From positions 62,001-126,000 of the forward strand of contig JAGWXD010000001.1 of the NCBI GenBank assembly GCA_018970085.1: a DNA stretch of 64,000 bases, given 5' to 3'. The position numbers and the translations under genes were made by a program. The notes beneath the pieces are model-generated. The model had not been told where the DNA came from, did no database searches, and worked only from the letters and a program-made list of their open reading frames with translations. Below are positions 1 to 64,000 of this stretch, piece by piece (the first letter of the stretch is position 1; each line of letters starts with the position of its first letter). Source of the DNA: Cyanobacteria bacterium REEB459 (lineage in GTDB: Bacteria; Cyanobacteriota; Cyanobacteriia; Phormidesmidales; Phormidesmidaceae).

Positions 1-49
1 TCGCCAAAACCCCCACCAGAGCAGGCCAATGTAGCCGACGTCCCACCAT
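1..49 (-). CDS. Possible N-terminus of a gene running off the left edge
   Basis: On the minus strand an ATG at 49 opens a frame reading MVGRRLHWPALVGVLA up to the window edge. Two arginines followed by a hydrophobic stretch look like the start of a signal peptide or membrane anchor. Only 16 residues are visible, there is no clear ribosome binding site, and no family can be named. It lies upstream of nothing else on this strand, because glgC ends at 177 and reads toward it. Confidence 0.25.
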   Translation of the reverse strand, partial: MVGRRLHWPALVGVLA

Positions 50-176
50 GGTTACCAAACCCACTGAACTCAATATTTTGAGTGTACATGGGGATGGGGA
101 AATTTGATGCTGGATTCTGAGGGCAACTCAGAGCCCTCTGGACTGGGCATCGATCGCCCTTGGCAGCATCCAGGGA

Positions 177-1457
177 CTAAATTACAAAACCATCGGGAAT
201 GTGGGCGTGTTTTAAAACCACCACAATGCCATCACGAATATAAAAACCCTGATCCTCTCGTTGGGCCTCTTGAATCTCCCCTTGATTTACAATCTGCACT
301 CGCGCCCCAATCACCGCATTCTTGTCAATAATGGCATTGCGAATCACACTGCCAGGACCAATACCAATAGCTGCCTGGTGGGAGGTGACAGAGGGGGTCG
401 GGGCCTGATAATAGTCAGCCCCTAAAATCAAGCTGTCCTCAATCACGGTATCGGCCTCTACCCGGGTACGAACACCCAACACAGAGCGGCTGATACGGCA
501 GCGATTTAATTGACACCCCTCGGCCAACATCGACTCGGTGATCTGGCAGTCAAGCATCTGACTGGGCGGTAAGTAACGGCCTCGGGTGTAGATGGGGGCC
601 TCAGGGTCGTAGAAGCTAAAGGGCGGATTGGGCTGACGGGTGAGGGCCAGATTGGCCTCGTAGAAGGCCTTAATGGTACCAATATCTTCCCAATAGCCCT
701 GAAACAGATACGCCTGAAGGTTATAGTGAGGGGCGGCCTTAGGAATAATTTCTTTACCAAAATCCGTACAGTCGGCATAGCGATCGAGGAGATCGATCAA
801 CACTTGACGCTTAAACACGTAAATACCCATAGAGGCAATGTAGGGTTTTTGTAATGCCTGTTGGGGGTCTAACCCCAAGCTGGTAGTATCAACTCGCATT
901 TGCCTTAGGGCATCGCCGGTTGGCTTTTCGCTAAAGTCAACTACCCGTCCTGCCGAGGTAATCTTCATCAGGCCAAAGGCTGAAGCCAACTGCTCATCTA
1001 CGGGCACCACCGAGAGGGTAATATCGGCCTCGGTTTGGCGATGATGCTCAACATAGGCTCGATAATCCATCCGATAAAGGTGGTCCCCGGATAAAATCAG
1101 GTATTCATCAATATCCCATTCCTTAAACAGGGACAGGTACTGCCTGACCGCATCAGCTGTACCTTGAAACCACTGGGAGTCTCCAGGGGTTTGCTGGGCC
1201 GCCAGTACCTCCACAAAGCCCTGCTGAAAACCGCCTAGACGGTAGGTGAGCGATAGGTGGCGATTGAGGGAGGCGGAGTTGAACTGAGTCAAGACATAAA
1301 TTTTGTAGATTTCAGAATTAATACAGTTACTCACCGGGATATCAATTAATCGATACTTACCGGCCAGGGGTACGGCTGGTTTAGCCCTCACCTTAGTGAG
1401 AGGATAGAGTCTGGTGCCAGCGCCACCGCCTAAAACCAGTGCTAAAACCTTTTTCAT
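177..1457 (-). CDS. glgC: Glucose-1-phosphate adenylyltransferase (ADP-glucose pyrophosphorylase)
   Basis: GlgC makes ADP-glucose from glucose-1-phosphate and ATP, the committed and allosterically controlled step of glycogen synthesis in the cytosol. The 426 residues match the usual cyanobacterial length of about 430. The N-terminus carries the nucleotidyltransferase signature [13 protein letters not shown] (about 9-21) followed by [30 protein letters not shown] (about 123-132) holds the catalytic Asp, and FSEKP (about 175) the sugar-phosphate Lys. The C-terminal third is the left-handed beta-helix ([28 protein letters not shown]) that binds 3-phosphoglycerate and Pi. The ATG start gives the standard MKKVLA N-terminus. 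The upstream gap holds 19-bp repeats. A glycogen phosphorylase gene 18 kb away is broken. Confidence 0.97.
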
Positions 1458-1797
1458 TAGATCAAATCTTTAGATAAAACTTCAGCGAACCAATAGACAT
1501 AACCCAACCCTTGCCTCTCCTGGCCGTAGTGAAATAGCGGCGCCTGGCTAGCAGACCGCCCCCACTCCGCGTTAAGCGATCAACTCGGCGTTAAGCGATC
1601 AATTCTGACGTGAGCGATCTGTTCTCAGCATAAACCGCTATGATTCGCTTTCTCTAAAATTCTACTCACCTGACCCCAGGAGCCCCGTGCGACGGCGAAC
1701 CCTAGCCGACACCGTGACCATGGCTTTGCTGCCGGGGAGGCAGGGCTATATGGGGGCGATCTCGATTAAGCCGGTTAGAGATCTAAGCCCCCGACAA
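1458..1797. other. Intergenic region upstream of glgC
   Basis: These 340 bases separate the start of glgC from the end of the epimerase gene, both on the minus strand. No credible gene is seen; a plus-strand frame from about 1687 has no recognisable product. The region should hold the glgC promoter. Its one visible structure is a set of degenerate 19-bp direct repeats at 1569-1625. Confidence 0.5.
1569..1625. repeat. Three degenerate 19-bp tandem repeats upstream of glgC
   Basis: The copies are GCGTTAAGCGATCAACTCG (1569-1587), GCGTTAAGCGATCAATTCT (1588-1606) and GACGTGAGCGATCTGTTCT (1607-1625). The first two differ at only three positions. All share the core AGCGATC. They sit about 110-170 bp upstream of the glgC start codon, a plausible place for regulator binding. 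Confidence 0.7.
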
Positions 1798-2721
1798 TCA
1801 GTCTTGAATTACCTCGATCAGAGCCTCTTTAACCTGGTTGTACTGGTAGGTAAAGCCAGTGGCGGCAGTACGCTGGGGTAAAACCTGCTGACCCTTAAGG
1901 ACGACCTGAGCGCCATCTCCCAGCATGGTTTCCAGGACAAAATCGGGCACCGGCAACCAGGACGGTCGATTTAAAACCTGACCCAGGGTTTTACAGAAGT
2001 CAGCCATGCGAACCGGATTGGGGGCCGTGGCGTTATAAATCCCCTCCATCTGGCCATCCTTGAGGGCACGCAGGATCAAACTGACTAGATCTTCTCGATG
2101 AATCCAGGAAAACCACTGCCGTCCGCTACCAATCGGGCCGCCGGCAAACAGTCGAAAGGGGGGCAGCATTTTGGCCACAGCCCCACCCCTACCTAAGACA
2201 ATCCCCAAGCGTAAAATGACCAGGCGGGGACCGTAGGCCGTGACGGCTTGAGCAGCGGCTTCCCAGGCTTGGCAAACCCGCGACAGGAAATCATCTTCAA
2301 TGGGCTGGCTAGTTTCATCAAAACTGGCGGTTTCGCTGGTGCCGTAGTAGCCGATCGCAGAGGCGTTAACCCAAACCCGGGGGCGATGGCTAGCCTGGGC
2401 CAGGGCTTCAACCAGTTTTTGGGTACCCACCTGGCGACTATCAATAATCTGCCGTTTATGACTATCGGTCCAACGTTCTGAGATCGGGGCCCCAGCCAGA
2501 TTAACCACCCCATCGCAACCCTCCAGAACTGCCTGCCAGGGGCCTGACTGCAGGGGGGTGTAGGGCACAATCTCCACCAGGGGAAACCCCTGGGCTGGAA
2601 AAACCTGATGCCCATGGGCAGCGGTGCGAGTCAGAACCACAATCTCGTCACCCTGTTCCTGTAGCCTCTCCACCAGACGACTACCGACAAAGCCCGTGGC
2701 TCCAGTGATGGCAATTTTCAT
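1798..2721 (-). CDS. TIGR01777-type NAD(P)-dependent epimerase
   Basis: This is an extended short-chain dehydrogenase/reductase of the SDR39U1 (TIGR01777) group. The Rossmann motif GATGFVGSRL lies at residues 7-16. NLAGAPIS and RWTDSHKRQIIDSR are characteristic of the group. SAIGYYGTSE contains the catalytic-site YYG, and FSWIHREDLV is the usual FxWIHxxD motif near the C-terminal half. The length of 307 is standard. In cyanobacteria and plastids these proteins are widespread and sometimes linked to division or thylakoid function, but the substrate is unknown. The gene stands alone on the minus strand, 74 bp downstream of psb28-2. Confidence 0.9.
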   Translation of the reverse strand: MKIAITGATGFVGSRLVERLQEQGDEIVVLTRTAAHGHQVFPAQGFPLVEIVPYTPLQSGPWQAVLEGCDGVVNLAGAPISERWTDSHKRQIIDSRQVGTQKLVEALAQASHRPRVWVNASAIGYYGTSETASFDETSQPIEDDFLSRVCQAWEAAAQAVTAYGPRLVILRLGIVLGRGGAVAKMLPPFRLFAGGPIGSGRQWFSWIHREDLVSLILRALKDGQMEGIYNATAPNPVRMADFCKTLGQVLNRPSWLPVPDFVLETMLGDGAQVVLKGQQVLPQRTAATGFTYQYNQVKEALIEVIQD

Positions 2722-2795
2722 GGACAGATACCCCGGGGAGAAAGTGGACTGCTGCGCCTAACTACACACTAGGGTACCACTAGGACCCGGGCAAA

Positions 2796-3200
2796 TCAGC
2801 CCGCAGAATGGTCACCGCTGCCCTCAGGGGCGGAGGGCTCCCCGTAGGCCATGCCATTGGCCTCAGCGTAGCGGTGCATAAATCGCATCAATCGGTCCCA
2901 ATGGTCCTGACGGTGGAGGGTCAGGGTACACTCAACCCGCTCTAAGTCATCGCCATCAGCCCCTCCAAAGATAAACCGCATGCCCGCCGGCTCAATGGTA
3001 ATAGTGCCTTCTTCATCAACCAATTTGAGAGCCTTAGAAAACTGCTTACGAAAACTCCTAAAGGCTTCGATCGCCTTGAGCTGCTTAAAGGTCAGGACCA
3101 GGCTGCGATCGTCACTATCGGTATGGCGACGCAGACTAACGCTATCAATGGTTTCGGCAATACCTTCATAAAACCCAAGACTGGGAGCGACAGGATTCAT
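2796..3200 (-). CDS. Photosystem II assembly protein, Psb28 family (Psb28-2-like)
   Basis: Psb28 proteins bind the CP47/D1 side of photosystem II assembly intermediates on the thylakoid surface. The 134-residue product has the family C-terminal block WDRLMRFMHRYAEANGMAYG and the central DEEGTI motif. The N-terminal half is divergent from Psb28-1, which fits the Psb28-2 paralogue, and a short acidic/serine tail follows. The ATG at 3200 is preceded by GGAGG five bases upstream; the same frame is open to 3377, but no good start lies there. The gene is 70 bp downstream of an OmpR-type regulator on the same strand, so the two may share a transcript. Confidence 0.85.
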   Translation of the reverse strand: MNPVAPSLGFYEGIAETIDSVSLRRHTDSDDRSLVLTFKQLKAIEAFRSFRKQFSKALKLVDEEGTITIEPAGMRFIFGGADGDDLERVECTLTLHRQDHWDRLMRFMHRYAEANGMAYGEPSAPEGSGDHSAG

Positions 3201-3270
3201 ACTTGCCTCCGGACTAGCTAACCCTATTCTATCAATTTGAACCCGGAGCCTAGATCGACAGAGAGCCGAA

Positions 3271-3951
3271 CTAGGCTCCCAGACGATAGCCCTTGCCATA
3301 GACGGTATGGATGAGACAAGGGGCTCCCTGGGGCTCAATTTTACGCCGCAACAGGCGCATCTGGGCAGCCAGAACATTGCTACTGGGGGCTTCTTGATCG
3401 CCCCACACCGCCTGATAAATCTGCTCGTGGCTCAGCACCTGGTTGGAATGCTGCAGCAGGTAAGCCAGCAGACAGGTTTCCTTATCTGACAGGTCAATGG
3501 GCTGTCCCTGGCGATAGGCCAGCTGATTTTGCTGATCTAATTGCAAGTCACCAAAACTTAACCGCGGCAGTAGAGGCAAGGCCGGAGCCGGCGGCGATCT
3601 GCGCCCCAGGGCCCGCACCCGAGCGAGTAACTCCCGCAATTCAAAGGGCTTGACCAGATAGTCATCGGCTCCTGCATCGAGCCCAGCGACCCGGTCATCA
3701 AGGGTGTCTTTAGCGGTCAACAGCAGTACCGGGGTAGAGTATTGCTGTAATCGCAGCTGTCGACACAGGCTAACTCCATTGAACCCCGGCAGCATCCAGT
3801 CTAAGATCAATACATCGTAATGACGACTGGTGGCCAGGGCCATGCCCCGGTGCCCGTCGCTGGCCACGTCTACGTCATAGCCTTCGGCTAGGAGCCAGCG
3901 ACTGAGGGGAGTCGTCAACTCTACTTCGTCATCTACCAACAGAATCTTCAT
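3271..3951 (-). CDS. OmpR/PhoB-type response regulator, RppA-like
   Basis: This DNA-binding response regulator has a receiver domain (residues 1-115) and a C-terminal winged helix (about 130-226). The receiver shows the acidic pair in LLVDDE, the phospho-acceptor Asp in LILDWMLPG, and the switch Thr and Lys in LLTAKD and YLVKPF. The wording TAKDTLDDRVAGLDAGADDYLVKPF resembles cyanobacterial RppA/ManR-type regulators, and RppA is linked to redox and metal control of photosystem genes. A GTG five codons upstream (3966) is an alternative start. No histidine kinase lies next to it, so it is an orphan here. psb28-2 follows on the same strand. Confidence 0.88.
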   Translation of the reverse strand: MKILLVDDEVELTTPLSRWLLAEGYDVDVASDGHRGMALATSRHYDVLILDWMLPGFNGVSLCRQLRLQQYSTPVLLLTAKDTLDDRVAGLDAGADDYLVKPFELRELLARVRALGRRSPPAPALPLLPRLSFGDLQLDQQNQLAYRQGQPIDLSDKETCLLAYLLQHSNQVLSHEQIYQAVWGDQEAPSSNVLAAQMRLLRRKIEPQGAPCLIHTVYGKGYRLGA

Positions 3952-4057
3952 CGCCGCCTGACCCACCCTAAATCAGTGAGGAGCGTTGCCGGCCTGGAGC
4001 AGGGCTACCAGGATCAGTTTATCTATTTTAATGGATAGCAGAGCCGGAGGAGAGGCT

Positions 4058-5698
4058 TTATTTGAGATCCAGCTCTAGATCGTAGCGCACCTGGCGATCG
4101 CTAATCACCGTAGCGGTTACGCCCAAAGACCGCACCACCGCCGCACTGAACAGACCCTCCGCCGGCAAGGGGGGTAGGAGTAGGTGATTTTGGACCTTAG
4201 CTAGATCCTCCAGATTGATGAAGAAGTGACCATTATTGGGGCGGGGAGCATCCCGGGTAGCAGCTTGAAACGCCCTGGCTTGAGCCAGGCTGCGCTGCGG
4301 TCGAGGCACGACTAGATCGGCTACACCCTGACCAACGCTGAGGAAGACAATATCCCCTGGCAGCCAGCCGTAGGCCAGGCTGAGGGAGTCAAAGGGAGAG
4401 GTCCAACGGGTCACCGGTACACCCTCGATTTGGCTGCTATCAACGGCAAACCGATACCGCTTAGCCATGACCTGATTGAGCCGATTAAAACTGGCGGTGG
4501 TGGTGTCGCGATCGCGGCTTTTAGCCATCAGCACCAGAGCCGGATTGGGCAAAGATGGTTGCCCCCGCTGGTCAGGGGGAGCCAGAATACCAAGGCCGAA
4601 CTCCCCATTCATCCAGGGTAAGACGTCCTGCTCCAGGTTCAGGCCAGTGGCAGACTGCAAAGCCAGGGTCAGGTCCTCTGGTCGCAAGGGGAACAAGGCT
4701 GACAGTTGCCGCCCGGCCTTAAAGTCGTCCCAAAATTTCTGGAGGTTGCCGGTGGACATCATTAACAGAGTGCTGGCGGGCAGGCGTTGGGGTATCTGAC
4801 TAGCCTGATTGTCGGGGTTAAAGCCAGGGGATTGCTGATCAACCCAACTCAGTGCTTGCCCATGGATCTGCTGGTGTTTCAAGCTGATGGCACCGACTAA
4901 ACTGCGAGGGGCTTGTAAAGCTGCCAGGCGATCCACTGGCAGAGGAGGGTCGACCAGGCGGCCCAGGGTGGTCACCGCTGTTGGCACATCCAGATAACCA
5001 CGCACCAGGGATGGGGAGGAGGGTAACTGATCAAAGGCCTGGGCAAGACCGGGGCGGTCCGCCAGCGATGGCCCCTGCCTAAAGGTATCAATAGACTGCT
5101 TCAGCAGATCAAGTTGGGCACTCACCAGGGCCAGGTTTGGATTAAGAGCCCCGACGTAGAGGCTGGGGACCTGATCGGCCTTGATTTTTTTAATGGTGAC
5201 ACCCCGGTAGGGATTATCTTTAATTTGCTTAGCTGGCTCCAGCAGGGTCTCCAACCGTTGCTGGACCGCCGCCCCGTCCTGAATCGGCACAAGGGCCATC
5301 AGATTAGCCTCCGGCCCCTGGTCTGCCACCGAGTTGGAGGGCTGACCGGGTACCAGGGCCAGGGTGATTTCAGAACCCAGCCCGGTCCCTAGATCGGCGG
5401 CCAGCTTTAAAGCCGCCGGGGGTACCAGGCGATCTCGCCAGGGGCCAATAATCTGATTCAGCTGTGCCTGGGTGGTGGCATTACCCGATTGTAGTAACCG
5501 TTGCCATTGATCATTGTCGGGGGAAAAGGCCATCACCATCACCGCATTGGCTGGAATTGCCTTCATCCCGGGGGGCAAGGTTTGACTATGGCCGCCCCGG
5601 CGAGTGATCACCCAAAAACTCAGGGTGCCGACTCCCATCACCAGCAGGACACTACCAAGCAACAATCGAATCGGAAGCTTTTTGGGGAGCAAAACCAT
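4058..5698 (-). CDS. DUF3352 domain-containing membrane-anchored protein
   Basis: The product of 546 residues starts with a basic segment and one membrane helix (LLLGSVLLVMGVGTLSFWVI, about residues 10-29), then a long extracytoplasmic or lumenal region. The region starting GMKAIPANAVMVMAFSPDND and the repeated GYLDVP, GLNLEQDVLPWMNGEFGLGI blocks are typical of the cyanobacterial DUF3352 family. The molecular function is unknown. The frame is open back to 5848, but the extra N-terminus contains a translated DNA repeat, so the ATG at 5698 just before the membrane helix was chosen. No strong ribosome site is seen there. Confidence 0.8.
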   Translation of the reverse strand: MVLLPKKLPIRLLLGSVLLVMGVGTLSFWVITRRGGHSQTLPPGMKAIPANAVMVMAFSPDNDQWQRLLQSGNATTQAQLNQIIGPWRDRLVPPAALKLAADLGTGLGSEITLALVPGQPSNSVADQGPEANLMALVPIQDGAAVQQRLETLLEPAKQIKDNPYRGVTIKKIKADQVPSLYVGALNPNLALVSAQLDLLKQSIDTFRQGPSLADRPGLAQAFDQLPSSPSLVRGYLDVPTAVTTLGRLVDPPLPVDRLAALQAPRSLVGAISLKHQQIHGQALSWVDQQSPGFNPDNQASQIPQRLPASTLLMMSTGNLQKFWDDFKAGRQLSALFPLRPEDLTLALQSATGLNLEQDVLPWMNGEFGLGILAPPDQRGQPSLPNPALVLMAKSRDRDTTTASFNRLNQVMAKRYRFAVDSSQIEGVPVTRWTSPFDSLSLAYGWLPGDIVFLSVGQGVADLVVPRPQRSLAQARAFQAATRDAPRPNNGHFFINLEDLAKVQNHLLLPPLPAEGLFSAAVVRSLGVTATVISDRQVRYDLELDLK

Positions 5699-6101
5699 AG
5701 CACCAAGATAGGGGAAAAATGTGCCTGACACTGTAGCAAAGAAATGAGACCTTTGAGTATTTTCCTGGTTCCTTTTCTTAGCCCATTGAGAGCTGACCAG
5801 TCCACTTGAGTAAGTCCACTTGAGTAAGTCCACTTGAGTAAGTGGCACTACTACCTCAAAGGATAAACAACTAAACCCTTAGATTTAAGCTAACCAGGTG
5901 AGATTACATTCCGGGCTGTTCTAAAACACAGCTTACCTACGTAACCGATCACAAACTAAATTTCTAAGAGTTGTTACGATTGCAGAAATTCATCTTTATT
6001 GAGCCTTAAGGCTGGATTAGAGTGAATCAACGCCGTTCTATATCTGTCCTAACTATTTATATAAATCAACCTATAAGCCACTACATCGAGAGGGAGTGAA
6101 C
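5699..6101. other. Divergent intergenic region between DUF3352 gene and secreted protein gene
   Basis: About 400 bases separate two divergently read genes, so both promoters should lie here. Visible structures are a 3x14-bp tandem repeat at 5799-5840 that ends in an inverted repeat, a perfect 12-bp palindrome AGCCTTAAGGCT at 6002-6013, and an AT-rich stretch (TATTTATATAAAT) near 6053-6065 that could be the -10 region of the plus-strand gene. Confidence 0.45.
5799..5840. repeat. Exact 3 x 14-bp tandem repeat
   Basis: AGTCCACTTGAGTA occurs three times in exact tandem at 5799-5812, 5813-5826 and 5827-5840. With the following bases the last copy forms the inverted repeat CCACTT-GAGT-AAGTGG (830-845 of the 5 kb block, 5830-5845). 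The unit is not a multiple of three, which argues against a coding role. It lies 100-140 bp upstream of the chosen start of the DUF3352 gene. Confidence 0.9.
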
Positions 6102-6677
6102 ATGACATTTACCATTGCTGAGTCCATCGTTAAATTCAGCACATCACCGCTGCAGTTGGCTTCAGGTTTTCATCGTCCCCTAGCCCGTTTAGGTATTTTA
6201 TTGAGTTGTCTGGGCTTACTGGCCACTGGCGTGGGGGTACAGGCCAGCCATGGGCCCAACTATCAAGCACAGTCGACTTTGACCGCCCCCCAGCCGCGCT
6301 TGGTGACCCCTTCTGGGGCGGTTTTTCCAGCCCCAGGGCGCTATCTTTTTGGGCAGGCTCCTCAAGCTAATCAGTTGGGGCAGGGCTATATGGTGGTTGA
6401 GAGCACTGGCGATCGCCTCTATGGTGCTCTGTACTTTCCCAGTTCTTCCTTTGATTGCTTTCAAGGTCAGATTCGCGGTAATCAACTGGCGTTGACCATT
6501 ACCGACAGTTACAACCAGCAAACCTACCCCTACAGTGTGGCGGTCGCCACAGATACCACCGTAGCCGCTAGCCAGTTACCCAATGGTCTGACTCCCCTGA
6601 GTTTGAGAGGGTTTTACCCGATTCGTCAACTCAGCAGTACCGATATCACCATGCTGGAGACTTGCCGTCCCCGCTAG
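6102..6677 (+). CDS. Hypothetical secreted protein
   Basis: No family is recognised. The 191-residue product has a long N-terminal region ending in a signal-peptide-like hydrophobic stretch (LGILLSCLGLLATGVGVQA, about residues 31-49) with an AxA-like cleavage site. The mature part is rich in Gly, Gln and Thr. It contains two Cys (in SFDCFQGQ and METCRPR), which could form a disulfide outside the cytoplasm. The ATG at 6102 was preferred over the GTG two codons upstream because GAGGG lies at a good distance before it. It stands alone on the plus strand. Confidence 0.7.
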   Translation: MTFTIAESIVKFSTSPLQLASGFHRPLARLGILLSCLGLLATGVGVQASHGPNYQAQSTLTAPQPRLVTPSGAVFPAPGRYLFGQAPQANQLGQGYMVVESTGDRLYGALYFPSSSFDCFQGQIRGNQLALTITDSYNQQTYPYSVAVATDTTVAASQLPNGLTPLSLRGFYPIRQLSSTDITMLETCRPR

Positions 6678-6808
6678 ACCAGAGCCTTGATAGTCCATCC
6701 AGGTCTGATCTGGGTTCTCGCTGAGGTCGATATTCCTGACACCCCAGGGTCAGTTGACGTAACCAGTTTAACTGTTCTCAATGAGAAGGTCTTCTATTCT
6801 AAAACCTG

Positions 6809-7267
6809 GTGGTTTTTGTCAACGGTAGCGTGAACGCAGCAGAGCAAGCCAATAGTATTGAGTTCGCCAGTAAAATTGCCACGGTGGTCGGCCTTTTTAA
6901 GGCTACCTTCCCTGATTTACGGGCCGACTTAAAACCCTGGGCTAACGACCGGGAAACGCGAGATCTGGTGGATCCCGACTCCATCGATCTGGGGTTTCAT
7001 TTCCCTGGGGTGAGCCGCCTGTTTCAGTGTCGCAGTCTACTGATTCAAATTCGCTGTCACGGCGATCCCGATAGCCGCGATCGCCGGGTGATTGGCTTAG
7101 AGGTGGCGGGCTTTGACCATCGGGGTAAGCAATGGACCCTATCTACCATTGAAAATTGGGCCTTTATCGGCCCATCCCAACCGGAGCCTACCTGTGGCGA
7201 ACGGTTGAAATACTGTTGCCGGGAAACCCTAGCCCTGTTTGCGCTTTCCAACTCCAGTTCGGGGTAA
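6809..7267 (+). CDS. Hypothetical cyanobacterial protein
   Basis: The product of up to 152 residues is not assigned to a named family. It has no signal peptide or membrane helix, so it is probably cytosolic. The composition is balanced and the blocks DPDSIDLGFHFPG and GFDHRGKQWTLSTIENW look like a real folded protein. Six Cys are spread along it. The start is uncertain: a GTG at 6809 and a GTG at 6830 (giving MNAAEQANSIEF) are both possible, and neither has a strong ribosome site. It ends 42 bp before the convergent aminotransferase gene. Confidence 0.6.
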   Translation: MVFVNGSVNAAEQANSIEFASKIATVVGLFKATFPDLRADLKPWANDRETRDLVDPDSIDLGFHFPGVSRLFQCRSLLIQIRCHGDPDSRDRRVIGLEVAGFDHRGKQWTLSTIENWAFIGPSQPEPTCGERLKYCCRETLALFALSNSSSG

Positions 7268-7308
7268 AGTCAGGACTAACCGCTGTCAAGCCCCCATCCC
7301 CTGGCCTG

Positions 7309-8493
7309 TCAAGTCAGGCGAAATCCTTGCTGGCGTAGGCGTTCCATGGCTTCCCCCAGGCGATCGAGATCAGCAATCAAACTCACCCGAATGTACCCCT
7401 CTCCACCGGGGCCGAAGGCATTGCCTGGAGTCACCACCACCCCTGTCTTTTCTAAAATTGAGACAGCAAAATCTGTAGAATTGAGGTGGCTGGGGCAGGG
7501 CACCCAGAGATACATGGTGGCTCGGGGTCTGTCCACCGACCACCCCAGGGAGGCAAATTCGTCAATTAGAAAATCTCGCCGGCTGGAGTAACGCTGCTGG
7601 ACTTCTTCTAGATACCGGTCTGGTAAAGATAGGGCCGTTTCTGCGGCTCGCTGCAGGGCAGCAAAAATACCGTAATCCAAATTGGTTTTCAAGGTGCGTA
7701 ATCCTTGAATCACCTGGGCATTACCGACTACGAAGCCAACTCGCCAGCCCGCCATATTGTAGGTCTTCGACAGGGTGTGAAACTCCACGCCGATTTCCTT
7801 ACCTCCAGGAATCTCCAACAAACTGGTGGGCTGGTAACCATCGAAGGCCAGTTCTGCGTAGCACAGGTCATGGACCAGCAGAACCTGGTGACGATGGGCA
7901 AACTCAACCGCTGCCTCAAATAACTGCCGCGGAGCAGTGGCCGCCGTAGGATTATTGGGATAGTTAAAAAATAGAGCCTTGGCCCGCCTGGCTATGTCCT
8001 CTGGAATAGCGTCAAAGTCAATTAACCAGCCGTTATCAGGCTTCAGGTGGAGGGGATAAATGTCCCCTCCAGCGATCGCCGGTCCCCGAAAGTGAGCCGG
8101 GTAGGCGGGGGTAGGAACTAGCACTAGATCCCCGGGGTTAATGAAGGCCATGGCCAGGTGGGTAATCCCTTCCTTAGACCCCAGCAGGGGCAATGCTTCT
8201 TTACCTGGATCCAGTTGTACGTCATAGCGCCGGGCATACCAGTCTGTAATCGCCCGGCGAAAACTGGCGGTGCCCTCAAAGGGGGGATAGCCGTGGGTAC
8301 CACTATCGGCGATCGCCCGGTGGGCCGCTTCCACCACCGGCGCTGGGGTAGGACCATCGGGATTACCCATCCCTAAATCAATCAAATCCACCCCCTGTTC
8401 CCGTACCCGGGCCTTAAGTTCATCTAGGCGGGCAAACACATAGGGGGGCAAAACCGCAATTCGCTGAGCAGGCTGAAGCCAGTTAAGGGTCAT
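7309..8493 (-). CDS. Class I/II PLP-dependent aminotransferase (DapL/AlaC-like)
   Basis: This is a fold-type I aminotransferase of 394 residues. The PLP lysine lies in SKTYNMAGWRVGF (about 246-258), and the substrate carboxylate Arg in EGYIRVSL near the C-terminus. NYPNNPTAA is the conserved Asn loop, and HDLCYAEL holds the PLP-binding Asp and Tyr. The N-terminal DLGMGNPDGPTP is typical of bacterial aspartate/alanine/LL-diaminopimelate aminotransferase-like enzymes, so the amino acid substrate cannot be fixed from sequence alone. Its ATG overlaps the stop of the upstream dehydrogenase by four bases (ATGA at 8490-8493), indicating translational coupling. Confidence 0.9.
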   Translation of the reverse strand: MTLNWLQPAQRIAVLPPYVFARLDELKARVREQGVDLIDLGMGNPDGPTPAPVVEAAHRAIADSGTHGYPPFEGTASFRRAITDWYARRYDVQLDPGKEALPLLGSKEGITHLAMAFINPGDLVLVPTPAYPAHFRGPAIAGGDIYPLHLKPDNGWLIDFDAIPEDIARRAKALFFNYPNNPTAATAPRQLFEAAVEFAHRHQVLLVHDLCYAELAFDGYQPTSLLEIPGGKEIGVEFHTLSKTYNMAGWRVGFVVGNAQVIQGLRTLKTNLDYGIFAALQRAAETALSLPDRYLEEVQQRYSSRRDFLIDEFASLGWSVDRPRATMYLWVPCPSHLNSTDFAVSILEKTGVVVTPGNAFGPGGEGYIRVSLIADLDRLGEAMERLRQQGFRLT

Positions 8494-9644
8494 GGCGATA
8501 ATTCCGAGTTGACCGTAGAAGACGATGATAGCGGGTAAGGGGACGGCCGCAATGGCGAATCGAGAGGAGACACCATGGCCGCCATCAGCCCATCAGGGGT
8601 AACCCTAAAGGGCAAATGATAAATGTCTGAGCCTGGGCGACAGGCAAACTCGGCGGCCTGCCGTAGATCGGCCAAACTCAGATCGGCCAGCCCCAGATCG
8701 GCCAGACTGGTGGGCAAACCAACGGTTTGGTAAAAAGCCACCAGTTGCTGGCGAGCGGTGGCCGCCAGAGCCGCCTGGCCCGCCATTTCCTCCAGACGCA
8801 ATTGCACCAGAATACCGTAGGCCACCTTTTCTCCGTGCAGGGCGGCGCGGCTAGCGGGTAACTGGGTCAAACCGTTATGGACAGCGTGGGCAGCTACAGT
8901 CCGGCACTGAGCTCCCCCAATGCCCCCCACCACTCCCGCCAGGAGAACAGTTGCATCTACGATCTGCCGCCAATCCTCCCCGCCCCAGTGCTCCAGAGCC
9001 GCTGCCGTTTTTTGCCATAAAATATCTCGCAATACCCTGGCCTGCTGTACCGCCGCCACCACCAGGGTGCAATCGCAGCGACCACTGCTAACCACAGCCT
9101 CGTACCATTTGGCCAGGCCATCGCCAATCCCAGCCACCAGGGTGCGGCGACCAGCCCTGCCAATCACATCGTAGTCAAGAATAAGCCGGTCCGGGCACCG
9201 GGGTAAGACCACATCGTAGCAAAATGCCCCGGCCTCTGAATAAACATTAGATAGGGCTGTCCAGGCAGCACAGGTCGCAGCGGAGGTGGGAATAGTCACC
9301 ACCGGACAACCAAGATAGTGGGCCAGCAATTTAGCGGTATCCAGAGCCCTGCCCCCCCCTACTCCCACAATCACCTGACTACGGTGAGCCTGGGCCAGAC
9401 TGCGCAAATGGGTCAGAACAGCCTCGGTACAGCCGCTTACCACCGGTGCCACCGCTAGCTCTAACCCCTGGTGAGTCAGGCTGGTCAACAGAGGGGTAAC
9501 CTGCTCTAAGGCCCGCTTACCGCCCACTACCAGAGGGCGGCGACCCAGGCCAGCAATGGTCTCGGCCTGATCCGCCAGAATGCGATCGCCCCGTACCACC
9601 TGCACAGGGGCAACGGTCAAGATCGCTAAGGGTTGATTATCCAT
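8490..9644 (-). CDS. Iron-containing alcohol dehydrogenase, glycerol dehydrogenase-like
   Basis: This 384-residue enzyme belongs to the GldA/glycerol-1-phosphate dehydrogenase branch of the metal-dependent alcohol dehydrogenases. GVGGGRALDTAK is the nucleotide-binding glycine motif. Metal ligands are visible as Asp in GIGDGLAKWYE and His in AAHAVHNGL and ALHGEKVAYG. TIPTSAATCAAWTALSNVY is the usual substrate-side block. The substrate in cyanobacteria is unknown. The ATG at 9644 is preferred over an upstream in-frame GTG-type start. It is directly coupled to the downstream aminotransferase gene, suggesting the two act together or at least are made together. Confidence 0.88.
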   Translation of the reverse strand: MDNQPLAILTVAPVQVVRGDRILADQAETIAGLGRRPLVVGGKRALEQVTPLLTSLTHQGLELAVAPVVSGCTEAVLTHLRSLAQAHRSQVIVGVGGGRALDTAKLLAHYLGCPVVTIPTSAATCAAWTALSNVYSEAGAFCYDVVLPRCPDRLILDYDVIGRAGRRTLVAGIGDGLAKWYEAVVSSGRCDCTLVVAAVQQARVLRDILWQKTAAALEHWGGEDWRQIVDATVLLAGVVGGIGGAQCRTVAAHAVHNGLTQLPASRAALHGEKVAYGILVQLRLEEMAGQAALAATARQQLVAFYQTVGLPTSLADLGLADLSLADLRQAAEFACRPGSDIYHLPFRVTPDGLMAAMVSPLDSPLRPSPYPLSSSSTVNSELSP

Positions 9645-9774
9645 AGGTACGCCTGTCATACATCAAGGGTGAATCGGGGCCTAAGCGGCATAAGAGCCCA
9701 TCCTGGTAAGCGGCTTGACAGCCAGGACCCCGGCCAGGGCAAGGATTGGACTCAGGATGCGGACCAAGGTTCCC

Positions 9775-10302
9775 TCACTCCTGGGATTCCTTAGCCAGCT
9801 CTAGATCTGGAGTTAGCTGCAAAACATAGTTATCGCCAAACTCCTGGGCCCCAGATGCCTTAGGGCCCGGTTGAATCTGCCCCAGGTAGACCAACCGGGA
9901 CACCCCCCCAGCCCCATGGACAATCGTGCGGGCCCGGATGGTGGCTGGCTGCCCAGGTACTCCCAACCGGTAAGGTTTAAGCAGGTTACTGGCGGCTTGC
10001 CGCAGGGTCGCCTCTAGAGCCTGCCTGGATAAATCCCCAGGGATGCTAATGACGATCTGATTAGCTCCAGAGTCATAAACCGTAGTGTAGGGCACAGCAC
10101 CAGGAACCGTCGTGCGGGTAAAAGGTTGAAGACTCAGGCCAAACAACCCGACGGTCAGCACCACAGCCAAGCCCGTTGCCCCCACCAGGCGAAACCTGAT
10201 TCCCCACCCTAAGCAAAATCCCAGCACCGTCAGTGCAGCTGAAGCCAGCGTTGCAATGGCCAGCCACCAGGAGGCCACTAAAAAATCTGCGGGGGTTGGC
10301 AT
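9775..10302 (-). CDS. ycf51: Ycf51 family protein (DUF2518)
   Basis: Ycf51 is a conserved membrane protein of cyanobacteria and some plastid genomes with unknown role. The 175-residue product starts MPTPADFLVASWW and has two membrane helices (about residues 12-34 and 37-60, the latter in FRLVGATGLAVVLTVGLFGLSL). A soluble C-terminal domain follows with VISIPGDLSRQALEATLRQAA. The start at 10302 reproduces the family N-terminus; the open frame extends upstream to 10473, but that part is not conserved-looking. It is divergent from the lipoprotein gene on the plus strand. Confidence 0.87.
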   Translation of the reverse strand: MPTPADFLVASWWLAIATLASAALTVLGFCLGWGIRFRLVGATGLAVVLTVGLFGLSLQPFTRTTVPGAVPYTTVYDSGANQIVISIPGDLSRQALEATLRQAASNLLKPYRLGVPGQPATIRARTIVHGAGGVSRLVYLGQIQPGPKASGAQEFGDNYVLQLTPDLELAKESQE

Positions 10303-10562
10303 AATCGCATCGCGCCATCGAGTCAACCCCTTGATCCTATCAGGAGTCTTTACTTCCGTGGCAATCCGGCTCGGGTAGCTAGCCACTCGGCGGCCCTCAA
10401 AAACTCCCCCACCACGGGTAAATTTATTTAACCAGAGGGACATCCTAATCCTCAGAAATGGGGTAATTGCCACCTTGGTATGGCTATGGTATGGCTAGAA
10501 CTTGTAAAGCCACCCAAGACAAGGTACAACTTGAAGCCGTAGCAGTAAGCGTAACAATCACT

Positions 10563-11180
10563 ATGGCAATAGGTTTGGTTAAAATCTTTGGCAACGCCCC
10601 CCTGGTCTCTCGCACCTGGGGAGCCCTACTGGCCTGTGGAATGGTCATTAGCTTAACCAGTTGTGGGGCCTCTAAGGTGGTTCAGTGCAATAACCTGGCC
10701 ACCGTAGTCAACCAAACCCAGGGCTTTATGAAAGACTTCGAGAAAGAAATTCAAGCTTTTAGTCAAAATGCTGGCCAGGTTAAAAATCTCAGTGACATCA
10801 AGGCTGCAGCCAGCCAATATACAGCAGCGGTGGATAAGGTAGTGATAAACCTAGATAAGTTGGCAACAGACCTGGAAGCAACCTCTCTTCAAGATCAGCA
10901 ACTTAAAGAATTTCGCGTCAGCTATATCGAGGTGGTCAAGGGCTTTAAAGCCTCACTCCAGGAAGCTCGCCAGGCGATGGACCTGGTGGTGAGTGTGCAA
11001 TCGGAAGCGGAGCTACCAGCCAAAATAGAAGAATCTCAACAACAAACGGTGAAGGCAGTAAAATCCATTGAGAGCTTATCCCAGCAAGAAGCTAAACTAA
11101 TTAGCGAGGTCAACACCTATTGCGGCGCACCCCAGACCGGCGGCGCTCAGCCCAATCCTCCTGCCGCCGCCCCCCAGTAG
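10563..11180 (+). CDS. Hypothetical lipoprotein with coiled-coil-like body
   Basis: The 205-residue product begins with a signal sequence ending in the lipobox ISLTSCGAS, so it is probably lipid-anchored. The mature part is helical and rich in Lys, Gln, Glu and Ala (for example EFRVSYIEVVKGFKASLQEARQ), and is likely to form coiled coils. Two Cys remain, in VQCNN and TYCGAP. The tail is Gly/Pro/Ala rich. Similar small lipoproteins occur in cyanobacteria without known function. The frame is open from 10467, but the ATG at 10563 places the lipobox at the expected distance. Confidence 0.75.
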   Translation: MAIGLVKIFGNAPLVSRTWGALLACGMVISLTSCGASKVVQCNNLATVVNQTQGFMKDFEKEIQAFSQNAGQVKNLSDIKAAASQYTAAVDKVVINLDKLATDLEATSLQDQQLKEFRVSYIEVVKGFKASLQEARQAMDLVVSVQSEAELPAKIEESQQQTVKAVKSIESLSQQEAKLISEVNTYCGAPQTGGAQPNPPAAAPQ

Positions 11181-11499
11181 GCAGATCCACCCTGGTCCAT
11201 CGGAGCAAACCGATGCCAGTCGATCTACATGTAAATTTTTGTAAATTTTAGCCATTTTTTCCCGGACGCGTTATCCTAAAGTCTGGACTAGGGTAGTGAT
11301 GTTGCTCTCCCTGGTGCTGGAGTTGCTGAGATCTAATGACCGTATGACCTTTTGGTCCCCGTTTTGTCCTCGCTAAATCTTGAGACTTTATTAATTTCAA
11401 AGTCTTGTCTTTACATTTAGGGCATTATTGTCCCCGAAAGTAAGAAAAAGTAAGCCCGAGGAGCATGGGTAGTTCTCATTGCAGGGTAGTCGTAGCACC
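11181..11499. other. Upstream region of hetR
   Basis: These 319 bases lead into hetR. They contain direct AT-rich repeats (TGTAAATTT at about 11229 and 11239), the short inverted repeat GACC-TTTT-GGTC near 11345-11356, and the inverted repeat at 11383-11405. A 12-codon frame (ATG at 11465) ends in a TGA overlapping the GTG start of hetR. No larger gene is seen. Confidence 0.5.
11383..11405. promoter_or_regulatory. Inverted repeat upstream of hetR
   Basis: AGACTTT and AAAGTCT form perfect 7-bp arms separated by 9 AT-rich bases, about 95-117 bp upstream of the hetR start. This is the spacing and symmetry expected for a dimeric DNA-binding protein. HetR itself is a dimer that binds inverted repeats, so autoregulation is one possibility. 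The arms do not resemble the GGGG-rich site known upstream of Anabaena hetP. Confidence 0.4.
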
Positions 11500-12429
11500 G
11501 TGAGTAAACAGTCCGAGGTTGCATCTCAATTAAATCAAGAACTTTCTAAGGTTCTGGAGCGAAGTCCGGCCGACTGGATTTTGGTTTATTTGTCTCTCGC
11601 CATGATGAAAATGGGAGGGCATCGTTATGGCACTTTTCTCGATGCCGCTACTACCGCTGCTAAGCTGGCGATATATAGTACTTTTCTGGAACAGGGTAAA
11701 AATATTCGCAAGACAGGGTTTTTGTACCATGTCGAGCCTAAGCGAGTAAAAGCTATCGTTAAAGAAATTGAGGACGCTGTGGCTGAGGGCCAGAGTCTAA
11801 AGGTCTTTAGCTCTAAAGAGCCCTTCTACGTTATGGCCCTGCCCTTTCTCTGGAATGAGAAGTTTCCTTGTAAGGAAAACGAGTCCCCCGTGAGATTAAC
11901 CGGGCTCACGCCAGGGGAACGTAAAAGCATTGAAGAAGGCCTGCCACCAGGGTCTCCCCGGGCCAGAATTCTCGATCAAGTTGAATTTAGTGAACTGATC
12001 GAAATGGTTCACAATCTCTCCCAGGATGAGTTGCCTGAGGAGCATCGTATGCCCTTTAGCGATGCCCTGATGATGCACATGCGATTTCGCTTGGTCAACT
12101 CTGGTACGGTGATTCAAATTGATTCGCCCCTGGTGGATATTCCCCTTTTTGCCCTGGCTAGCGATTCCTATTCGCCTAAGGGTGAGCGGGAACGAGCCTT
12201 TGCCATGATTGATGACGTAGCCCGGTACTTTAATCTTTTACAGGCTTGGGCGCAGTTCAAAGAAGGCACCATGCGAGGTGTTGAAGTCTTTGACATCGAT
12301 CTAGAGCGCCGTCAGGAAGCCCTAGACGAGTTAGACGTTACCCTCAGGAACTGGGCCGATAAGTACCACACCGATGGGGGCTTTCCCATGGTGTTGCAGT
12401 TTGCTGCAGGCACCCGAGAATACGAATAG
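11500..12429 (+). CDS. hetR: HetR family transcription regulator, divergent
   Basis: HetR is the dimeric DNA-binding master regulator of heterocyst differentiation in Anabaena; relatives occur in non-heterocystous filaments. The 309 residues (Anabaena 299) align end to end. Conserved blocks include GHRYGTFLDAATTAAK, TGFLYHVEPKRVK, EHRMPFSDAL, SGTVIQIDSP and WADKYHTDGG, covering the DNA-binding, flap and hood domains. Identity looks near half. Hand alignment gives Leu for Anabaena C48, Gln for S152 and Val for E254, while S179, R223, E253 and D256 are kept. GTG at 11500 is favoured, though a TTG at 11479 is possible. It could be a paralogue of a more typical HetR elsewhere. Confidence 0.9.
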   Translation: MSKQSEVASQLNQELSKVLERSPADWILVYLSLAMMKMGGHRYGTFLDAATTAAKLAIYSTFLEQGKNIRKTGFLYHVEPKRVKAIVKEIEDAVAEGQSLKVFSSKEPFYVMALPFLWNEKFPCKENESPVRLTGLTPGERKSIEEGLPPGSPRARILDQVEFSELIEMVHNLSQDELPEEHRMPFSDALMMHMRFRLVNSGTVIQIDSPLVDIPLFALASDSYSPKGERERAFAMIDDVARYFNLLQAWAQFKEGTMRGVEVFDIDLERRQEALDELDVTLRNWADKYHTDGGFPMVLQFAAGTREYE

Positions 12430-12441
12430 GCCAGTTTTGGG

Positions 12442-13653
12442 CTATTTTGATCGATTAGGGCGATCACTGGGTTGGGCGATGCCGCTTTTAACCAGGGTTT
12501 TATCGATATTGCGGAGTAGTTGGGTATCGGCTGTAGCCAGGGCGTCTAGAGGGCTAGAGGCAGCTTCCTGAGGCTTGAGAAAGTTGAAGGCCCTGAGTAG
12601 CTGCTGAGGATCGCTCTGGATTGGTGCATCCAGGTGGGCTGGGATCAGGTGTTCAAATTGCCAGGTGGCGATCTGGCTGACCCAGTGCAGTACGGCTTCT
12701 GGGTCCCGATTGAAAATCAACGTCTTTAAAACCGGCGCAACGGTGATCTGTCCCTGGCGGTGGAGAGCCTGGAAAGAGTCTTGCCAGTCTGGCTGCCAGC
12801 GAAAGGGGTAGAGGCCAAAGTAGTTTTTACGGGAGCGATCGCCGGACCGGCGAGACTCCGCCACCATCTGCCCTAGATTCGCTACATCTAAGGTGCTGGG
12901 ACGGAAATAGAAGGCAAACAGGGCGATCCGCTGCCAGCCTTTGCGGCGATGGGCAGGGCTATCAACAATGGCATCCCCGGGTTGGTCTCGGGCATGGAAC
13001 AGCAAGGGATAGGGGTCTAGCTGCAAAATGGCGGGGGGATCGCTAGGAATAGACACAACTGCATCGGTCACCATTAGGGTACGACTGGCCCGATGGAAGC
13101 AGGCTGTTTCCCCAAAGGGCCCCAACCCCAGGGCAATGGGTTTCAGAGTAGCGTAGTCGACCTGGTCAGCAAAGGGGGCCTGGCAGCTGAGGCTAGGTAA
13201 CAGTTGGGTGCGATCGCCGGGTAAGCCTAACCAGGACAGGGGTAAGTTTAGGGGAAAACTCCACTGATGGGGGGTGACGTAGACCAGGGCCTGCTGGAAC
13301 TGACGCGCAAAGGGGCCCACAAAGACCTTGTGTTCAATGCCGGTGACAGTGGATAGAATAATGTAACGAACCGGACCATAGCGGTCTTCTAGCTCCCGCA
13401 TCAGGGCCAGGCACTGGGGGGTGGGGGCCACAGGGGAGTAAACCAGCAGACCCTGGGGATCCAGACGCACCACGGTCATGCGGATAGGCACCACCACGTA
13501 AAAAATTCCCTGGTATTGGTCAAAGGTCCAGACCGTATCTTTGACCACCTCGCGCCGCAGAGTCGGACGCTGGCCATAGGGGTAGAGGGGAACAACGGGC
13601 CAGAAGGGCCAGGCTAGCTGGCGGCGATCGCGATCGGCAACAACATCTGCCAT
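12442..13653 (-). CDS. DUF4336 domain-containing protein
   Basis: DUF4336 proteins are found in cyanobacteria and plants and look like distant metallo-beta-lactamase-fold relatives; no function is established. The 403-residue product begins, after a short leader, with WPFWPVVPLYPYG and VVKDTVWTFDQYQGIFYVVVPIRMTVV, the family signature. RYIILSTVTGIEHKVFVGPFARQF corresponds to the region that binds metal in true lactamases, here with a single His. HLIPAHLDAPI near the C-terminus adds another. The ATG at 13653 was chosen because it gives the typical short N-terminus. It is divergent from the UPF0182 gene and convergent with hetR, 12 bp apart. Confidence 0.87.
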   Translation of the reverse strand: MADVVADRDRRQLAWPFWPVVPLYPYGQRPTLRREVVKDTVWTFDQYQGIFYVVVPIRMTVVRLDPQGLLVYSPVAPTPQCLALMRELEDRYGPVRYIILSTVTGIEHKVFVGPFARQFQQALVYVTPHQWSFPLNLPLSWLGLPGDRTQLLPSLSCQAPFADQVDYATLKPIALGLGPFGETACFHRASRTLMVTDAVVSIPSDPPAILQLDPYPLLFHARDQPGDAIVDSPAHRRKGWQRIALFAFYFRPSTLDVANLGQMVAESRRSGDRSRKNYFGLYPFRWQPDWQDSFQALHRQGQITVAPVLKTLIFNRDPEAVLHWVSQIATWQFEHLIPAHLDAPIQSDPQQLLRAFNFLKPQEAASSPLDALATADTQLLRNIDKTLVKSGIAQPSDRPNRSK

Positions 13654-13789
13654 GCTAAACAAGTCTGGGAGATCTCTACCTATTCTAGGGCCTGGGGGAA
13701 TCGCTAAGGGACGGGCCATGGCGTGGGTCCTCCTATGGTCTCAAGAACGATACAATCGCAGGCAAAAATCCTTTCTGGTGTCACCGCCT

Positions 13790-16700
13790 ATGTCCGCCCC
13801 GCCACCCAAACACCACCCTTTCCGGCCCTGGGGATGGGCAGGCCTGGCCCTGGGAGGACTGGCCCTGCTCGATACCCTGGTCAATCTGGGGGCAGAGGCG
13901 ATGTGGTTTGAAGAAGTCAACTACCTGGCAGTCTTCTGGCTACAATTGCGGACTCAACTGGGGTTGGGGGTAATGCCGCTGGTTTTAACCCTGGGGTTTA
14001 CCTGGGGTAATCTAATGCTGGCCGATCGCCATCCGTCCCTGGCAGTTAGCGCCAAAGCGGCCTACCGATTAGGGCTGAGGCGATTATTGATGCTGACCGG
14101 TATGCTCAGCCTGCTGCTGGGCATCCAACTGCTGTACCAGGGGCAGATCGCTGCCAATTTCTGGCATCAAAGCACCAGTCTCTACGACTCCAGTACGCCC
14201 TTGCCCCTGTGGCCAAAGCTGCGATCCTTTACGCTGCTGGTACAACTGCTACAGACCCAGCCCTGGCTGATAGTGGCCCTGGGCATCAGTACGGTGGCTC
14301 TGCTATTTTACCCCCGCCCATTGAGTCGGCTGGCGGCGCTGCTGATGAGCCTGGGATTTGGCCTGATTTTGGCGCAGCAGTGGCCGATGGTTTTGCTGGC
14401 CCTACAGCCAGTCTCCTTTAACCAGGCCGACCCAATCTTCCATCAAGACTTAAGCTTTTATATTTTTCGCTTACCCCTACTGAGACTACTGGAATTCTGG
14501 CTAATCGGTAGCCTATTTTTTACCCTGGTTAGTGTCTATTTAGTCTATCTGTTACGGGATAACAGCCTCAGCCAGGGAGGGTTTTCTGGCTTTTCCCCAG
14601 CTCAACGCCGCCATCTCTACAGCCTGGCCGCCTTGCTATTTGTGATTACCGGCTGGAGCCATTGGCTGGCTCGCTATGAGGTACTGTACGCCCGGGGAGG
14701 AGTGGTGTACGGGGCTGGCTATACCGATATTCAGTTATTTTTGCCAGTGCATACCCTGCTGGCCCTACTGACACTGCTGCTGGGGTTAGGCTTTCTAAGC
14801 CGGGCTCTGGTGGGGGGGCGCTCCCGCCCCAGGCGGTCTTTGCCACCAGGGTTGAGTGGAGGGTGGGGATGGGGGGCAGAGCTATGGCGCAGCAGCTTTT
14901 TAATCAAGGGTATCTGTGCCTATTTAGGGCTATTTTTTCTGGGCTTGGTGGTGGCCCCGGCCCTGGTGCAGCGGGTGGTGGTCCAACCCAACGAACTCCA
15001 GCGCGAGCGGCCCTATATTGGCTACTCGATTCAACTCACCCGGTCTGCCTTTGATCTCGAAGCGATTGATTCAGAGCCCTTTGACCCCAGTGGTGAGCTG
15101 ACCCTTAAGGACCTGCAGAACAACCATCAGACCCTGGAGAATATTCGCCTTTGGGACCCCCGACCCTTACTGGACAGCAACCGCCAGCTCCAACAAATCC
15201 GGCCCTACTACGAATTTAAAGATGCTGACTTTGATCGTTACGGTATTGTGAATTCCCAGGGGGGGGTGGACCGTCGCCAGGTGATGGTGTCAGCTCGAGA
15301 ACTTAACTACGACCGGGTGCCAACTATGGCTAAAACCTGGGTTAACGAGCATCTGGTTTATACCCATGGCTACGGCTTCACCATGAGCCCGGTTAATACC
15401 GCTGGGGCGGACGGTCTGCCTACCTATTTTGTGCGCGGGATTGATAACCGCCCCAGTAGTGAGGCGGTGCGGCAAAGTATCCCGATTGGCCAGCCCCGGC
15501 TGTACTTTGGGGAACTAACCAGCACCCATGTGATGACCAACACCCAGGTGCTGGAGCTGGATTATCCCAGTGGTAATGAAAATGTCTACACTACCTACCT
15601 GGGCCGGGGGGGCATTAACCTGGGTAGTTTCTGGCGACGGTTGGTGTTTGCCCGCCACTTGCTGGACTGGCGCATGCTATTTACAGAAGACTTTACCCCC
15701 CAGACCCGATTACTGATGCGGCGCAACATTGTTGACCGGGTGCGGACGATCGCTCCTTTTTTGCGGTTTGACAGTAACCCCTACCTGGTGGTGGCCGACC
15801 TGGGGGAGGTTTCCCAGCAGTGGGGCACCGGGCCTCACCAGGGCCGTCGTCTTCCCCCCCAGGCAGGACTAGATAGCTTTCGCGATCGCGACTCCAATCT
15901 GACTCCGGCCAACTTTAGTGGCCAGAGTGGCCAGAATGCTCTCTACTGGGTGATTGACGCCTACACCGTTAGTAGTCGTTATCCCTATTCTGATCCAGGA
16001 GAGCGGGACTTTAACTACATTCGTAACTCCGTCAAGGTGGTGGTAGACGCCTACAACGGAGCCATCGGCTTTTTCGTTGCCGATGCCCAGGATCCGATTA
16101 TCCAAAGCTGGCAGAAGCGGCTGCCTCGAATGTTTTACTCCTTAGAGCATATGCCCCAGCCCCTGCGAGACCATATTCGCTACCCCCAAGATCTATTTAC
16201 CGCCCAGGCTGACGCCTTAATGACGTACCATATGACCGATCCCCAGGTCTTCTATAATCGCGAAGACCAGTGGCGGGCTCCCAAGGAAATCTACGCTAGC
16301 CAGGCCCGACCGGTGGAGCCTTACTACCTCATTATGAAACTCCCTCAGGAAAGCACTGAGGAGTTTGTGCTGCTGCGGTTATTTACCCCGGCCCAGCGCA
16401 ATAATCTAATCGCCTGGTTGGCGGCCCGTTCCGATGGCGATCGCTACGGCTTGCGGTTGCTCTACCATTTTCCCAAACAACAGCTGGTATTTGGACCTGA
16501 ACAGATTGAAGCCCGCATTAATCAGGACCCAGAAATTTCCCAGCGCATTTCCCTCTGGGATACCCATGGCTCTAAGGCCCAACAGGGCAACTTGCTAGCC
16601 ATTCCCATTGGTCGATCGCTGATCTATGTGGAACCCCTCTACCTGGTGGCGGAGCAGAACCAGTTACCCGCCATGACCCGGGTGATTATGGTCTACAAAA

Positions 16701-16858
16701 ATCGGATTACCATGGCTCCCAGCCTATCGGCTGTAATCTCGGCTATTTTTGGTCAAGATTACCAGCCCAACTCTGGCCTGGCGCCCCTGGAAACCCTCTC
16801 CGGTCAGCAGGGGGGAGAGGTACTGCCCGACAGTCTGGCTGCCCCGACCCCTCCCTAG
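13790..16858 (+). CDS. UPF0182 family membrane protein
   Basis: UPF0182 proteins are large inner-membrane proteins common in cyanobacteria and actinobacteria, with unknown function. The 1022-residue product has about seven membrane helices in the first 400 residues (for example LLMLTGMLSLLLGIQLLY and GICAYLGLFFLGLVVAPALV). A large extracytoplasmic domain follows, with the family blocks NEHLVYTHGYGFTMSPVN, YFGELTSTHVMTNTQ and RNIVDRVRTIAPFLRFD. The ATG at 13790 starts MSAPPPKHHPF directly before the first helix. It reads away from DUF4336 and is followed 75 bp later by mazG. Confidence 0.93.
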   Translation: MSAPPPKHHPFRPWGWAGLALGGLALLDTLVNLGAEAMWFEEVNYLAVFWLQLRTQLGLGVMPLVLTLGFTWGNLMLADRHPSLAVSAKAAYRLGLRRLLMLTGMLSLLLGIQLLYQGQIAANFWHQSTSLYDSSTPLPLWPKLRSFTLLVQLLQTQPWLIVALGISTVALLFYPRPLSRLAALLMSLGFGLILAQQWPMVLLALQPVSFNQADPIFHQDLSFYIFRLPLLRLLEFWLIGSLFFTLVSVYLVYLLRDNSLSQGGFSGFSPAQRRHLYSLAALLFVITGWSHWLARYEVLYARGGVVYGAGYTDIQLFLPVHTLLALLTLLLGLGFLSRALVGGRSRPRRSLPPGLSGGWGWGAELWRSSFLIKGICAYLGLFFLGLVVAPALVQRVVVQPNELQRERPYIGYSIQLTRSAFDLEAIDSEPFDPSGELTLKDLQNNHQTLENIRLWDPRPLLDSNRQLQQIRPYYEFKDADFDRYGIVNSQGGVDRRQVMVSARELNYDRVPTMAKTWVNEHLVYTHGYGFTMSPVNTAGADGLPTYFVRGIDNRPSSEAVRQSIPIGQPRLYFGELTSTHVMTNTQVLELDYPSGNENVYTTYLGRGGINLGSFWRRLVFARHLLDWRMLFTEDFTPQTRLLMRRNIVDRVRTIAPFLRFDSNPYLVVADLGEVSQQWGTGPHQGRRLPPQAGLDSFRDRDSNLTPANFSGQSGQNALYWVIDAYTVSSRYPYSDPGERDFNYIRNSVKVVVDAYNGAIGFFVADAQDPIIQSWQKRLPRMFYSLEHMPQPLRDHIRYPQDLFTAQADALMTYHMTDPQVFYNREDQWRAPKEIYASQARPVEPYYLIMKLPQESTEEFVLLRLFTPAQRNNLIAWLAARSDGDRYGLRLLYHFPKQQLVFGPEQIEARINQDPEISQRISLWDTHGSKAQQGNLLAIPIGRSLIYVEPLYLVAEQNQLPAMTRVIMVYKNRITMAPSLSAVISAIFGQDYQPNSGLAPLETLSGQQGGEVLPDSLAAPTPP

Positions 16859-16933
16859 GATTACGGCCGTAACCCCGGCAAAAATGCTATGGTGAGGGCA
16901 ATTCTCTGGTTAAACTGACTATTCAATCTAACT

Positions 16934-17761
16934 ATGGCTGCTTCCTACCCCCAGCCCTACCTGGCTGCCCTGGAGCGCCTGGTACAGGTGGTAGCTCAAC
17001 TGCGTCACCCGCAGACAGGCTGCCCCTGGGACCGGCAGCAAACCCTGACCAGCTTGATTCCCTACGTCCTGGAGGAAGCCTACGAGGTGGTCGATGCTAT
17101 TCGCAGCGGCGACGCTGAGGCGATCGCCGAGGAACTGGGAGATCTGCTGTTGCAGGTGGTACTCCAGGCTCAGATCGCCAATGATCACCAGCACTTTGAC
17201 CTGGCCACCGTGGCCGATGGAATTACCGAAAAACTAATCCGTCGCCATCCCCATGTCTTTGGTCAAGTCACCGTGGCGGACCCAGAGGAAGTCAACCGCA
17301 ACTGGGAACGCATCAAGGCCGAGGAAAAAGGCCTGACCCCTGAGTCCCAGGGCCTGGCCCCCCAATTGAGCCGGTATAATCGCACCCTCCCCCCCCTGAC
17401 AGCTGCCAGCAAGATTTCTGCCCGGGCAGCTAAGGCGGGCTTTGACTGGCAAGATAGGGCCGGCGTCTGGGCTAAGTTTCAGGAAGAACTAGAGGAATTC
17501 CGCCAGGCCATTGCCCATGAACCCCAAGAGAACCAACAGGCGGAGCTGGGGGATTTGCTCTTCACCCTGGTCAATCTGGCCCGCTGGTACGGTCTAGATG
17601 CCGCTGCTGCCCTGCACGGCACCAACCGCCGCTTTATTCAGCGCTTTGAGCAGGTAGAAGCGGCTCTAGACAAGCCCCTGAGCGACTACAGTGGGGCTGA
17701 ACTAGAAGCCCTTTGGCAGGCGGCCAAGCTGGCCCTGGCCCAGGGCTCAGCGACAGCTTAA
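16934..17761 (+). CDS. mazG: Nucleoside triphosphate pyrophosphohydrolase
   Basis: MazG hydrolyses nucleoside triphosphates to monophosphates and PPi, cleaning non-canonical nucleotides or lowering (p)ppGpp. The 275 residues hold two MazG domains. The first (about 15-115) has GCPWDRQQT and the metal-binding pattern EEAYEVVDAI with EELGDLLLQVVL. The second (about 170-265) repeats it with EELEEFRQAI and AELGDLLFTLVNLARW. This two-domain layout matches E. coli MazG. It is followed 12 bp later by cofG, so they are probably co-transcribed. Confidence 0.95.
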   Translation: MAASYPQPYLAALERLVQVVAQLRHPQTGCPWDRQQTLTSLIPYVLEEAYEVVDAIRSGDAEAIAEELGDLLLQVVLQAQIANDHQHFDLATVADGITEKLIRRHPHVFGQVTVADPEEVNRNWERIKAEEKGLTPESQGLAPQLSRYNRTLPPLTAASKISARAAKAGFDWQDRAGVWAKFQEELEEFRQAIAHEPQENQQAELGDLLFTLVNLARWYGLDAAAALHGTNRRFIQRFEQVEAALDKPLSDYSGAELEALWQAAKLALAQGSATA

Positions 17762-17773
17762 AGCCAGGCTGCC

Positions 17774-18766
17774 ATGGATGCCACCATTACCTACAGCCCG
17801 GCCTATACCCTGGTGCCCACCTATGAGTGCTTTAACCGCTGCACCTACTGCAATTTTCGGGTTGACTTGGGCCAGGGCGGCTGGATCGATCTAGACCAGG
17901 CCCGCCGCCAACTGCAGGCGGCCCAGGGGCGGGGGGTGATAGAGGTGCTGATTCTAAGTGGAGAGGTGGCCCCGGCCAGTCCACAACGACCGGCCTGGTT
18001 TAAGCATATTTATCAGCTTTGCGAGCTGGCCCTGGAGGCTGGACTTTTGCCCCACACCAATGTCGGCCCCCTATCTCGCCTGGAGATGGCCCAGTTACAG
18101 CAGGTCAATGGGTCCATGGGGCTAATGCTAGAGCAACTCACCCCGGCACTGTTACAGACGGTGCACCGCCATGCCCCGAGTAAGCATCCCCAGGTGCGGT
18201 TGCAACAGCTGGCCCAGGCTGGGGAGTTACAGATTCCCTTCACCACTGGACTGCTGCTGGGGCTGGGGGAAGGGGAGGGGGATTGGGTCGATTCCCTCAG
18301 GGCGATCGCCCATCTGCACCAGCGCTACGGCCATATCCAGGAGGTGATTCTCCAACCCCATCGCCCAGGGCAGCGGCAGCCATCCCCGGGGCAACCCCTA
18401 CCAGCCCGGCAAGTGATCCAGGCAGTAGAACTGGCCCGTCAGGTGCTGCCCCCTACCATTACCTTGCAGGTGCCCCCCAACCTGATCGACCCGTCTAGTC
18501 TACTGGCGGCCCTGGCAGCAGGGGCCCGAGACCTGGGAGGGCTGAGCCCAGTAGATGAGGTGAATCCTGACTACGACCACCCCCAACCAGCCCAACTTGC
18601 CCGGCTGATCGCTCCGCAGGGTTGGCAACTCCAACCCCGGTTACCGGTCTATCCCCACTACGACCCCTGGCTGGCCCCGGCCCTGCGATCGCGGGTGCGA
18701 GATTGGCGGCAGCGGCTGGCCCAAGGGCCGGATTTACCCCTCAGCGAGCTGCCGCTAAAATACTGA
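17774..18766 (+). CDS. cofG: 7,8-didemethyl-8-hydroxy-5-deazariboflavin synthase subunit 1
   Basis: CofG is a radical SAM enzyme that, with CofH, makes the deazaflavin chromophore Fo, used as antenna in some cyanobacterial photolyases. The 330 residues begin with YSPAYTLVPTYECFNRCTYC, where CFNRCTYC is the CX3CX2C cluster motif that binds [4Fe-4S]. NFRVDLGQGGW follows as in other CofG proteins. ILSGEVAP and HTNVGPLSRLEM are further family blocks, and GGLSPVDEVNPD lies near the C-terminus. CofH is not in this window. The small protein downstream is only 26 bp away. Confidence 0.95.
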   Translation: MDATITYSPAYTLVPTYECFNRCTYCNFRVDLGQGGWIDLDQARRQLQAAQGRGVIEVLILSGEVAPASPQRPAWFKHIYQLCELALEAGLLPHTNVGPLSRLEMAQLQQVNGSMGLMLEQLTPALLQTVHRHAPSKHPQVRLQQLAQAGELQIPFTTGLLLGLGEGEGDWVDSLRAIAHLHQRYGHIQEVILQPHRPGQRQPSPGQPLPARQVIQAVELARQVLPPTITLQVPPNLIDPSSLLAALAAGARDLGGLSPVDEVNPDYDHPQPAQLARLIAPQGWQLQPRLPVYPHYDPWLAPALRSRVRDWRQRLAQGPDLPLSELPLKY

Positions 18767-18792
18767 CACAGTGACAACGGGAGGCTACCGCC

Positions 18793-18996
18793 ATGGAGGC
18801 AAGCAAGTCCCAGACCTGTCCGGTCTGCGGTGTGACCATTTTAGTGGGCATAGTTGGGGGAGATCGGGTCCTGTTTGCCGCCGGCCCCCCCGGCAACCGC
18901 GCCCGTCTCTACGATCGGGTCTGTCGCTATGTGACTAAACCCGGCTGCATTAACAAAGATAGGGGTAACCAACCGGCTCCAAGCCCCCGGCTATAA
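18793..18996 (+). CDS. Small cysteine-containing protein
   Basis: This 67-residue product has an N-terminal CPVC pair and later Cys in DRVCRYV and PGCINK, which might bind zinc together. It is not assigned to a family. A good ribosome site (GGGAGG, 8 bases upstream) precedes the ATG. The short distance to cofG suggests the same transcript. The last 12 residues are Pro/Ser-rich and look unstructured. Confidence 0.65.
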   Translation: MEASKSQTCPVCGVTILVGIVGGDRVLFAAGPPGNRARLYDRVCRYVTKPGCINKDRGNQPAPSPRL

Positions 18997-19046
18997 TTAA
19001 GAAATGGTGCTAAAAACAGGCAACGATCCTGTGTTGAGATGCCGAT

Positions 19047-19499
19047 ATGAATACTCCCCGCTGCCTCTATCCCAGTCTTGCTATTGCCACCAGTCTGATG
19101 GTCGTGATCACCAGTGCTGTCGCCACTAAGGCCCAGAGTCGGCCCTACACTCCCATTCCCCTATCGGTTTCCCGACAAATTGAAGATACCCTCAGTGCTC
19201 AGGATATGCCCACCGGCTTCGGAGGGTTTAGTCGGGATTACAGCCTTACCCTAACCGCCGGAGATCAAGTGGCGATCGACGCGGCCTCCGATGATTTTGA
19301 TACCCTGGTTGCCCTGATTAGTAAGGAGGGAACTACCGTCGGAGAAAACGACGATGGCCCCGATGGCAGTACCAATTCCCTGCTATTTGTGCGCATTACC
19401 GAGTCAGGCCTCTATACGGTCAGAGTGAGCGCCTATGCTGGCGGCAGCACGACCGGCAAATTTCGCCTGAAGGTAGCCCGGTTAAAGGAAGTTCCCTAG
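19047..19499 (+). CDS. Secreted PPC-domain-like protein
   Basis: The 150-residue product has a signal peptide (LAIATSLMVVITSAVATKAQS, cleavage near residue 29) and a mature part that resembles bacterial pre-peptidase C-terminal (PPC) beta-sandwich domains. YSLTLTAGDQVAIDAASDDFDTLVAL, GENDDGPDGSTNSLL and TESGLYTVRVSAYAGGSTTGKFRLKV are the usual blocks. PPC domains normally sit on secreted peptidases; here the domain is alone, which is common in cyanobacteria. The role is unknown. tRNA-Phe follows. Confidence 0.8.
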   Translation: MNTPRCLYPSLAIATSLMVVITSAVATKAQSRPYTPIPLSVSRQIEDTLSAQDMPTGFGGFSRDYSLTLTAGDQVAIDAASDDFDTLVALISKEGTTVGENDDGPDGSTNSLLFVRITESGLYTVRVSAYAGGSTTGKFRLKVARLKEVP

Positions 19500-19540
19500 A
19501 CAACAGGCCCCAGCCGGGGGCAGTAATTTGCCCGGGTAGC

Positions 19541-19569
19541 TTGCCAGGGAGACTGCAGCTTGCTATTTT
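19541..19569 (+). promoter_or_regulatory. Probable sigma70-type promoter for tRNA-Phe
   Basis: TTGCCA (19541-19546) and TATTTT (19564-19569) match the -35 and -10 consensus at five and four of six positions, with a 17-base spacer. Transcription would start near 19576, upstream of both copies of the tRNA 5' end. Confidence 0.5.
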
Positions 19570-19592
19570 AATAAAGCACTCGTGTTAGCCCT

Positions 19593-19682
<90 letters not shown>

Positions 19683-19745
19683 TTCAGTTAAATCCTTAAG
19701 CCCCCAAGTCAAGGAGGCGGCCTGGCTTGCAAACAGCTAGGGTAG

Positions 19746-21400
19746 CTAGCCCCCCAGGCTAATCCCCAGAATAGCCCTGACCTGGCTGTAATCGGGCACC
19801 TCGATCGCCACCGCCGGGGCCTTCCAGATAGTCTGCCGGTAGTCTAGGATGGAGCGATCGCTGGAAAACCTACCCATGCGGGCCACGTTCAGGAGAGACA
19901 TGCGCCTCCAGTAACAGGCGGCTTAGTCGGGGGTTACTCAGTACCATAAAGCGGCGGGGGGTAAGGCCATTGGTGACGTTGGTGAACTTCTCGGGGTAGA
20001 GCTCGTAGAAGTCCCGCAGCACGGTTTGCTTCAGCAGTTCACTGTGGAGGGCCGCTACCCCATTGATGGCAAAGCTGCCCACGCAGGCCAGATGGGCCAT
20101 GCGAACGTAGAGATCGCCGCTGTCATCAATAATGGATAGCTGCTGCAGCCGCTTAGGATCATCGGGGAACCGCATCCGCACCTGATCCAGAAAGCGCTGG
20201 TTAATTTCGTAGATAATCTCCAGGTGACCGGGCAGCACGGTTGCAAACATGGCCAGGGGCCAACGTTCCAGGGCCTCCGGCAGCAGGGTATGGGTGGTGT
20301 AGGCAAAGCTGTGGGTGGTGATCTGCCAGGCCCGCTCCCAATCAAAGCCATGGACATCGATCAGCAGGCGCATCAGTTCCGCCACGCCAATGGCGGGGTG
20401 GGTATCGTTGAGCTGGATGGCAAACTGGTCCTGGAACCGTTCCAGGGGGAGGTTTTGCTGTTGCAGCAGGCGAATCATGTCCTGCAGGGAGCAGGAGACA
20501 AAGAAGTACTGCTGCTCCAATCGCAGTTGTTTTCCCTGGTCGGAGTCATCGTTGGGGTAGAGCACCTTGGTGATGTTTTCGCAGGCGCTCTTTTCCTGCA
20601 CGGCGCCAAAGTAGTCCCCCTGGTTGAAGGCGGCAAAGTCAAAGGATTCCGGTGCCTCCGCCTTCCACAGGCGCAGGGTATTGGCGGTATTGGTCTGGAA
20701 GCCCAAAATCGGGGTATCGTAGGGCACCCCCTTGACCAGCTTGTAGGGTACCCAGCGCACCCGGTAGCGCCCCTGATCATCGGTGTAGGCCTGGGTGTGA
20801 CCACCAAACTGAACGTAGAGCGCCGCCTCAGGCCGGGCAATTTCCCAGGGGTTGCCGTAGCGCAGCCACTGATCGGTGATTCCCACCTGCCAGCCCTCCC
20901 GGATCTGCTGATCAAAGATGCCAAACTGGTAACGGATGCCGTAGCCGATCTCCGGTACCTCCAGGGTGGCCAGGGAGTCAATGTAGCAGGCCGCCAGCCG
21001 ACCCAGGCCGCCGTTGCCCAACCCCGGCTCCTCCTCCTGCTCCAGCAGGGCGGCGAAGGGCAGCCCCAGATCCTCCATGGCCTGCCTGACGCTGTCGTAG
21101 ATCTCCAGGTTGGTCAGGTTGTTGCCCCAGGTGGGGCCCCAGCAGGAAATCCGCCGATAGGTAGGCAACGGTGCGGGAGGCCCGCTCCAGGTAGGTTTGG
21201 CTAGTGTTGAGCCAGCGGTTAATCAGGCGATCGCGCACCGTGTAGGCCAGGGCCAGGTAGTAATCATGGCGGGTGGCGATTTTAGGAAACTTGCCCTGGA
21301 TATAAAACAGATTATCGAGAAAGGCCCGTTTTAGGGTTTCCACACTGGTGCCAGTGCGATCGTCCTCAATCTGAATAATATCAGGTACCGTGCTGACCAT
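19746..21400 (-). pseudogene. glgP: Glycogen phosphorylase, inactivated by frameshift and internal deletion
   Basis: Three pieces in three frames together make the two ends of a glycogen/alpha-glucan phosphorylase. Piece 1 (21400 to about 21128) starts MVSTVPDI and reads to YLSADFLLGPHLG. One extra base in the C-run at 21125-21128 then shifts the frame. Piece 2 (to about 19902) continues NNLTNLEIYD through NDTHPAIGVAELMRL and TNVTNGLTPRRFMVLSNPRLSRLL, then runs into a stop at 19870. Piece 3 (19901-19746) is the C-terminus, MSLLNVARMGRFSSDRS. About 550 of the usual 840 residues remain. The missing 270-290 residues include the PLP lysine and much of the active site. It lies 42 bp downstream of the phosphoketolase gene. 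Confidence 0.92.
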
Positions 21401-21442
21401 AGTGCCGCTCTTCGGATTGGAGATTAGGAGGGACCAGGGAAT

Positions 21443-23878
21443 TTAGTAGGGCCAGGTCCAGTTGACAACATCGGGGCGATCGATGCCATGCTCATAGGCG
21501 TAGGCGGTGCAGGCAATTTGCTCATCTTTAAGCCTTTCCTTGGCATGGGCACCGGCAATCTTGAGTTTGGGCACCCGATCAATCACATCGATGGCGATAC
21601 TAAAGCGATCGATCTGATTTTGAATAGCCAGGTCCAAGGGGGTATTAATATTGCCCTTTTCCTTATACCCCCGCACATGGATATTCTGATGGTTGGTACG
21701 ACGGTAGGTCAGCCGATGAATTAACCAGGGATAGCCGTGAAAGTTGAAGATCACCGGTTTATCTGGGGTAAACAGACTATCAAAGTCCAGGTCGCTTAAC
21801 CCGTGGGGATGCTCCGATGCAGGCTGCAACTTGAATAAATCAATCACATTCACAAAGCGAATCCTCAGATCGGGAAAATACTCCCGCAGCATCGAGGTAG
21901 CCGCCAGGGACTCCTGGGTAGGAATGTCTCCCGCCGTGGCCATCACCACATCGGGCTCAACCCCCTGGTCGTTACTGGCCCACTCCCAGATATCGATGCC
22001 CTTGGTGCAGTTTTTAATCGCCGTTTCCATATCGTGGTACTGCAAGTGCATTTGCTTGTCCGACACGATCACGTTGATGTAATTTTTGCTGCGCAGGCAG
22101 TGGTCTGCCACCGATAGCAAGGTATTGACATCTGGTGGCATGTAAATGCGCACCACATCTGGGCTTTTATTCAGCACCACATCAATGAACCCTGGATCCT
22201 GGTGGGTGAAGCCGTTGTGATCCTGTCGCCAAACCGTAGAGGTAATTAGCAGGTTCAGGGAGGCAACCGATTCGCGCCAGTGAATATGATTACAAATAGA
22301 TAGCCACTTGGCGTGCTGGTTAACCATAGAATCAATAACATGGGCAAAGGATTCATAGGTGGAGAAGAACCCATGGCGGCCAGTGAGCAAATAGCCCTCT
22401 AACCAACCCTGCAAGGTGTGTTCACTGAGCATCTCCATGACGCGCCCATCAACAGATAGTTCACTGCCATCCTCATCCTCTGGCAGGTAGTCGGCAATCC
22501 AGAATTTTTTACTAACTTCGTAAACAGCGCCGAGTTTGTTAGAGGTGTTTTCGTCAGGACCAAACACCCGGAAGTTGGTCATGTTGTTTTTCATTACATC
22601 CCGCAGGAATGCACCCAGGGGCTTGGTATTTTCGGCCTCTATCAAACCGGGCCCCTCCAGGGTCAAGCCATACTGACGAAAGTCAGGCATGGTTAGATCT
22701 TGCAGCAGCAATCCGCCGTTGGCATAGGGAGTTGCGCCCAGCCGTCGATCTCCCCTAGGGGCCATGTCCTTAATATCTGGTCGCAGGGTACCGTTGGAGT
22801 CAAATAGCTCTTCTGGCTTATAACTTTTCATCCAGGCTTCTAACCGCTGCACATGGTCGGGGTTACTATGCATAGCCCCCATCGGCACCTGGTGCGATCG
22901 CCAGAAGCCTTCCACTCTATGGCCATCCACCATCGTCGGGCCAGTCCATCCCTTCGGTGTTCGTAGCACAATCATGGGCCAGATCGGCCGGCTAGGCACA
23001 CCGCTAGACCGGGCTTCCTGTTGAATCCGGTGGATCTCAGCCAGGCAGTGATCTAGAGTCGCCGCCATCGCCTGATGCATAGATGGGGGATCGGACCCCT
23101 CAACGAAGTAGGGCTCATACCCGTAGCCTTCAAACAGGGCTCGCAACTCTCGATGGCTGATGCGAGAGAGAATGGTGGGGTTATTAATTTTGTAACCGTT
23201 CAGGTGCAGCACCGGCAGCACCGCACCATCTCGAATCGGATTGATGAACTTATTAGAATGCCAGGATGTCGCCAGGGGACCGGTTTCTGACTCCCCATCC
23301 CCAGGCATGGCGACCACAATCAGATTAGGGTGATCAAAGGCGGCACCGTAGGCGTGGGACAAGCTATAGCCCAGCTCTCCCCCCTCATGGATAGAACCGG
23401 GGGTTTCGGGAGTGCAGTGGCTACCAACGCCACCGGGAAAGGAGAACTGCTTAAAGAACCGTTGCAGGCCGATTTCATTTTCGCTACAGTCGCTATAGAA
23501 ACGGGAATAGCTACCCTCTAGGTAGCAGGGACCCAGAAAGCCAGGGGCACCGTGGCCTGGCCCCACCATCAGCAGCATGTCCTGATTAAAGGCCTTAATC
23601 ACCCGGTTGAGGTGGGTATAGAGAAAACTGATACCAGGGCTGGAACCCCAGTGACCCAGCAGTCGCTGCTTAATGTGCTGGGGCTGCAGGGGTTGTTTCA
23701 GCAAGGGGTTATCCCGCAGATAGATCATGCCCACCGCCAGGTAGTTAGCCGCCCGCCAGAAGGCATGGAGGCGCGTCAGTTCTTCAGCCTCCAGGGGGGT
23801 ACCGGCGATGGTAGAGCGGGCCTCACCATAGGCACTGATAGATAATCCCTGGGTTGACTCTGGAGGTATGACAGCCAT
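21443..23878 (-). CDS. xfp: D-xylulose-5-phosphate/D-fructose-6-phosphate phosphoketolase
   Basis: Phosphoketolase is a thiamine-diphosphate enzyme that splits xylulose-5-P or fructose-6-P with phosphate into acetyl-phosphate plus a C3 or C4 sugar phosphate. The 811 residues match the family. [20 protein letters not shown] (about 120-139) and [20 protein letters not shown] are ThDP-site and family motifs. [12 protein letters not shown] is the diphosphate/Mg motif, and the C-terminal domain ends [15 protein letters not shown]. The ATG at 23878 was chosen over one 13 codons upstream. It is followed by the broken glgP, so sugar-phosphate handling and glycogen use were probably one operon. Confidence 0.95.
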
Positions 23879-24326
23879 GATCACTATCCCTATACAGAAG
23901 ATTTTTGTGGCAGACAAACAAACGGTTTTACGGTCCTATTAACCGTTCTACTAACACATCTTTTGCATTAATTTCTGCTCCCTAGGTATTACTATAAATA
24001 ACTGAAATTAAGAGGAGTTTAATCATTAATAACGCCTCCTGGCCCAATAACAGCAATAGCAACCAGCTCAAACCACAGTTTATTTTGAGAGCTTATTTCA
24101 GCTTAAAATACATGAATAGAAAAAGTCTAAAAAGTTCAAAAAGCTTTGCGAAGCCAGCTCCAATTAGGCTTAAGATGATTATCTGCCAACTATAGATTAA
24201 TTCATGCTAGCCGTTGTTAACGGCGTTAGCCCTGATTTAATCACCGGAGCTTGCCCCTGTCGGCTAAGTGGTTTAAACCGGCCGGGCTAGACTGGGTAAA
24301 ACCCAGTGACAGCCCCCACAGGCGGA
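23879..24326. other. Intergenic region upstream of phosphoketolase
   Basis: About 450 AT-rich bases lie between the start of xfp and the end of the RCK protein gene, both minus strand. It holds a 7-bp inverted repeat (AACGGTT at 23921-23927, AACCGTT at 23941-23947) about 45-70 bp before the xfp start, and the hairpin CTGGGT-AAA-ACCCAG at 24291-24305 just beyond the stop of the RCK gene. That hairpin has no U-run, so it is a weak terminator candidate. No gene is visible. Confidence 0.5.
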
Positions 24327-26453
24327 TCAGCCTTGGTTTTTGGCATGAGGATTTGTCGACCCCTGGGCTGGGGCCGATGGGTCAGACCCGGTTGAGCCCC
24401 CCGACTCGGCCCCAGCCATCGCCACCAGATAGGCAGATACCTGTACCTGCTGCAACGCCCTGACTAAGTGCAGGGCTTGATGATGATAGAGGGGATACTC
24501 CAACCGGCCCGGCAGGTGATTCATCACCCGTCTAGCTAGGGGTAAGTCACAGCCAGCAATGCGGGTGATGGCTGCACCAGCTTCGAAGATAGCATCGCTG
24601 GAGAGGGCTTTGTCAATCTGGACCAACCATTGTCGGGGCAGGGTATCGGCCTGTTCTATACGACGCAGGCCTGCGGTGGTGGCTACAACGGTCAGCCGAT
24701 CCCCCACCTGCAAGCGGTAATCATCAGAGGGAAAGGGCAGATCCTCTAAATTACTTTTGCTACAGTAGATGGGAACCACGCCATATCCATAGGCGACTTC
24801 TGCCACCAGCAGGCCATTGAGGGTATCCCGGGCCTCAACCTGGTACTCCGTCACCAGTAGGGTTTGTCCATCTAAATGAAACAGGGTCAAAATGTTTTCG
24901 CCCAGAGCAGCCGCAGCAAACGCCTCTGCGGTTAGGGCGTTAATTTCTAGCACCCGGGCGTAGGGCAACAGTTGGGAAACATTGCGGGCAAAGCCGGGCT
25001 TTTGGGTGCCAATCACCAGATTAATGGCAGGGTTAGCGGCATGGGCCATAAGCCCAAGTTCTAGATTGGCGACCTCATCGTCAGTCAGCATCAGCAGGCT
25101 ACTGGCGGTGGCCAGATGAACCCGTTGTAGGGAATTTTTCAAGTCGCCAATCACCAGGGGCATGGTGGGTAACATGCCTGGGTCGGGGGTTTTACTGCTA
25201 ATGCCTACCACCGGGTGTTTTAAGTGTTGCAGTAAGGTGGCGACCTGCTGGCCAATGGCCGTTAAGCCAATCAGAACGACATGGTGTTTACGCGGCAAGG
25301 GCGATCGCCGCTGCAGAAACTCAAATCTGGCCGCCAGCACTCGCTCCGTTAGTATGGCATAGAGCACCCCAATGAAAACCGTGCCTGCCACCGTGAGACT
25401 AATACTGTAGAGATATAACCACCAGGGAATGGGAAAGGGCAGTTTGAGCTGGCCAAACAGGTTGTCAAAGCCGCCGATGGCCAGCACCAAGGCCACGTTT
25501 AAGGCGTCTTGAAGACCAATATCGGCATACTCCAGTTTGTATAGCAAGGTGCCCAGTAAAAACAGCACTCCCATAATTAAGGCACTGAGCCAGGCCACCT
25601 GCTGGGTTTGATGTTGTTGAAGCCTTTCCCAAAGCTGCCTGGCGGCCAGGGCAAGGGTCTGAGGGCTAAGGGAGGGGAGCCGATCTCGCCAGTTAGACAA
25701 GTGGGGGCGACGGGTGCGGGTGGCCTCAGGCTCAATGAGAGCAGTGGTCTCAATATAGGTGATGCTGTCGCCAGCCTGAATCCGGGTATTGGGGTGCCAA
25801 TGGTACCTGGTCTGGGCCGGCCGGGCGCCCCTGGCCTGATACTCTAAAACTCTCCGGGTGGAGGTGTTTAAATCCTGCAGCAAGCGGTAATTGCACCATC
25901 GGTGCTGACTATGAATATCTACCTGGACCACCCGAAATAAGTGGCCGTGCAGGGTAAAAAAACTGCGAATTTCTTGACCCAAGGCCGCCAGGGCAAAGGC
26001 CTTAGCCGGAAATTGGGTAGGGGCGAAGGCAACAAAATCTCCCAGTTGTTGTACCAACAGCCGGTTAAGGTTTTCCTGGGAAGACAGCACCACCAGACGG
26101 GCATTAGGGGTCAGAGATCGCACCGCAAAGGCAATCTCAATATTGACCCGTTCCTCGCTGGTTACAATCAAAACCGCCCGGCAACCAGGCACCCCAGCCT
26201 CTTCCAAGGTTTTCAGATAACGACAATCGCCAATTAACAGCCGATCGACAATATCAGGTAGCTCCGGAATGTCCCAGTACTGGGGCGGCGTCCCATCAAT
26301 CGCCGTAACCGACAGGCCAAACTGCTTCAGGGCAGCGGCGCAGTATTGCCCTAAACTGCCCAGACCACAGACAACAAATTGTCCGGAATTAGACTCGGGT
26401 GCCTGGGCTGGCTGACTCCCATTGCCCCTCTGGCCGTGGCTAGAGTTGTACAC
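24327..26453 (-). CDS. RCK-2TM-RCK ion-channel-like protein
   Basis: The 708-residue product has two TrkA-N/RCK domains around a membrane part. RCK1 spans about 25-150 (VVCGLGSLGQYCAAAL is its nucleotide motif) with a TrkA-C-like region to about 255. Two membrane helices follow (about 285-305 and 345-370), with DALNVALVLAIGGFDNLFG between them in the pore-loop position. RCK2 covers about 385-500 (VVLIGLTAIGQQVATLLQHL), with TrkA-C at about 520-610. A K+ channel filter would read TVGYGD, and this one does not. The start is GTG. The ion carried, if any, is unknown; ligand-gated transport controlled by NAD(H) or nucleotides is inferred. Confidence 0.8.
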   Translation of the reverse strand: MYNSSHGQRGNGSQPAQAPESNSGQFVVCGLGSLGQYCAAALKQFGLSVTAIDGTPPQYWDIPELPDIVDRLLIGDCRYLKTLEEAGVPGCRAVLIVTSEERVNIEIAFAVRSLTPNARLVVLSSQENLNRLLVQQLGDFVAFAPTQFPAKAFALAALGQEIRSFFTLHGHLFRVVQVDIHSQHRWCNYRLLQDLNTSTRRVLEYQARGARPAQTRYHWHPNTRIQAGDSITYIETTALIEPEATRTRRPHLSNWRDRLPSLSPQTLALAARQLWERLQQHQTQQVAWLSALIMGVLFLLGTLLYKLEYADIGLQDALNVALVLAIGGFDNLFGQLKLPFPIPWWLYLYSISLTVAGTVFIGVLYAILTERVLAARFEFLQRRSPLPRKHHVVLIGLTAIGQQVATLLQHLKHPVVGISSKTPDPGMLPTMPLVIGDLKNSLQRVHLATASSLLMLTDDEVANLELGLMAHAANPAINLVIGTQKPGFARNVSQLLPYARVLEINALTAEAFAAAALGENILTLFHLDGQTLLVTEYQVEARDTLNGLLVAEVAYGYGVVPIYCSKSNLEDLPFPSDDYRLQVGDRLTVVATTAGLRRIEQADTLPRQWLVQIDKALSSDAIFEAGAAITRIAGCDLPLARRVMNHLPGRLEYPLYHHQALHLVRALQQVQVSAYLVAMAGAESGGSTGSDPSAPAQGSTNPHAKNQG

Positions 26454-26641
26454 AGCTCTGCATTGTAGTGAATCCCCAGCTTAACCAGGTCGATCGCCCC
26501 GGAGTCCCTCAGGGGGCAGCAAAGCCTGGTATGGTAGGGTTTAGTTTTTTTAATGTCCCACAGCGACAGCCCGGGTCCCCGAGTTCCTTCCAAAAAACTT
26601 AAGGGTTATCTCCCCCCTGGGAGCGGGAGCCACCCTCAGGC

Positions 26642-27568
26642 ATGCCCCCCAACATCGCCCAACGACCCTACCCTATGGTAAGACAACTATTGGCCATGAT
26701 CATGGTGGTGGGGCTGGGGTTTGGCCTCAAGCGGGCGGGGGTGTTGGGGCCCCAAGACCAGCAAACCCTGGGCAAACTGCTGACCCATGTGGCAATTCCG
26801 GCGGTGATTATGAAGACCCTGGCCACCGCCTCGATAACTGCCGATCTGATCGCCCTGCCCCTCTGCGCCCTAGTGGTAGTGCTGGGGCTGACCCTGATTG
26901 CCGGCCTGGGGGTGACCCTGCTGGGTTTGCAAGGCCCCCGGGCTGGAGCCTTGATCACCTGTTTCGCCTCCTTTGAGGGTGGGGCGATCGGCTATCCCCT
27001 GGTGCTACTAGCCACGGGGGAGTCGGGGCTAAGTCGGTTAGTGCTATTTGACCTGGCCCAGGCCATCTACCTACTAACGGTGGTCTACAGTCTGGCCGCC
27101 TGGTTCGGACCAGAGCCTATCACCCCGGGGCAAATCGCCGAGAACCTGGTGAAAACCCCTTTTTTCTGGGCGATCGTGGCGGGTCTGGCCCTCAACCTGC
27201 TAGGGGAGCGATCGCAGCCGCTGCTGGATCTCCTGCAAATTCCGGCAGCGGGGTTTCTGCTGTTGGTGTTACTGCTGCTGGGGATAACCTTGAGAGTAGA
27301 GTTCTCTGGCCTGCCCCTCTACGGTGGCCTGGCCCTGGCTAAAATCGCCTGTGGTCTGGGGCTGGGCTGGCTGGCCAGTCGCCTGCTGGGCCTGCAAGGA
27401 CTAGAGCAAACCGTGGTTTTACTAGGGGCAGCTCTGCCCCCCAGTCTGCTGGCCATTCTCTTCTGCCAGGAACATCAACTAGATAGCCGCTTCACCCTGG
27501 GGATGATCTCCATGGCGGTGCCCCTTTACCTGATGGTGATCACCCTGTACACCGCGCTCCAGCCCTAG
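26642..27568 (+). CDS. AEC family transporter (auxin efflux carrier-like)
   Basis: This inner-membrane protein of 308 residues has about ten hydrophobic helices, as in the AEC/PIN-like permeases that export small organic anions. GLKRAGVLGPQDQQTLGKLLTHVAIPAVIMKTL in the N-terminal half, written here as one landmark in two parts (GLKRAGVLGPQDQ and LTHVAIPAVIMKTL), is the family signature. ALPPSLLAILFCQEHQLD near the end matches the C-terminal half. The substrate is not predictable. An internal ATG at residue 12 could also be the start. It is divergent from the RCK protein gene. Confidence 0.87.
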   Translation: MPPNIAQRPYPMVRQLLAMIMVVGLGFGLKRAGVLGPQDQQTLGKLLTHVAIPAVIMKTLATASITADLIALPLCALVVVLGLTLIAGLGVTLLGLQGPRAGALITCFASFEGGAIGYPLVLLATGESGLSRLVLFDLAQAIYLLTVVYSLAAWFGPEPITPGQIAENLVKTPFFWAIVAGLALNLLGERSQPLLDLLQIPAAGFLLLVLLLLGITLRVEFSGLPLYGGLALAKIACGLGLGWLASRLLGLQGLEQTVVLLGAALPPSLLAILFCQEHQLDSRFTLGMISMAVPLYLMVITLYTALQP

Positions 27569-27775
27569 CCAGGCAGAGGAATACCAAAAGGACACCAGAT
27601 ATCGGCTGTGATCCCTGGCCTTGGGGACTGGCAGGCAATCTGGCTGATTCGCCAGTTGCTCTCTAAAACTCAGGTTAATGCGGCTAAGCTATAACGACTG
27701 GGAGATAGGTTCGACCCAGGCTGCCAGCCCACTAAATAGAAAATAGATCAGGAAAAAGGGGCCCCTCTAACGACA

Positions 27776-29503
27776 ATGAGACGACGTTTTGATCCATGGA
27801 GGCTAGGGTTATGGGCTGGATTAGTAGTCCTACTGTTGTCTTTACCCCTGACCACAGTCGCCCAGAGCCAGGCGAATGCCGCCCGGGCAGCTAACCCCTC
27901 GGAATTAGAGCAGGTGATCTCAGGGGTTACACCTACCACCGTCGAACTCGGGGGAGATCCCCTATTTGAGGTCAAAACCAGCTTGGGTACCCTGTCTGCC
28001 TCAGACCGGGCTAAGTTAATCAATCAACGGCTGAAACGAATTGCCGAAAAAATTCGGGACCCCGTACCTGCTTTTAAGGTTGAGGCCGATCAGCCCAATC
28101 TTTTAATTGTGGCTGACACCCAGCCCCCGATCGCGATTGCAACTATTACCCCTAAAGATGGGGAGGTAGCCCAGCAAAGTCAGGAAAAACTGGCCGCCAG
28201 CTATATCCAAAAAATTCGGACGGCCCTGGAAACCTACCGGGCTGAACGCAGTCCCCAAAAAATTTTGAAAGCCATTTTATATACTATTTTGGCCAGTTTG
28301 GGGCTGATTATGGCCTTTAGACTAGGCGATCGAGGCTACGCCCTGACTCTCAATCGCCTCCATCAGTGGATAGGTAGCCCTGAATCCCTGCGGGGCTTAC
28401 GGGGCACTCGGTTCCTATCCTTGTCACCCTTTCTGGAGTTATTTTTGCGGTTTTTCGATCTGGGCCGCAATATTCTCAATTTAGTATTAATGGGTTTCTA
28501 CTTTTTTCTAATCTTGAGCTTTTTCCCCTGGACTGAACCACTGTCAGAAAATTTTTGGGCCCTGATTAGAACCATATTCAACCAAATTATTAGGGCGATT
28601 ATTGCCTATCTTCCAAATTTAATTCTTTTAGTCCTGATTATTTTTATCACCCGCGAAATTCTGGCCTTTACTCGTCTATTCTTTAGGGAAATCGAGCGGG
28701 GTAATATCACTGTCTCCTGGCTATATCCTGACTGGATTGAGATGACCTTTAGATTGGTTAGTTTTTTTGTGATCGCCCTCGCCTTTGCGATCGCCCTACC
28801 ATTTCTACCAGGATTCCAGTCCCCTGCCTTTCAAGGGGTATCTCTACTAATTAGTGCTTTAGTCACCTTTGGGGCTGCCAGCACCGTAGCTAACATCGTC
28901 GGAGGTGTGGTTGCAGTCTATACTCGCAGCTTTCAACTGAGTGACATGGTAAAGATTGGCGACCTGGTGGGAATTGTGGTTTCAAAAGACCTATTAGTCA
29001 CCCGCATTCGCACCCCTAAAAATGAAGTAATCACGATTCCCAATGCCACTGTAGTTACCAGTAACATCATTAACTATAGTTCTCTAGCAAAGGATAAACG
29101 TGATGCAACGGGCTTAATTTTACACACCACCATCACCCTTGGTTATGACATTCCCTGGCCAGCCGTACACAAAGCTTTGATCGCGGCAGCTGCCGCCACC
29201 CCCGATATTTTGCCATCTCCGTCGCCTTTTGTCTTACAAACAGCCCTTAATGACTTTAACGTCAGCTACGAGTTAAATGCCTATACAGACTGTTCAGAGA
29301 ACATGCCTGCTATCTATTCAGCCCTGCATCAGAATATTCAAGACCAATGTAATCAAGCCGGCATTGAAATTCTCTCTCCTGGCTATCTGGCTATGCGAGA
29401 CGGCAACCGCAGCACGATTCCTGCCGATTATTTGCCAGAAGATTACCAGGCCCCTGGATTTCGGTTTAATGCTACGGGTGACTCTGACTACTTACCTCCC
29501 TGA
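27776..29503 (+). CDS. MscS-type mechanosensitive ion channel
   Basis: MscS-family channels open under membrane tension and release osmolytes. The 575-residue product has a signal peptide (LWAGLVVLLLSLPLTTVAQS), an extracytoplasmic region with LINQRLKRIAEKI and VADTQPPIA, and about five membrane helices from residue 165 to 370. The MscS core begins near VSLLISALVTFGAASTVANIVGG, the pore helix, and continues with DMVKIGDLVGIV and TRIRTPKNEVITIPNATVV in the beta domain. Similar long forms with this lumenal domain are common in cyanobacteria. It precedes the HdeD-like gene on the same strand. Confidence 0.93.
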   Translation: MRRRFDPWRLGLWAGLVVLLLSLPLTTVAQSQANAARAANPSELEQVISGVTPTTVELGGDPLFEVKTSLGTLSASDRAKLINQRLKRIAEKIRDPVPAFKVEADQPNLLIVADTQPPIAIATITPKDGEVAQQSQEKLAASYIQKIRTALETYRAERSPQKILKAILYTILASLGLIMAFRLGDRGYALTLNRLHQWIGSPESLRGLRGTRFLSLSPFLELFLRFFDLGRNILNLVLMGFYFFLILSFFPWTEPLSENFWALIRTIFNQIIRAIIAYLPNLILLVLIIFITREILAFTRLFFREIERGNITVSWLYPDWIEMTFRLVSFFVIALAFAIALPFLPGFQSPAFQGVSLLISALVTFGAASTVANIVGGVVAVYTRSFQLSDMVKIGDLVGIVVSKDLLVTRIRTPKNEVITIPNATVVTSNIINYSSLAKDKRDATGLILHTTITLGYDIPWPAVHKALIAAAAATPDILPSPSPFVLQTALNDFNVSYELNAYTDCSENMPAIYSALHQNIQDQCNQAGIEILSPGYLAMRDGNRSTIPADYLPEDYQAPGFRFNATGDSDYLPP

Positions 29504-29733
29504 GTTCGGTAACGCTTACCTGGCAGAGGCCAAACCCCCAGCCGAGCATTGCACCGGTGGTGAGAACCAACCTCCCCTTACATTTAAAAATTAAACTACT
29601 AATTAAACTACTATTGATGGGGATTGATGGTTCGATCAAAGGAAAGGTCAGGGCAAGGTTCTCACCCAAGCTATGCTTTTCTGTGGCCACCAAGGCCCTT
29701 GATGCCCTGCCCGATAACTCAGAGGTATGTAAA

Positions 29734-30297
29734 ATGGCGTCAGAACTTATATCAACCACCGAGGTAGGCAAATCCCTTCGTTGGTTAATCGGCCTGAGTC
29801 TAGCCTTGGTGATTTTAGGAATCCTGGCAATTTTCGCCCCCACCTTTGCCGCCACCTTTTTCACCTCCGCTATGGGCTGGCTGGCCTTAATGAGCGGCCT
29901 GGTGATGGTCACAAAATCGTTTCGATCAAGACCGGTCAAGGGACTTTGGCTCAACTTAGTTATTGGTATCGCCTATGGCATAACGGGTGTATATATTTTA
30001 ACCCATGGCAATCAGGCCCTACTGGTTCTAACCCTGGCCTTCGGCATTCTGTTTATTGCTGAGGGTGCTTTCACCATTATGATGGGCTTCACCAACCGCT
30101 CCGGGCGCAGTATGTCTTGGTTGGTCATCCTCAACGGCATCATCACCATGATTCTGGGAATTTTGGTACTGAATTCCTGGCCCTTTAGCGCCCCCTGGCT
30201 GATTGGTCTGTACGTGGGCATTAGCCTGGTCTTTAGCGGCACCGCTTTACTGGCCGCTACCCTGGCGGTAAGAAGGGAACTGGATAGCCTCCAGTGA
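29734..30297 (+). CDS. HdeD family membrane protein (DUF308)
   Basis: The 187-residue product has six closely spaced hydrophobic helices with the DUF308/HdeD pattern, for example WLIGLSLALVILGILAIFAP, GWLALMSGLVMV and LNGIITMILGILVLNSWP. HdeD is linked to acid resistance in E. coli, but the cyanobacterial role is unknown. The open frame starts at 29557; the ATG at 29734 was chosen because AGAGG lies just before it and the first helix follows directly. It is 230 bp downstream of the MscS gene and convergent with DUF2256. Confidence 0.88.
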   Translation: MASELISTTEVGKSLRWLIGLSLALVILGILAIFAPTFAATFFTSAMGWLALMSGLVMVTKSFRSRPVKGLWLNLVIGIAYGITGVYILTHGNQALLVLTLAFGILFIAEGAFTIMMGFTNRSGRSMSWLVILNGIITMILGILVLNSWPFSAPWLIGLYVGISLVFSGTALLAATLAVRRELDSLQ

Positions 30298-30311
30298 ACC
30301 AGGGGAGGGCG

Positions 30312-30479
30312 TCAATCTCCGGTGTGATCACCTTTACTCTGGCGATCGCGACGGCATCGTTCTGAGCAGTACTTCACCTCATCCCAGCAGTTGGCCCACT
30401 TTTTACGCCAGGTAAAGGGGCGCTGACATACCAGACATAACTTAGCGGGCCGATTTGATTTGAGCTGTTGTTTGGCCAC
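30312..30479 (-). CDS. DUF2256 small zinc-finger-like protein
   Basis: This 55-residue protein is easily missed. It reads [14 protein letters not shown], then [14 protein letters not shown], then [14 protein letters not shown], which matches the DUF2256 family, with CX2C and CX3C pairs likely to hold a metal. The start is a GTG preceded by AAGGA, three bases after the gun4 stop, so it is the last gene of the minCDE-gun4 cluster. Function is unknown. Confidence 0.88.
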
Positions 30480-30482
30480 GGC

Positions 30483-31187
30483 CTAGTCCTTCTCTAGCCA
30501 GGCAGGATGGCCCAGCAGGGCCGCCATCATACGGACTCCCCGCAATTGGTTAGAAAGGGGTAAATGGCCGTCGGGGGCACTCAAGTCCCAGGTAAACCCA
30601 GTCGGATAGCGGGTCCAGAGGTTATTCTCTTTCCAGGCCAGGCGGGGCCAGAGTTTCTCCCAATTTTGACCCAGGCTCAGCCAGAGACGCCGTTGCACCG
30701 AAAAGCCAAACTTGCCCTCAGAGTAGATCAGCCAGAGGCGATCAATGGTTTGCAGATCGGTTTTAGGAAACTGCTCTACCTCTGTGAAATAGACCCACTT
30801 ACGGTTAATGGCCGTCGGTCCCGCCAGCTCACACAACTTCATCAGGGTCAGGCGATCGGCCTCTTGAAAGGCCTGCCGCACCAGGGACTGCTGGAGGAGG
30901 GTATAGTCAAGGGCCCGTTCTGAAGGGGTGGCCAGGCGCCCCTGGGGCCAGTGGTGATTTAAAAAACCAAGGATAGGGGGCTGCTGGAGGGCGTAGAGCA
31001 GCTGAACTATACGACCATCCAGAATGGTGGGTGAGTGGTGCTGCCGGTTTAACAGGGTGGCCTGGAGCACCTCCACCCCTGGCTCCCCCGAGGCGACCAG
31101 GGCGTGGGCCGCTGAAAGCTGCTGTTTAAGCTCATCGCTGCCGAGCTGCTGACGCCAGTCCTCCAGGGTACTGCTATCTGAAACCAT
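30483..31187 (-). CDS. gun4: GUN4, Mg-chelatase accessory protein
   Basis: GUN4 binds protoporphyrin IX and Mg-protoporphyrin and stimulates Mg-chelatase, the first step of chlorophyll synthesis. The 234 residues match the cyanobacterial protein in length. The N-terminal helical domain (1-85) is followed by the porphyrin-binding GUN4 core: KLCELAGPTAINRKWVYFTEV, FGFSVQRRLWLSLG, WTRYPTGFTWDLSAPDGHLP and LSNQLRGVRMM. The ATG at 31187 is preferred over an in-frame start eight codons earlier. It sits between a [2Fe-2S] protein and DUF2256. Confidence 0.95.
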   Translation of the reverse strand: MVSDSSTLEDWRQQLGSDELKQQLSAAHALVASGEPGVEVLQATLLNRQHHSPTILDGRIVQLLYALQQPPILGFLNHHWPQGRLATPSERALDYTLLQQSLVRQAFQEADRLTLMKLCELAGPTAINRKWVYFTEVEQFPKTDLQTIDRLWLIYSEGKFGFSVQRRLWLSLGQNWEKLWPRLAWKENNLWTRYPTGFTWDLSAPDGHLPLSNQLRGVRMMAALLGHPAWLEKD

Positions 31188-31226
31188 AGGTATCGTTACT
31201 ACGCGGTGCAAAATTCCCCGGTTTAA

Positions 31227-31631
31227 TCATAGCGTTAAGGGATGGGTGAAAAACGCGAACTGGTGAACCACCTGGCCGCCGATCAAATGCTCTTGAATAA
31301 TGCGTTCAATCACCTCGGGGGTGGCACTGTGGTACCAAACCCCCTCGGGATAGACCAGCAGGATGGGCCCCTGCTGACATATGCGTAAACAATTGGCCTT
31401 GGTGCGAAACACAGAGGTAGGCCGGGTTTGGATGGGAATGTCAAGCTCTAACTCCCTCAGGCGCCCTTTGAGATAGTCCCAGGCCGCCAGGCTAGTCAGT
31501 TTATCGCAGCACTTGGGCTTGGTTTGGTCAGCGCAGAGAAAGATATGGCGCTCCAGGCTGGCTAAAGCCAGGCTACTCACACAGTCTGCCAGGGGACTGC
31601 CAGACTGACAGACATCACCAGGACTAGCCAT
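31227..31631 (-). CDS. Thioredoxin-like [2Fe-2S] ferredoxin domain protein
   Basis: The 134-residue product has the Cys arrangement of thioredoxin-fold [2Fe-2S] ferredoxins: [13 protein letters not shown] supplies the first pair and [21 protein letters not shown] the second (CX3C). The end of this block, YPEGVWY, is typical of the family. It is soluble and likely an electron carrier or redox sensor. It starts three bases after the stop of minE and lies before gun4. A role in supplying electrons to tetrapyrrole enzymes is possible but only inferred from position. Confidence 0.88.
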
Positions 31632-31634
31632 GGG

Positions 31635-31964
31635 CTACAGGGGGGGCTCCAGGGAAACAGAAGCATTAGCCTTAGGCTCAGGGGCGATTTCCAGGGGTTC
31701 GTGGCGAATTCGTCGGATGGGTAAGTTGGCGATTAGAGCGGTGACGCGCTGGTCACTTTCTAGAGAAAACTCCAGATTCTCTTGGTCTAATTCAACATAG
31801 CGGGAGACCACCTGCAAAATTTCCTGGCGCATTTTTTCCACCAGTTCAGGGGTAAGATCGGTGCGATCGTGGGCCAGAACAAACTGTAACCGCTGCTTTG
31901 CCGACTCCCGGCTGCCATTGGTGCGCTGGGGCGTAAACAGCTTATCAAGAAGATCACTAATCAT
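31635..31964 (-). CDS. minE: Cell division topological specificity factor MinE
   Basis: MinE activates the MinD ATPase and drives MinCD off mid-cell so that the division ring forms there. The 109-residue product starts [13 protein letters not shown], the membrane-binding helix, then [19 protein letters not shown] with the MinD-binding core and [17 protein letters not shown] tail of about 25 residues ends Pro/Glu-rich. The ATG at 31964 gives the standard N-terminus; the frame is open further upstream into minD. Confidence 0.96.
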
Positions 31965-32019
31965 GGCAGCTAGCTCAATAGGGAGGACGTTAAGACCATA
32001 ATCGGGAGCTGGTTCTAGG

Positions 32020-32817
32020 TTAACCCCGTAAAAACCGACGCAGACGACTAAACAGGTCATCTTGGGGAGCGGTCAGGTCTAACAGGGGAACTTCCTCTCC
32101 CAACAGCCGTCGGGCGACGTTATTAAAGGCTACCCCCGCCAGAGATAATTTGTTATCCAAGACCAGCGGTTCACCCCGGTTAGAGGCAATAATCACCCGT
32201 TCATCGTCAGGAATCACCCCCAGCAGGGGAACGGCCAAAATATCCAACACATCCCGCACGGACATCATCTGTTCTTCCTGGACCATGGCGGGTTTAAGAC
32301 GGTTGATCAACAGCTTGGTGTGCCGCACATCGCTCGCTTCCAAGAGCCCCACCACCCGGTCGGCGTCCCGTACCGCCGATACCTCTGGGGTGGTCACCAC
32401 GATCGCCTCGTTCGCAGGAGCGATAGCATTTTGAAACCCCATTTCGATGCCAGCGGGACAGTCAATCAAAATAAAATCGTACTGGCCCTTTAAGCCGGTC
32501 ACCAGTTCCCTCATTTGCTCAGGGGTAATCCCTTCCTTAGTGCGACTTTGAGCCGCCGCCAGCATGGCCAGGGTAGACTGCCGTTTATCTCTAACCAGGG
32601 CTTTTTCCACCGAGCAATCGCCCGCCAGCACATCTAGAGCCGTATAGACGATGCGATTTTCTAACCCTAGTAGCAGATCGAGATTACGCAGACCAAAGTC
32701 AGCATCAATTACGACCACCTTTTGGTTACGTTGAGCTAAGGCCATTCCCAGGTTGGCTGTGCAGGTGGTTTTACCGACTCCACCCTTACCGGAGGTCATT
32801 ACAATGATGCGAGTCAT
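32020..32817 (-). CDS. minD: Septum site-determining ATPase MinD
   Basis: MinD is a membrane-bound ParA-type ATPase that recruits MinC. The deviant Walker A is [16 protein letters not shown] (9-24), the switch I region is [12 protein letters not shown], and Walker B is [11 protein letters not shown]. The C-terminal amphipathic membrane helix ([13 protein letters not shown]) is present. The length of 265 is usual. The gene follows minC by 74 bp and precedes minE by 55 bp. Confidence 0.97.
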
Positions 32818-32891
32818 GGGCTAATTAAGGTTCTAACCTGTAGATAACAACTCAAGAAATTCTAAGGGTAACTCAGGACAGTGCCCTCAGC

Positions 32892-33728
32892 TCAGGGGTC
32901 AAATCCCAAACCACGGGGGGTCAACTGTTGGCGCATAAAATCCTCCGCCAGAGCGATACGAATTCCCTGATTATCGCCAATGTAGGCAACTTCTGGGCCG
33001 TACTGAGTGGTAGCGCTATCGGGAGGACGGGCCACTAAATCGGCAATCCGCAGCTGGGTGGGCTGCATTTGCAGGGCCATAATCCGGCACTGCCGGTTGC
33101 CTCCAGCACCAGCATGGGCTAAGCCTCGGAGTCGACCCCAGACTACAATATCGCCGTCGGCTATCAGGGCACTACCGGGATTGGTATCCCCAAGAATCAT
33201 AATGGTACCAGGATGGCGAATATCGATCCCAGAACGCACCGTCGTTTGCAGATAGAGGGGAGATGCCAGGGGCTGACCCGGAGTGGGGATAGATTGATTC
33301 AGGTACTCCATATCCGTCAGCTGATCAACAGAACAGCCGAGGGTAATGGCAGCCATGGCGGTTTGACGACGGCTGGTAATTACGCGCTTGAGTAGCAACT
33401 GGGCTTCCCCCAGGGTTTCCACCAGGGCCTGGAGCTGGCGGCTATCTAAAAGCCGGTCCCCCGATTGCAGCTGCAAGGCACTGTGGGGTTGCCAAAATCG
33501 CTCACTGGACTCCAGTCGTTGTTTCAGCTGCAGCAACAGATCTTCCCATGGTGGTAGGGCCCCCTGGACAGGTGAGGGCAACCTTAACACTAGCTGACCG
33601 TCTTCATTTTTTAGATGAACCTGTTCAGGCACCAATTTTTCAGGGCTTTGGGGCGGCAAATCCGTGGTTGGAGTAAAAGGGGACTGGGAGACCATAGAAC
33701 CTGGAGGAGAATTAGGGTGCTCAATCAT
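32892..33728 (-). CDS. minC: Septum site-determining protein MinC
   Basis: MinC inhibits FtsZ assembly away from mid-cell. The 278-residue product has a cyanobacterial Pro/Ser/Thr-rich N-terminus, an FtsZ-inhibiting region (about 40-120) and the C-terminal beta-helix dimer domain that binds MinD. The last is marked by LYLQTTVRSGIDIRHPGTIMI, here noted as RSGIDIRHPGTIMILGD, and by NPGSALIADGDIVVWGRLRGLAHAG, noted as GDIVVWGRLRGLAHAGAGG. It is the first gene of the minus-strand cluster. Confidence 0.95.
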   Translation of the reverse strand: MIEHPNSPPGSMVSQSPFTPTTDLPPQSPEKLVPEQVHLKNEDGQLVLRLPSPVQGALPPWEDLLLQLKQRLESSERFWQPHSALQLQSGDRLLDSRQLQALVETLGEAQLLLKRVITSRRQTAMAAITLGCSVDQLTDMEYLNQSIPTPGQPLASPLYLQTTVRSGIDIRHPGTIMILGDTNPGSALIADGDIVVWGRLRGLAHAGAGGNRQCRIMALQMQPTQLRIADLVARPPDSATTQYGPEVAYIGDNQGIRIALAEDFMRQQLTPRGLGFDP

Positions 33729-34107
33729 GACCCATTACAGCACAGTCTTCCAATTTGGTGACATTCTGTCTGACCCTCTATCAGGAAAGGGGGCGAATTA
33801 GTTATGATGGCAGAGGTTCCACTACGGCGTTGGTGACTGCCAATAATGTTTTACGATCTATGTTTCTTCTGAACGGGAACCGAGTTGGGTCGGCGGCAGT
33901 AGACCAGGCTCAGACCTGGAAACTTTAAGTCGGACCCCAAGGTACCCACCTGGTTTATCCAGGTCGAAGACTGAGGTAAGACGGCGCTGCGGGGAACCTT
34001 CAGACCTTCTTCTGTAGATCACAGGGGAGGATCTTGCTTTTCCATATGGCTCAAGCATCTATTATTCTTAATCTATTGTTAAGGAGTTTTGGTGCTGGCA
34101 ACCCAGG
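33729..34107. other. Intergenic region containing the probable 6S RNA
   Basis: The 379 bases between minC and the next minus-strand gene contain a long rod-like RNA structure described separately. The minC promoter should lie in 33729-33840, where the minus strand shows TGTAAT about 15 bases before the minC start. A minus-strand frame of 66 codons (33858-34058) overlaps the RNA and does not look like protein. Confidence 0.5.
33855..34020 (+). ncRNA. Probable 6S RNA (ssaA-like)
   Basis: The region folds as one long interrupted hairpin of 165-185 bases. Outer pairing is GATCTA (33855) with TAGATC (34020), then TCTGAA with TTCAGA. Further in, GGCAG-type segments pair with CTGC, CTCAG pairs with CTGAG, and GACCTGG pairs with CCAGGTC around an apical region containing CGGACCCCAAGGTACCCACC. 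Length, rod shape and the unpaired centre are those of 6S RNA, which binds RNA polymerase. Strand and exact ends are inferred; the resemblance of the apical block to cyanobacterial 6S RNA is from memory. Confidence 0.55.
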
Positions 34108-34500
34108 TCAAGATTGCTGGCGAGGGGCACAGCGACGGCTAGCCAGGGTTTTGAGAATGGCTGCCCAGTCGGGGCGAATCTGCTCGATGATCAGAATTGC
34201 CGGTAGATTATAGGCAACCCAGGGGTTATTGATTTTGAGTCCCTCCAGATCGAGGGGGTAGCCCAGCCGCTGTAGCTGCTCTAGCTGTTGCTGCTGGCGA
34301 ATCTGGTGGGGATGGAGCTCGGGCAAAATATTTCTCAGATCGGCAATGGCTGGTTGGTAGGGCACATGTTTTTGCTGATAGTCCGCCAGGGCATCGGCCA
34401 GGACTGGCGATCGCAGGCGAATCTCTGCCTGGTCACGGGTGGAGAGGCGAACGTTTTTAAGGCGGTTAAAAAAGTCTGTTTCGTAGTGGGAGAGGCGCAT
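34108..34500 (-). CDS. Hypothetical cyanobacterial protein
   Basis: The 130-residue product is soluble, basic and without a recognised domain. It opens MRLSHYETDFFNRLKNVRLS and contains ILPELHPHQIRQQQQLEQLQ, a Gln-rich helical stretch. It then has GLKINNPWVAYNLPAILIIEQ, the only hydrophobic part. The composition and the good ATG (GGAG about 7 bases before it) support a real gene. It lies 43 bp downstream of alaS and is probably in the same transcript. Confidence 0.7.
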   Translation of the reverse strand: MRLSHYETDFFNRLKNVRLSTRDQAEIRLRSPVLADALADYQQKHVPYQPAIADLRNILPELHPHQIRQQQQLEQLQRLGYPLDLEGLKINNPWVAYNLPAILIIEQIRPDWAAILKTLASRRCAPRQQS

Positions 34501-34543
34501 AGGATCTCCTTCTGGACAGTGACATACCTTACCCTGGCATAAT

Positions 34544-37207
34544 TCAGGGACTTTTCTGCAGGGCGGCTAACAATTGTTGTTTTGCGATTTCTAACGCTTC
34601 TGGTAGTTTCTGACTATCGCGACCACCAGCCTGGGCCAGGTTGGCCTTGCCGCCCCCGCCACCGCCGCAGAGTTTGGCAATGGCCCCGATAAATTTACCC
34701 GCCTGCAGGTTGGCGGCGATCGCCTCGGGGCTAAAGGCTGCCACCAGGCTGACTTTGTCGGGTTCCGGCACCGTTCCCAGCACCACGGCCCCCGCCCCTA
34801 GCTTCTGGAGCAGGCGTTCTCCAGCGGTTTTCAGCGCTTCGGCGCTACTCCCCGGCAGTTCGGCCACCAAAACCTTGAGCCCACCCACGGTGACAGCCTC
34901 GGGGAGGAGTTGGTCGGCCTTGATCACCGACAGTTCCGCCTGGAGTTCCGCCAGATCCTTCTGGGTTTGTTTCAGTTCGGCCTGGAGGCTGGTGATGCGA
35001 TCGCCAATGGCTTCGGGTTTGACCTTAAAGCGATCGCAGAGGTCGCGCACCACCCGATCCCGCAAATTCAGGTAAGGCAGGACGGCTGGCCCGGCCACCG
35101 CCTCAATGCGGCGAATACCAGAGGCCACCCCCGTCTCAGCAATGATCTTAAACAAACCAATGGCAGCGGTGTTAGCGACGTGGGTACCGCCGCACAGTTC
35201 CATGGAAACCCCCGGAAAGTCAATCACCCGTACCTCTGCGCCATATTTCTCGCCAAACATGGCGATCGCCCCCTTCTGCCTAGCCTCCTCCAGGGCCATC
35301 ACCGCCACCTCGGCGGGGTGAGCTTCGCCAATCCACTGATTCACCTGGTCTTCTACCTGCTGCACCTCATCGCTGCTGAGGGGACGGGGGCAGTTAAAGT
35401 CAAAGCGCAAACGGTCAAAGGCGACCAGGGACCCAGCCTGGGAAATGGTGGGATCCACCAGTTTCTTGAGGGCGGCCTGCAACAAGTGGGTAGCGCTGTG
35501 GTTGGCCTGGGCCCGGCGCCGACAGGCCTGATCGATCTGGGCAGTCAGCCGATCGCCCACCGCCAGGGTGCCCCGTTCAATCCGGCCAAGGTGGACAAAG
35601 AAGTCACTATCTTTTTTAACATCCTCTACCTGCATCAGCACCGCCGCCCCTGACAGGTAACCGCGATCGCCAATCTGTCCCCCGGATTCGGCGTAGAAGG
35701 GCGTTTGATCGAGGACCACCTGGACCGTCTGGCCAGCGCTGGCCCGATCAACCCCATGACCTGCCACCAACAGGGCAACCACCTGACTGCTGGTACTGGC
35801 GCTGCTGTAGCCCACAAACTGGGTTGAGTGGATGTGGTCCGCCAGGCTGTCCAGGCTACCCTGCACCGTCAAGTCAATGGTTTCGTGGGCGGCCTGGGAG
35901 CGTTGGCGCTGTTCCGCCATGGCCGCTTCAAAGCCCGCCAGATCGACGGTTAAGCCCTGCTCTTCGGCCACCTCCTGGGTTAACTCCAAAGGAAAACCGT
36001 AGGTGTCGTAAAGGACAAAGGCATCGGCACCAGAGATTTGTCGAGCTGGGGTGAGGCGTTCTCGCTCCAGGATATCGGCCAGGAGCTTTTCGCCCCGCTC
36101 CAGGGTTTCTAAGAAGCGGGCTTCTTCTCGGTCGAGCTCGGCAGTGATAGCCGCGGCTCGTTCCCGAGTGTTGGGAAAGGTGGTTTGGGCCAGTTGAATG
36201 GCGGTTTCCGCCACCTGGCTGATAAAGGCTCCCTGGATACCAATTAGGCGACCATGGCGCACTACCCGGCGAATTAACCGCCGCAGCACATAGCCCCGCC
36301 CCACGTTGGAGGCGGTAATCCCATCGGCAATCATGTGCACCACCGCCCGACTATGGTCGCCAATCACCTTGAGGGAAACCTGGGTGGGGGCGTCGCAGTC
36401 CCCGTAGACCACCCCCGCCAATCGGGCGGCGGTTTCAATGATGGGAAAAATCAGGTCGGTTTCGTAGTTGTTGGGCACCTGCTGCAGGATCTGGGCCATC
36501 CGTTCCAGGCCCAAACCGGTGTCGATGTTCTGGTTCTGGAGGGGAGTGAGGTGTCCTTCCCCATCCCGGTTGTACTGCATGAACACCAGGTTATAGAACT
36601 CAATGAAGCGGGAGTCATCCTCCAGATCGATCACCCCATCTCCCCGCTCAGGATGGAAGTCATAGTAAATCTCAGAGCAGGGGCCGCAGGGGCCGGTGGG
36701 ACCGGAGGCCCAGAAGTTATCCGCTTCCCCCATGCGGATGATGCGGTGGGGGGGAATGCCAATCTGATCGCGCCAGATGGCAAAGGCATCGTCATCCTCC
36801 CGGAAGACGCTCACCACCAGACGATGGGGGGGGAGATGAAAAACCTGGGTAGAGAGTTCCCAGGCCCAAGCGATCGCCTGTTCCTTGAAATAATCGCCAA
36901 AGCTAAAATTGCCCAGCATTTCAAAGAAGGTGTGGTGGCGAGCGGTGCGGCCAACGTTTTCAATGTCGTTAGTGCGAATACATTTCTGACTGCTGACGGC
37001 CCGATTCACATCGGCCTGACGCTGACCCAAAAAAATCGGCTTGAAGGGCAGCATCCCGGCAATGGTCAGTAACACCGTGGGATCTTCCGGCACCAGGGAG
37101 GCACTGGGTTTGATGGCGTGACCTCGGGCTGCATAAAACTTCAGAAAGGTCTCGCGAATCTGGGCACCGGTCATCACCGTAGATTCAGGCAGGGGGGACT
37201 TGACCAT
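34544..37207 (-). CDS. alaS: Alanine--tRNA ligase
   Basis: AlaS charges tRNA-Ala. The 887 residues hold the class II catalytic core (1-250) with [21 protein letters not shown] as motif 1/2 region, marked here by [28 protein letters not shown] is motif 3. The editing domain has NHSATHLL and CGGTHV, the zinc-binding HX3H and CX3H. The C-Ala domain ends with [15 protein letters not shown]. The GTG-free ATG start at 37207 gives a short leader before [14 protein letters not shown], which is an alternative start at residue 12. Confidence 0.98.
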
Positions 37208-37374
37208 GGGACAGGCAGACTTGTAAGCAGTCTTAGGGTAAAGATAAAGAGATACATTGAGTGTATACCGGCATAGCGATTGTGGTCGATCGACCGCAGG
37301 ATTCCTGGGTACCTGCCTTGTCCCCAGCCCCCCTCTATTGATTACCGGGGCAGGGCTTGATAAGTTATAGGACT

Positions 37375-38211
37375 ATGACCCAGCTTCTCCAACCTCGTCA
37401 CCGCCTATATCAAGAACTGCAGCAACCCCCCGATCAGGTTAACCTGGCCAGGGCCGCCCTCTATATTGCTGAGGAGGAATATCCGGACCTGGATGTCACC
37501 AGCTATCTAACCCAGTTAGACACCATGGCCGCGGCCCTCAAACGGCGGTTGCCGGCCCAGTCCTATCCCTTGAAAATGATTGGTGCCATTAATCAATACC
37601 TGTTTGAGGAGTTGAAATTTCGGGGCAACCAGGCCGACTACTACGACCCCTGCAATAGTTTTTTAAATGACGTGCTCACCCGCCGCCTGGGGATTCCCAT
37701 CAGCCTTTCCCTGATCTATCTAGAACTGGCGGGTCGGGTCGGGTTTCCCATGGCTGGAGTCGGTATGCCGGGGCATTTTTTAGTGCGTCCTACCCTGGAG
37801 GATATGGCCATCTTTGTCGATCCCTTCCATCAGGGGGAGATTCTATTTGAACAGGATTGCCGCGATCGCTGCCAGCAACTCTTTGGTCAGGGAATTCAGC
37901 TAGAACCCAGCCATCTCCAGCCCATCAGCCCCAAGACCTTTGTGGTGAGGATGCTGGCCAATCTGAAAATGATTTATCTTCAGCGCCGTCAAGCCACCAA
38001 GGCCCTGGCGGCGATTGATCGAATTTTGTTGATTTACCCGCAGGCGGTTTCCGAGTGGCGCGATCGGGGTCTGATCTACTACCAGCAGGGCGATCTAGAG
38101 CAGGCCCGTGGGGACCTACAACACTACCTGCAGGAGAGTCCTGAGGCATCTGACAGCTTTGAAATCAGGCAGGTAATCGATCAAATTGAACGCTTGCAGG
38201 CCGATCGGTAA
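37375..38211 (+). CDS. SirB1 family protein (transglutaminase-like with TPR)
   Basis: The 278-residue product matches the SirB1/YchA family. The transglutaminase-like domain (about 20-190) has QYLFEELKFRGNQADYYDPCNSFLNDVL, represented by GNQADYYDPCNSFL, then RRLGIPISLSLIYLELA and MPGHFLVRP. These are Cys, Ser and His positions of the fold, although SirB1 proteins are generally not known as enzymes. TPR-like repeats close the chain (about 205-270). The ATG at 37375 starts MTQLLQP. It ends six bases before the convergent PBP gene. Confidence 0.9.
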   Translation: MTQLLQPRHRLYQELQQPPDQVNLARAALYIAEEEYPDLDVTSYLTQLDTMAAALKRRLPAQSYPLKMIGAINQYLFEELKFRGNQADYYDPCNSFLNDVLTRRLGIPISLSLIYLELAGRVGFPMAGVGMPGHFLVRPTLEDMAIFVDPFHQGEILFEQDCRDRCQQLFGQGIQLEPSHLQPISPKTFVVRMLANLKMIYLQRRQATKALAAIDRILLIYPQAVSEWRDRGLIYYQQGDLEQARGDLQHYLQESPEASDSFEIRQVIDQIERLQADR

Positions 38212-38217
38212 GTGCTT

Positions 38218-40470
38218 TCACCGCATTAGCTGACCCATATAGGCTGCCCATACGGCCGCGGCCTGACCGCTGCTGCCCTGGGTAGGACTATTGTCATCAT
38301 TCCCCAGCCAGATCCCTGTAGTCAGGTTCTGGGGTGGCAGAAACCCAACAAACCAGAGGTCGCGGTTATTATCGGTGGTACCGGTTTTACCCCCTTCTCC
38401 CAAGCCCAAAAAGGCATTGCGCCCCGTCCCCCCCTGCACCACTCCCTGCAACAACCCCACCAGGGTGCGGGTAACAGATGGGTCCAGGGCCGGGTGGTTA
38501 CCATCTCCAGCCTGGCCAAATTCATAGATCACCCGGCAGCTGTCCACCTGGTTAGGATCAGCACAGTCACTGCTATCTAAAACTCGGGTAATACCGTGGG
38601 GGCGGTTCCAGACACCGTTGTTGTAGACAGCGGCAAAGGCCCCCGTCAACTCCAGCGGGGTGACTTCACTCTCCCCCAGGGACAGGCCCGGCGAGGGCCG
38701 TAGTTTGGAGCTAATGCCTAACCGTTGGGCCAGGTTTATGACCCGATCCAGGCCAACCTCCTGGGCGATCCGGAGGGCCACCACGTTCTCCGAACGGGCC
38801 ATCGCAGCGTACATATCCAGGGGTTGGGAACCAGACCGGCAGCCGGCAAAACGCTGCCCATTCCAAACCAGGGGATCACAGGAAAAACTCCGGCTGGGGG
38901 CCAAACCCGCCTCTAGGGCGGCCCCATAGGTGAACAGCTTGAAGGTGGAACCGGGTTGGCGCAGTGCCTGGGAAGCACGGTTAAACTGGCTGCTAGAGAA
39001 ATTCACTCCCCCCACCAGGGCCCGAATTTCTCCGCTGGGGGTATGGAGGCTAACCAGAGCCCCCTGGGAATAGGCCAGTTTAGCCCCCTGGCGGGCGACA
39101 TCCTCCGCCAGGGTTTTCTCGGCGGTCTTTTGCAGACTTAGATCTAACCCGGTTTCCACAAAAAAGTTACCTTCCTGGGCCAGGGCGCTTCCCAACACCG
39201 CCTCTAGCTCCTCAAAAATGTAGCTGTAGAAGTAGGGGGCCCGGGTACGGCTGAGCTGGCGGGTGGCTTCGGGACTAATTTCAATCCGCGATCGCCGCGC
39301 CCGCCGCGCTTCTTCCTGGCTAACCATCCCCAGGGCCACCATCCGGTCTAGCACCCGATTGCGATAATCAATGGCGGTATCGTAGCTTTGCACCGGATTA
39401 AAGGCATTAGGAGCAGGCAAAATCCCCACCAGGGTGGCGGCCTCCGAGAGGGTCAGGTCATGGCTGGACTTATTAAAATAAAATCGCGCTGCATCCTCAA
39501 AACCATAGAGACTTTCCCCTAGATAAACCCGGTTCAGATAGGTGAGGAGTAAGTAGTTTTTACTGTAGAAGGTCTCTAGCTTGAGGGCGACGATCGCCTC
39601 ACGGATTTTGCGCCCAGCGGAGTCTTCCGAACCAACATACTCCCGATACAGACTGCGGGCCAACTGCTGGGTAATGGTGCTGCCGCCCTGACGAATTTCC
39701 CGGCCTTGCAAATTAACCCAAGAAGCCCTGACAATGCCAATCGGGTCAACCCCCAGATGCCAGTAGTAGCGGGTGTCTTCGGAGGCGACCAGGGCCTTGG
39801 GCAGGTAGGCTGAGAAGGAAGATAACCCAGGTAATTCTTGATGACTCTGACTGCGCTGGGGACGCAGGGGCACCAGCTGACCCCCCTCCCGAGCAAATAC
39901 CATGACGGGACCCTGCACCGACTGAGGTAAGGGGCGCAGGGGAATTTTCGGCCATTCGACTGCCACAATCCAGGCCCCCAGGGCCAGGGATAGGCCGGTA
40001 AAGCCATAGAGGGTATAGCGGCCCAGGTTCACATACCAGGGTGGAGGATCCAGGTAGCGCAGGGTCACGCCATCTAAGAGATCGCCAGGCCCCAGGGTAT
40101 AGACATCGCCATGGTTCATGACGGCACGTTCTAGGCGTCTTTTACCCCGGTAAATACCGTTTGTGGAGCTGCGATCCTTGAGAATGAAGGGCTGCCCTGG
40201 CCGGTTCGGATCACGGGTCAGGGTCCCATGGACCTGGCTAACGATGGGGCTGGAGGCGACAATATCACACTGACTGGAACTACGGCCCAGAATGTAGTGA
40301 TCGCCCAGCAGGGGATAGGTGGTCTGCTCGCCATTAACAATCACCTGCAACTCCGCTGTCCGGGCCCCGGGCTTGACCGCCAGTCGGCCAAAGTCAACGC
40401 GGGCAGGAACGGCTTGCAGAGCCTGGGTGATAGTTTTCAGCAAGGTCCGGGGGGGATTGGGGGGGGTCAT
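38218..40470 (-). CDS. Class A penicillin-binding protein with N-terminal FHA domain
   Basis: This 750-residue enzyme builds peptidoglycan. An FHA phosphopeptide-binding domain lies at about 50-125 (LGRSSSQCDIV, VSQVHG, DRSSTNGIY). A membrane helix follows (about 150-170). The glycosyltransferase domain has ASEDTRYYWHLGVDPIG with the catalytic Glu, and GGSTITQQLARSLY. The transpeptidase domain has the three active-site motifs: SxxK in GSTFKLF, SxN in RSENVVAL and KTG in GGKTGTTDNN. FHA-PBP fusion is seen in cyanobacteria and implies control by Ser/Thr phosphorylation. The gene is followed by ispF upstream, 70 bp away. Confidence 0.95.
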   Translation of the reverse strand: MTPPNPPRTLLKTITQALQAVPARVDFGRLAVKPGARTAELQVIVNGEQTTYPLLGDHYILGRSSSQCDIVASSPIVSQVHGTLTRDPNRPGQPFILKDRSSTNGIYRGKRRLERAVMNHGDVYTLGPGDLLDGVTLRYLDPPPWYVNLGRYTLYGFTGLSLALGAWIVAVEWPKIPLRPLPQSVQGPVMVFAREGGQLVPLRPQRSQSHQELPGLSSFSAYLPKALVASEDTRYYWHLGVDPIGIVRASWVNLQGREIRQGGSTITQQLARSLYREYVGSEDSAGRKIREAIVALKLETFYSKNYLLLTYLNRVYLGESLYGFEDAARFYFNKSSHDLTLSEAATLVGILPAPNAFNPVQSYDTAIDYRNRVLDRMVALGMVSQEEARRARRSRIEISPEATRQLSRTRAPYFYSYIFEELEAVLGSALAQEGNFFVETGLDLSLQKTAEKTLAEDVARQGAKLAYSQGALVSLHTPSGEIRALVGGVNFSSSQFNRASQALRQPGSTFKLFTYGAALEAGLAPSRSFSCDPLVWNGQRFAGCRSGSQPLDMYAAMARSENVVALRIAQEVGLDRVINLAQRLGISSKLRPSPGLSLGESEVTPLELTGAFAAVYNNGVWNRPHGITRVLDSSDCADPNQVDSCRVIYEFGQAGDGNHPALDPSVTRTLVGLLQGVVQGGTGRNAFLGLGEGGKTGTTDNNRDLWFVGFLPPQNLTTGIWLGNDDNSPTQGSSGQAAAVWAAYMGQLMR

Positions 40471-40540
40471 GGCAGCGGTAATGCCTGACGGAAGGGGGAG
40501 AACGGAGGTACAAGCCCCATTGTAGTCATAAATTCTAGAA

Positions 40541-41020
40541 TTACTGGTGGGTCAATAGGACTACGGCGTAGACCGCAATGCCCTCCTGCCGACCCACCGG
40601 CCCCAGCCCTTCATTGGTGGTGGCCTTAATCCCCACCTGATCGGTATCCACCTGCAACACCTCTGCCAGCCGCGATCGCATGGCCGCAATATGGGGCTTG
40701 AGTTTGGGTTGCTCCGCCACGATCACCGTATCCACGTTGCCGACCTGCCAGCCCCGTTGCTCCACCATAGCCCGTACCTGGGCTAGCAGTTTGAGACTAT
40801 CGGCCCCAGCCCACTGAGGATCGCCGGGGGGAAAGTAGAGGCCAATATCCCCCAGACTGAGGGCCCCCAGCAGGGCATCCATAACAGCGTGGGTGAGGAC
40901 ATCGGCATCGCTGTGGCCCTCCAGACCGCGATCGTGGGGAATGGTTACCCCTCCTAAAATTAAGGGTCGTCCCCTCACCAGACAATGAATATCGTAGCCA
41001 TTGCCAATGCGTAACCCCAT
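40541..41020 (-). CDS. ispF: 2-C-methyl-D-erythritol 2,4-cyclodiphosphate synthase
   Basis: IspF makes the cyclic diphosphate intermediate of the non-mevalonate isoprenoid pathway. The 159-residue product has the metal-binding GYDIHCL and the signature [32 protein letters not shown] and a C-terminal [18 protein letters not shown] are also standard. The ATG at 41020 starts [10 protein letters not shown], as in other cyanobacteria. It is an essential housekeeping gene; the next gene downstream is the FHA-PBP. Confidence 0.97.
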
Positions 41021-41068
41021 CGCCACCGACCCCAATCACACCATTCTGGTTCTACCACGGAACGGTAA

Positions 41069-42868
41069 TTAACCGGGTGGTGACTCCAGGGTAAGCTCGT
41101 AGACATTCCACAATGCTCCCCCAATGGCGGTATACTTAACCCCCTTGACACTATTGCGGACGGCGGTCAGGGACAAATTATTGACCAGGTAGATAAAGGG
41201 TAGATACTCTTGGGAAATCTGCTGGGTTTCCCTGTAGAGATCAAAGCGTTTTTGGTCATTTACCTCCTGGGCCGCCTGCACGTAGAGATCGGCAATACGT
41301 TTTTCCCATTCGGAGGCCTGCCAGCCCTGCAGAGCCTCTTGGCCAGCCAGGGCTTGCTGGTTAAAGGCATGGAGTGAACCATCCAGTAGCCAGACATTAG
41401 CCCCACCATTGGGTTCTAACCCCCCGGTCAGACCTAGTATGCAAGCCTCCCAGTCGAGGCTATCAGTGAGCCGATCCACCAGCAGGTTAAAGGCCAGGGG
41501 TTGAAAATCGACTTGAATGCCTATTTTTTCTAAGTCATTTTTAATTTGTGAGCCAATCGCCTCGCGCATCTTGTTGCCGGAGTTAGTCACCAGGGTAAAG
41601 CGCACGGGGTGCCCCTGGGAATCGATCAGTTGCCCTGAGGGATTGTATTGGAATCCGTCTGCCAGCAGTAACTCCCTAGCCTTAGAGGGGTTGTAGTCGT
41701 AAGTAGGAATGCCCATCTCGGGTGGGGCATAGTAGGGGCTGGGCACAGAAATCGGAGAAGACTGAAGCTCACCTAACCCCTTAAAAATATTGTTGACCAT
41801 GGTGGTGCGGTCAATGCCGTAGGCGATCGCCTGGCGAAAGGCCACCCGATTAAACCAGCTCGACTTAATCGGATCCACCAGGGGCTGATTTTGTCGACGG
41901 CCCTGATTCAAGTTAAAAAACAAGAAGTTAGTCCCCAGGTCCGGACCGCCGTTATAAATAGTGAAGTTACCCCGAGCTTCTTCCCGTTTCAACAGGGTAA
42001 AAAAGTCGGGCTGTACCCCAATCGAATCTAATCCTCCAGAGCGAAACTGCAGCAAGGCGGTATCCGTAGAGGTGACCACTTGCCAGATGATTTCCTGAAT
42101 ATAGGGTTGGGACCGACCCTGTTTATCCTTTCGCCAGTAGTAAGGGTTGCGCTCAAAAATTACCCGTTCTCCTGGAATGTACTCACTCAAGCGATAGGGT
42201 CCGTTACCAATAATTTTCTGCGGCGGGGTATTGGTACCCCAGGTGGATAGAAATAGGGGTTTACCGTCTGACCCTTTGGTGGTGACGGCGGCCCTTAGAC
42301 TATGGGCCGGAATAATACTGAGTTCTGTATTCCTGAGCATGGGCGCAAAGGGTTCCGGTAGGGAGAACTGCACACGCCGCTGATCTAGCTTGGTGACCCG
42401 GGGCAGTAACCCCTTAGAGCCAATTCGAAAACCATCCCGACTATTGCTGGGGATATCGGCATCAAACACAACCTCATAGGTAAAGACCACGTCGTCCGCC
42501 GTCAGTGGTTCACCGTCACTCCACCGTAATCCCTCCCGCAGGGTAAAGACCAGGGTTTTGCCATCGGCAGAGGTCTGCCAACTTTCCGCCAGGGCCGGCA
42601 CCATATTGCCGGTGACACCATCGGTAGTGGTTAGCCCTTCAAAGGTAAAGCTAAAAATGTTGGGGGACTCCTGACTCAAAACCGGATTAAAGGTTTTAGG
42701 GTCACTCAAGGTACTGATGACCAGGCGAGACTGGGACGTCTCTGCCCTGGTAAACTGGCTGAGGTTACAACCTGCCAGGGGTAAACCCAGAGCTAACAAA
42801 ATTGTGATTAGCCCCCAGACTCGCCCCCAGCGTTGACAGAGTTTGCTCCAATGTATCAAGCCATCCAA
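41069..42868 (-). CDS. ABC transporter substrate-binding lipoprotein, peptide/nickel family
   Basis: This is an OppA/DppA-type (SBP_bac_5) solute-binding protein of 599 residues. The N-terminus has a signal with the lipobox LPLAGCNLS. LVISTLSDPKTFNPVLSQES and the block beginning LREGLRWSDGEPLTADDVVFTYE (shortened here to LRWSDGEPLTADDVVF) are family landmarks. AIAYGIDRTTMVNNIF and PTYDYNPSKARELLLADGF follow. The substrate is a peptide, opine or nickel-like ligand. No permease or ATPase is nearby, so partners lie elsewhere. The start is unsettled: the frame opens with TTG at 42868 and no in-frame ATG precedes the signal helix. Confidence 0.9.
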   Translation of the reverse strand: MDGLIHWSKLCQRWGRVWGLITILLALGLPLAGCNLSQFTRAETSQSRLVISTLSDPKTFNPVLSQESPNIFSFTFEGLTTTDGVTGNMVPALAESWQTSADGKTLVFTLREGLRWSDGEPLTADDVVFTYEVVFDADIPSNSRDGFRIGSKGLLPRVTKLDQRRVQFSLPEPFAPMLRNTELSIIPAHSLRAAVTTKGSDGKPLFLSTWGTNTPPQKIIGNGPYRLSEYIPGERVIFERNPYYWRKDKQGRSQPYIQEIIWQVVTSTDTALLQFRSGGLDSIGVQPDFFTLLKREEARGNFTIYNGGPDLGTNFLFFNLNQGRRQNQPLVDPIKSSWFNRVAFRQAIAYGIDRTTMVNNIFKGLGELQSSPISVPSPYYAPPEMGIPTYDYNPSKARELLLADGFQYNPSGQLIDSQGHPVRFTLVTNSGNKMREAIGSQIKNDLEKIGIQVDFQPLAFNLLVDRLTDSLDWEACILGLTGGLEPNGGANVWLLDGSLHAFNQQALAGQEALQGWQASEWEKRIADLYVQAAQEVNDQKRFDLYRETQQISQEYLPFIYLVNNLSLTAVRNSVKGVKYTAIGGALWNVYELTLESPPG

Positions 42869-42962
42869 CCTGGCTGCCCCCCTTGCAGTGGAAACTTTTT
42901 CCGACTTTGGCTGCCCCCACTATACGACTTTTCTGGCTTGGCTGGCACCTGGCTGCCCCCCC

Positions 42963-45900
42963 TTAGCCAGAGATGGCACCCAACTCAGGGGACTGGGCAA
43001 TGGCATACCAGGCATTATCATCGCCCAGGTATCCCACGGCGGCTAGATAGATCCGGTCCCACTGGGGAATGGGCAGGTACCAATCCTCCGCCAGATCGTC
43101 CTGACACCGCTGTTCCTGTACAGGGTCAGTCAGGGGCGTGTCTGTGCCCTGACCGGTGACATCGTAAAGCCTCACAGCCAGAGTCTGCCCTCCCTGTTGT
43201 CGGGCTCTATCCCGATCGCTATCCTCCAGGTGCCAGCGGGCGTAGAAGCGATCGGGGTGCTTCTGGTCAATGGATAGTTGCAACCAGCTCAGCCGACTGG
43301 GGGGCGAAGATAGCGGCTGATCTGGAGCTGGGGATGCCCCCACCCCCGTTGGTGAGGCTGAGGTGTCCCCTGGGAGAACCAGGGGCAGGGCTGCTAGGGT
43401 TGCCGCTACCGGGGTGATTTCATCGGTAATAGCTGGCGGCAAGGTCACCGAAAGAGCTACCTGGTGGAGTAACTCCTCTTCCACACCCTGGGGGAAAGGG
43501 GTCGGGGTGGGGCCAGGGTCCCTAGGCAGGGGAGGCAAGTCAGGAGATACATCAGCGGACTGGTCGGGCTGGTCAGGCAACTGGGCCAGGGCCGCCGCTA
43601 AGTCAGCAGGCAAGTCAAGAGATAGCTCAGACTGGTCGGGCTGATCAGGCTGGGTAGGCAACTGAGCCAGGGCCGCCGCTAAGTCAGCAGGCAAGTCAAG
43701 AGATAGCTCAGACTGGTCGGGCTGATCAGGCTGGGTAGGCAACTGAGCCAGGGCCACCGCTAAGTCAGCAGGCAGGTCAGCAGGCAAGTCAAGAGATAGC
43801 TCAGACTGGTCGGGCTGGGTAGGCAACTGGGCCAGGGGTATCGGCGGTTCAGGAGATGGCTCAGACTGGCTGGGGCTGGCAGGGGGTATGGCGGCCAGCC
43901 AGCCTGACTCTGCCGATGGTAAAACCTGCACCATTTGCTGTAATTCCAGAGGAATATCAGGGTCGTAGAGGACACCAGGCGACGGCGACCGATCGCTGGC
44001 GGGGCTAGTAGCCGGGTTGATAGCATCCACAGGCACCTCTAGAACCTGGCCAAGGGTAAGGGCCGCTGGGGTCAGAGTCGGGGGACGGTAGGCCTCGCCC
44101 CCTAGGGCGACGGCGCGATCAATGCAGCTTTGGGCTTCGGCCTGACGACCTAGCTGCATCAGGGCCTCAGCTTTACCAGACCAGGCCAGGACCGGCGTTT
44201 TATCGGTTTCTAGCACAGTGTCAAAGCAAAATAGGGCCTCTTCGTGGCGCTCTAGTTTACTTAATAACCGCCCTTTACCCAACCAGGCGTCCAGATTAGT
44301 GGTGTCGAACCCCAGGGCAATGTTATAGCTCTCCATTGCCTCTGCCATCTGTTCCATGGCCAACAGAGCGTTACCCCGCTGGGCCTGAGCCTGGGCGGCA
44401 ATGACGTTGACTCCAGCCCTTGGTAGATCATGGGCAGTGGCTTTGAGGCGCTCCAGTTCGGTGGCTTCAATAGCGGTGTTAAAGCGAATCAACGCGAGAT
44501 CATAGCGCTGCTCTCGCATCAGCCGTTTGCCTTCCACCATCTGCGATCGAGCCTGCTCTAACTGATCAGGCGTAGCGGCATCAGGGGTATCGGTGGAGAC
44601 AGTGGACACCAGCTCTGCCTCTGGAGGCAGGCTGAGGGTCTGATCACTAGAAGGGGATTGACCTAGTTGAGAGAAGTTAATCCCCATCCCGGCAGCGGCC
44701 AGGGGCTGACCTGGGGTTTCGCTGGTGAGGGGTTGATCCTGAACCGGGTTACTCTCCCCCTGGGGCTGACCTGACGGCCGCCGGACCGATGCCAGTAACC
44801 CGAATAAACATAATGCCCCAGGGACTGCTAGAAGAATCCACCAGGTCTGGGGCGGCAGAGTTTGAATCTGACTCCATAGATCAGCTACCGGGTCAACCGG
44901 ACTGGCCGCAGGGTCAACATCGGGCTTGCTCTCAAGATCGGGCCGACCCGGCTGGAAGGTCAGCTGGTGATCGGCGGTGCCGATCACCAATTTTCCCGCT
45001 GGGGTAAAGCCCAAAAAGCTGGCGGCAGAGCTCAGGGCAATCGGCACTGAGGGTAGGGCCGCACCATCTCCTCCCCACAGCCGCAAACTCTTATCAGCCG
45101 CTGCAGTGGCTACGGTAGTGCCATTGGCACTATAGGCGATCGCCGTAACCGCAGTCTGATGGGCAGAGATAGGCTTACCTTCCGGTAGCAGAGTGGTCTG
45201 GTCCCAGGAGCGAATCATGCCGTCTCCGCCACCGGAGGTGATGACCTTACCGTAGGGACTAGTGGTGAGGGTGGTAATGCCCCCTTGGTGAGCCCCGTCA
45301 ACTTGCTTTAACAGCCCACCCTCGGCTGACCAGCGGGCTAGACTACCCTTACCACTGCCGGTAAAGAAGTTTTTACCGTCTGCTGCATAGTGAATAGCCT
45401 GAATAGGACTGCCACCAGCGGCGATAACCGGGGTAAAGGGATTGCCATTGGCTACTGACCAGCGTTCTATGGTGCCGCGCTGGTTACCCGTAACCGCAGT
45501 TCTGCCATCGGGGCTGATGGCCAGGGCCAGAATGGCCCCGCCCTGGCCGGAGACGGCTTTGCTCAGAGGCTGTCCTGCCCGGTTCCAGCGCCGTAGGGTG
45601 CCGTCTACCGCAGCCGAAATAATAATCTGGCCGTCAGGGGTGAGCGCTACCCCAGAAATCGCTGCACTATGGGCAGCTTTAACAATACGCAAGACCTTGC
45701 CCTGGCCGTCTAACCATTCTAACTGGCCAGTTTCGGTACCCCGCACCAGCCACTGGCCATCATTTGAGAGAGCGATAGGAGCAGATGGCTGGGCTGGGGT
45801 TTTTGACCCCTCTCCAGTTTTGGCCAGGGCTGGGGGCAGGCGGCCTGGGGTTACAGCACCCTGGGCCAGTCCCTTAGCCTGGTCTGCCCCGGGTTGGCCG

Positions 45901-45965
45901 GGCAAGGTCGCGATCGCACCGATTAGGGCGATAACCAGTAAAGATGGCTTTAGGGACTTATCCAT
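42963..45965 (-). CDS. WD40-TM-TPR protein with repetitive linker and DUF4912-like end
   Basis: The 1000-residue product begins with a membrane anchor or signal (SLLVIALIGAIATLPG). WD40-like repeats span about 60-345 (IRSWDQTTLLPEGKPISAHQ is one). A second helix (WWILLAVPGALCLFGLLASV) is near 375-395. TPR repeats cover about 465-650. A Pro/Asp/Gln/Leu-rich part with 27-residue repeats spans about 710-800. The last 110 residues resemble DUF4912 (FYARWHLEDSD, LAVRLYDVTG, DWYLPIPQWDRIYLAAVGYLG). The WD40 part is probably outside the cytoplasm and the TPR/DUF4912 part inside. Function unknown; scaffolding is a guess. Confidence 0.85.
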   Translation of the reverse strand: MDKSLKPSLLVIALIGAIATLPGQPGADQAKGLAQGAVTPGRLPPALAKTGEGSKTPAQPSAPIALSNDGQWLVRGTETGQLEWLDGQGKVLRIVKAAHSAAISGVALTPDGQIIISAAVDGTLRRWNRAGQPLSKAVSGQGGAILALAISPDGRTAVTGNQRGTIERWSVANGNPFTPVIAAGGSPIQAIHYAADGKNFFTGSGKGSLARWSAEGGLLKQVDGAHQGGITTLTTSPYGKVITSGGGDGMIRSWDQTTLLPEGKPISAHQTAVTAIAYSANGTTVATAAADKSLRLWGGDGAALPSVPIALSSAASFLGFTPAGKLVIGTADHQLTFQPGRPDLESKPDVDPAASPVDPVADLWSQIQTLPPQTWWILLAVPGALCLFGLLASVRRPSGQPQGESNPVQDQPLTSETPGQPLAAAGMGINFSQLGQSPSSDQTLSLPPEAELVSTVSTDTPDAATPDQLEQARSQMVEGKRLMREQRYDLALIRFNTAIEATELERLKATAHDLPRAGVNVIAAQAQAQRGNALLAMEQMAEAMESYNIALGFDTTNLDAWLGKGRLLSKLERHEEALFCFDTVLETDKTPVLAWSGKAEALMQLGRQAEAQSCIDRAVALGGEAYRPPTLTPAALTLGQVLEVPVDAINPATSPASDRSPSPGVLYDPDIPLELQQMVQVLPSAESGWLAAIPPASPSQSEPSPEPPIPLAQLPTQPDQSELSLDLPADLPADLAVALAQLPTQPDQPDQSELSLDLPADLAAALAQLPTQPDQPDQSELSLDLPADLAAALAQLPDQPDQSADVSPDLPPLPRDPGPTPTPFPQGVEEELLHQVALSVTLPPAITDEITPVAATLAALPLVLPGDTSASPTGVGASPAPDQPLSSPPSRLSWLQLSIDQKHPDRFYARWHLEDSDRDRARQQGGQTLAVRLYDVTGQGTDTPLTDPVQEQRCQDDLAEDWYLPIPQWDRIYLAAVGYLGDDNAWYAIAQSPELGAISG
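43585..43830 (-). repeat. 81-bp tandem repeats inside the WD40/TPR gene
   Basis: Copies start with GCCAGGG at 43585, 43666 and 43747. The first two are essentially identical 81-bp units, and the third differs by a 12-bp insertion and a 9-bp deletion. All changes keep the reading frame. Each unit codes for a 27-residue segment containing QPDQSELSLDLPADLA. Confidence 0.95.
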
Positions 45966-46063
45966 GGGCTACCCCAAACAGAATGCATAGTAATTCTGCT
46001 CAAGGATACACGCAGATGGGCAGTTTGGCTTGTTTTTTTGGGCTCCTGGGGCTGGTTGCGGCT

Positions 46064-46744
46064 TCAGTTGAGAGCGCTAAGCAGGGCCTGGGAGTCGGCT
46101 ACGGCCCCAAATACCCCCCCCTGCATTTTAATCATTTTAAGGGCAGCCAGGTAGTTACCGTAATCGGTAGCGCCCGTGCAGTCAGAGAGCAGTAAGCATT
46201 CGTAGCCCCGGTCGTTGGCGTCTCGCATCGTGGTGTGGACACAGACATCGGTGGTAATGCCCGTCAAAATTAGGTTACGAATGGCTTTGCCCTGCAAAAT
46301 CAGATCCAGATCGGTGGCATAGAAAGACCCCTTGCCTGGTTTATCAATAATCACCTCCCCCGGCAAGGGGGCCAGTTCAGGAATAATCTCCCAGCCCGCC
46401 TCTCCGCGCACCAAAATTCGGCCACAGGGACCAGGGTCGCCAATACCAGCCCCAATCTGCTGCGATCGCCAGCGTTTGTTAGCGGGCAGATCAGACAAAT
46501 CAGGACGATGGCCTTCGCGGGTATGAATCACGGTAAACCCCATCTGCCGCATCCGGGCCAGCACCTTGCCAATGGGTTCAATGGGAGCCCGAGTGAGGCT
46601 GAGATCGTAGCCCATCTTATCGACATAGCCCCCGGTTCCACAGAAATCGGTCTGCATGTCAATGATAATCAAGGCCGTATTGGCAGGACGCAGGTCACCA
46701 TCAAAGGGATAGGGGTAGGGGTCAGCGCCAACGTAGCGGGTCAT
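46064..46744 (-). CDS. Cysteine hydrolase, isochorismatase-like family
   Basis: The 226-residue product is an isochorismatase-fold amidohydrolase with a complete triad: Asp in [11 protein letters not shown], Lys in [10 protein letters not shown] and Cys in [16 protein letters not shown]. The N-terminal [22 protein letters not shown] and the length are like biuret or carbamoyl-type amidohydrolases. The true substrate is not known in cyanobacteria. The ATG at 46744 has GGAG about 8-12 bases before it. A GTG 16 codons earlier is possible. It follows thrS by 59 bp on the same strand. Confidence 0.9.
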
Positions 46745-46803
46745 GGGTCCATCTCCAAAGTAATGACGGTGCAAAGTAATCAGTGGGGTCACAGTCAGCT
46801 AAC

Positions 46804-48633
46804 TTAAAAATCATCCCGGTTGGCCAGGGCTAAACTGAGGCGATCAATCACTTCAGCCACCGGCAGCGCCCCCAATTCTCCCTGGCGGCGGGTGCGGATG
46901 TTCAGGCTGGTGGTTTCCACTTCTTTGGCTCCCACCACCGCCATCACCGGAATTCGGGCTTTCTCGGCATTGCGCACCATTTTACCGAGGCGATCGCCGC
47001 TGCTGTCCACCTCCACCCGCACCCCTGCCGCCAGGCAGCGATCGCCGACCTGTTGGGCAAATTCCAATTGGTCTGCCGTTACTGGCAAAACCCGCATCTG
47101 AACCGGTGCCAACCACAGGGGAAAGTCCCCGGCGAACTCCTCGATCAAAATCCCAATCAACCGTTCCAGAGAGCCAAAAGGAGCCCGATGAATCATCACC
47201 GGACGCTGCCGTGATCCATCCTCGGCTACGTACTCCAGGTCAAACCGTTCCGGCAGATTATAGTCTACCTGGACGGTCCCCAGTTGCCACTCCCGGTCCA
47301 AGGCATCGCGAAAAATAAAATCTAGCTTAGGGCCATAAAAGGCCGCCTCCCCAGGGGCTTCAAAATACTCCATGCCCAGAGTTTGGACCGCTCGCCGCAG
47401 GGCTCCCTGGGATGTCTCCCAGACCGCATCGCTACCGATATACTTAGTGGATTCAGGGTCACGAAAACTCAACCGAGCCTTAAAGTTCTTTAAAGTCAGG
47501 CTGCGAAATACCGACAGAATCAGATCGACCACCTTAAGAAACTCGTCGTCTAACTGATCGGGACGAACAAATAGATGGGAATCATCCACCGTAAACCCCC
47601 GCACCCGGGTCAGACCGCCCAGTTCGCCCGATTGTTCATAGCGATAGACAGTACCAAATTCCGCCAGCCGCAGGGGCAATTCTCGGTAAGACCGCAACTC
47701 ACTCTTATAAATTTGAATATGGAAAGGGCAGTTCATGGGCTTCATGACAAAGCCCTCCTCTGCCAGGCGATCAGCTTCGTTATCTGCCATCAGGGGAAAC
47801 ATATCTTGACGATAGTTTTGCCAGTGACCAGAGGTCTTAAACAGGTCTACCCGGGCAATATGGGGAGTCACCACCCCCAGGTAACCCCGTTTAGACTGTT
47901 CGTCTCTGAGAAAGCTCTCCAGGGTAGAGCGGAGCACCGTTCCCTTGGGAGTCCACAGGGGTAATCCCGGTCCTACTACATCGGCAAAGATAAACAGACC
48001 CAACTCCTTCCCCAGTTTGCGATGGTCCCGGCGCTTACGTTCTTCCTGCCGACGCTGGTGTTCCTGGAGCTGTTCAGGGGTTTCCCAGGCGGTGCCATAG
48101 ATCCGCTGCAATTGGGCCCGCTTTTCGTCACCCCGCCAGTAGGCTCCAGCCACACTTTCAAGATCAAAGGCTTTGGCATTGAGGTCACTGGTGTTAGCAA
48201 CATGGGGTCCTGCACACAGGTCCCACCACTGATCTCCCAGGTGATACAGGGTAATCGGCTCCTTTAAATCTGCTAGAATTTCCAGCTTATAGGGCTCCCC
48301 CAGAGCTTCTATGCGGCGCTGGGCCTCGCTCCGGGTGACGGTTTCGGGAATCACCGGCAGGCTCTGATGAATGATTTTCACCATTTCCTTTTTAATGGCT
48401 TTGAGGTCTTCGGCGGTGAAGGGTTCGGGATTATCAAAATCGTAGTAAAACCCGTAGTCAATCCAGGGACCAATGGTCACCTGAGCCTGGGGAAACAGTT
48501 TTTGCACCGCCATCGCCATCACGTGGGAAAAGGTATGGCGAATTCGCTTGAGGGCTTCAGACTCGCTGGTACGGGGTAGCATAATGGGCGCGGCATGATC
48601 GGACCCGGCATGAGCTGGAGTAGACTGAACCAT
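46804..48633 (-). CDS. thrS: Threonine--tRNA ligase
   Basis: ThrS charges tRNA-Thr. The 609 residues start directly with the editing domain (SESEALKRIRHTFSHVMAMAV), so the N-terminal TGS domain of E. coli ThrS is absent, as usual in cyanobacteria. HTFSH and CAGPHVANT give the editing-site residues. The class II core has MKPMNCPFHIQIYKS, with a zinc-site Cys, and GELGGLTRVRGFTVDDSH. The anticodon-binding domain begins near WLAPVQMRVLPV. The gene heads a unit with the cysteine hydrolase. Confidence 0.97.
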   Translation of the reverse strand: MVQSTPAHAGSDHAAPIMLPRTSESEALKRIRHTFSHVMAMAVQKLFPQAQVTIGPWIDYGFYYDFDNPEPFTAEDLKAIKKEMVKIIHQSLPVIPETVTRSEAQRRIEALGEPYKLEILADLKEPITLYHLGDQWWDLCAGPHVANTSDLNAKAFDLESVAGAYWRGDEKRAQLQRIYGTAWETPEQLQEHQRRQEERKRRDHRKLGKELGLFIFADVVGPGLPLWTPKGTVLRSTLESFLRDEQSKRGYLGVVTPHIARVDLFKTSGHWQNYRQDMFPLMADNEADRLAEEGFVMKPMNCPFHIQIYKSELRSYRELPLRLAEFGTVYRYEQSGELGGLTRVRGFTVDDSHLFVRPDQLDDEFLKVVDLILSVFRSLTLKNFKARLSFRDPESTKYIGSDAVWETSQGALRRAVQTLGMEYFEAPGEAAFYGPKLDFIFRDALDREWQLGTVQVDYNLPERFDLEYVAEDGSRQRPVMIHRAPFGSLERLIGILIEEFAGDFPLWLAPVQMRVLPVTADQLEFAQQVGDRCLAAGVRVEVDSSGDRLGKMVRNAEKARIPVMAVVGAKEVETTSLNIRTRRQGELGALPVAEVIDRLSLALANRDDF

Positions 48634-48940
48634 GGCAGAAAGACAAAAGCAGAGCTATTCTCAGTTTAGCGAGTTAGGGATCAGCCCGAGCTGATGATTT
48701 CCAGTAAGAAGGCGGGCAGGTAGGGTTTTCCGCCCTGGCAGCAGGGTGCAGACAGAGGATTGATGAGTTAACTTTTCAGAAGATATGGATTTACCTATCC
48801 TCGAGTTGATTTTCCTCTGGCTTGTGTTATGCTTTGCTGTTGAAAGGTTCGGCTCAGTAGCCATGCAAGTTTCAAGTCTGCATTGGGTTATGACCCTATT
48901 CCTTTAGCTTTAAGGCTTTTCTAAACTTAAAAATTCGAGT
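48634..48940. other. Divergent intergenic region between thrS and the DUF4327-like gene
   Basis: The 307 bases hold the thrS promoter on the minus strand and a good promoter candidate for the plus-strand gene at 48806-48833. A 40-codon plus-strand frame (48785-48907) with a hydrophobic start overlaps that promoter and is not accepted as a gene. Confidence 0.45.
48806..48833 (+). promoter_or_regulatory. Probable extended -10 sigma70 promoter
   Basis: TTGATT (48806-48811) and TATGCT (48828-48833) are separated by 16 bases, and TGT directly precedes the -10, as in extended -10 promoters. Transcription would start near 48840, giving a leader of about 100 bases for the gene at 48941. Confidence 0.5.
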
Positions 48941-49177
48941 ATGACTGAAGCAATGGCTGATTTACTGGTTGCTCACCCCATGGTGAAGTTTCAACGGCAG
49001 GTGGGGTCTCTGGTTAAGAAGTCCAAGATGATTAAACCCAGTGATCCAATCTGGAAGATTGCCTTTTTGTTTGGCGATGATTGGGCCTACTGGAAACAGG
49101 AATTGGAGGAGTTTGAGTTCTCCACCCAGGACCCGATCGCAGACCTGTTGGCGGTGCAATCTTGGGAAGAGGATTAA
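48941..49177 (+). CDS. Small DUF4327-like cyanobacterial protein
   Basis: The 78-residue product contains DPIWKIAFLFGDDWAYWKQELEEFEFSTQDPIADLL, seen here as IWKIAFLFGDDWAYW and ELEEFEFSTQDPIADLL. The spacing of W, ELE and DxIxDLL resembles DUF4327, a small cyanobacterial family of unknown function; the match is by eye. Met5 or Met14 could also start it. A promoter candidate lies about 110 bases upstream. It converges with the PP2C gene, 25 bp apart. Confidence 0.7.
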   Translation: MTEAMADLLVAHPMVKFQRQVGSLVKKSKMIKPSDPIWKIAFLFGDDWAYWKQELEEFEFSTQDPIADLLAVQSWEED

Positions 49178-49202
49178 ATAGTCAACTAAATTAAATAGTC
49201 AA

Positions 49203-51110
49203 CTAAAACGTCAACTGTTCAAGATCGGGCCTTAACTTAAAGCGCACCAGAATAGTGGTGATATTATCGTGGCCATTTTTGTCGTTGGCTAGATCAATTA
49301 ATTCCCCTACCCCCTGGTCTAGACTGTGACGGGAGCTGAGTAGCGGAGCCAGATGAGTATCACTGTGATTCTCCAAGACCTGGTGATCACTGAGGCCATC
49401 GGAACAGAGAATCAACACGGTGTCCTCGAGGATTTCCTCGTAGAAAATCGTCGGCTCTAGTTTATCCAGCTCGCCAGGTCCCAAGGCTTGGGTGAGGTGG
49501 TAGGCATCAGGACGGGCGTAGGCGATCGCGGGTTCGATGCCTCGCTGAATGTCTCGTTGCCCCACTTCGTGATCAACGGTCATTTGCCTCAATCCCTGCC
49601 GCTTGTTATAGCTGTAAAGACGACTATCCCCCACCTGCACCACAGCAATGCGCAAATCTTTAACCAAGACTAGAATTAAAGTGGTGCCCATACGGCCAAT
49701 GCCAGCATTATCTTGAGACTGATTGGCGTTAAAAATAGCCTGATTAGCCCGGGCTACCGCGTCAAACAGCAGGTTCTGATCGGGTAAGACATCACTATGC
49801 CAGTGCTGCTCAAAGTACTCCCGCAGGGTCTGCACCGCTAGCTGACTGGCCACCTCTCCCGAGGCGTGGCCCCCCATACCATCGCACAAAATATAAATAC
49901 CCCGGGCTTGCAGGCGAAAGCCCCCGGGATGGGTTAATTTGGTCAGCTCGGTTTGGCTAAAAAACCAGTCTTCATTGTGGTCCCGGCGTTGACCTGGATG
50001 GGTCTGCCCCGCATCTGCCAGCATGGTCAACTTCATGGGTAAAACCATGGTAGGACTATCGGCTGCTGGAGAGCTATCCCTGTCCTCCTGATTGGCAAGA
50101 CCGGCCTGAGTCTCAATAATTTGCATTAACTGCTCATCGGTTAGCCCCAACTCAAGGCCGGACCACAGATCTGGATCAGGGCTCAGTCCTGGCAAGTTGC
50201 TGTCAGGGCTCAGACCCCTGGGCTGATGCTGGCACTGGAGGGGGGATATCGGTGATATCTGAGGCTGGGTAGAGGCGGGTAGAGACATCTGATCAGCCAG
50301 ACAGAATAACTCTGTCTGCAACTGATCAATGTGGGTAATGGTGCCTTGAACCAGATGGTTAAATATCAGACTAAAGGCAGAGCCAACCATCCCCGCCGCC
50401 AGCTGTAGCTGCTGTTGCCAGGCCAGACCCAAACTCTTCAAGTCAGTCGATTGATGACAGAAACCGGTGAGTTCTCTCAGGCATACCTGATGGCTAGAGT
50501 TGACAACCAACCGATCAAAATTAACCAGATCACTTTCGGTTTGCCAGGGTTGCAGAGCCTGCCATAGCAGACTGATTTCCAGCAGCCATTGGACCTGTTG
50601 CAAGGGATCCAGTGTAGCCTTGGCCCAGGCCTGTAAAAAGGTGGGCCAACCGCTGCGATCTTCCATAATTAAAATTACCTCTTGCCCAGCCGATGCTGAT
50701 GGCGGGTAGGTAATCACGTCATGTAATTCGGGCACCGCCGGAAAGTGACTTCTCTGCAGAGCCAGGTAGGGCAGGGCAGCAACTGGCAAGGCTGCCATGG
50801 CGGGAATATCCTGAGGATTTAGATCGGAGTGATGGAGCCAGAGGTCCTGCAGATGGCGCAGGGGTGAACCTGCCTGGGGCAGGCAATCCAGCACCAGCTG
50901 GCTAATCACTCCAGATGGGCCGGTGGTTTGGGGCTGATGTAGGCGGTGATAACGACAGGCTGGATCGGCATAGGCACCGGTTGACTTCAGGGGTGAGGCG
51001 CGATCGCTAGACCAGGCAATACTCTGCCAGATCGGCAAAGCCTGGTGGCAGTGGGGGCAGCCAGGCTGACCAGGATCGATGGGGAACTGACAGAACGGGC
51101 AATTTAACAC
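49203..51110 (-). CDS. PP2C-type Ser/Thr phosphatase with zinc-ribbon N-terminus
   Basis: The 635-residue product ends in a PP2C phosphatase domain (about 365-630). Metal-binding residues are in HPGQRRDHNEDWFF, ILCDGMGGHASGE, LILCSDGLSD and NGHDNITTILV. The first 25 residues carry a zinc-ribbon-like CPFC and CPHC. The middle (about 60-270) has LILIMEDRSGWPTFLQAW-type text and may be a remnant or pseudo form of a protein kinase fold; this is inference. The start is GTG, giving MLNCPFC. It should reverse Ser/Thr phosphorylation, for example of FHA ligands. Confidence 0.9.
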   Translation of the reverse strand: MLNCPFCQFPIDPGQPGCPHCHQALPIWQSIAWSSDRASPLKSTGAYADPACRYHRLHQPQTTGPSGVISQLVLDCLPQAGSPLRHLQDLWLHHSDLNPQDIPAMAALPVAALPYLALQRSHFPAVPELHDVITYPPSASAGQEVILIMEDRSGWPTFLQAWAKATLDPLQQVQWLLEISLLWQALQPWQTESDLVNFDRLVVNSSHQVCLRELTGFCHQSTDLKSLGLAWQQQLQLAAGMVGSAFSLIFNHLVQGTITHIDQLQTELFCLADQMSLPASTQPQISPISPLQCQHQPRGLSPDSNLPGLSPDPDLWSGLELGLTDEQLMQIIETQAGLANQEDRDSSPAADSPTMVLPMKLTMLADAGQTHPGQRRDHNEDWFFSQTELTKLTHPGGFRLQARGIYILCDGMGGHASGEVASQLAVQTLREYFEQHWHSDVLPDQNLLFDAVARANQAIFNANQSQDNAGIGRMGTTLILVLVKDLRIAVVQVGDSRLYSYNKRQGLRQMTVDHEVGQRDIQRGIEPAIAYARPDAYHLTQALGPGELDKLEPTIFYEEILEDTVLILCSDGLSDHQVLENHSDTHLAPLLSSRHSLDQGVGELIDLANDKNGHDNITTILVRFKLRPDLEQLTF

Positions 51111-51339
51111 GTGATTAAGAGGGTCTCTAGGGGCCTGGGCACAGTTAGAGTCACAAAAACTGACAAAGCCTGACTACGCAAACGAACTAAGGGCAGTTTA
51201 CCCAGATCTCTCTAACCTAAAACTTTAAACCAATCATATTTCTATATTTTAATTTTGGATCTGGTGGGGCGGATTCTAGCCAACGGCTGCCGGGGGGCAG
51301 TCGACTCCGCCAGGCCAGTGCCCCTTCCCCAGGGCGGGC

Positions 51340-52809
51340 TTAACAGGTGGCAGAAAGGCGAGCAATAAATTCCAGAAGGGCGTCAATTCGCTGGCGCAGA
51401 ATGCTGGCGGAGTCAGGGGCGTGGTTAATCATGACACTAAATACCAGGGGTTGATAGTCAGGCGGTTGCAGGTATCCCGACAGGGCCACATCTCCAGTCA
51501 TAGCCCCAGACTTAGCCTGAATTCGGCCGACCAAGGGGCCGCCCTGAAACCGATGCCTGAGGGTACCGCTCACCCCCGCTACCGCCAGGGAAGATCGAAA
51601 GATCGCCCCATCAGGCCGGGTAGCCATGACCTGGAGGGTTTGTACCAGGGCTTCAGGGTTAACCAGATTATGGCGCGATAGGCCAGACCCATCCACCAGC
51701 ACCCAGCCAGTGGTGCTGATGCCCAAATTGCCCAAAATGGTTTTAACCGCATCGGTACCAGCCTGACTAGCCTGATCAGGGCGGGTAGGGGTGGTCTGCA
51801 TGGCCAGGGTCTTGAGTAAGACCTCGGCATAGAGATTATGGCTGTCTCGATTTGCCGGCACGAGTAACTGCCCCAGGGGAGGGGAAAGTACCCTCGCCAG
51901 TTCTGGTTGGTTGAGAGGGGCAGGGACAGGCGTAATCACCGTTGACCCAACCGGGATGCCGACCTGACCCAGGGCCCTTTGAGCGGCTCGACTAAAGGCT
52001 TCAGCCGGATCCAAAACTGCCAGTTCAAAGGTCAGAGGGCCATCCTGCTGAGTCATTTCTCCCACCAGGTGCAGACTCCCTGAGATCTGAGATCGCCCGA
52101 CTACCTGAGGCTCCAGGGTCACCCCTGCGGCCACGGTCAGGGTGTCATTACTGATCCTAGGCGGGTTCCCCGGGTCCAGGGACCAGTGGATCTGCAAGGG
52201 CTGACCAACCCGGGTGGGCGTGAGGCTGAGGCTAAGGGCATTCTGATTAAAAATTAAGCTATTAACCGCGGGGGCGTAGGCAAACTGCAAGTCCTCCCAT
52301 TCCCAGGTGGGGTTGAGGGCCAAGCCAGCAAAGTAGGAATCATCTAGCACCAGTCGTCGAACCCGGGTCACCCCGGCAGCCACTAACTGCTGAGCTAGAT
52401 CGTGAAGTTGATCGGCGCTGAGGCTGGGGTCCCCTCTGCCCACCAGGCGCAAATCCGTAGTGCCATCCGCCTCAGGCTGACCATAGACTGAGGTACGAAG
52501 CCGATAGTCGGAGCCCAGGTAAACCAGGGCAGCGGCGGTGGTTAATAGCTTGAGATTGGAGGCGGGGGTAAACAGGCGATCGCTGTGGTAGCCATACAGG
52601 GTACGGGGCGGACGGCCCTGCCCCGCCTGGGTTTGTAGCAAAAAGCCAACGTAGGCCCGATCCAGGGGGGGCTGATTGAGCATCACCTCTAACTGCGGGG
52701 CCAGATTAGCTTCACACAATCCAGCCTGGGTTCTGGTGGCGGTGCCCAGGCTGATCACCGCCACCAGAACCCCAACTTGAATTACCCCGATGCCGGTTAA
52801 TCTGACCAT
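51340..52809 (-). CDS. dacB: D-alanyl-D-alanine carboxypeptidase/endopeptidase (PBP4 family)
   Basis: This secreted peptidase S13 enzyme trims peptidoglycan cross-links. The 489 residues start with a signal peptide (GVIQVGVLVAVISLGTATRTQA). The active-site motifs are SxxK in TPASNLKLLTTAAALV, SxN in RDSHNLYAEVLLK, and KSG in QAKSGAMTGDVALSGY, the usual KTG with Ser. The large insert between the first two motifs is typical of the family. It starts two bases after the stop of the upstream gene, so the two are coupled. Confidence 0.94.
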   Translation of the reverse strand: MVRLTGIGVIQVGVLVAVISLGTATRTQAGLCEANLAPQLEVMLNQPPLDRAYVGFLLQTQAGQGRPPRTLYGYHSDRLFTPASNLKLLTTAAALVYLGSDYRLRTSVYGQPEADGTTDLRLVGRGDPSLSADQLHDLAQQLVAAGVTRVRRLVLDDSYFAGLALNPTWEWEDLQFAYAPAVNSLIFNQNALSLSLTPTRVGQPLQIHWSLDPGNPPRISNDTLTVAAGVTLEPQVVGRSQISGSLHLVGEMTQQDGPLTFELAVLDPAEAFSRAAQRALGQVGIPVGSTVITPVPAPLNQPELARVLSPPLGQLLVPANRDSHNLYAEVLLKTLAMQTTPTRPDQASQAGTDAVKTILGNLGISTTGWVLVDGSGLSRHNLVNPEALVQTLQVMATRPDGAIFRSSLAVAGVSGTLRHRFQGGPLVGRIQAKSGAMTGDVALSGYLQPPDYQPLVFSVMINHAPDSASILRQRIDALLEFIARLSATC

Positions 52810-52811
52810 GG

Positions 52812-53741
52812 CTAGGCTGGTAATAGGCTGGGCTCAGGTCCTACAGAATGCAAGATCACCATGGTATCTCCCACCACCGGGCTACGGGCTACCACCAGCC
52901 CATCGGCAGTCCGTAGGGTCAATTGGGCAAATCCCAAGGGCTGGGCTTGCTCATAGATAGCCCCAGCCAGCTGCTGCTGTTGCCTGGTCTGCAGTCCATA
53001 CCAGTCTGCCGCCAGGGTAATGACCAATCCCTGGGGTGCCTGAGTCACCTCAACAGAGGTGACTAACTCAGCCCCGTAGGCTTGAGCAATGCGACTCACC
53101 TGAGCCTCGATATCAGCGATAGGGGTGGCTACCGGGGTCGGGGCAGGGGAGATCGCCTGACTAGCTGGGGAGGCAGATTCCTGCCTGGCCGAGGGGAGAG
53201 GGGTTGGTCGCGATCTGCCCCCGGCAGGACTGCCCACCACCACTACCAGCACCACCAAACCCAGCACCATAGCGGTCAGCAGTTGGTCAGAGAGGTTTCT
53301 TTGCCAGCCGGGGGGAAGCTGACTTCTTAGCCATCGCAGGGCCCGTCGCCATAACCCGAGCATATCTGTCAGCAGCAAAAAAATCTGGTCGATCACCCCC
53401 AGGGGCTGGGGATGGTAGGGAATCTCTGTCTCAATCCAATCTGGATTGTTGAGTTGGGCGGCAGCGGTGCCGCCACCCCCCTCACCCGGGCTGGATGGCT
53501 GGACCTGATCAGGGGCGGATTCATCGAGATCGCTCCAACTGTAGGCATCATCGGGGGATGGACTGCTGTCCCCTGGCATGGGAGGCGACACCGGCGTAGC
53601 ATCGGCAGAGGTATCGCTGGGTTCGACTCGGTCCCGGGCAAACGCCGGGGAGTCGATCTGTCCAGTCCCCTGGGGTGGGCGGGCGGCCCCTTCAGCAAGG
53701 GGCGATGGGGCTTCAGATCGGTCAACAGGATCGGAGGGCAT
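52812..53741 (-). CDS. Hypothetical single-pass membrane protein
   Basis: The 309-residue product has a Pro/Ser/Asp-rich cytoplasmic N-terminus (1-115), one membrane helix (LLTAMVLGLVVLVVVVGSPAG, about 155-175) and a Pro/Ala/Ser linker. A small C-terminal extracytoplasmic domain follows (about 215-309), with RIAQAYGAELVTSVEVTQA and VVGDTMVILH. No family is recognised. The coupling to dacB suggests an envelope role, but that is inference. Confidence 0.8.
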   Translation of the reverse strand: MPSDPVDRSEAPSPLAEGAARPPQGTGQIDSPAFARDRVEPSDTSADATPVSPPMPGDSSPSPDDAYSWSDLDESAPDQVQPSSPGEGGGGTAAAQLNNPDWIETEIPYHPQPLGVIDQIFLLLTDMLGLWRRALRWLRSQLPPGWQRNLSDQLLTAMVLGLVVLVVVVGSPAGGRSRPTPLPSARQESASPASQAISPAPTPVATPIADIEAQVSRIAQAYGAELVTSVEVTQAPQGLVITLAADWYGLQTRQQQQLAGAIYEQAQPLGFAQLTLRTADGLVVARSPVVGDTMVILHSVGPEPSLLPA

Positions 53742-54069
53742 GGCTAGGGAACCTATCGGTCACAATTCACCTGTGCCCACCATACCATCATCACTCCAGC
53801 ATTCATGCCGGGCATCTTGACGTCCCCAAACGCACCCCCGATTGCACTCCCAAGTGGGTCCTGACAGAGGGGCCGGAAGGGCCAGGTTCGGTGAACCGAA
53901 AAGAGACCCATGGCAACAAAAATTAATATTATGTTACATTGTAATTGTTGATTGTTAGTCTTTGCCCCTCGGGAAAGTTCTGTCGTTCACAACTTACCTG
54001 AGCCGAGACGATGAGAAGGTTTTCCAGGTTTAGTTGCCTTTTAAGTTTAGAATTCTGGAGTTAAGACCA
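53742..54069. other. Intergenic region, 53.7-54.1 kb
   Basis: These 328 bases lie between divergently read genes. A hairpin GGTTC-GGT-GAACC is at 53885-53897, followed by an AT-rich stretch (about 53918-53950) that may contain the promoter of the small plus-strand gene. No further gene is seen. Confidence 0.4.
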
Positions 54070-54288
54070 ATGACAACTCAGCCTACCGATTCTTCCCTAA
54101 GCCCTCTGTTTCCCACCAGATTCAATATTTTGGGTCTGGCCTTTTTTCTGATGGGGGCCCCCCACATTTATGGAGTCTTGAAGCAACGTCGCGATCGCCA
54201 GATCCAGTCTCCCCTGGTTAGGTACGCGGGCCTGGTGGTGTTAGCTCTGACCCTGGCCGGTTTAGTCGAGCTCTCTGTGCTCTATTAA
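54070..54288 (+). CDS. Small hydrophobic protein, two membrane helices
   Basis: The 72-residue product has two predicted membrane helices (FNILGLAFFLMGAPHIYGVL, about 17-36, and YAGLVVLALTLAGLVELSVLY, about 52-72) joined by a basic loop KQRRDR. No family is recognised. The ATG at 54070 is preferred to an upstream frame start; the region before it is AT-rich. A thylakoid or inner-membrane location is likely. Confidence 0.65.
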   Translation: MTTQPTDSSLSPLFPTRFNILGLAFFLMGAPHIYGVLKQRRDRQIQSPLVRYAGLVVLALTLAGLVELSVLY

Positions 54289-54497
54289 GATCAGTGTCCT
54301 GGTAAAATCATTATCCTTGACTGCAAAGCCTGCCCCAGGGAGTCTTGGCTAGAGTGAGCGGGCGGGGTTGGTGGGTAAATTACACCCCTTCTCAGGCTAG
54401 CTATCTTTACAAATGGATCAAGTAATGGTTGCTCTTCGGTAGAGGTGGGGCTGTTAATTTTGCTAGGCAGCCGTCCTTCCTCTGGGTTGGCAGCTTG

Positions 54498-55031
54498 CTA
54501 AGGTGCTTGCAGGAACTGGGTCAGGAGCTTTTCTGCCGGTTCCACCATGGCCCAAGTACCATCGGCTTGCCGCCGCAGGGTGGCAAAAGCCATGATTTTA
54601 GCCTTGCCCAACACCTTACCGCGGGCCAATTTACCTAGGCGCCTATCATCAACTCCGCAGAGGCGAAACAGATAGGCGGGTATCTCTGAGCTAGAGACAA
54701 TCAGGCAAAGGCTCTGCTGTTCTGCGTCGGGCTCAACCTCGCCGTCAAAAGGCATAAATATGTTATTGCCCCGCAGGTCTAGGGCAATATCCCCCAGACT
54801 ACTTTGCACCCGGTATCCCGCCAGGTTGTCTCCTGGTTGCAGAGCCCAGCGCTGATAAAGATTGACCTTGCGGGGCGCCACCCCACTGGGGGCCTGGCTA
54901 CAGCTACCGATCGCCAGCAGTAGCGCGACCCCAAAAGCCATCTGGCGGAGCAGACAGATAGGTGCGACGGCACCCAGGGAGGCCTTGAGGTTGCGACTGA
55001 GGATTGGGACCAGGAAAGTTAACCGAATCAC
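54498..55031 (-). CDS. Hypothetical lipoprotein
   Basis: The product has a lipobox, LLLAIGSCSQAP, near residue 44 if translation starts at the GTG at 55031. An internal ATG at 54941 would put it at residue 14. The mature part of about 130 residues has NLAGYRVQSSLGDIALDLRGN and FMPFDGEVEPDAEQQ, with two further Cys in SLCLIV and RLCGVDD. It may be a small beta-rich envelope protein. No family is recognised. Confidence 0.7.
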   Translation of the reverse strand: MIRLTFLVPILSRNLKASLGAVAPICLLRQMAFGVALLLAIGSCSQAPSGVAPRKVNLYQRWALQPGDNLAGYRVQSSLGDIALDLRGNNIFMPFDGEVEPDAEQQSLCLIVSSSEIPAYLFRLCGVDDRRLGKLARGKVLGKAKIMAFATLRRQADGTWAMVEPAEKLLTQFLQAP

Positions 55032-55141
55032 GGAGATTTTAGTTTATTTGTACTATTCATGCTGTTTATTATATTAGCTGGCTGTCCCCTTAAGCAATAA
55101 TCGGCGCTAATGCCCCAGGGGTGGTTGGGATAGCAACAGCT

Positions 55142-56872
55142 TTACCAGTTGGGTTGGGTGCCCCAGGGCTGGACCGCGGTGGGGGCCAGGGCAATGGGCA
55201 GGGAACGGGGAATATCTGTCATTACCCGGGCATAAATTACTTGGTTAGGTTCAATCACCAGGGTTTGGGGAACCGTGCTCAGACTGGTGGTCGCCCCTAG
55301 CAGTGCCCCACCCAACAGCCCGGCGCCACTCAATCCCCCCAGGATGGTAACGGCGATCGCCCCTACCCCCGCACCCAGGGCTAGGGTATTGCCACTCACC
55401 TGGGGAGCACCCACCAGATAACCAGAGGTGCTGGCCAAAGGCACGCCCTTGCCGTCGGCAATAATTAGCAACCGACTGACCCATCGCCGGCTGTTATCAG
55501 GTTGGGTTTCAAACTGGCCTACCAGTTGACTACCAGCCGGTGCAATCACCCCGTTAGTGACTGGATCGCGAATTTCCTTAGCTAATACCAGAACCTCATG
55601 GTGGGGGCGATCTCGATTCAGGGCCAGGGGGGTTGGGCCCGGGTATCGCAATTCCAAAACCGTCCCTGAGGCAATCAACACATCGGGGGGCAAGGTTTGA
55701 CCGGGCTTGAGCGGGGGTAAGCCAGAGCCTGGCAGCGGGGTGCCAAAGCTAATCGGGGCTGATGGTGTAGTGGCCGGGGAGCGGGGCGGCTCTTGAGCCA
55801 GGACGGAGACGGGCTGGGCGGCGATAGCTGGCTGAGCAGGAATTGGTTGGGGGGCGATCGGCTCTTGGCTGAGGGGAGGCAGGGCAGGTACCGCCGGGGT
55901 AGCTGATTTAGAGGGTGAAGTCAGGGTTGGCTGAGCCGAGGCAACTGCGGTTGGTAGGGCTGGCTGGCTGGCCTGCCCCCCAAGGGCCTGGTCTATTCCT
56001 GGCACCGCAGATCGGGTCTCCTCTGGACTCGATTTAGGGGACTGGGTGATCGGGGTCTGGGGTACCTGGGCTAAAGCAGGGCTGGGTTGGGCCGGTGGCC
56101 GGGAGTGGCGATCGGGCTCGGCCAGAGGCTGGGTAGCGACGGGGGCCAGAGCCACCGCCCGGTCCAGTTCCTCGAGGCTGGGAACACTAATTTGGGGGCT
56201 TTCTGGCTGCTTTAAAGCAACGGACTCCAAGGCCTGGGTTGGGGGTAACTGGTTAAAACTATCCAGGTTGCCCGGTAGCATGAGATTGGCAGCGGCAACA
56301 CTGAATCGACCGACCCCCCGGTAGGGCCAGGCCAGGTTTGGATCGGCTGGCAAAGTGGGCAGACTGACCACCATAGCCCCGGTGGTTGAAAGGCTTGTGG
56401 TCGTTAGAGTCCAGCGGGTCTGATCGCCAGCTACCATTGCCCGCAACTGGATCTGATCGGCCCTGATGGTGGTGGCTTTATCCAGCTCTAGGCGCACCTC
56501 TAGCCGATCCGGCAGGTCGACCTGGGTCAGGTCGACCTGCCGGATCGGCCCCTGGTAGTGGGCCTGACTGGCTACCGGCCCTAAGCGAGTGTGGGGAAGA
56601 TCGACGAGAATGGCCCGGCCATCGGCACTGAGGCGGTAGGTGGGGGTAATCTGTTTGGGCAAGGTGAGGGTGAGCTGCTGGGCGATCGGATCAAACTGCC
56701 AGGAGGACAGGACCTCCCCCGCCAGGGCGGGAGCGACCCCAACCATCGTGCTGATCAGGGCGCTACTGCCTGTTAGGGCAGCCCAAATCCCCGGCTGCAG
56801 CCAGGTCAGCTGATAAAAAGAAGAGAAGTATCGAGGAGTCATCGGGGTGATCTGCCTGAGGGAACGAAGCAT
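55142..56872 (-). CDS. AMIN-domain envelope protein with VirB10/TrbI-like end
   Basis: The 576-residue product has a signal peptide (about 25-50, ending APALAGEV) and an AMIN domain (about 50-145) with IRQVDLTQVDLPDRLEVRLEL (key part IRQVDLTQVDLPDRL). AMIN domains target proteins to peptidoglycan or secretion complexes. A long Pro/Gln/Ala-rich linker (about 230-390) follows. The C-terminal part (about 395-560) has GTVLELRYPG, VIAPAGSQLVGQF and a Gly-rich helix, like TrbI/VirB10 beta-barrels. No secretion genes are nearby. A perfect inverted repeat lies inside the AMIN-coding part. Confidence 0.85.
   Translation of the reverse strand: MLRSLRQITPMTPRYFSSFYQLTWLQPGIWAALTGSSALISTMVGVAPALAGEVLSSWQFDPIAQQLTLTLPKQITPTYRLSADGRAILVDLPHTRLGPVASQAHYQGPIRQVDLTQVDLPDRLEVRLELDKATTIRADQIQLRAMVAGDQTRWTLTTTSLSTTGAMVVSLPTLPADPNLAWPYRGVGRFSVAAANLMLPGNLDSFNQLPPTQALESVALKQPESPQISVPSLEELDRAVALAPVATQPLAEPDRHSRPPAQPSPALAQVPQTPITQSPKSSPEETRSAVPGIDQALGGQASQPALPTAVASAQPTLTSPSKSATPAVPALPPLSQEPIAPQPIPAQPAIAAQPVSVLAQEPPRSPATTPSAPISFGTPLPGSGLPPLKPGQTLPPDVLIASGTVLELRYPGPTPLALNRDRPHHEVLVLAKEIRDPVTNGVIAPAGSQLVGQFETQPDNSRRWVSRLLIIADGKGVPLASTSGYLVGAPQVSGNTLALGAGVGAIAVTILGGLSGAGLLGGALLGATTSLSTVPQTLVIEPNQVIYARVMTDIPRSLPIALAPTAVQPWGTQPNW
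56503..56549. repeat. Perfect 22-bp inverted repeat inside the AMIN gene
   Basis: Arms at 56503-56524 and 56528-56549 are perfectly complementary around the 3-base loop GGT. The left arm begins GCCGATCCGGCAGG and ends TCGACCTG. It codes for the IRQVDLTQVDLPDR part of the AMIN domain, so the doubled QVDL reflects the palindrome. The hairpin would be very stable in mRNA. Confidence 0.95.
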
Positions 56873-57091
56873 CGGGAAAATCGAGCTGGGAGTTAACCCT
56901 GGTGGGGTGGAACCAGGGTTATAAAATTACCTAAGCATAGGTCCAATCTTTAAAAATGGAAGAGGATGACATTGTTGCCGATATGTAATTTCATTAAGTA
57001 AGGGACTAACATCACTGCCAAAGCTACCCAGCCTGCAGCCCTATTGACCCCATTGCCAGCCATTGCCGCCCTCAGGGAAAAAGGTATTTGA

Positions 57092-58273
57092 ATGACTCTC
57101 CACAAAAACGCTATCGCCCCCCACGGCGGCTGCCTCATTAATCGTCTTGCTACGGCTGATCAGAATGCCCTATTTTTAGACAAGGCGGCGACGATGCCAC
57201 GTTTAGGACTGGATGAAAGAGCCTTTTCTGACCTGGTGATGATTGCCATTGGCGGCTTTAGTCCCCTGGATGGGTTCATGGGCAAGGCCGACTACGACGG
57301 AGTTGTTGCCCATATGCGACTGGCTAGTGGCCTGGCCTGGTCTATTCCCATTACCCTTTCTGTCAGCGCTGCGGTGGCCGCCCCCCTGCAGGAGGGGACA
57401 TGGATTCGTTTAGATGACCCCAACGGACGCTTTGTCGGCGTCCTAGAGCTGAGGGAAAAGTACAGCTACGATAAGGGGCGAGAAGCGTTGCAAGTATATC
57501 GTACCGAAGACCCTAATCACCCCGGCGTACAGGTGGTCTACGACCAAGGGCCGGTGAATCTAGCGGGACCGATTTGGTTGTTACAGCGTGATCCCCATCC
57601 CCAGTTTCCCCGTTACCAGATCGATCCCGCCAGGTCTCGCCAACTGTTTCAGGAGCGGGGCTGGCAAACGGTGGTGGGGTTTCAAACCCGTAACCCTATT
57701 CACCGGGCCCACGAGTATATTCAGAAATGTGCCCTGGAAACCGTTGATGGCCTCTTTCTCCATCCACTGGTGGGGGCAACCAAGGCCGATGATATTCCAG
57801 CAGATGTGCGGATGCGCTGCTACGAAATTATGCTGGAGCATTATTTTCCCCCTGAGCGGGTGATGCTGGCGATTAATCCCTCAGCCATGCGCTACGCTGG
57901 ACCCAGGGAGGCTATTTTTCACGCCCTGATTCGTAAAAATTATGGCTGTACCCATTTCATTGTTGGTCGAGACCATGCTGGAGTCGGCGATTACTATGGC
58001 ACCTACGACGCCCAGTATATTTTTGATGAATTTGAGCCAGCAGACCTGGGCATTATTCCCATGAAGTTTGAGCACGCCTTTTACTGTACCCGTACCGGTG
58101 GCATGGCCACCTCTAAAACCAGTCCCAGTCTGAAGGAAGAGCGGATTCATCTATCGGGTACCAAGGTCAGAGACATGCTGCGGCGGGGAGAACTTCCTCC
58201 CCCTGAGTTTTCTAGACCTGAGGTGGCATCAGAATTGGCCCGGGTTATGCGGGTTAGGGACGCGCTTAGCTAA
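57092..58273 (+). CDS. sat: Sulfate adenylyltransferase (ATP sulfurylase)
   Basis: ATP sulfurylase activates sulfate to adenosine phosphosulfate, the first step of assimilation. The 393 residues have the ATP-binding motif [15 protein letters not shown] and the second catalytic block [17 protein letters not shown]. The C-terminal [18 protein letters not shown] is also standard. The length is normal for the single-domain form; there is no kinase fusion. The ATG at 57092 starts [13 protein letters not shown]. The caspase-like gene follows 18 bp downstream. Confidence 0.97.
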
Positions 58274-58291
58274 GCATAGGGAACTGGGGCG

Positions 58292-60481
58292 GTGGGACTA
58301 ACGCGACGAGCCTTTTTACAGCAGGGGGGAGTGGCCCTGGCCACCCTGGGGTTGGCACCGGGTTTTTATTACCAGGCTCTGGCCCAGCCTGGCCGCCGTA
58401 AACTGGCTTTGCTAATTGGCATCAATCACTATGCCCCAGCGACAATTGATGCCATTGCTGGGGAGGATTGGCTGTTGCGGGGGTGTCTCGCCGATGTTGA
58501 GATGCAGCGAGAACTGCTGGTACATCGGTTTGGCTTCGCGGCTGCTGACATTGTTACCCTGACCGACCACCAAGCTACCCGTAGGGGAATTTTAGAGGCG
58601 ATTGATTACCATCTGGTGCAGCAGATGCAAGCAGAGGATGTGGCACTGCTGCATTTCAGTGGCTACGGCAGCCAGGTGCGGATCCAAAGCGATCCAAAGG
58701 TGGCACGGCTGGCCTGGGTTACCGTTGATAGCCAGTTGCCCAGCGAGGCCAGACCGGCCCTGGGAGATCTCCTAGAAGCGGAGGTACGGGCCCATCTGCA
58801 GCCGCTCCTCAGCCCCTATCTGACTACGGTGATTGATGCCGGTTTTCAGGATGGGGGCGACGGTCGCTGGGGTAACTTTAAGGTGCGATCTCGGCCCGCT
58901 ACTCCCATGGGCAATCCGCCCCAGCCCTGGCAAACCGTCCCGGCGGAGCTACCAGATACTACCTGGCCCGGTTTGCTATTGCGGGCTGCGGCCCCTGGCA
59001 ATCTGGTGCTGGAGGGGCAGTGGGATGGCTTCAATGCGGGACTGCTGACCTACAGCTTAACCCAGCAGCTCTGGCTGAGCCTACCCCATACCCAGCTCTG
59101 GGTAGGCAATTGGAGTACCCCTGGGGGATTACCCATCAGACCTAAATTAGACCCCCTGGTGGGGGGGCGGGCCTGGCGAAAATTCCAGTCCACCCCCTAC
59201 TTTCTGACTCCTACCCTGGCCCCTAGCGATGGGGTGGTGAGTGGGGTTGAGGCCGGCGACCGCCCCCTATCCCTGTGGTTGGGCGGCGTGGATCCAGAAA
59301 TTTTACGTTATCTGCAACCAGGATCTCAGCTGGTTACCCTTGGCCCTGGCGATCGCTGGCTAGATCTGCGGCTAGAAACCCGCAGTGGCCTGCGGGGGAC
59401 GGCCCGACCCCTGCTCCCCGACGGAGCCCTGCCAGGGGTAGGGCAGCCCCTTTACGAAAAGCTCCGATTGTTGCCCCAAACCATTGATCTGGTAGTGGCT
59501 CTAGACCACCGCCTGAAACGCTTTGAGCGAGTTGATGCCACCAGTGCCCTGGCCACCATTCCCTTTGTGGCTGCTGTTACCAGCGGCGATAGGGGGGCAG
59601 ATTGCCTGTTTGGTCGACTACCAGAAGCCGCTGCAGCCACCCTGACCGCCGCCCTACCCGGCCCGGCAGGGATTGGGGGCGGGGCATCCCAGCCGCCTCC
59701 GCCAGGGCAGGAGGGGCGCTATGGCTTATTTTCTCCCCAGCATAGTCTGCTACCAGGTAGCTGGCTGAGGCGAGAGGAGGCGATTAAAAGCGCCATTGGC
59801 CGCCTGACCCCCTACTTTGAAAACCTGTTGGCCCTTAAACTGGTGCAACTAACTGAAAACGCCAGGGTGTCCTGGCTAGCTGCGGCCCTCAGCCTGGAAA
59901 CCCTGGCCCCGGGGGGGCAGGCGCTGACCGCCCAGCAGAGCCATCGAGGCGACCCCCAGGGACTGACTCCCTCCCCAGCCCTTGATCAAGAGGTGGGGAT
60001 GATTCCAGCCAATCGGTCCCTGGTGTATCGATTGGTGAACCGGTCCCCCTACCCCCTGTCCCTGGCGGTCATTAATTTTAATAGTCAGGGGCAGTGCTCT
60101 GCCCTGGTGGGATGGTCTCCCCCCTTAGACCCACCAGGGGCAGATGAGCCCGAAACCAGGCCAGTAGCATTGCTGTCTCAACAGACCTGGAACCTGCCGG
60201 TGAGTGGTAACGGCTGGGCCCTACCCGGGGGGGATGGACACCTGATCACCTACCTCATCCTCAGTCGCCGCCCCTTCTTGAATTGCCTGGCTGCGATCGC
60301 CCTCAATAGCGCCCTATCTCCCCGTCGGGGTCGCCCCCACCTGGTCAGTCAACCGCTCAAATTGGCCCAGGCCCTGCTACAAGACCTCCACAGCGGAGGA
60401 CCGGCTGCGCCCAACTATGAACTCAGCCACGATCAATGGGTCACCTTTCGGGTTAGCTATCAAGTTGATCAGATTACCTAG
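58292..60481 (+). CDS. Caspase-like (orthocaspase) protein lacking the His/Cys dyad
   Basis: The 729-residue product starts with a Tat-type signal (TRRAFLQQGGVALATLGLAPG), then the caspase-like p20 domain (about 35-190), as in KLALLIGINHYAPA. The position of the catalytic His reads HFSGYGSQV (Tyr instead of His) and that of the Cys reads VIDAGFQDG (Gly instead of Cys). Such pseudo-orthocaspases are known in cyanobacteria, so protease activity is unlikely. The C-terminal 500 residues have no clear domain but contain VNRSPYPLSLAVINFNSQG. The GTG start lies 18 bp after sat. Confidence 0.9.
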   Translation: MGLTRRAFLQQGGVALATLGLAPGFYYQALAQPGRRKLALLIGINHYAPATIDAIAGEDWLLRGCLADVEMQRELLVHRFGFAAADIVTLTDHQATRRGILEAIDYHLVQQMQAEDVALLHFSGYGSQVRIQSDPKVARLAWVTVDSQLPSEARPALGDLLEAEVRAHLQPLLSPYLTTVIDAGFQDGGDGRWGNFKVRSRPATPMGNPPQPWQTVPAELPDTTWPGLLLRAAAPGNLVLEGQWDGFNAGLLTYSLTQQLWLSLPHTQLWVGNWSTPGGLPIRPKLDPLVGGRAWRKFQSTPYFLTPTLAPSDGVVSGVEAGDRPLSLWLGGVDPEILRYLQPGSQLVTLGPGDRWLDLRLETRSGLRGTARPLLPDGALPGVGQPLYEKLRLLPQTIDLVVALDHRLKRFERVDATSALATIPFVAAVTSGDRGADCLFGRLPEAAAATLTAALPGPAGIGGGASQPPPPGQEGRYGLFSPQHSLLPGSWLRREEAIKSAIGRLTPYFENLLALKLVQLTENARVSWLAAALSLETLAPGGQALTAQQSHRGDPQGLTPSPALDQEVGMIPANRSLVYRLVNRSPYPLSLAVINFNSQGQCSALVGWSPPLDPPGADEPETRPVALLSQQTWNLPVSGNGWALPGGDGHLITYLILSRRPFLNCLAAIALNSALSPRRGRPHLVSQPLKLAQALLQDLHSGGPAAPNYELSHDQWVTFRVSYQVDQIT

Positions 60482-60502
60482 CCCCAGGTGGCCTGGGGCT
60501 AG
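60478..60502. terminator. Perfect 11-bp hairpin spanning two convergent stop codons
   Basis: CTAGCCCCAGG (60478-60488), loop TGG, and CCTGGGGCTAG (60492-60502) pair perfectly. The stop codon of the caspase-like gene (60479-60481) and that of the GH3 gene (60499-60501) both lie in the stem. There is no U-run on either side, so it is a structure-based, possibly bidirectional, terminator. Confidence 0.6.
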
Positions 60503-62226
60503 GTAGTAAACTGCTGGTCAATGAGGGGCGTTGAGGAGATGCCAAACCCTAACTGCAATAGTTTTTCCAGGGCGATCTCCTGGGCCATCGGTAGCTGGCC
60601 GTAGCTAAACAGGGCGGGGATGTCTGCTGGTACTTGGCCCAGCAACTGCGACCAGAGGTAGGGGCTACCGTAGAGAATCACCGCCTGCAGGTTGCCGGTG
60701 GATGCCAGGGCCGCCAGCCAGCGCTGGGTTAACTGCCATAAACCGGCTGTGGTTTGAAAGGGATTCGCCTGGATAAACACCTGTAAAAGGGTGGGTTGAG
60801 GCTCAACCGTGGGGTCCATTGCAGGGGTTTGCCGATCCACCCACTGGAGCCGATAGCCCCAGGCTTGGGGGATGGCGATGGCGGGGGTGTGGAGGCCTAG
60901 AAAACTTGACTGCAACAGATTATCAACCAGAATTAAATTGATCGCCCCCGCCTGGGGTAAGCCCTGGCGGGCCTGGGCTGGGGGCGACTGCAACAACGAT
61001 GGTAGGCGCAGCTGAAGAGATTGTTGCAAAATAGTCCGGCAGCGATCGCTGGCCTGGGGCCGGGCCACCTTGGCTATCCAGCCCTCTCCAGGAAGTGGGG
61101 ACAACCCGCCCTTGGTGGCGGGTACATCACCCTGGACGGCAGCCATTGAGGGCGGCAGCGCCTTACCCTGAACCAGTCGCTGTTTAGCTCGCCAGAGGCG
61201 GTCTAGGGATGCCTGCAGGCGGGTCCGACTCAATCGCCCCGTCTCTATAGCCTGGCAAATGGCCGCAATCGTTCCAGGCGGGTCTACGGGCATCAGCAGG
61301 ATATCGGCACCGGCGGCTAAGGCCAGAATCGGTGCTTCATAGGCTCCATAGCGTTGGGTGACCGCTTGCATCACCAGGGCATCGGTGACAATCAAGCCTT
61401 CAAACCCCATTTCCCGGCGTAACAACCGGGTCAAGATCAAGGGGGAGAAGGTAGCCGGATAGGTAGGATCCAGGGCCGGAACCTGCAAATGGGCAGTCAT
61501 CACCGTATCTACCCCGGCGGCAATGGCGGCTCGAAAGGGGGCCAGCTCGATCTGCTCCAGGTGGAGACGGTCATGGGCAATCACCGGCAAATCCAGGTGG
61601 GGATCGACAGTGGTGTCCCCGTGGCCCGGAAAGTGCTTGGCAGTGGTTAGTAGGCCATAGCCTTGAGCCCCCTGCAGAAAGGCTTTTGTTAAGGGAATCA
61701 CAATGTCTGGGGTTTCTCCAAAGGCCCTCAGACTGATGGCCGGATTATCAGGGTTATTGTTGACGTCAACGATGGGAGCTAGCATCCAATTCAGCCCCAG
61801 GGCGGTCGCTTCCTCAGCGGTAATCGCCCCCATCGCTCTGGCATGGGCACAGGCCTGGGGCAGGTCAGTTTGGGCGATCGCCCCCAGCGCCATGGGCGGC
61901 GGCATCCAGGTTGCCCCAGCAAATCGTTGCCCCACTCCCTGTTCAATATCCGCTGCCATCAGCAGGGGAACCGTACTCCAGCTTTGCATCTGCTGCGTCC
62001 GGACCTGAAGTTCTGCCGTGCTGCCGCCTAATACAATCACCCCTCCCACCCCCAGGTCTTCAATCCAGTGGCGCAGGGTGCTGGCGGGGGCTTCCCACTG
62101 GGGGTAACGAATTTCTTGATCAAAAAGGTGTCCAGAGGTTCGCACCACCAGCAACTGGGCAACCTGTTGGGGCAAACTTAAGGTTTGCCAGGCCGGTAGG
62201 ATAGGGGTAGGGAAGGGGGTACTCAA
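60499..62226 (-). CDS. nagZ: Glycoside hydrolase family 3 beta-N-acetylhexosaminidase
   Basis: NagZ-type GH3 enzymes release N-acetylglucosamine from peptidoglycan fragments. The 575-residue product has the catalytic domain in the first 350 residues with KHFPGHGDTTVDPHLDLP, the family motif with catalytic His-Asp. DIEQGVGQRFAGATW and LIVTDALVMQAV, the latter with the nucleophile Asp, are also present. The C-terminal 200 residues resemble the second GH3 domain. The start is TTG at 62226, because an in-frame stop lies seven codons upstream and no ATG follows it. No signal peptide is seen, so it is cytosolic. Confidence 0.92.
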   Translation of the reverse strand: MSTPFPTPILPAWQTLSLPQQVAQLLVVRTSGHLFDQEIRYPQWEAPASTLRHWIEDLGVGGVIVLGGSTAELQVRTQQMQSWSTVPLLMAADIEQGVGQRFAGATWMPPPMALGAIAQTDLPQACAHARAMGAITAEEATALGLNWMLAPIVDVNNNPDNPAISLRAFGETPDIVIPLTKAFLQGAQGYGLLTTAKHFPGHGDTTVDPHLDLPVIAHDRLHLEQIELAPFRAAIAAGVDTVMTAHLQVPALDPTYPATFSPLILTRLLRREMGFEGLIVTDALVMQAVTQRYGAYEAPILALAAGADILLMPVDPPGTIAAICQAIETGRLSRTRLQASLDRLWRAKQRLVQGKALPPSMAAVQGDVPATKGGLSPLPGEGWIAKVARPQASDRCRTILQQSLQLRLPSLLQSPPAQARQGLPQAGAINLILVDNLLQSSFLGLHTPAIAIPQAWGYRLQWVDRQTPAMDPTVEPQPTLLQVFIQANPFQTTAGLWQLTQRWLAALASTGNLQAVILYGSPYLWSQLLGQVPADIPALFSYGQLPMAQEIALEKLLQLGFGISSTPLIDQQFTT

Positions 62227-62389
62227 ACCGTTACCTGGACAACGTTACCAAAATTCCCTCAAATTTTAGGCTAAAACGTTCACCTAAAGCATCGGGTTCC
62301 CCTTGCCCGCAGGCTATAGGCACCAAGGGTGGGCCCCGCCTAACATGATTTGGGGCGGTTGGCCCTGGCCGTTGGGTGACCGTCTTTGA

Positions 62390-62463
62390 TCGGGATGACA
62401 GGATTTGAACCTGCGACATCCTGCTCCCAAAGCAGGCGCGCTACCAAGCTGCGCTACATCCCG
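62390..62463 (-). tRNA. tRNA-Pro (anticodon TGG)
   Basis: On the minus strand the acceptor strands CGGGATG and CATCCCG pair, GCGC and GCGC make the D stem around AGCTTGGTA, and CCTGC and GCAGG enclose the loop TTTGGGA with anticodon TGG. GCAGG and CCTGT enclose TTCAAAT. The discriminator is A and CCA is not encoded. A plus-strand frame over it is a chance overlap. Confidence 0.96.
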
Positions 62464-62579
62464 TTAAGCTACCGCTACTCTAGCATAGGAAAAATGGTCT
62501 ATCCAATTGGTATGCCCCCTTTTAGCGGTAACAGGCAGCTTGTCTGCCCAGCCCCTTCAGTTACCCCCACCAATGGCCT

Positions 62580-62615
62580 GTTAGCGGCCCTAATAGGAAA
62601 TCGGGGGCCGCTAAC
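62580..62615. other. Perfect 11-bp hairpin, 14-base loop
   Basis: GTTAGCGGCCC at 62580-62590 pairs exactly with GGGCCGCTAAC at 62605-62615. No U-run follows on either strand. It may be a small structured RNA or an old repeat; it could also end transcription reading either way. Confidence 0.6.
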
Positions 62616-62884
62616 GCCGACATCACCCCCCGCCCGGTCTTCACCACCACTAGGCTGGGGCTATAGGCCTTAAACCCTTGCCCCCGCCACCAGGCTCTGT
62701 GGCCCCGGCGGCGGTCCTGGACAAAACTTCCTATCGATCTAGATCTAATCCCGTGTTACCTTAAATAAGGGTTTTTTGCCTGATCAGGCCAATCCTGGGC
62801 AAGGATCAAGGATAGGGCCAGATGAATAGATTGGCCCGTTTCTTTATCCAGGGGTCAGTCGTGATTCATCCAGGTCTATAGGTC

Positions 62885-62910
62885 TAATTGCGGTTATCTA
62901 ACTGCAATTA
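62885..62910. promoter_or_regulatory. Near-perfect inverted repeat upstream of the RRM gene
   Basis: TAATTGCGGTTA (62885-62896), two bases, and TAACTGCAATTA (62899-62910) form 12-bp arms with one mismatch. It is 114-139 bp upstream of the RRM start and overlaps AT-rich DNA that could be its promoter, so it may be an operator or a leader hairpin. Confidence 0.45.
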
Positions 62911-63023
62911 TTAATAGAGCGTCGGCAAATCAGTCTTGCTGATTTTGTCGGTACTGATCTAGCCAGTCAGCCCCTACTCAAGTCATCCTTATCCTTGCTT
63001 ATTGGAATAATAGAGGTATCGAA

Positions 63024-63470
63024 ATGTCCATTCGCCTTTATGTCGGCAACCTATCCAGGGATTTGCAACGCCAGGATTTTGAGAACCTATTTGTCGCCTA
63101 CAATGACGACTTGGTTTCTGTTAAACTTATTGCCGATAAAAAAACTGGCAAATGCAGGGGCTTTGGCTTCGTAACGGTCAAAACCGAGGAAAAAGCCGAT
63201 GAGATTGTGACGCAATTGAACGGTTACTTACTGGAAGAGACCCCTCTAAAGATCGAAAAAGCCTTGCCTCGCGCTAAGGCAGAGGGAGAATCAGAGGACC
63301 AAGAGGCCAACCAAGCTCCCGCTGTTAACGGTAAACGGTCGAAGACCAATAGTCGTAAGTCTCCCTCTGCAGAGCAGTCCAGCCCGGCGGTCGTGCAACC
63401 CGATCCGCGCTGGGCCGATAAACTAGAACAATTAAAAGCGATGCTGGCGGCTCAAGCCACCTCTAGCTAA
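63024..63470 (+). CDS. RRM-type RNA-binding protein
   Basis: Cyanobacterial Rbp proteins bind single-stranded RNA and often respond to cold. The 148-residue product has one RRM (about 3-82). RNP2 is LYVGNL and RNP1 is CRGFGFVTV, a close match to the consensus. The tail of about 65 residues is Lys/Ser/Glu/Pro-rich rather than Gly-rich and ends with KLEQLKAMLAAQ. AGAGG precedes the ATG by about 8 bases. Its end overlaps the convergent SRPBCC gene by eight bases. Confidence 0.95.
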   Translation: MSIRLYVGNLSRDLQRQDFENLFVAYNDDLVSVKLIADKKTGKCRGFGFVTVKTEEKADEIVTQLNGYLLEETPLKIEKALPRAKAEGESEDQEANQAPAVNGKRSKTNSRKSPSAEQSSPAVVQPDPRWADKLEQLKAMLAAQATSS

Positions 63471-63921
63471 CCGTCAGGCTTTGGTGTTCGGCTATTTGTT
63501 TAAGGCGCTGCAGCTGGGCTGCCATATCTTTTCGAGTCCAGTGGCTGGCCAGGTGGTTGAAACCAAATTCAACTATAGGTTGGGAAATAGTAAATTCAAA
63601 TTGATTGGTTAGCTGGGTGCCTTTCCCCGTAGCCTGCCACTGCCATTGATCCTGACCTTGGAAAAATCCCTCAAACTGCCAGATGATGAGATGGGGCGAT
63701 CTCTGAATCACCGTGCTGGTTAAGGTCGGTCGCCAAAGGGGAATTTCAATAGTAAATCGGCTCTGGGCCCCAGGCTGGGTAGACCAGTTACCTATAGGCT
63801 CACAGCGGAGGGCAGGATGCAGCCAGCGGTGCATCGCTGCCAGGTCGGTGAAGCAATAGTCTACTGCCGCCGGGCTGGCGGCGATGGTAACAGATTGAAG
63901 AAACCGGTGGTAAGCCTTCAT
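63463..63921 (-). CDS. SRPBCC (START-like) family protein
   Basis: The 152-residue product fits the SRPBCC ligand-binding fold, with VTIAASPAAVDYCFTDLAAMHRWLHPALRC at the start (key part AAVDYCFTDLAAMHRWLHP). GTQLTNQFEFTISQPIVEFG lies in the C-terminal half. Such proteins bind hydrophobic ligands; the ligand is unknown. The ATG at 63921 is preferred to a GTG three codons upstream. In some cyanobacteria a SRPBCC gene follows a carotenoid desaturase gene, and a gene does end just upstream here. Confidence 0.8.
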   Translation of the reverse strand: MKAYHRFLQSVTIAASPAAVDYCFTDLAAMHRWLHPALRCEPIGNWSTQPGAQSRFTIEIPLWRPTLTSTVIQRSPHLIIWQFEGFFQGQDQWQWQATGKGTQLTNQFEFTISQPIVEFGFNHLASHWTRKDMAAQLQRLKQIAEHQSLTVS

Positions 63922-63937
63922 CAATGGCACTGATCCG

Positions 63938-64000
63938 TTATGGTTGATAGCTGGTCAGGACTTGCCTCCAGGGACTCTCCACACCTGCCACCCAATTGCC
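63938..64000 (-). CDS. C-terminal end of a gene cut by the window edge
   Basis: On the minus strand 20 codons read GNWVAGVESPWRQVLTSYQP before a TAA at 63938-63940. The SRPBCC gene starts 16 bases further. The text is too short to identify; by gene order in other cyanobacteria zeta-carotene desaturase (crtQ) is one guess. Confidence 0.4.
   Translation of the reverse strand, partial: GNWVAGVESPWRQVLTSYQP

Follow-up and report, generated by a model that had tools for sequence, protein, structure and literature searches.

A probable glycogen phosphorylase pseudogene beside the only phosphoketolase gene of a cyanobacterial genome

Within the 64,000-nucleotide stretch of Cyanobacteria bacterium REEB459 DNA analysed here (the window), the minus strand at positions 19746-21400 carries a glycogen phosphorylase (GlgP) gene split over three frames, which we interpret from its sequence as the pseudogene of a second, phosphoketolase-linked glycogen phosphorylase. 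It lies directly downstream of an intact phosphoketolase (xfp) gene on the same strand (Table 1), and both the position next to xfp and the destruction by two lesions, as given in a preliminary description of this region, agree with alignment to the intact GlgP of a relative from another family (G028), with Pfam and with anchors conserved among homologues. The explanation that we consider likely, on comparison of both genes across the class, is that an xfp-glgP pair was transferred into this lineage, that Xfp was kept and that the redundant GlgP decayed.

Table 1. Features of the xfp-glgP locus (window coordinates)
Feature	Position	Strand	Description	Basis
xfp	21443..23917	-	Intact phosphoketolase gene, separated by 42 nt from the broken glgP downstream	ORF list; Pfam
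glgP, N-terminal piece	21125..21400	-	Residues 1-92, first frame	Alignment to intact G028 GlgP; ORF list
glgP, main piece	19906..21129	-	~408-410 residues, second frame, zero internal stops	Alignment; PF00343 E 4e-177
glgP, deletion junction	19902..19911	-	~10 nt left versus ~888 nt in intact relatives	Alignments
glgP, C-terminal piece	19746..19901	-	Third frame, homology in the first 40 residues	Alignment; PF00343 positions 686-712

The three pieces are collinear with residues 1-92, ~88-496 and 793-832 of the 842-residue GlgP of G028, and matches to the Pfam Phosphorylase profile (PF00343) are confined to positions 2-390 (E 4e-177) and 686-712 (E 4.6e-7), values at which a chance match is not an issue. 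The first break is a one-base frame shift near 21125, between adjacent short G- and C-runs; the frame change previously ascribed to an extra base in the C-run at 21125-21128 stands, while the base responsible is not assignable, since the two runs adjoin. The reading frame of the N-terminal piece continues out of frame to 20978, and the open frames left in the gene are 140 and 432 residues long. The second break is an out-of-frame deletion of ~878 bases, or ~293 codons, at the junction at ~19902-19911, in keeping with the internal deletion proposed near 19900 and close to, if somewhat above, the 270-290 residues first estimated. Two conserved anchors flanking it are separated by 37 nt in the window, and measured on the alignment against 128 intact homologues (the frames with at least 800 residues among 141 distinct intact frames) the missing length is 878 nt in 114, 881 nt in 12 and 875 nt in two, none of which is divisible by three. 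In all 128 the GTGNMK-type motif, which we take to be the PLP-binding lysine motif of GlgP, falls inside the deleted stretch, as had been anticipated, and a six-frame scan finds zero occurrences of it in the window. A phosphorylase without the PLP-motif region cannot work. Of the features of a functional phosphorylase, the locus retains the N-terminal half of the PF00343 profile and lacks both the PLP motif and a single open frame of ~840 residues; it bears the inactivating lesions that characterize pseudogenes, here the frame shift and the 878-nt deletion. The window copy resembles the intact PF00343 proteins of G028 and G159 in its first 500 residues and at its C-terminus, at 79% identity, and is distinguished from them by the absence of ~293 codons, the PLP motif included, and by its two frame breaks. 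Third-position G+C of the main piece (19906-21129) is 0.79, compared with 0.60-0.70 in seven other window genes and 0.62 in Xfp.

Phylogenetic analysis assigns neither gene of the pair to the type prevailing in the genus. In a GlgP tree of the main piece and the 91 of the 128 intact homologues that are at least 64.9% identical (G159, G049, G172 and G258 stand outside the trees), the sister of the broken copy is G028_C6, the xfp-linked GlgP of G028, from another family (support 100/97). An AU test rejects (p 0.0014) constraining the broken copy with the genus's own clade, represented in this genome by an intact GlgP on contig C41. The 25 congeners searched yield no close relative of the broken GlgP: the best match among them has 73% identity, and 20 of them do not reach the E cut-off of 1e-211 applied in that search; the best matches in the class, among 388 genomes with at most four candidates scored per genome, reach 79% in G028 and G159. 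The window Xfp, the sole Xfp of its own genome, is 84% identical to that of G028 versus 60-70% to the full-length matches of congeners; it falls in a clade with G028 and G029 (support 100/99), and its placement with the genus-type Xfp clade is rejected (AU p 1.4e-5 with all 18 rows, 9.5e-46 with 14 rows). By these comparisons the dead GlgP and Xfp both appear atypical for the genus and group with other cyanobacterial families. We infer that the two genes probably arrived jointly by horizontal transfer, with this lineage as the recipient, a reading against which it counts that xfp-glgP linkage is not universal: xfp is present in four of the 13 neighbourhoods of the closest GlgPs in the class-wide set, those of G159, G049, G172 and G258, and several of the 13 contigs are short. 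An old paralogous pair kept here and lost in congeners, by differential loss without any transfer, is in our estimate unlikely: several GlgP clades do coexist within the genus in our tree, so that paralogue turnover would be common, yet such a history requires both genes to be gone from all 25 congeners examined for GlgP and has to accommodate a different Xfp type in 20 of 22 congeners, the other two (G003 and G010) having distant matches only. On the transfer reading, the pair, whose type occurs in other families of cyanobacteria, would most likely have entered the lineage in one event; Xfp would have been retained as the genome's only phosphoketolase, and the incoming GlgP, redundant with the resident C41 enzyme, would have been lost through the one-base frame shift and the ~878-nt out-of-frame deletion, in either order.

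The affinity of both genes to other families could also have reflected a contaminant contig, which we rejected on the genus-type character of two further genes: the best 19 matches of the contig's UPF0182 gene outside its own genome, and the best 17 of its radical-SAM gene, are all from congeners. The TrkA-like and MscS-like genes to the right are not clearly of the genus's type. Around the UPF0182 gene, synteny with congeners extends to one neighbouring gene and none beyond, and the 15 congener stretches compared yielded no usable borders of a transferred segment. Just downstream of glgP, ARAGORN predicts a tRNA-Phe gene (19609-19683); nothing else in the genome matches tRNA-Phe at more than 77% identity. 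A tRNA-targeted island at this position is unsupported, as the window contains no second, att-like copy of the tRNA 3' end. The first 17 bases of this single tRNA-Phe gene are present as a tandem duplicate (19593-19609 and 19610-19626).

The lesions were read in one genome of the species, a draft of 102 contigs with completeness 99.84 and contamination 3.16, and an assembly or consensus error, with the gene intact in the organism, has to be weighed accordingly. Such an error, to which the fragmented draft and the location of the frame shift between short G- and C-runs lend some credence, is unlikely on several counts. It would have to produce two separate lesions within one gene. Furthermore, the missing stretch does not turn up at another place in the assembly, since the middle of the PF00343 profile is covered by no other gene of this genome than the C41 copy and, with a weak match, a distantly related enzyme of 959 residues. 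Identity of the C-terminal piece is 75% with G028 and 52% with the genome's own C41 copy, so both sides of the junction are of the same gene type and the junction is no chimera of two paralogues. Nor is the assembly generally frame-shifted, since no Pfam family is divided over neighbouring frames among 46 further window ORFs, 39 of which match a family and seven none (57 ORFs of at least 130 residues were considered, GlgP pieces were set apart and nine frames overlapping larger ones left out). Finally, the broken copy carries an excess of change at invariant sites, violating four of 92, a rate above that of each of the 128 intact homologues (next worst 4/96, mean 0.26%); at looser invariance cut-offs of 98% and 95%, two and one of the 128 intact proteins, respectively, are equally bad. 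We accordingly regard the lesions as probably real in the organism.

These invariant sites also qualify the earlier impression of a well-conserved remnant. Differences from G028 in the main GlgP piece amount to 14% at first, 9% at second and 49% at third codon positions, close to the 13, 8 and 49% of the intact Xfp, and this constrained pattern together with the lack of an internal stop indicates that most of the divergence accumulated under constraint; the proposal of a recent loss holds in this sense, relative to divergence. The main piece is 76-79.5% identical to four close kin that are 82-89% identical among themselves, and Xfp is 83-88% identical to close kin that share 87-91%. In relative-rate tests the window GlgP evolves faster in 3/6 and 5/12 comparisons (p<0.05) and the intact Xfp in 0/3 and 4/12; as Xfp is also somewhat fast, the acceleration is specific to GlgP only in part. 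We read the loss of glgP as recent relative to the split, though not necessarily very fresh. That the 140- and 432-residue frames instead yield stable proteins that have taken on a new function other than catalysis, for instance in glycogen binding or in a heteromer with intact GlgP, is very improbable: the longer frame is stop-free and has the codon-position pattern of constraint, a pattern explained equally by recent loss, and such proteins would have broken invariant sites and a fold without the C-terminal domain.

Loss of the xfp-linked copy leaves other glycogen-metabolism genes in place. The proposed search of the genome for another glgP recovers the intact C41 gene, with 850 residues from Met in an open frame of 852 and profile coverage of 2-713, whose product is nested among congeners in the tree as the genus's own type. 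A second phosphorylase-family enzyme is encoded on contig C23, two glgX-type and two glgA-type genes score above their curated cut-offs, and glgC, whose retention had already been pointed out, lies in the window at 177-1457. With all of these retained, an altered balance of glycogen storage and use, as suggested in the preliminary description, is not implied, and the possible false conclusion that the strain is unable to break down glycogen is corrected. A comparable case of two GlgP genes in one cyanobacterium is Synechocystis PCC 6803, in which GlgP2 is the main contributor and recovery is little affected when GlgP1 is lost (PMC6514691); by this analogy a tolerated glgP loss here would be unsurprising, with the difference that one of the two genes is here a pseudogene. 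The broken glgP thus appears to be an unremarkable case of a spare gene lost beside a retained phosphoketolase, one example of an xfp-glgP pair, probably acquired together, of which xfp alone was kept, and its significance outside this lineage is modest. More tentatively, the lineage may have swapped its own phosphoketolase for a foreign one accompanied by a dedicated glycogen phosphorylase, whose later loss uncoupled the two enzymes, a scenario to which we give a minor but real chance; phosphoketolase flux would then be independent of co-expressed glycogen breakdown.

Relatives with an intact xfp-glgP pair, for which the preliminary description had proposed looking, do exist. By match coordinates, four of 37 relatives (G016, G024, G028 and G034) have xfp and a glgP on the same strand no more than 5 kb apart, and at 12 of 80 named loci, including the proteobacterial L112 and L115, xfp falls inside the examined stretch, at L099 in the opposite orientation. 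G159 carries an intact xfp directly upstream of glgP, 114 nt apart, with 83% and 79% identity for the two genes, and G049 an intact xfp directly upstream of a glgP of the same type. These loci of other cyanobacteria and some proteobacteria share with the window an xfp directly upstream on the same strand, and differ from it in that their glgP is intact. Neither an xfp-glgP pair nor this glgP pseudogene was found described in the literature searched, which included the accessible parts of PMC11257934, PMC7895386, PMC6514691, PMC10406281, PMC7744508 and PMC4390870.

Further arrangements were observed among these neighbourhoods. In G172 the order is xfp-EF-hand-glgP, with xfp at 5.7 kb, and in G258 (locus L235) it is xfp-EF-hand-pgi-glgP, with xfp at ~8 kb. 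The latter cluster, of xfp, an EF-hand protein, pgi and glgP, is found in G028 as well (L027 7521-15054); it would connect glycogen to acetyl phosphate stepwise, with a calcium-binding-type protein between, and seems to merit its own study. The phosphoketolase of G029 (contig C19, L163 640-3059) is itself spread over three frames, covering residues 19-183, 179-348 and 321-824, and reflects either another case of gene decay or an error in the assembly. In Pleurocapsa sp. MO_192.B19 (L067 492-7292), xfp is flanked by two glgP copies.
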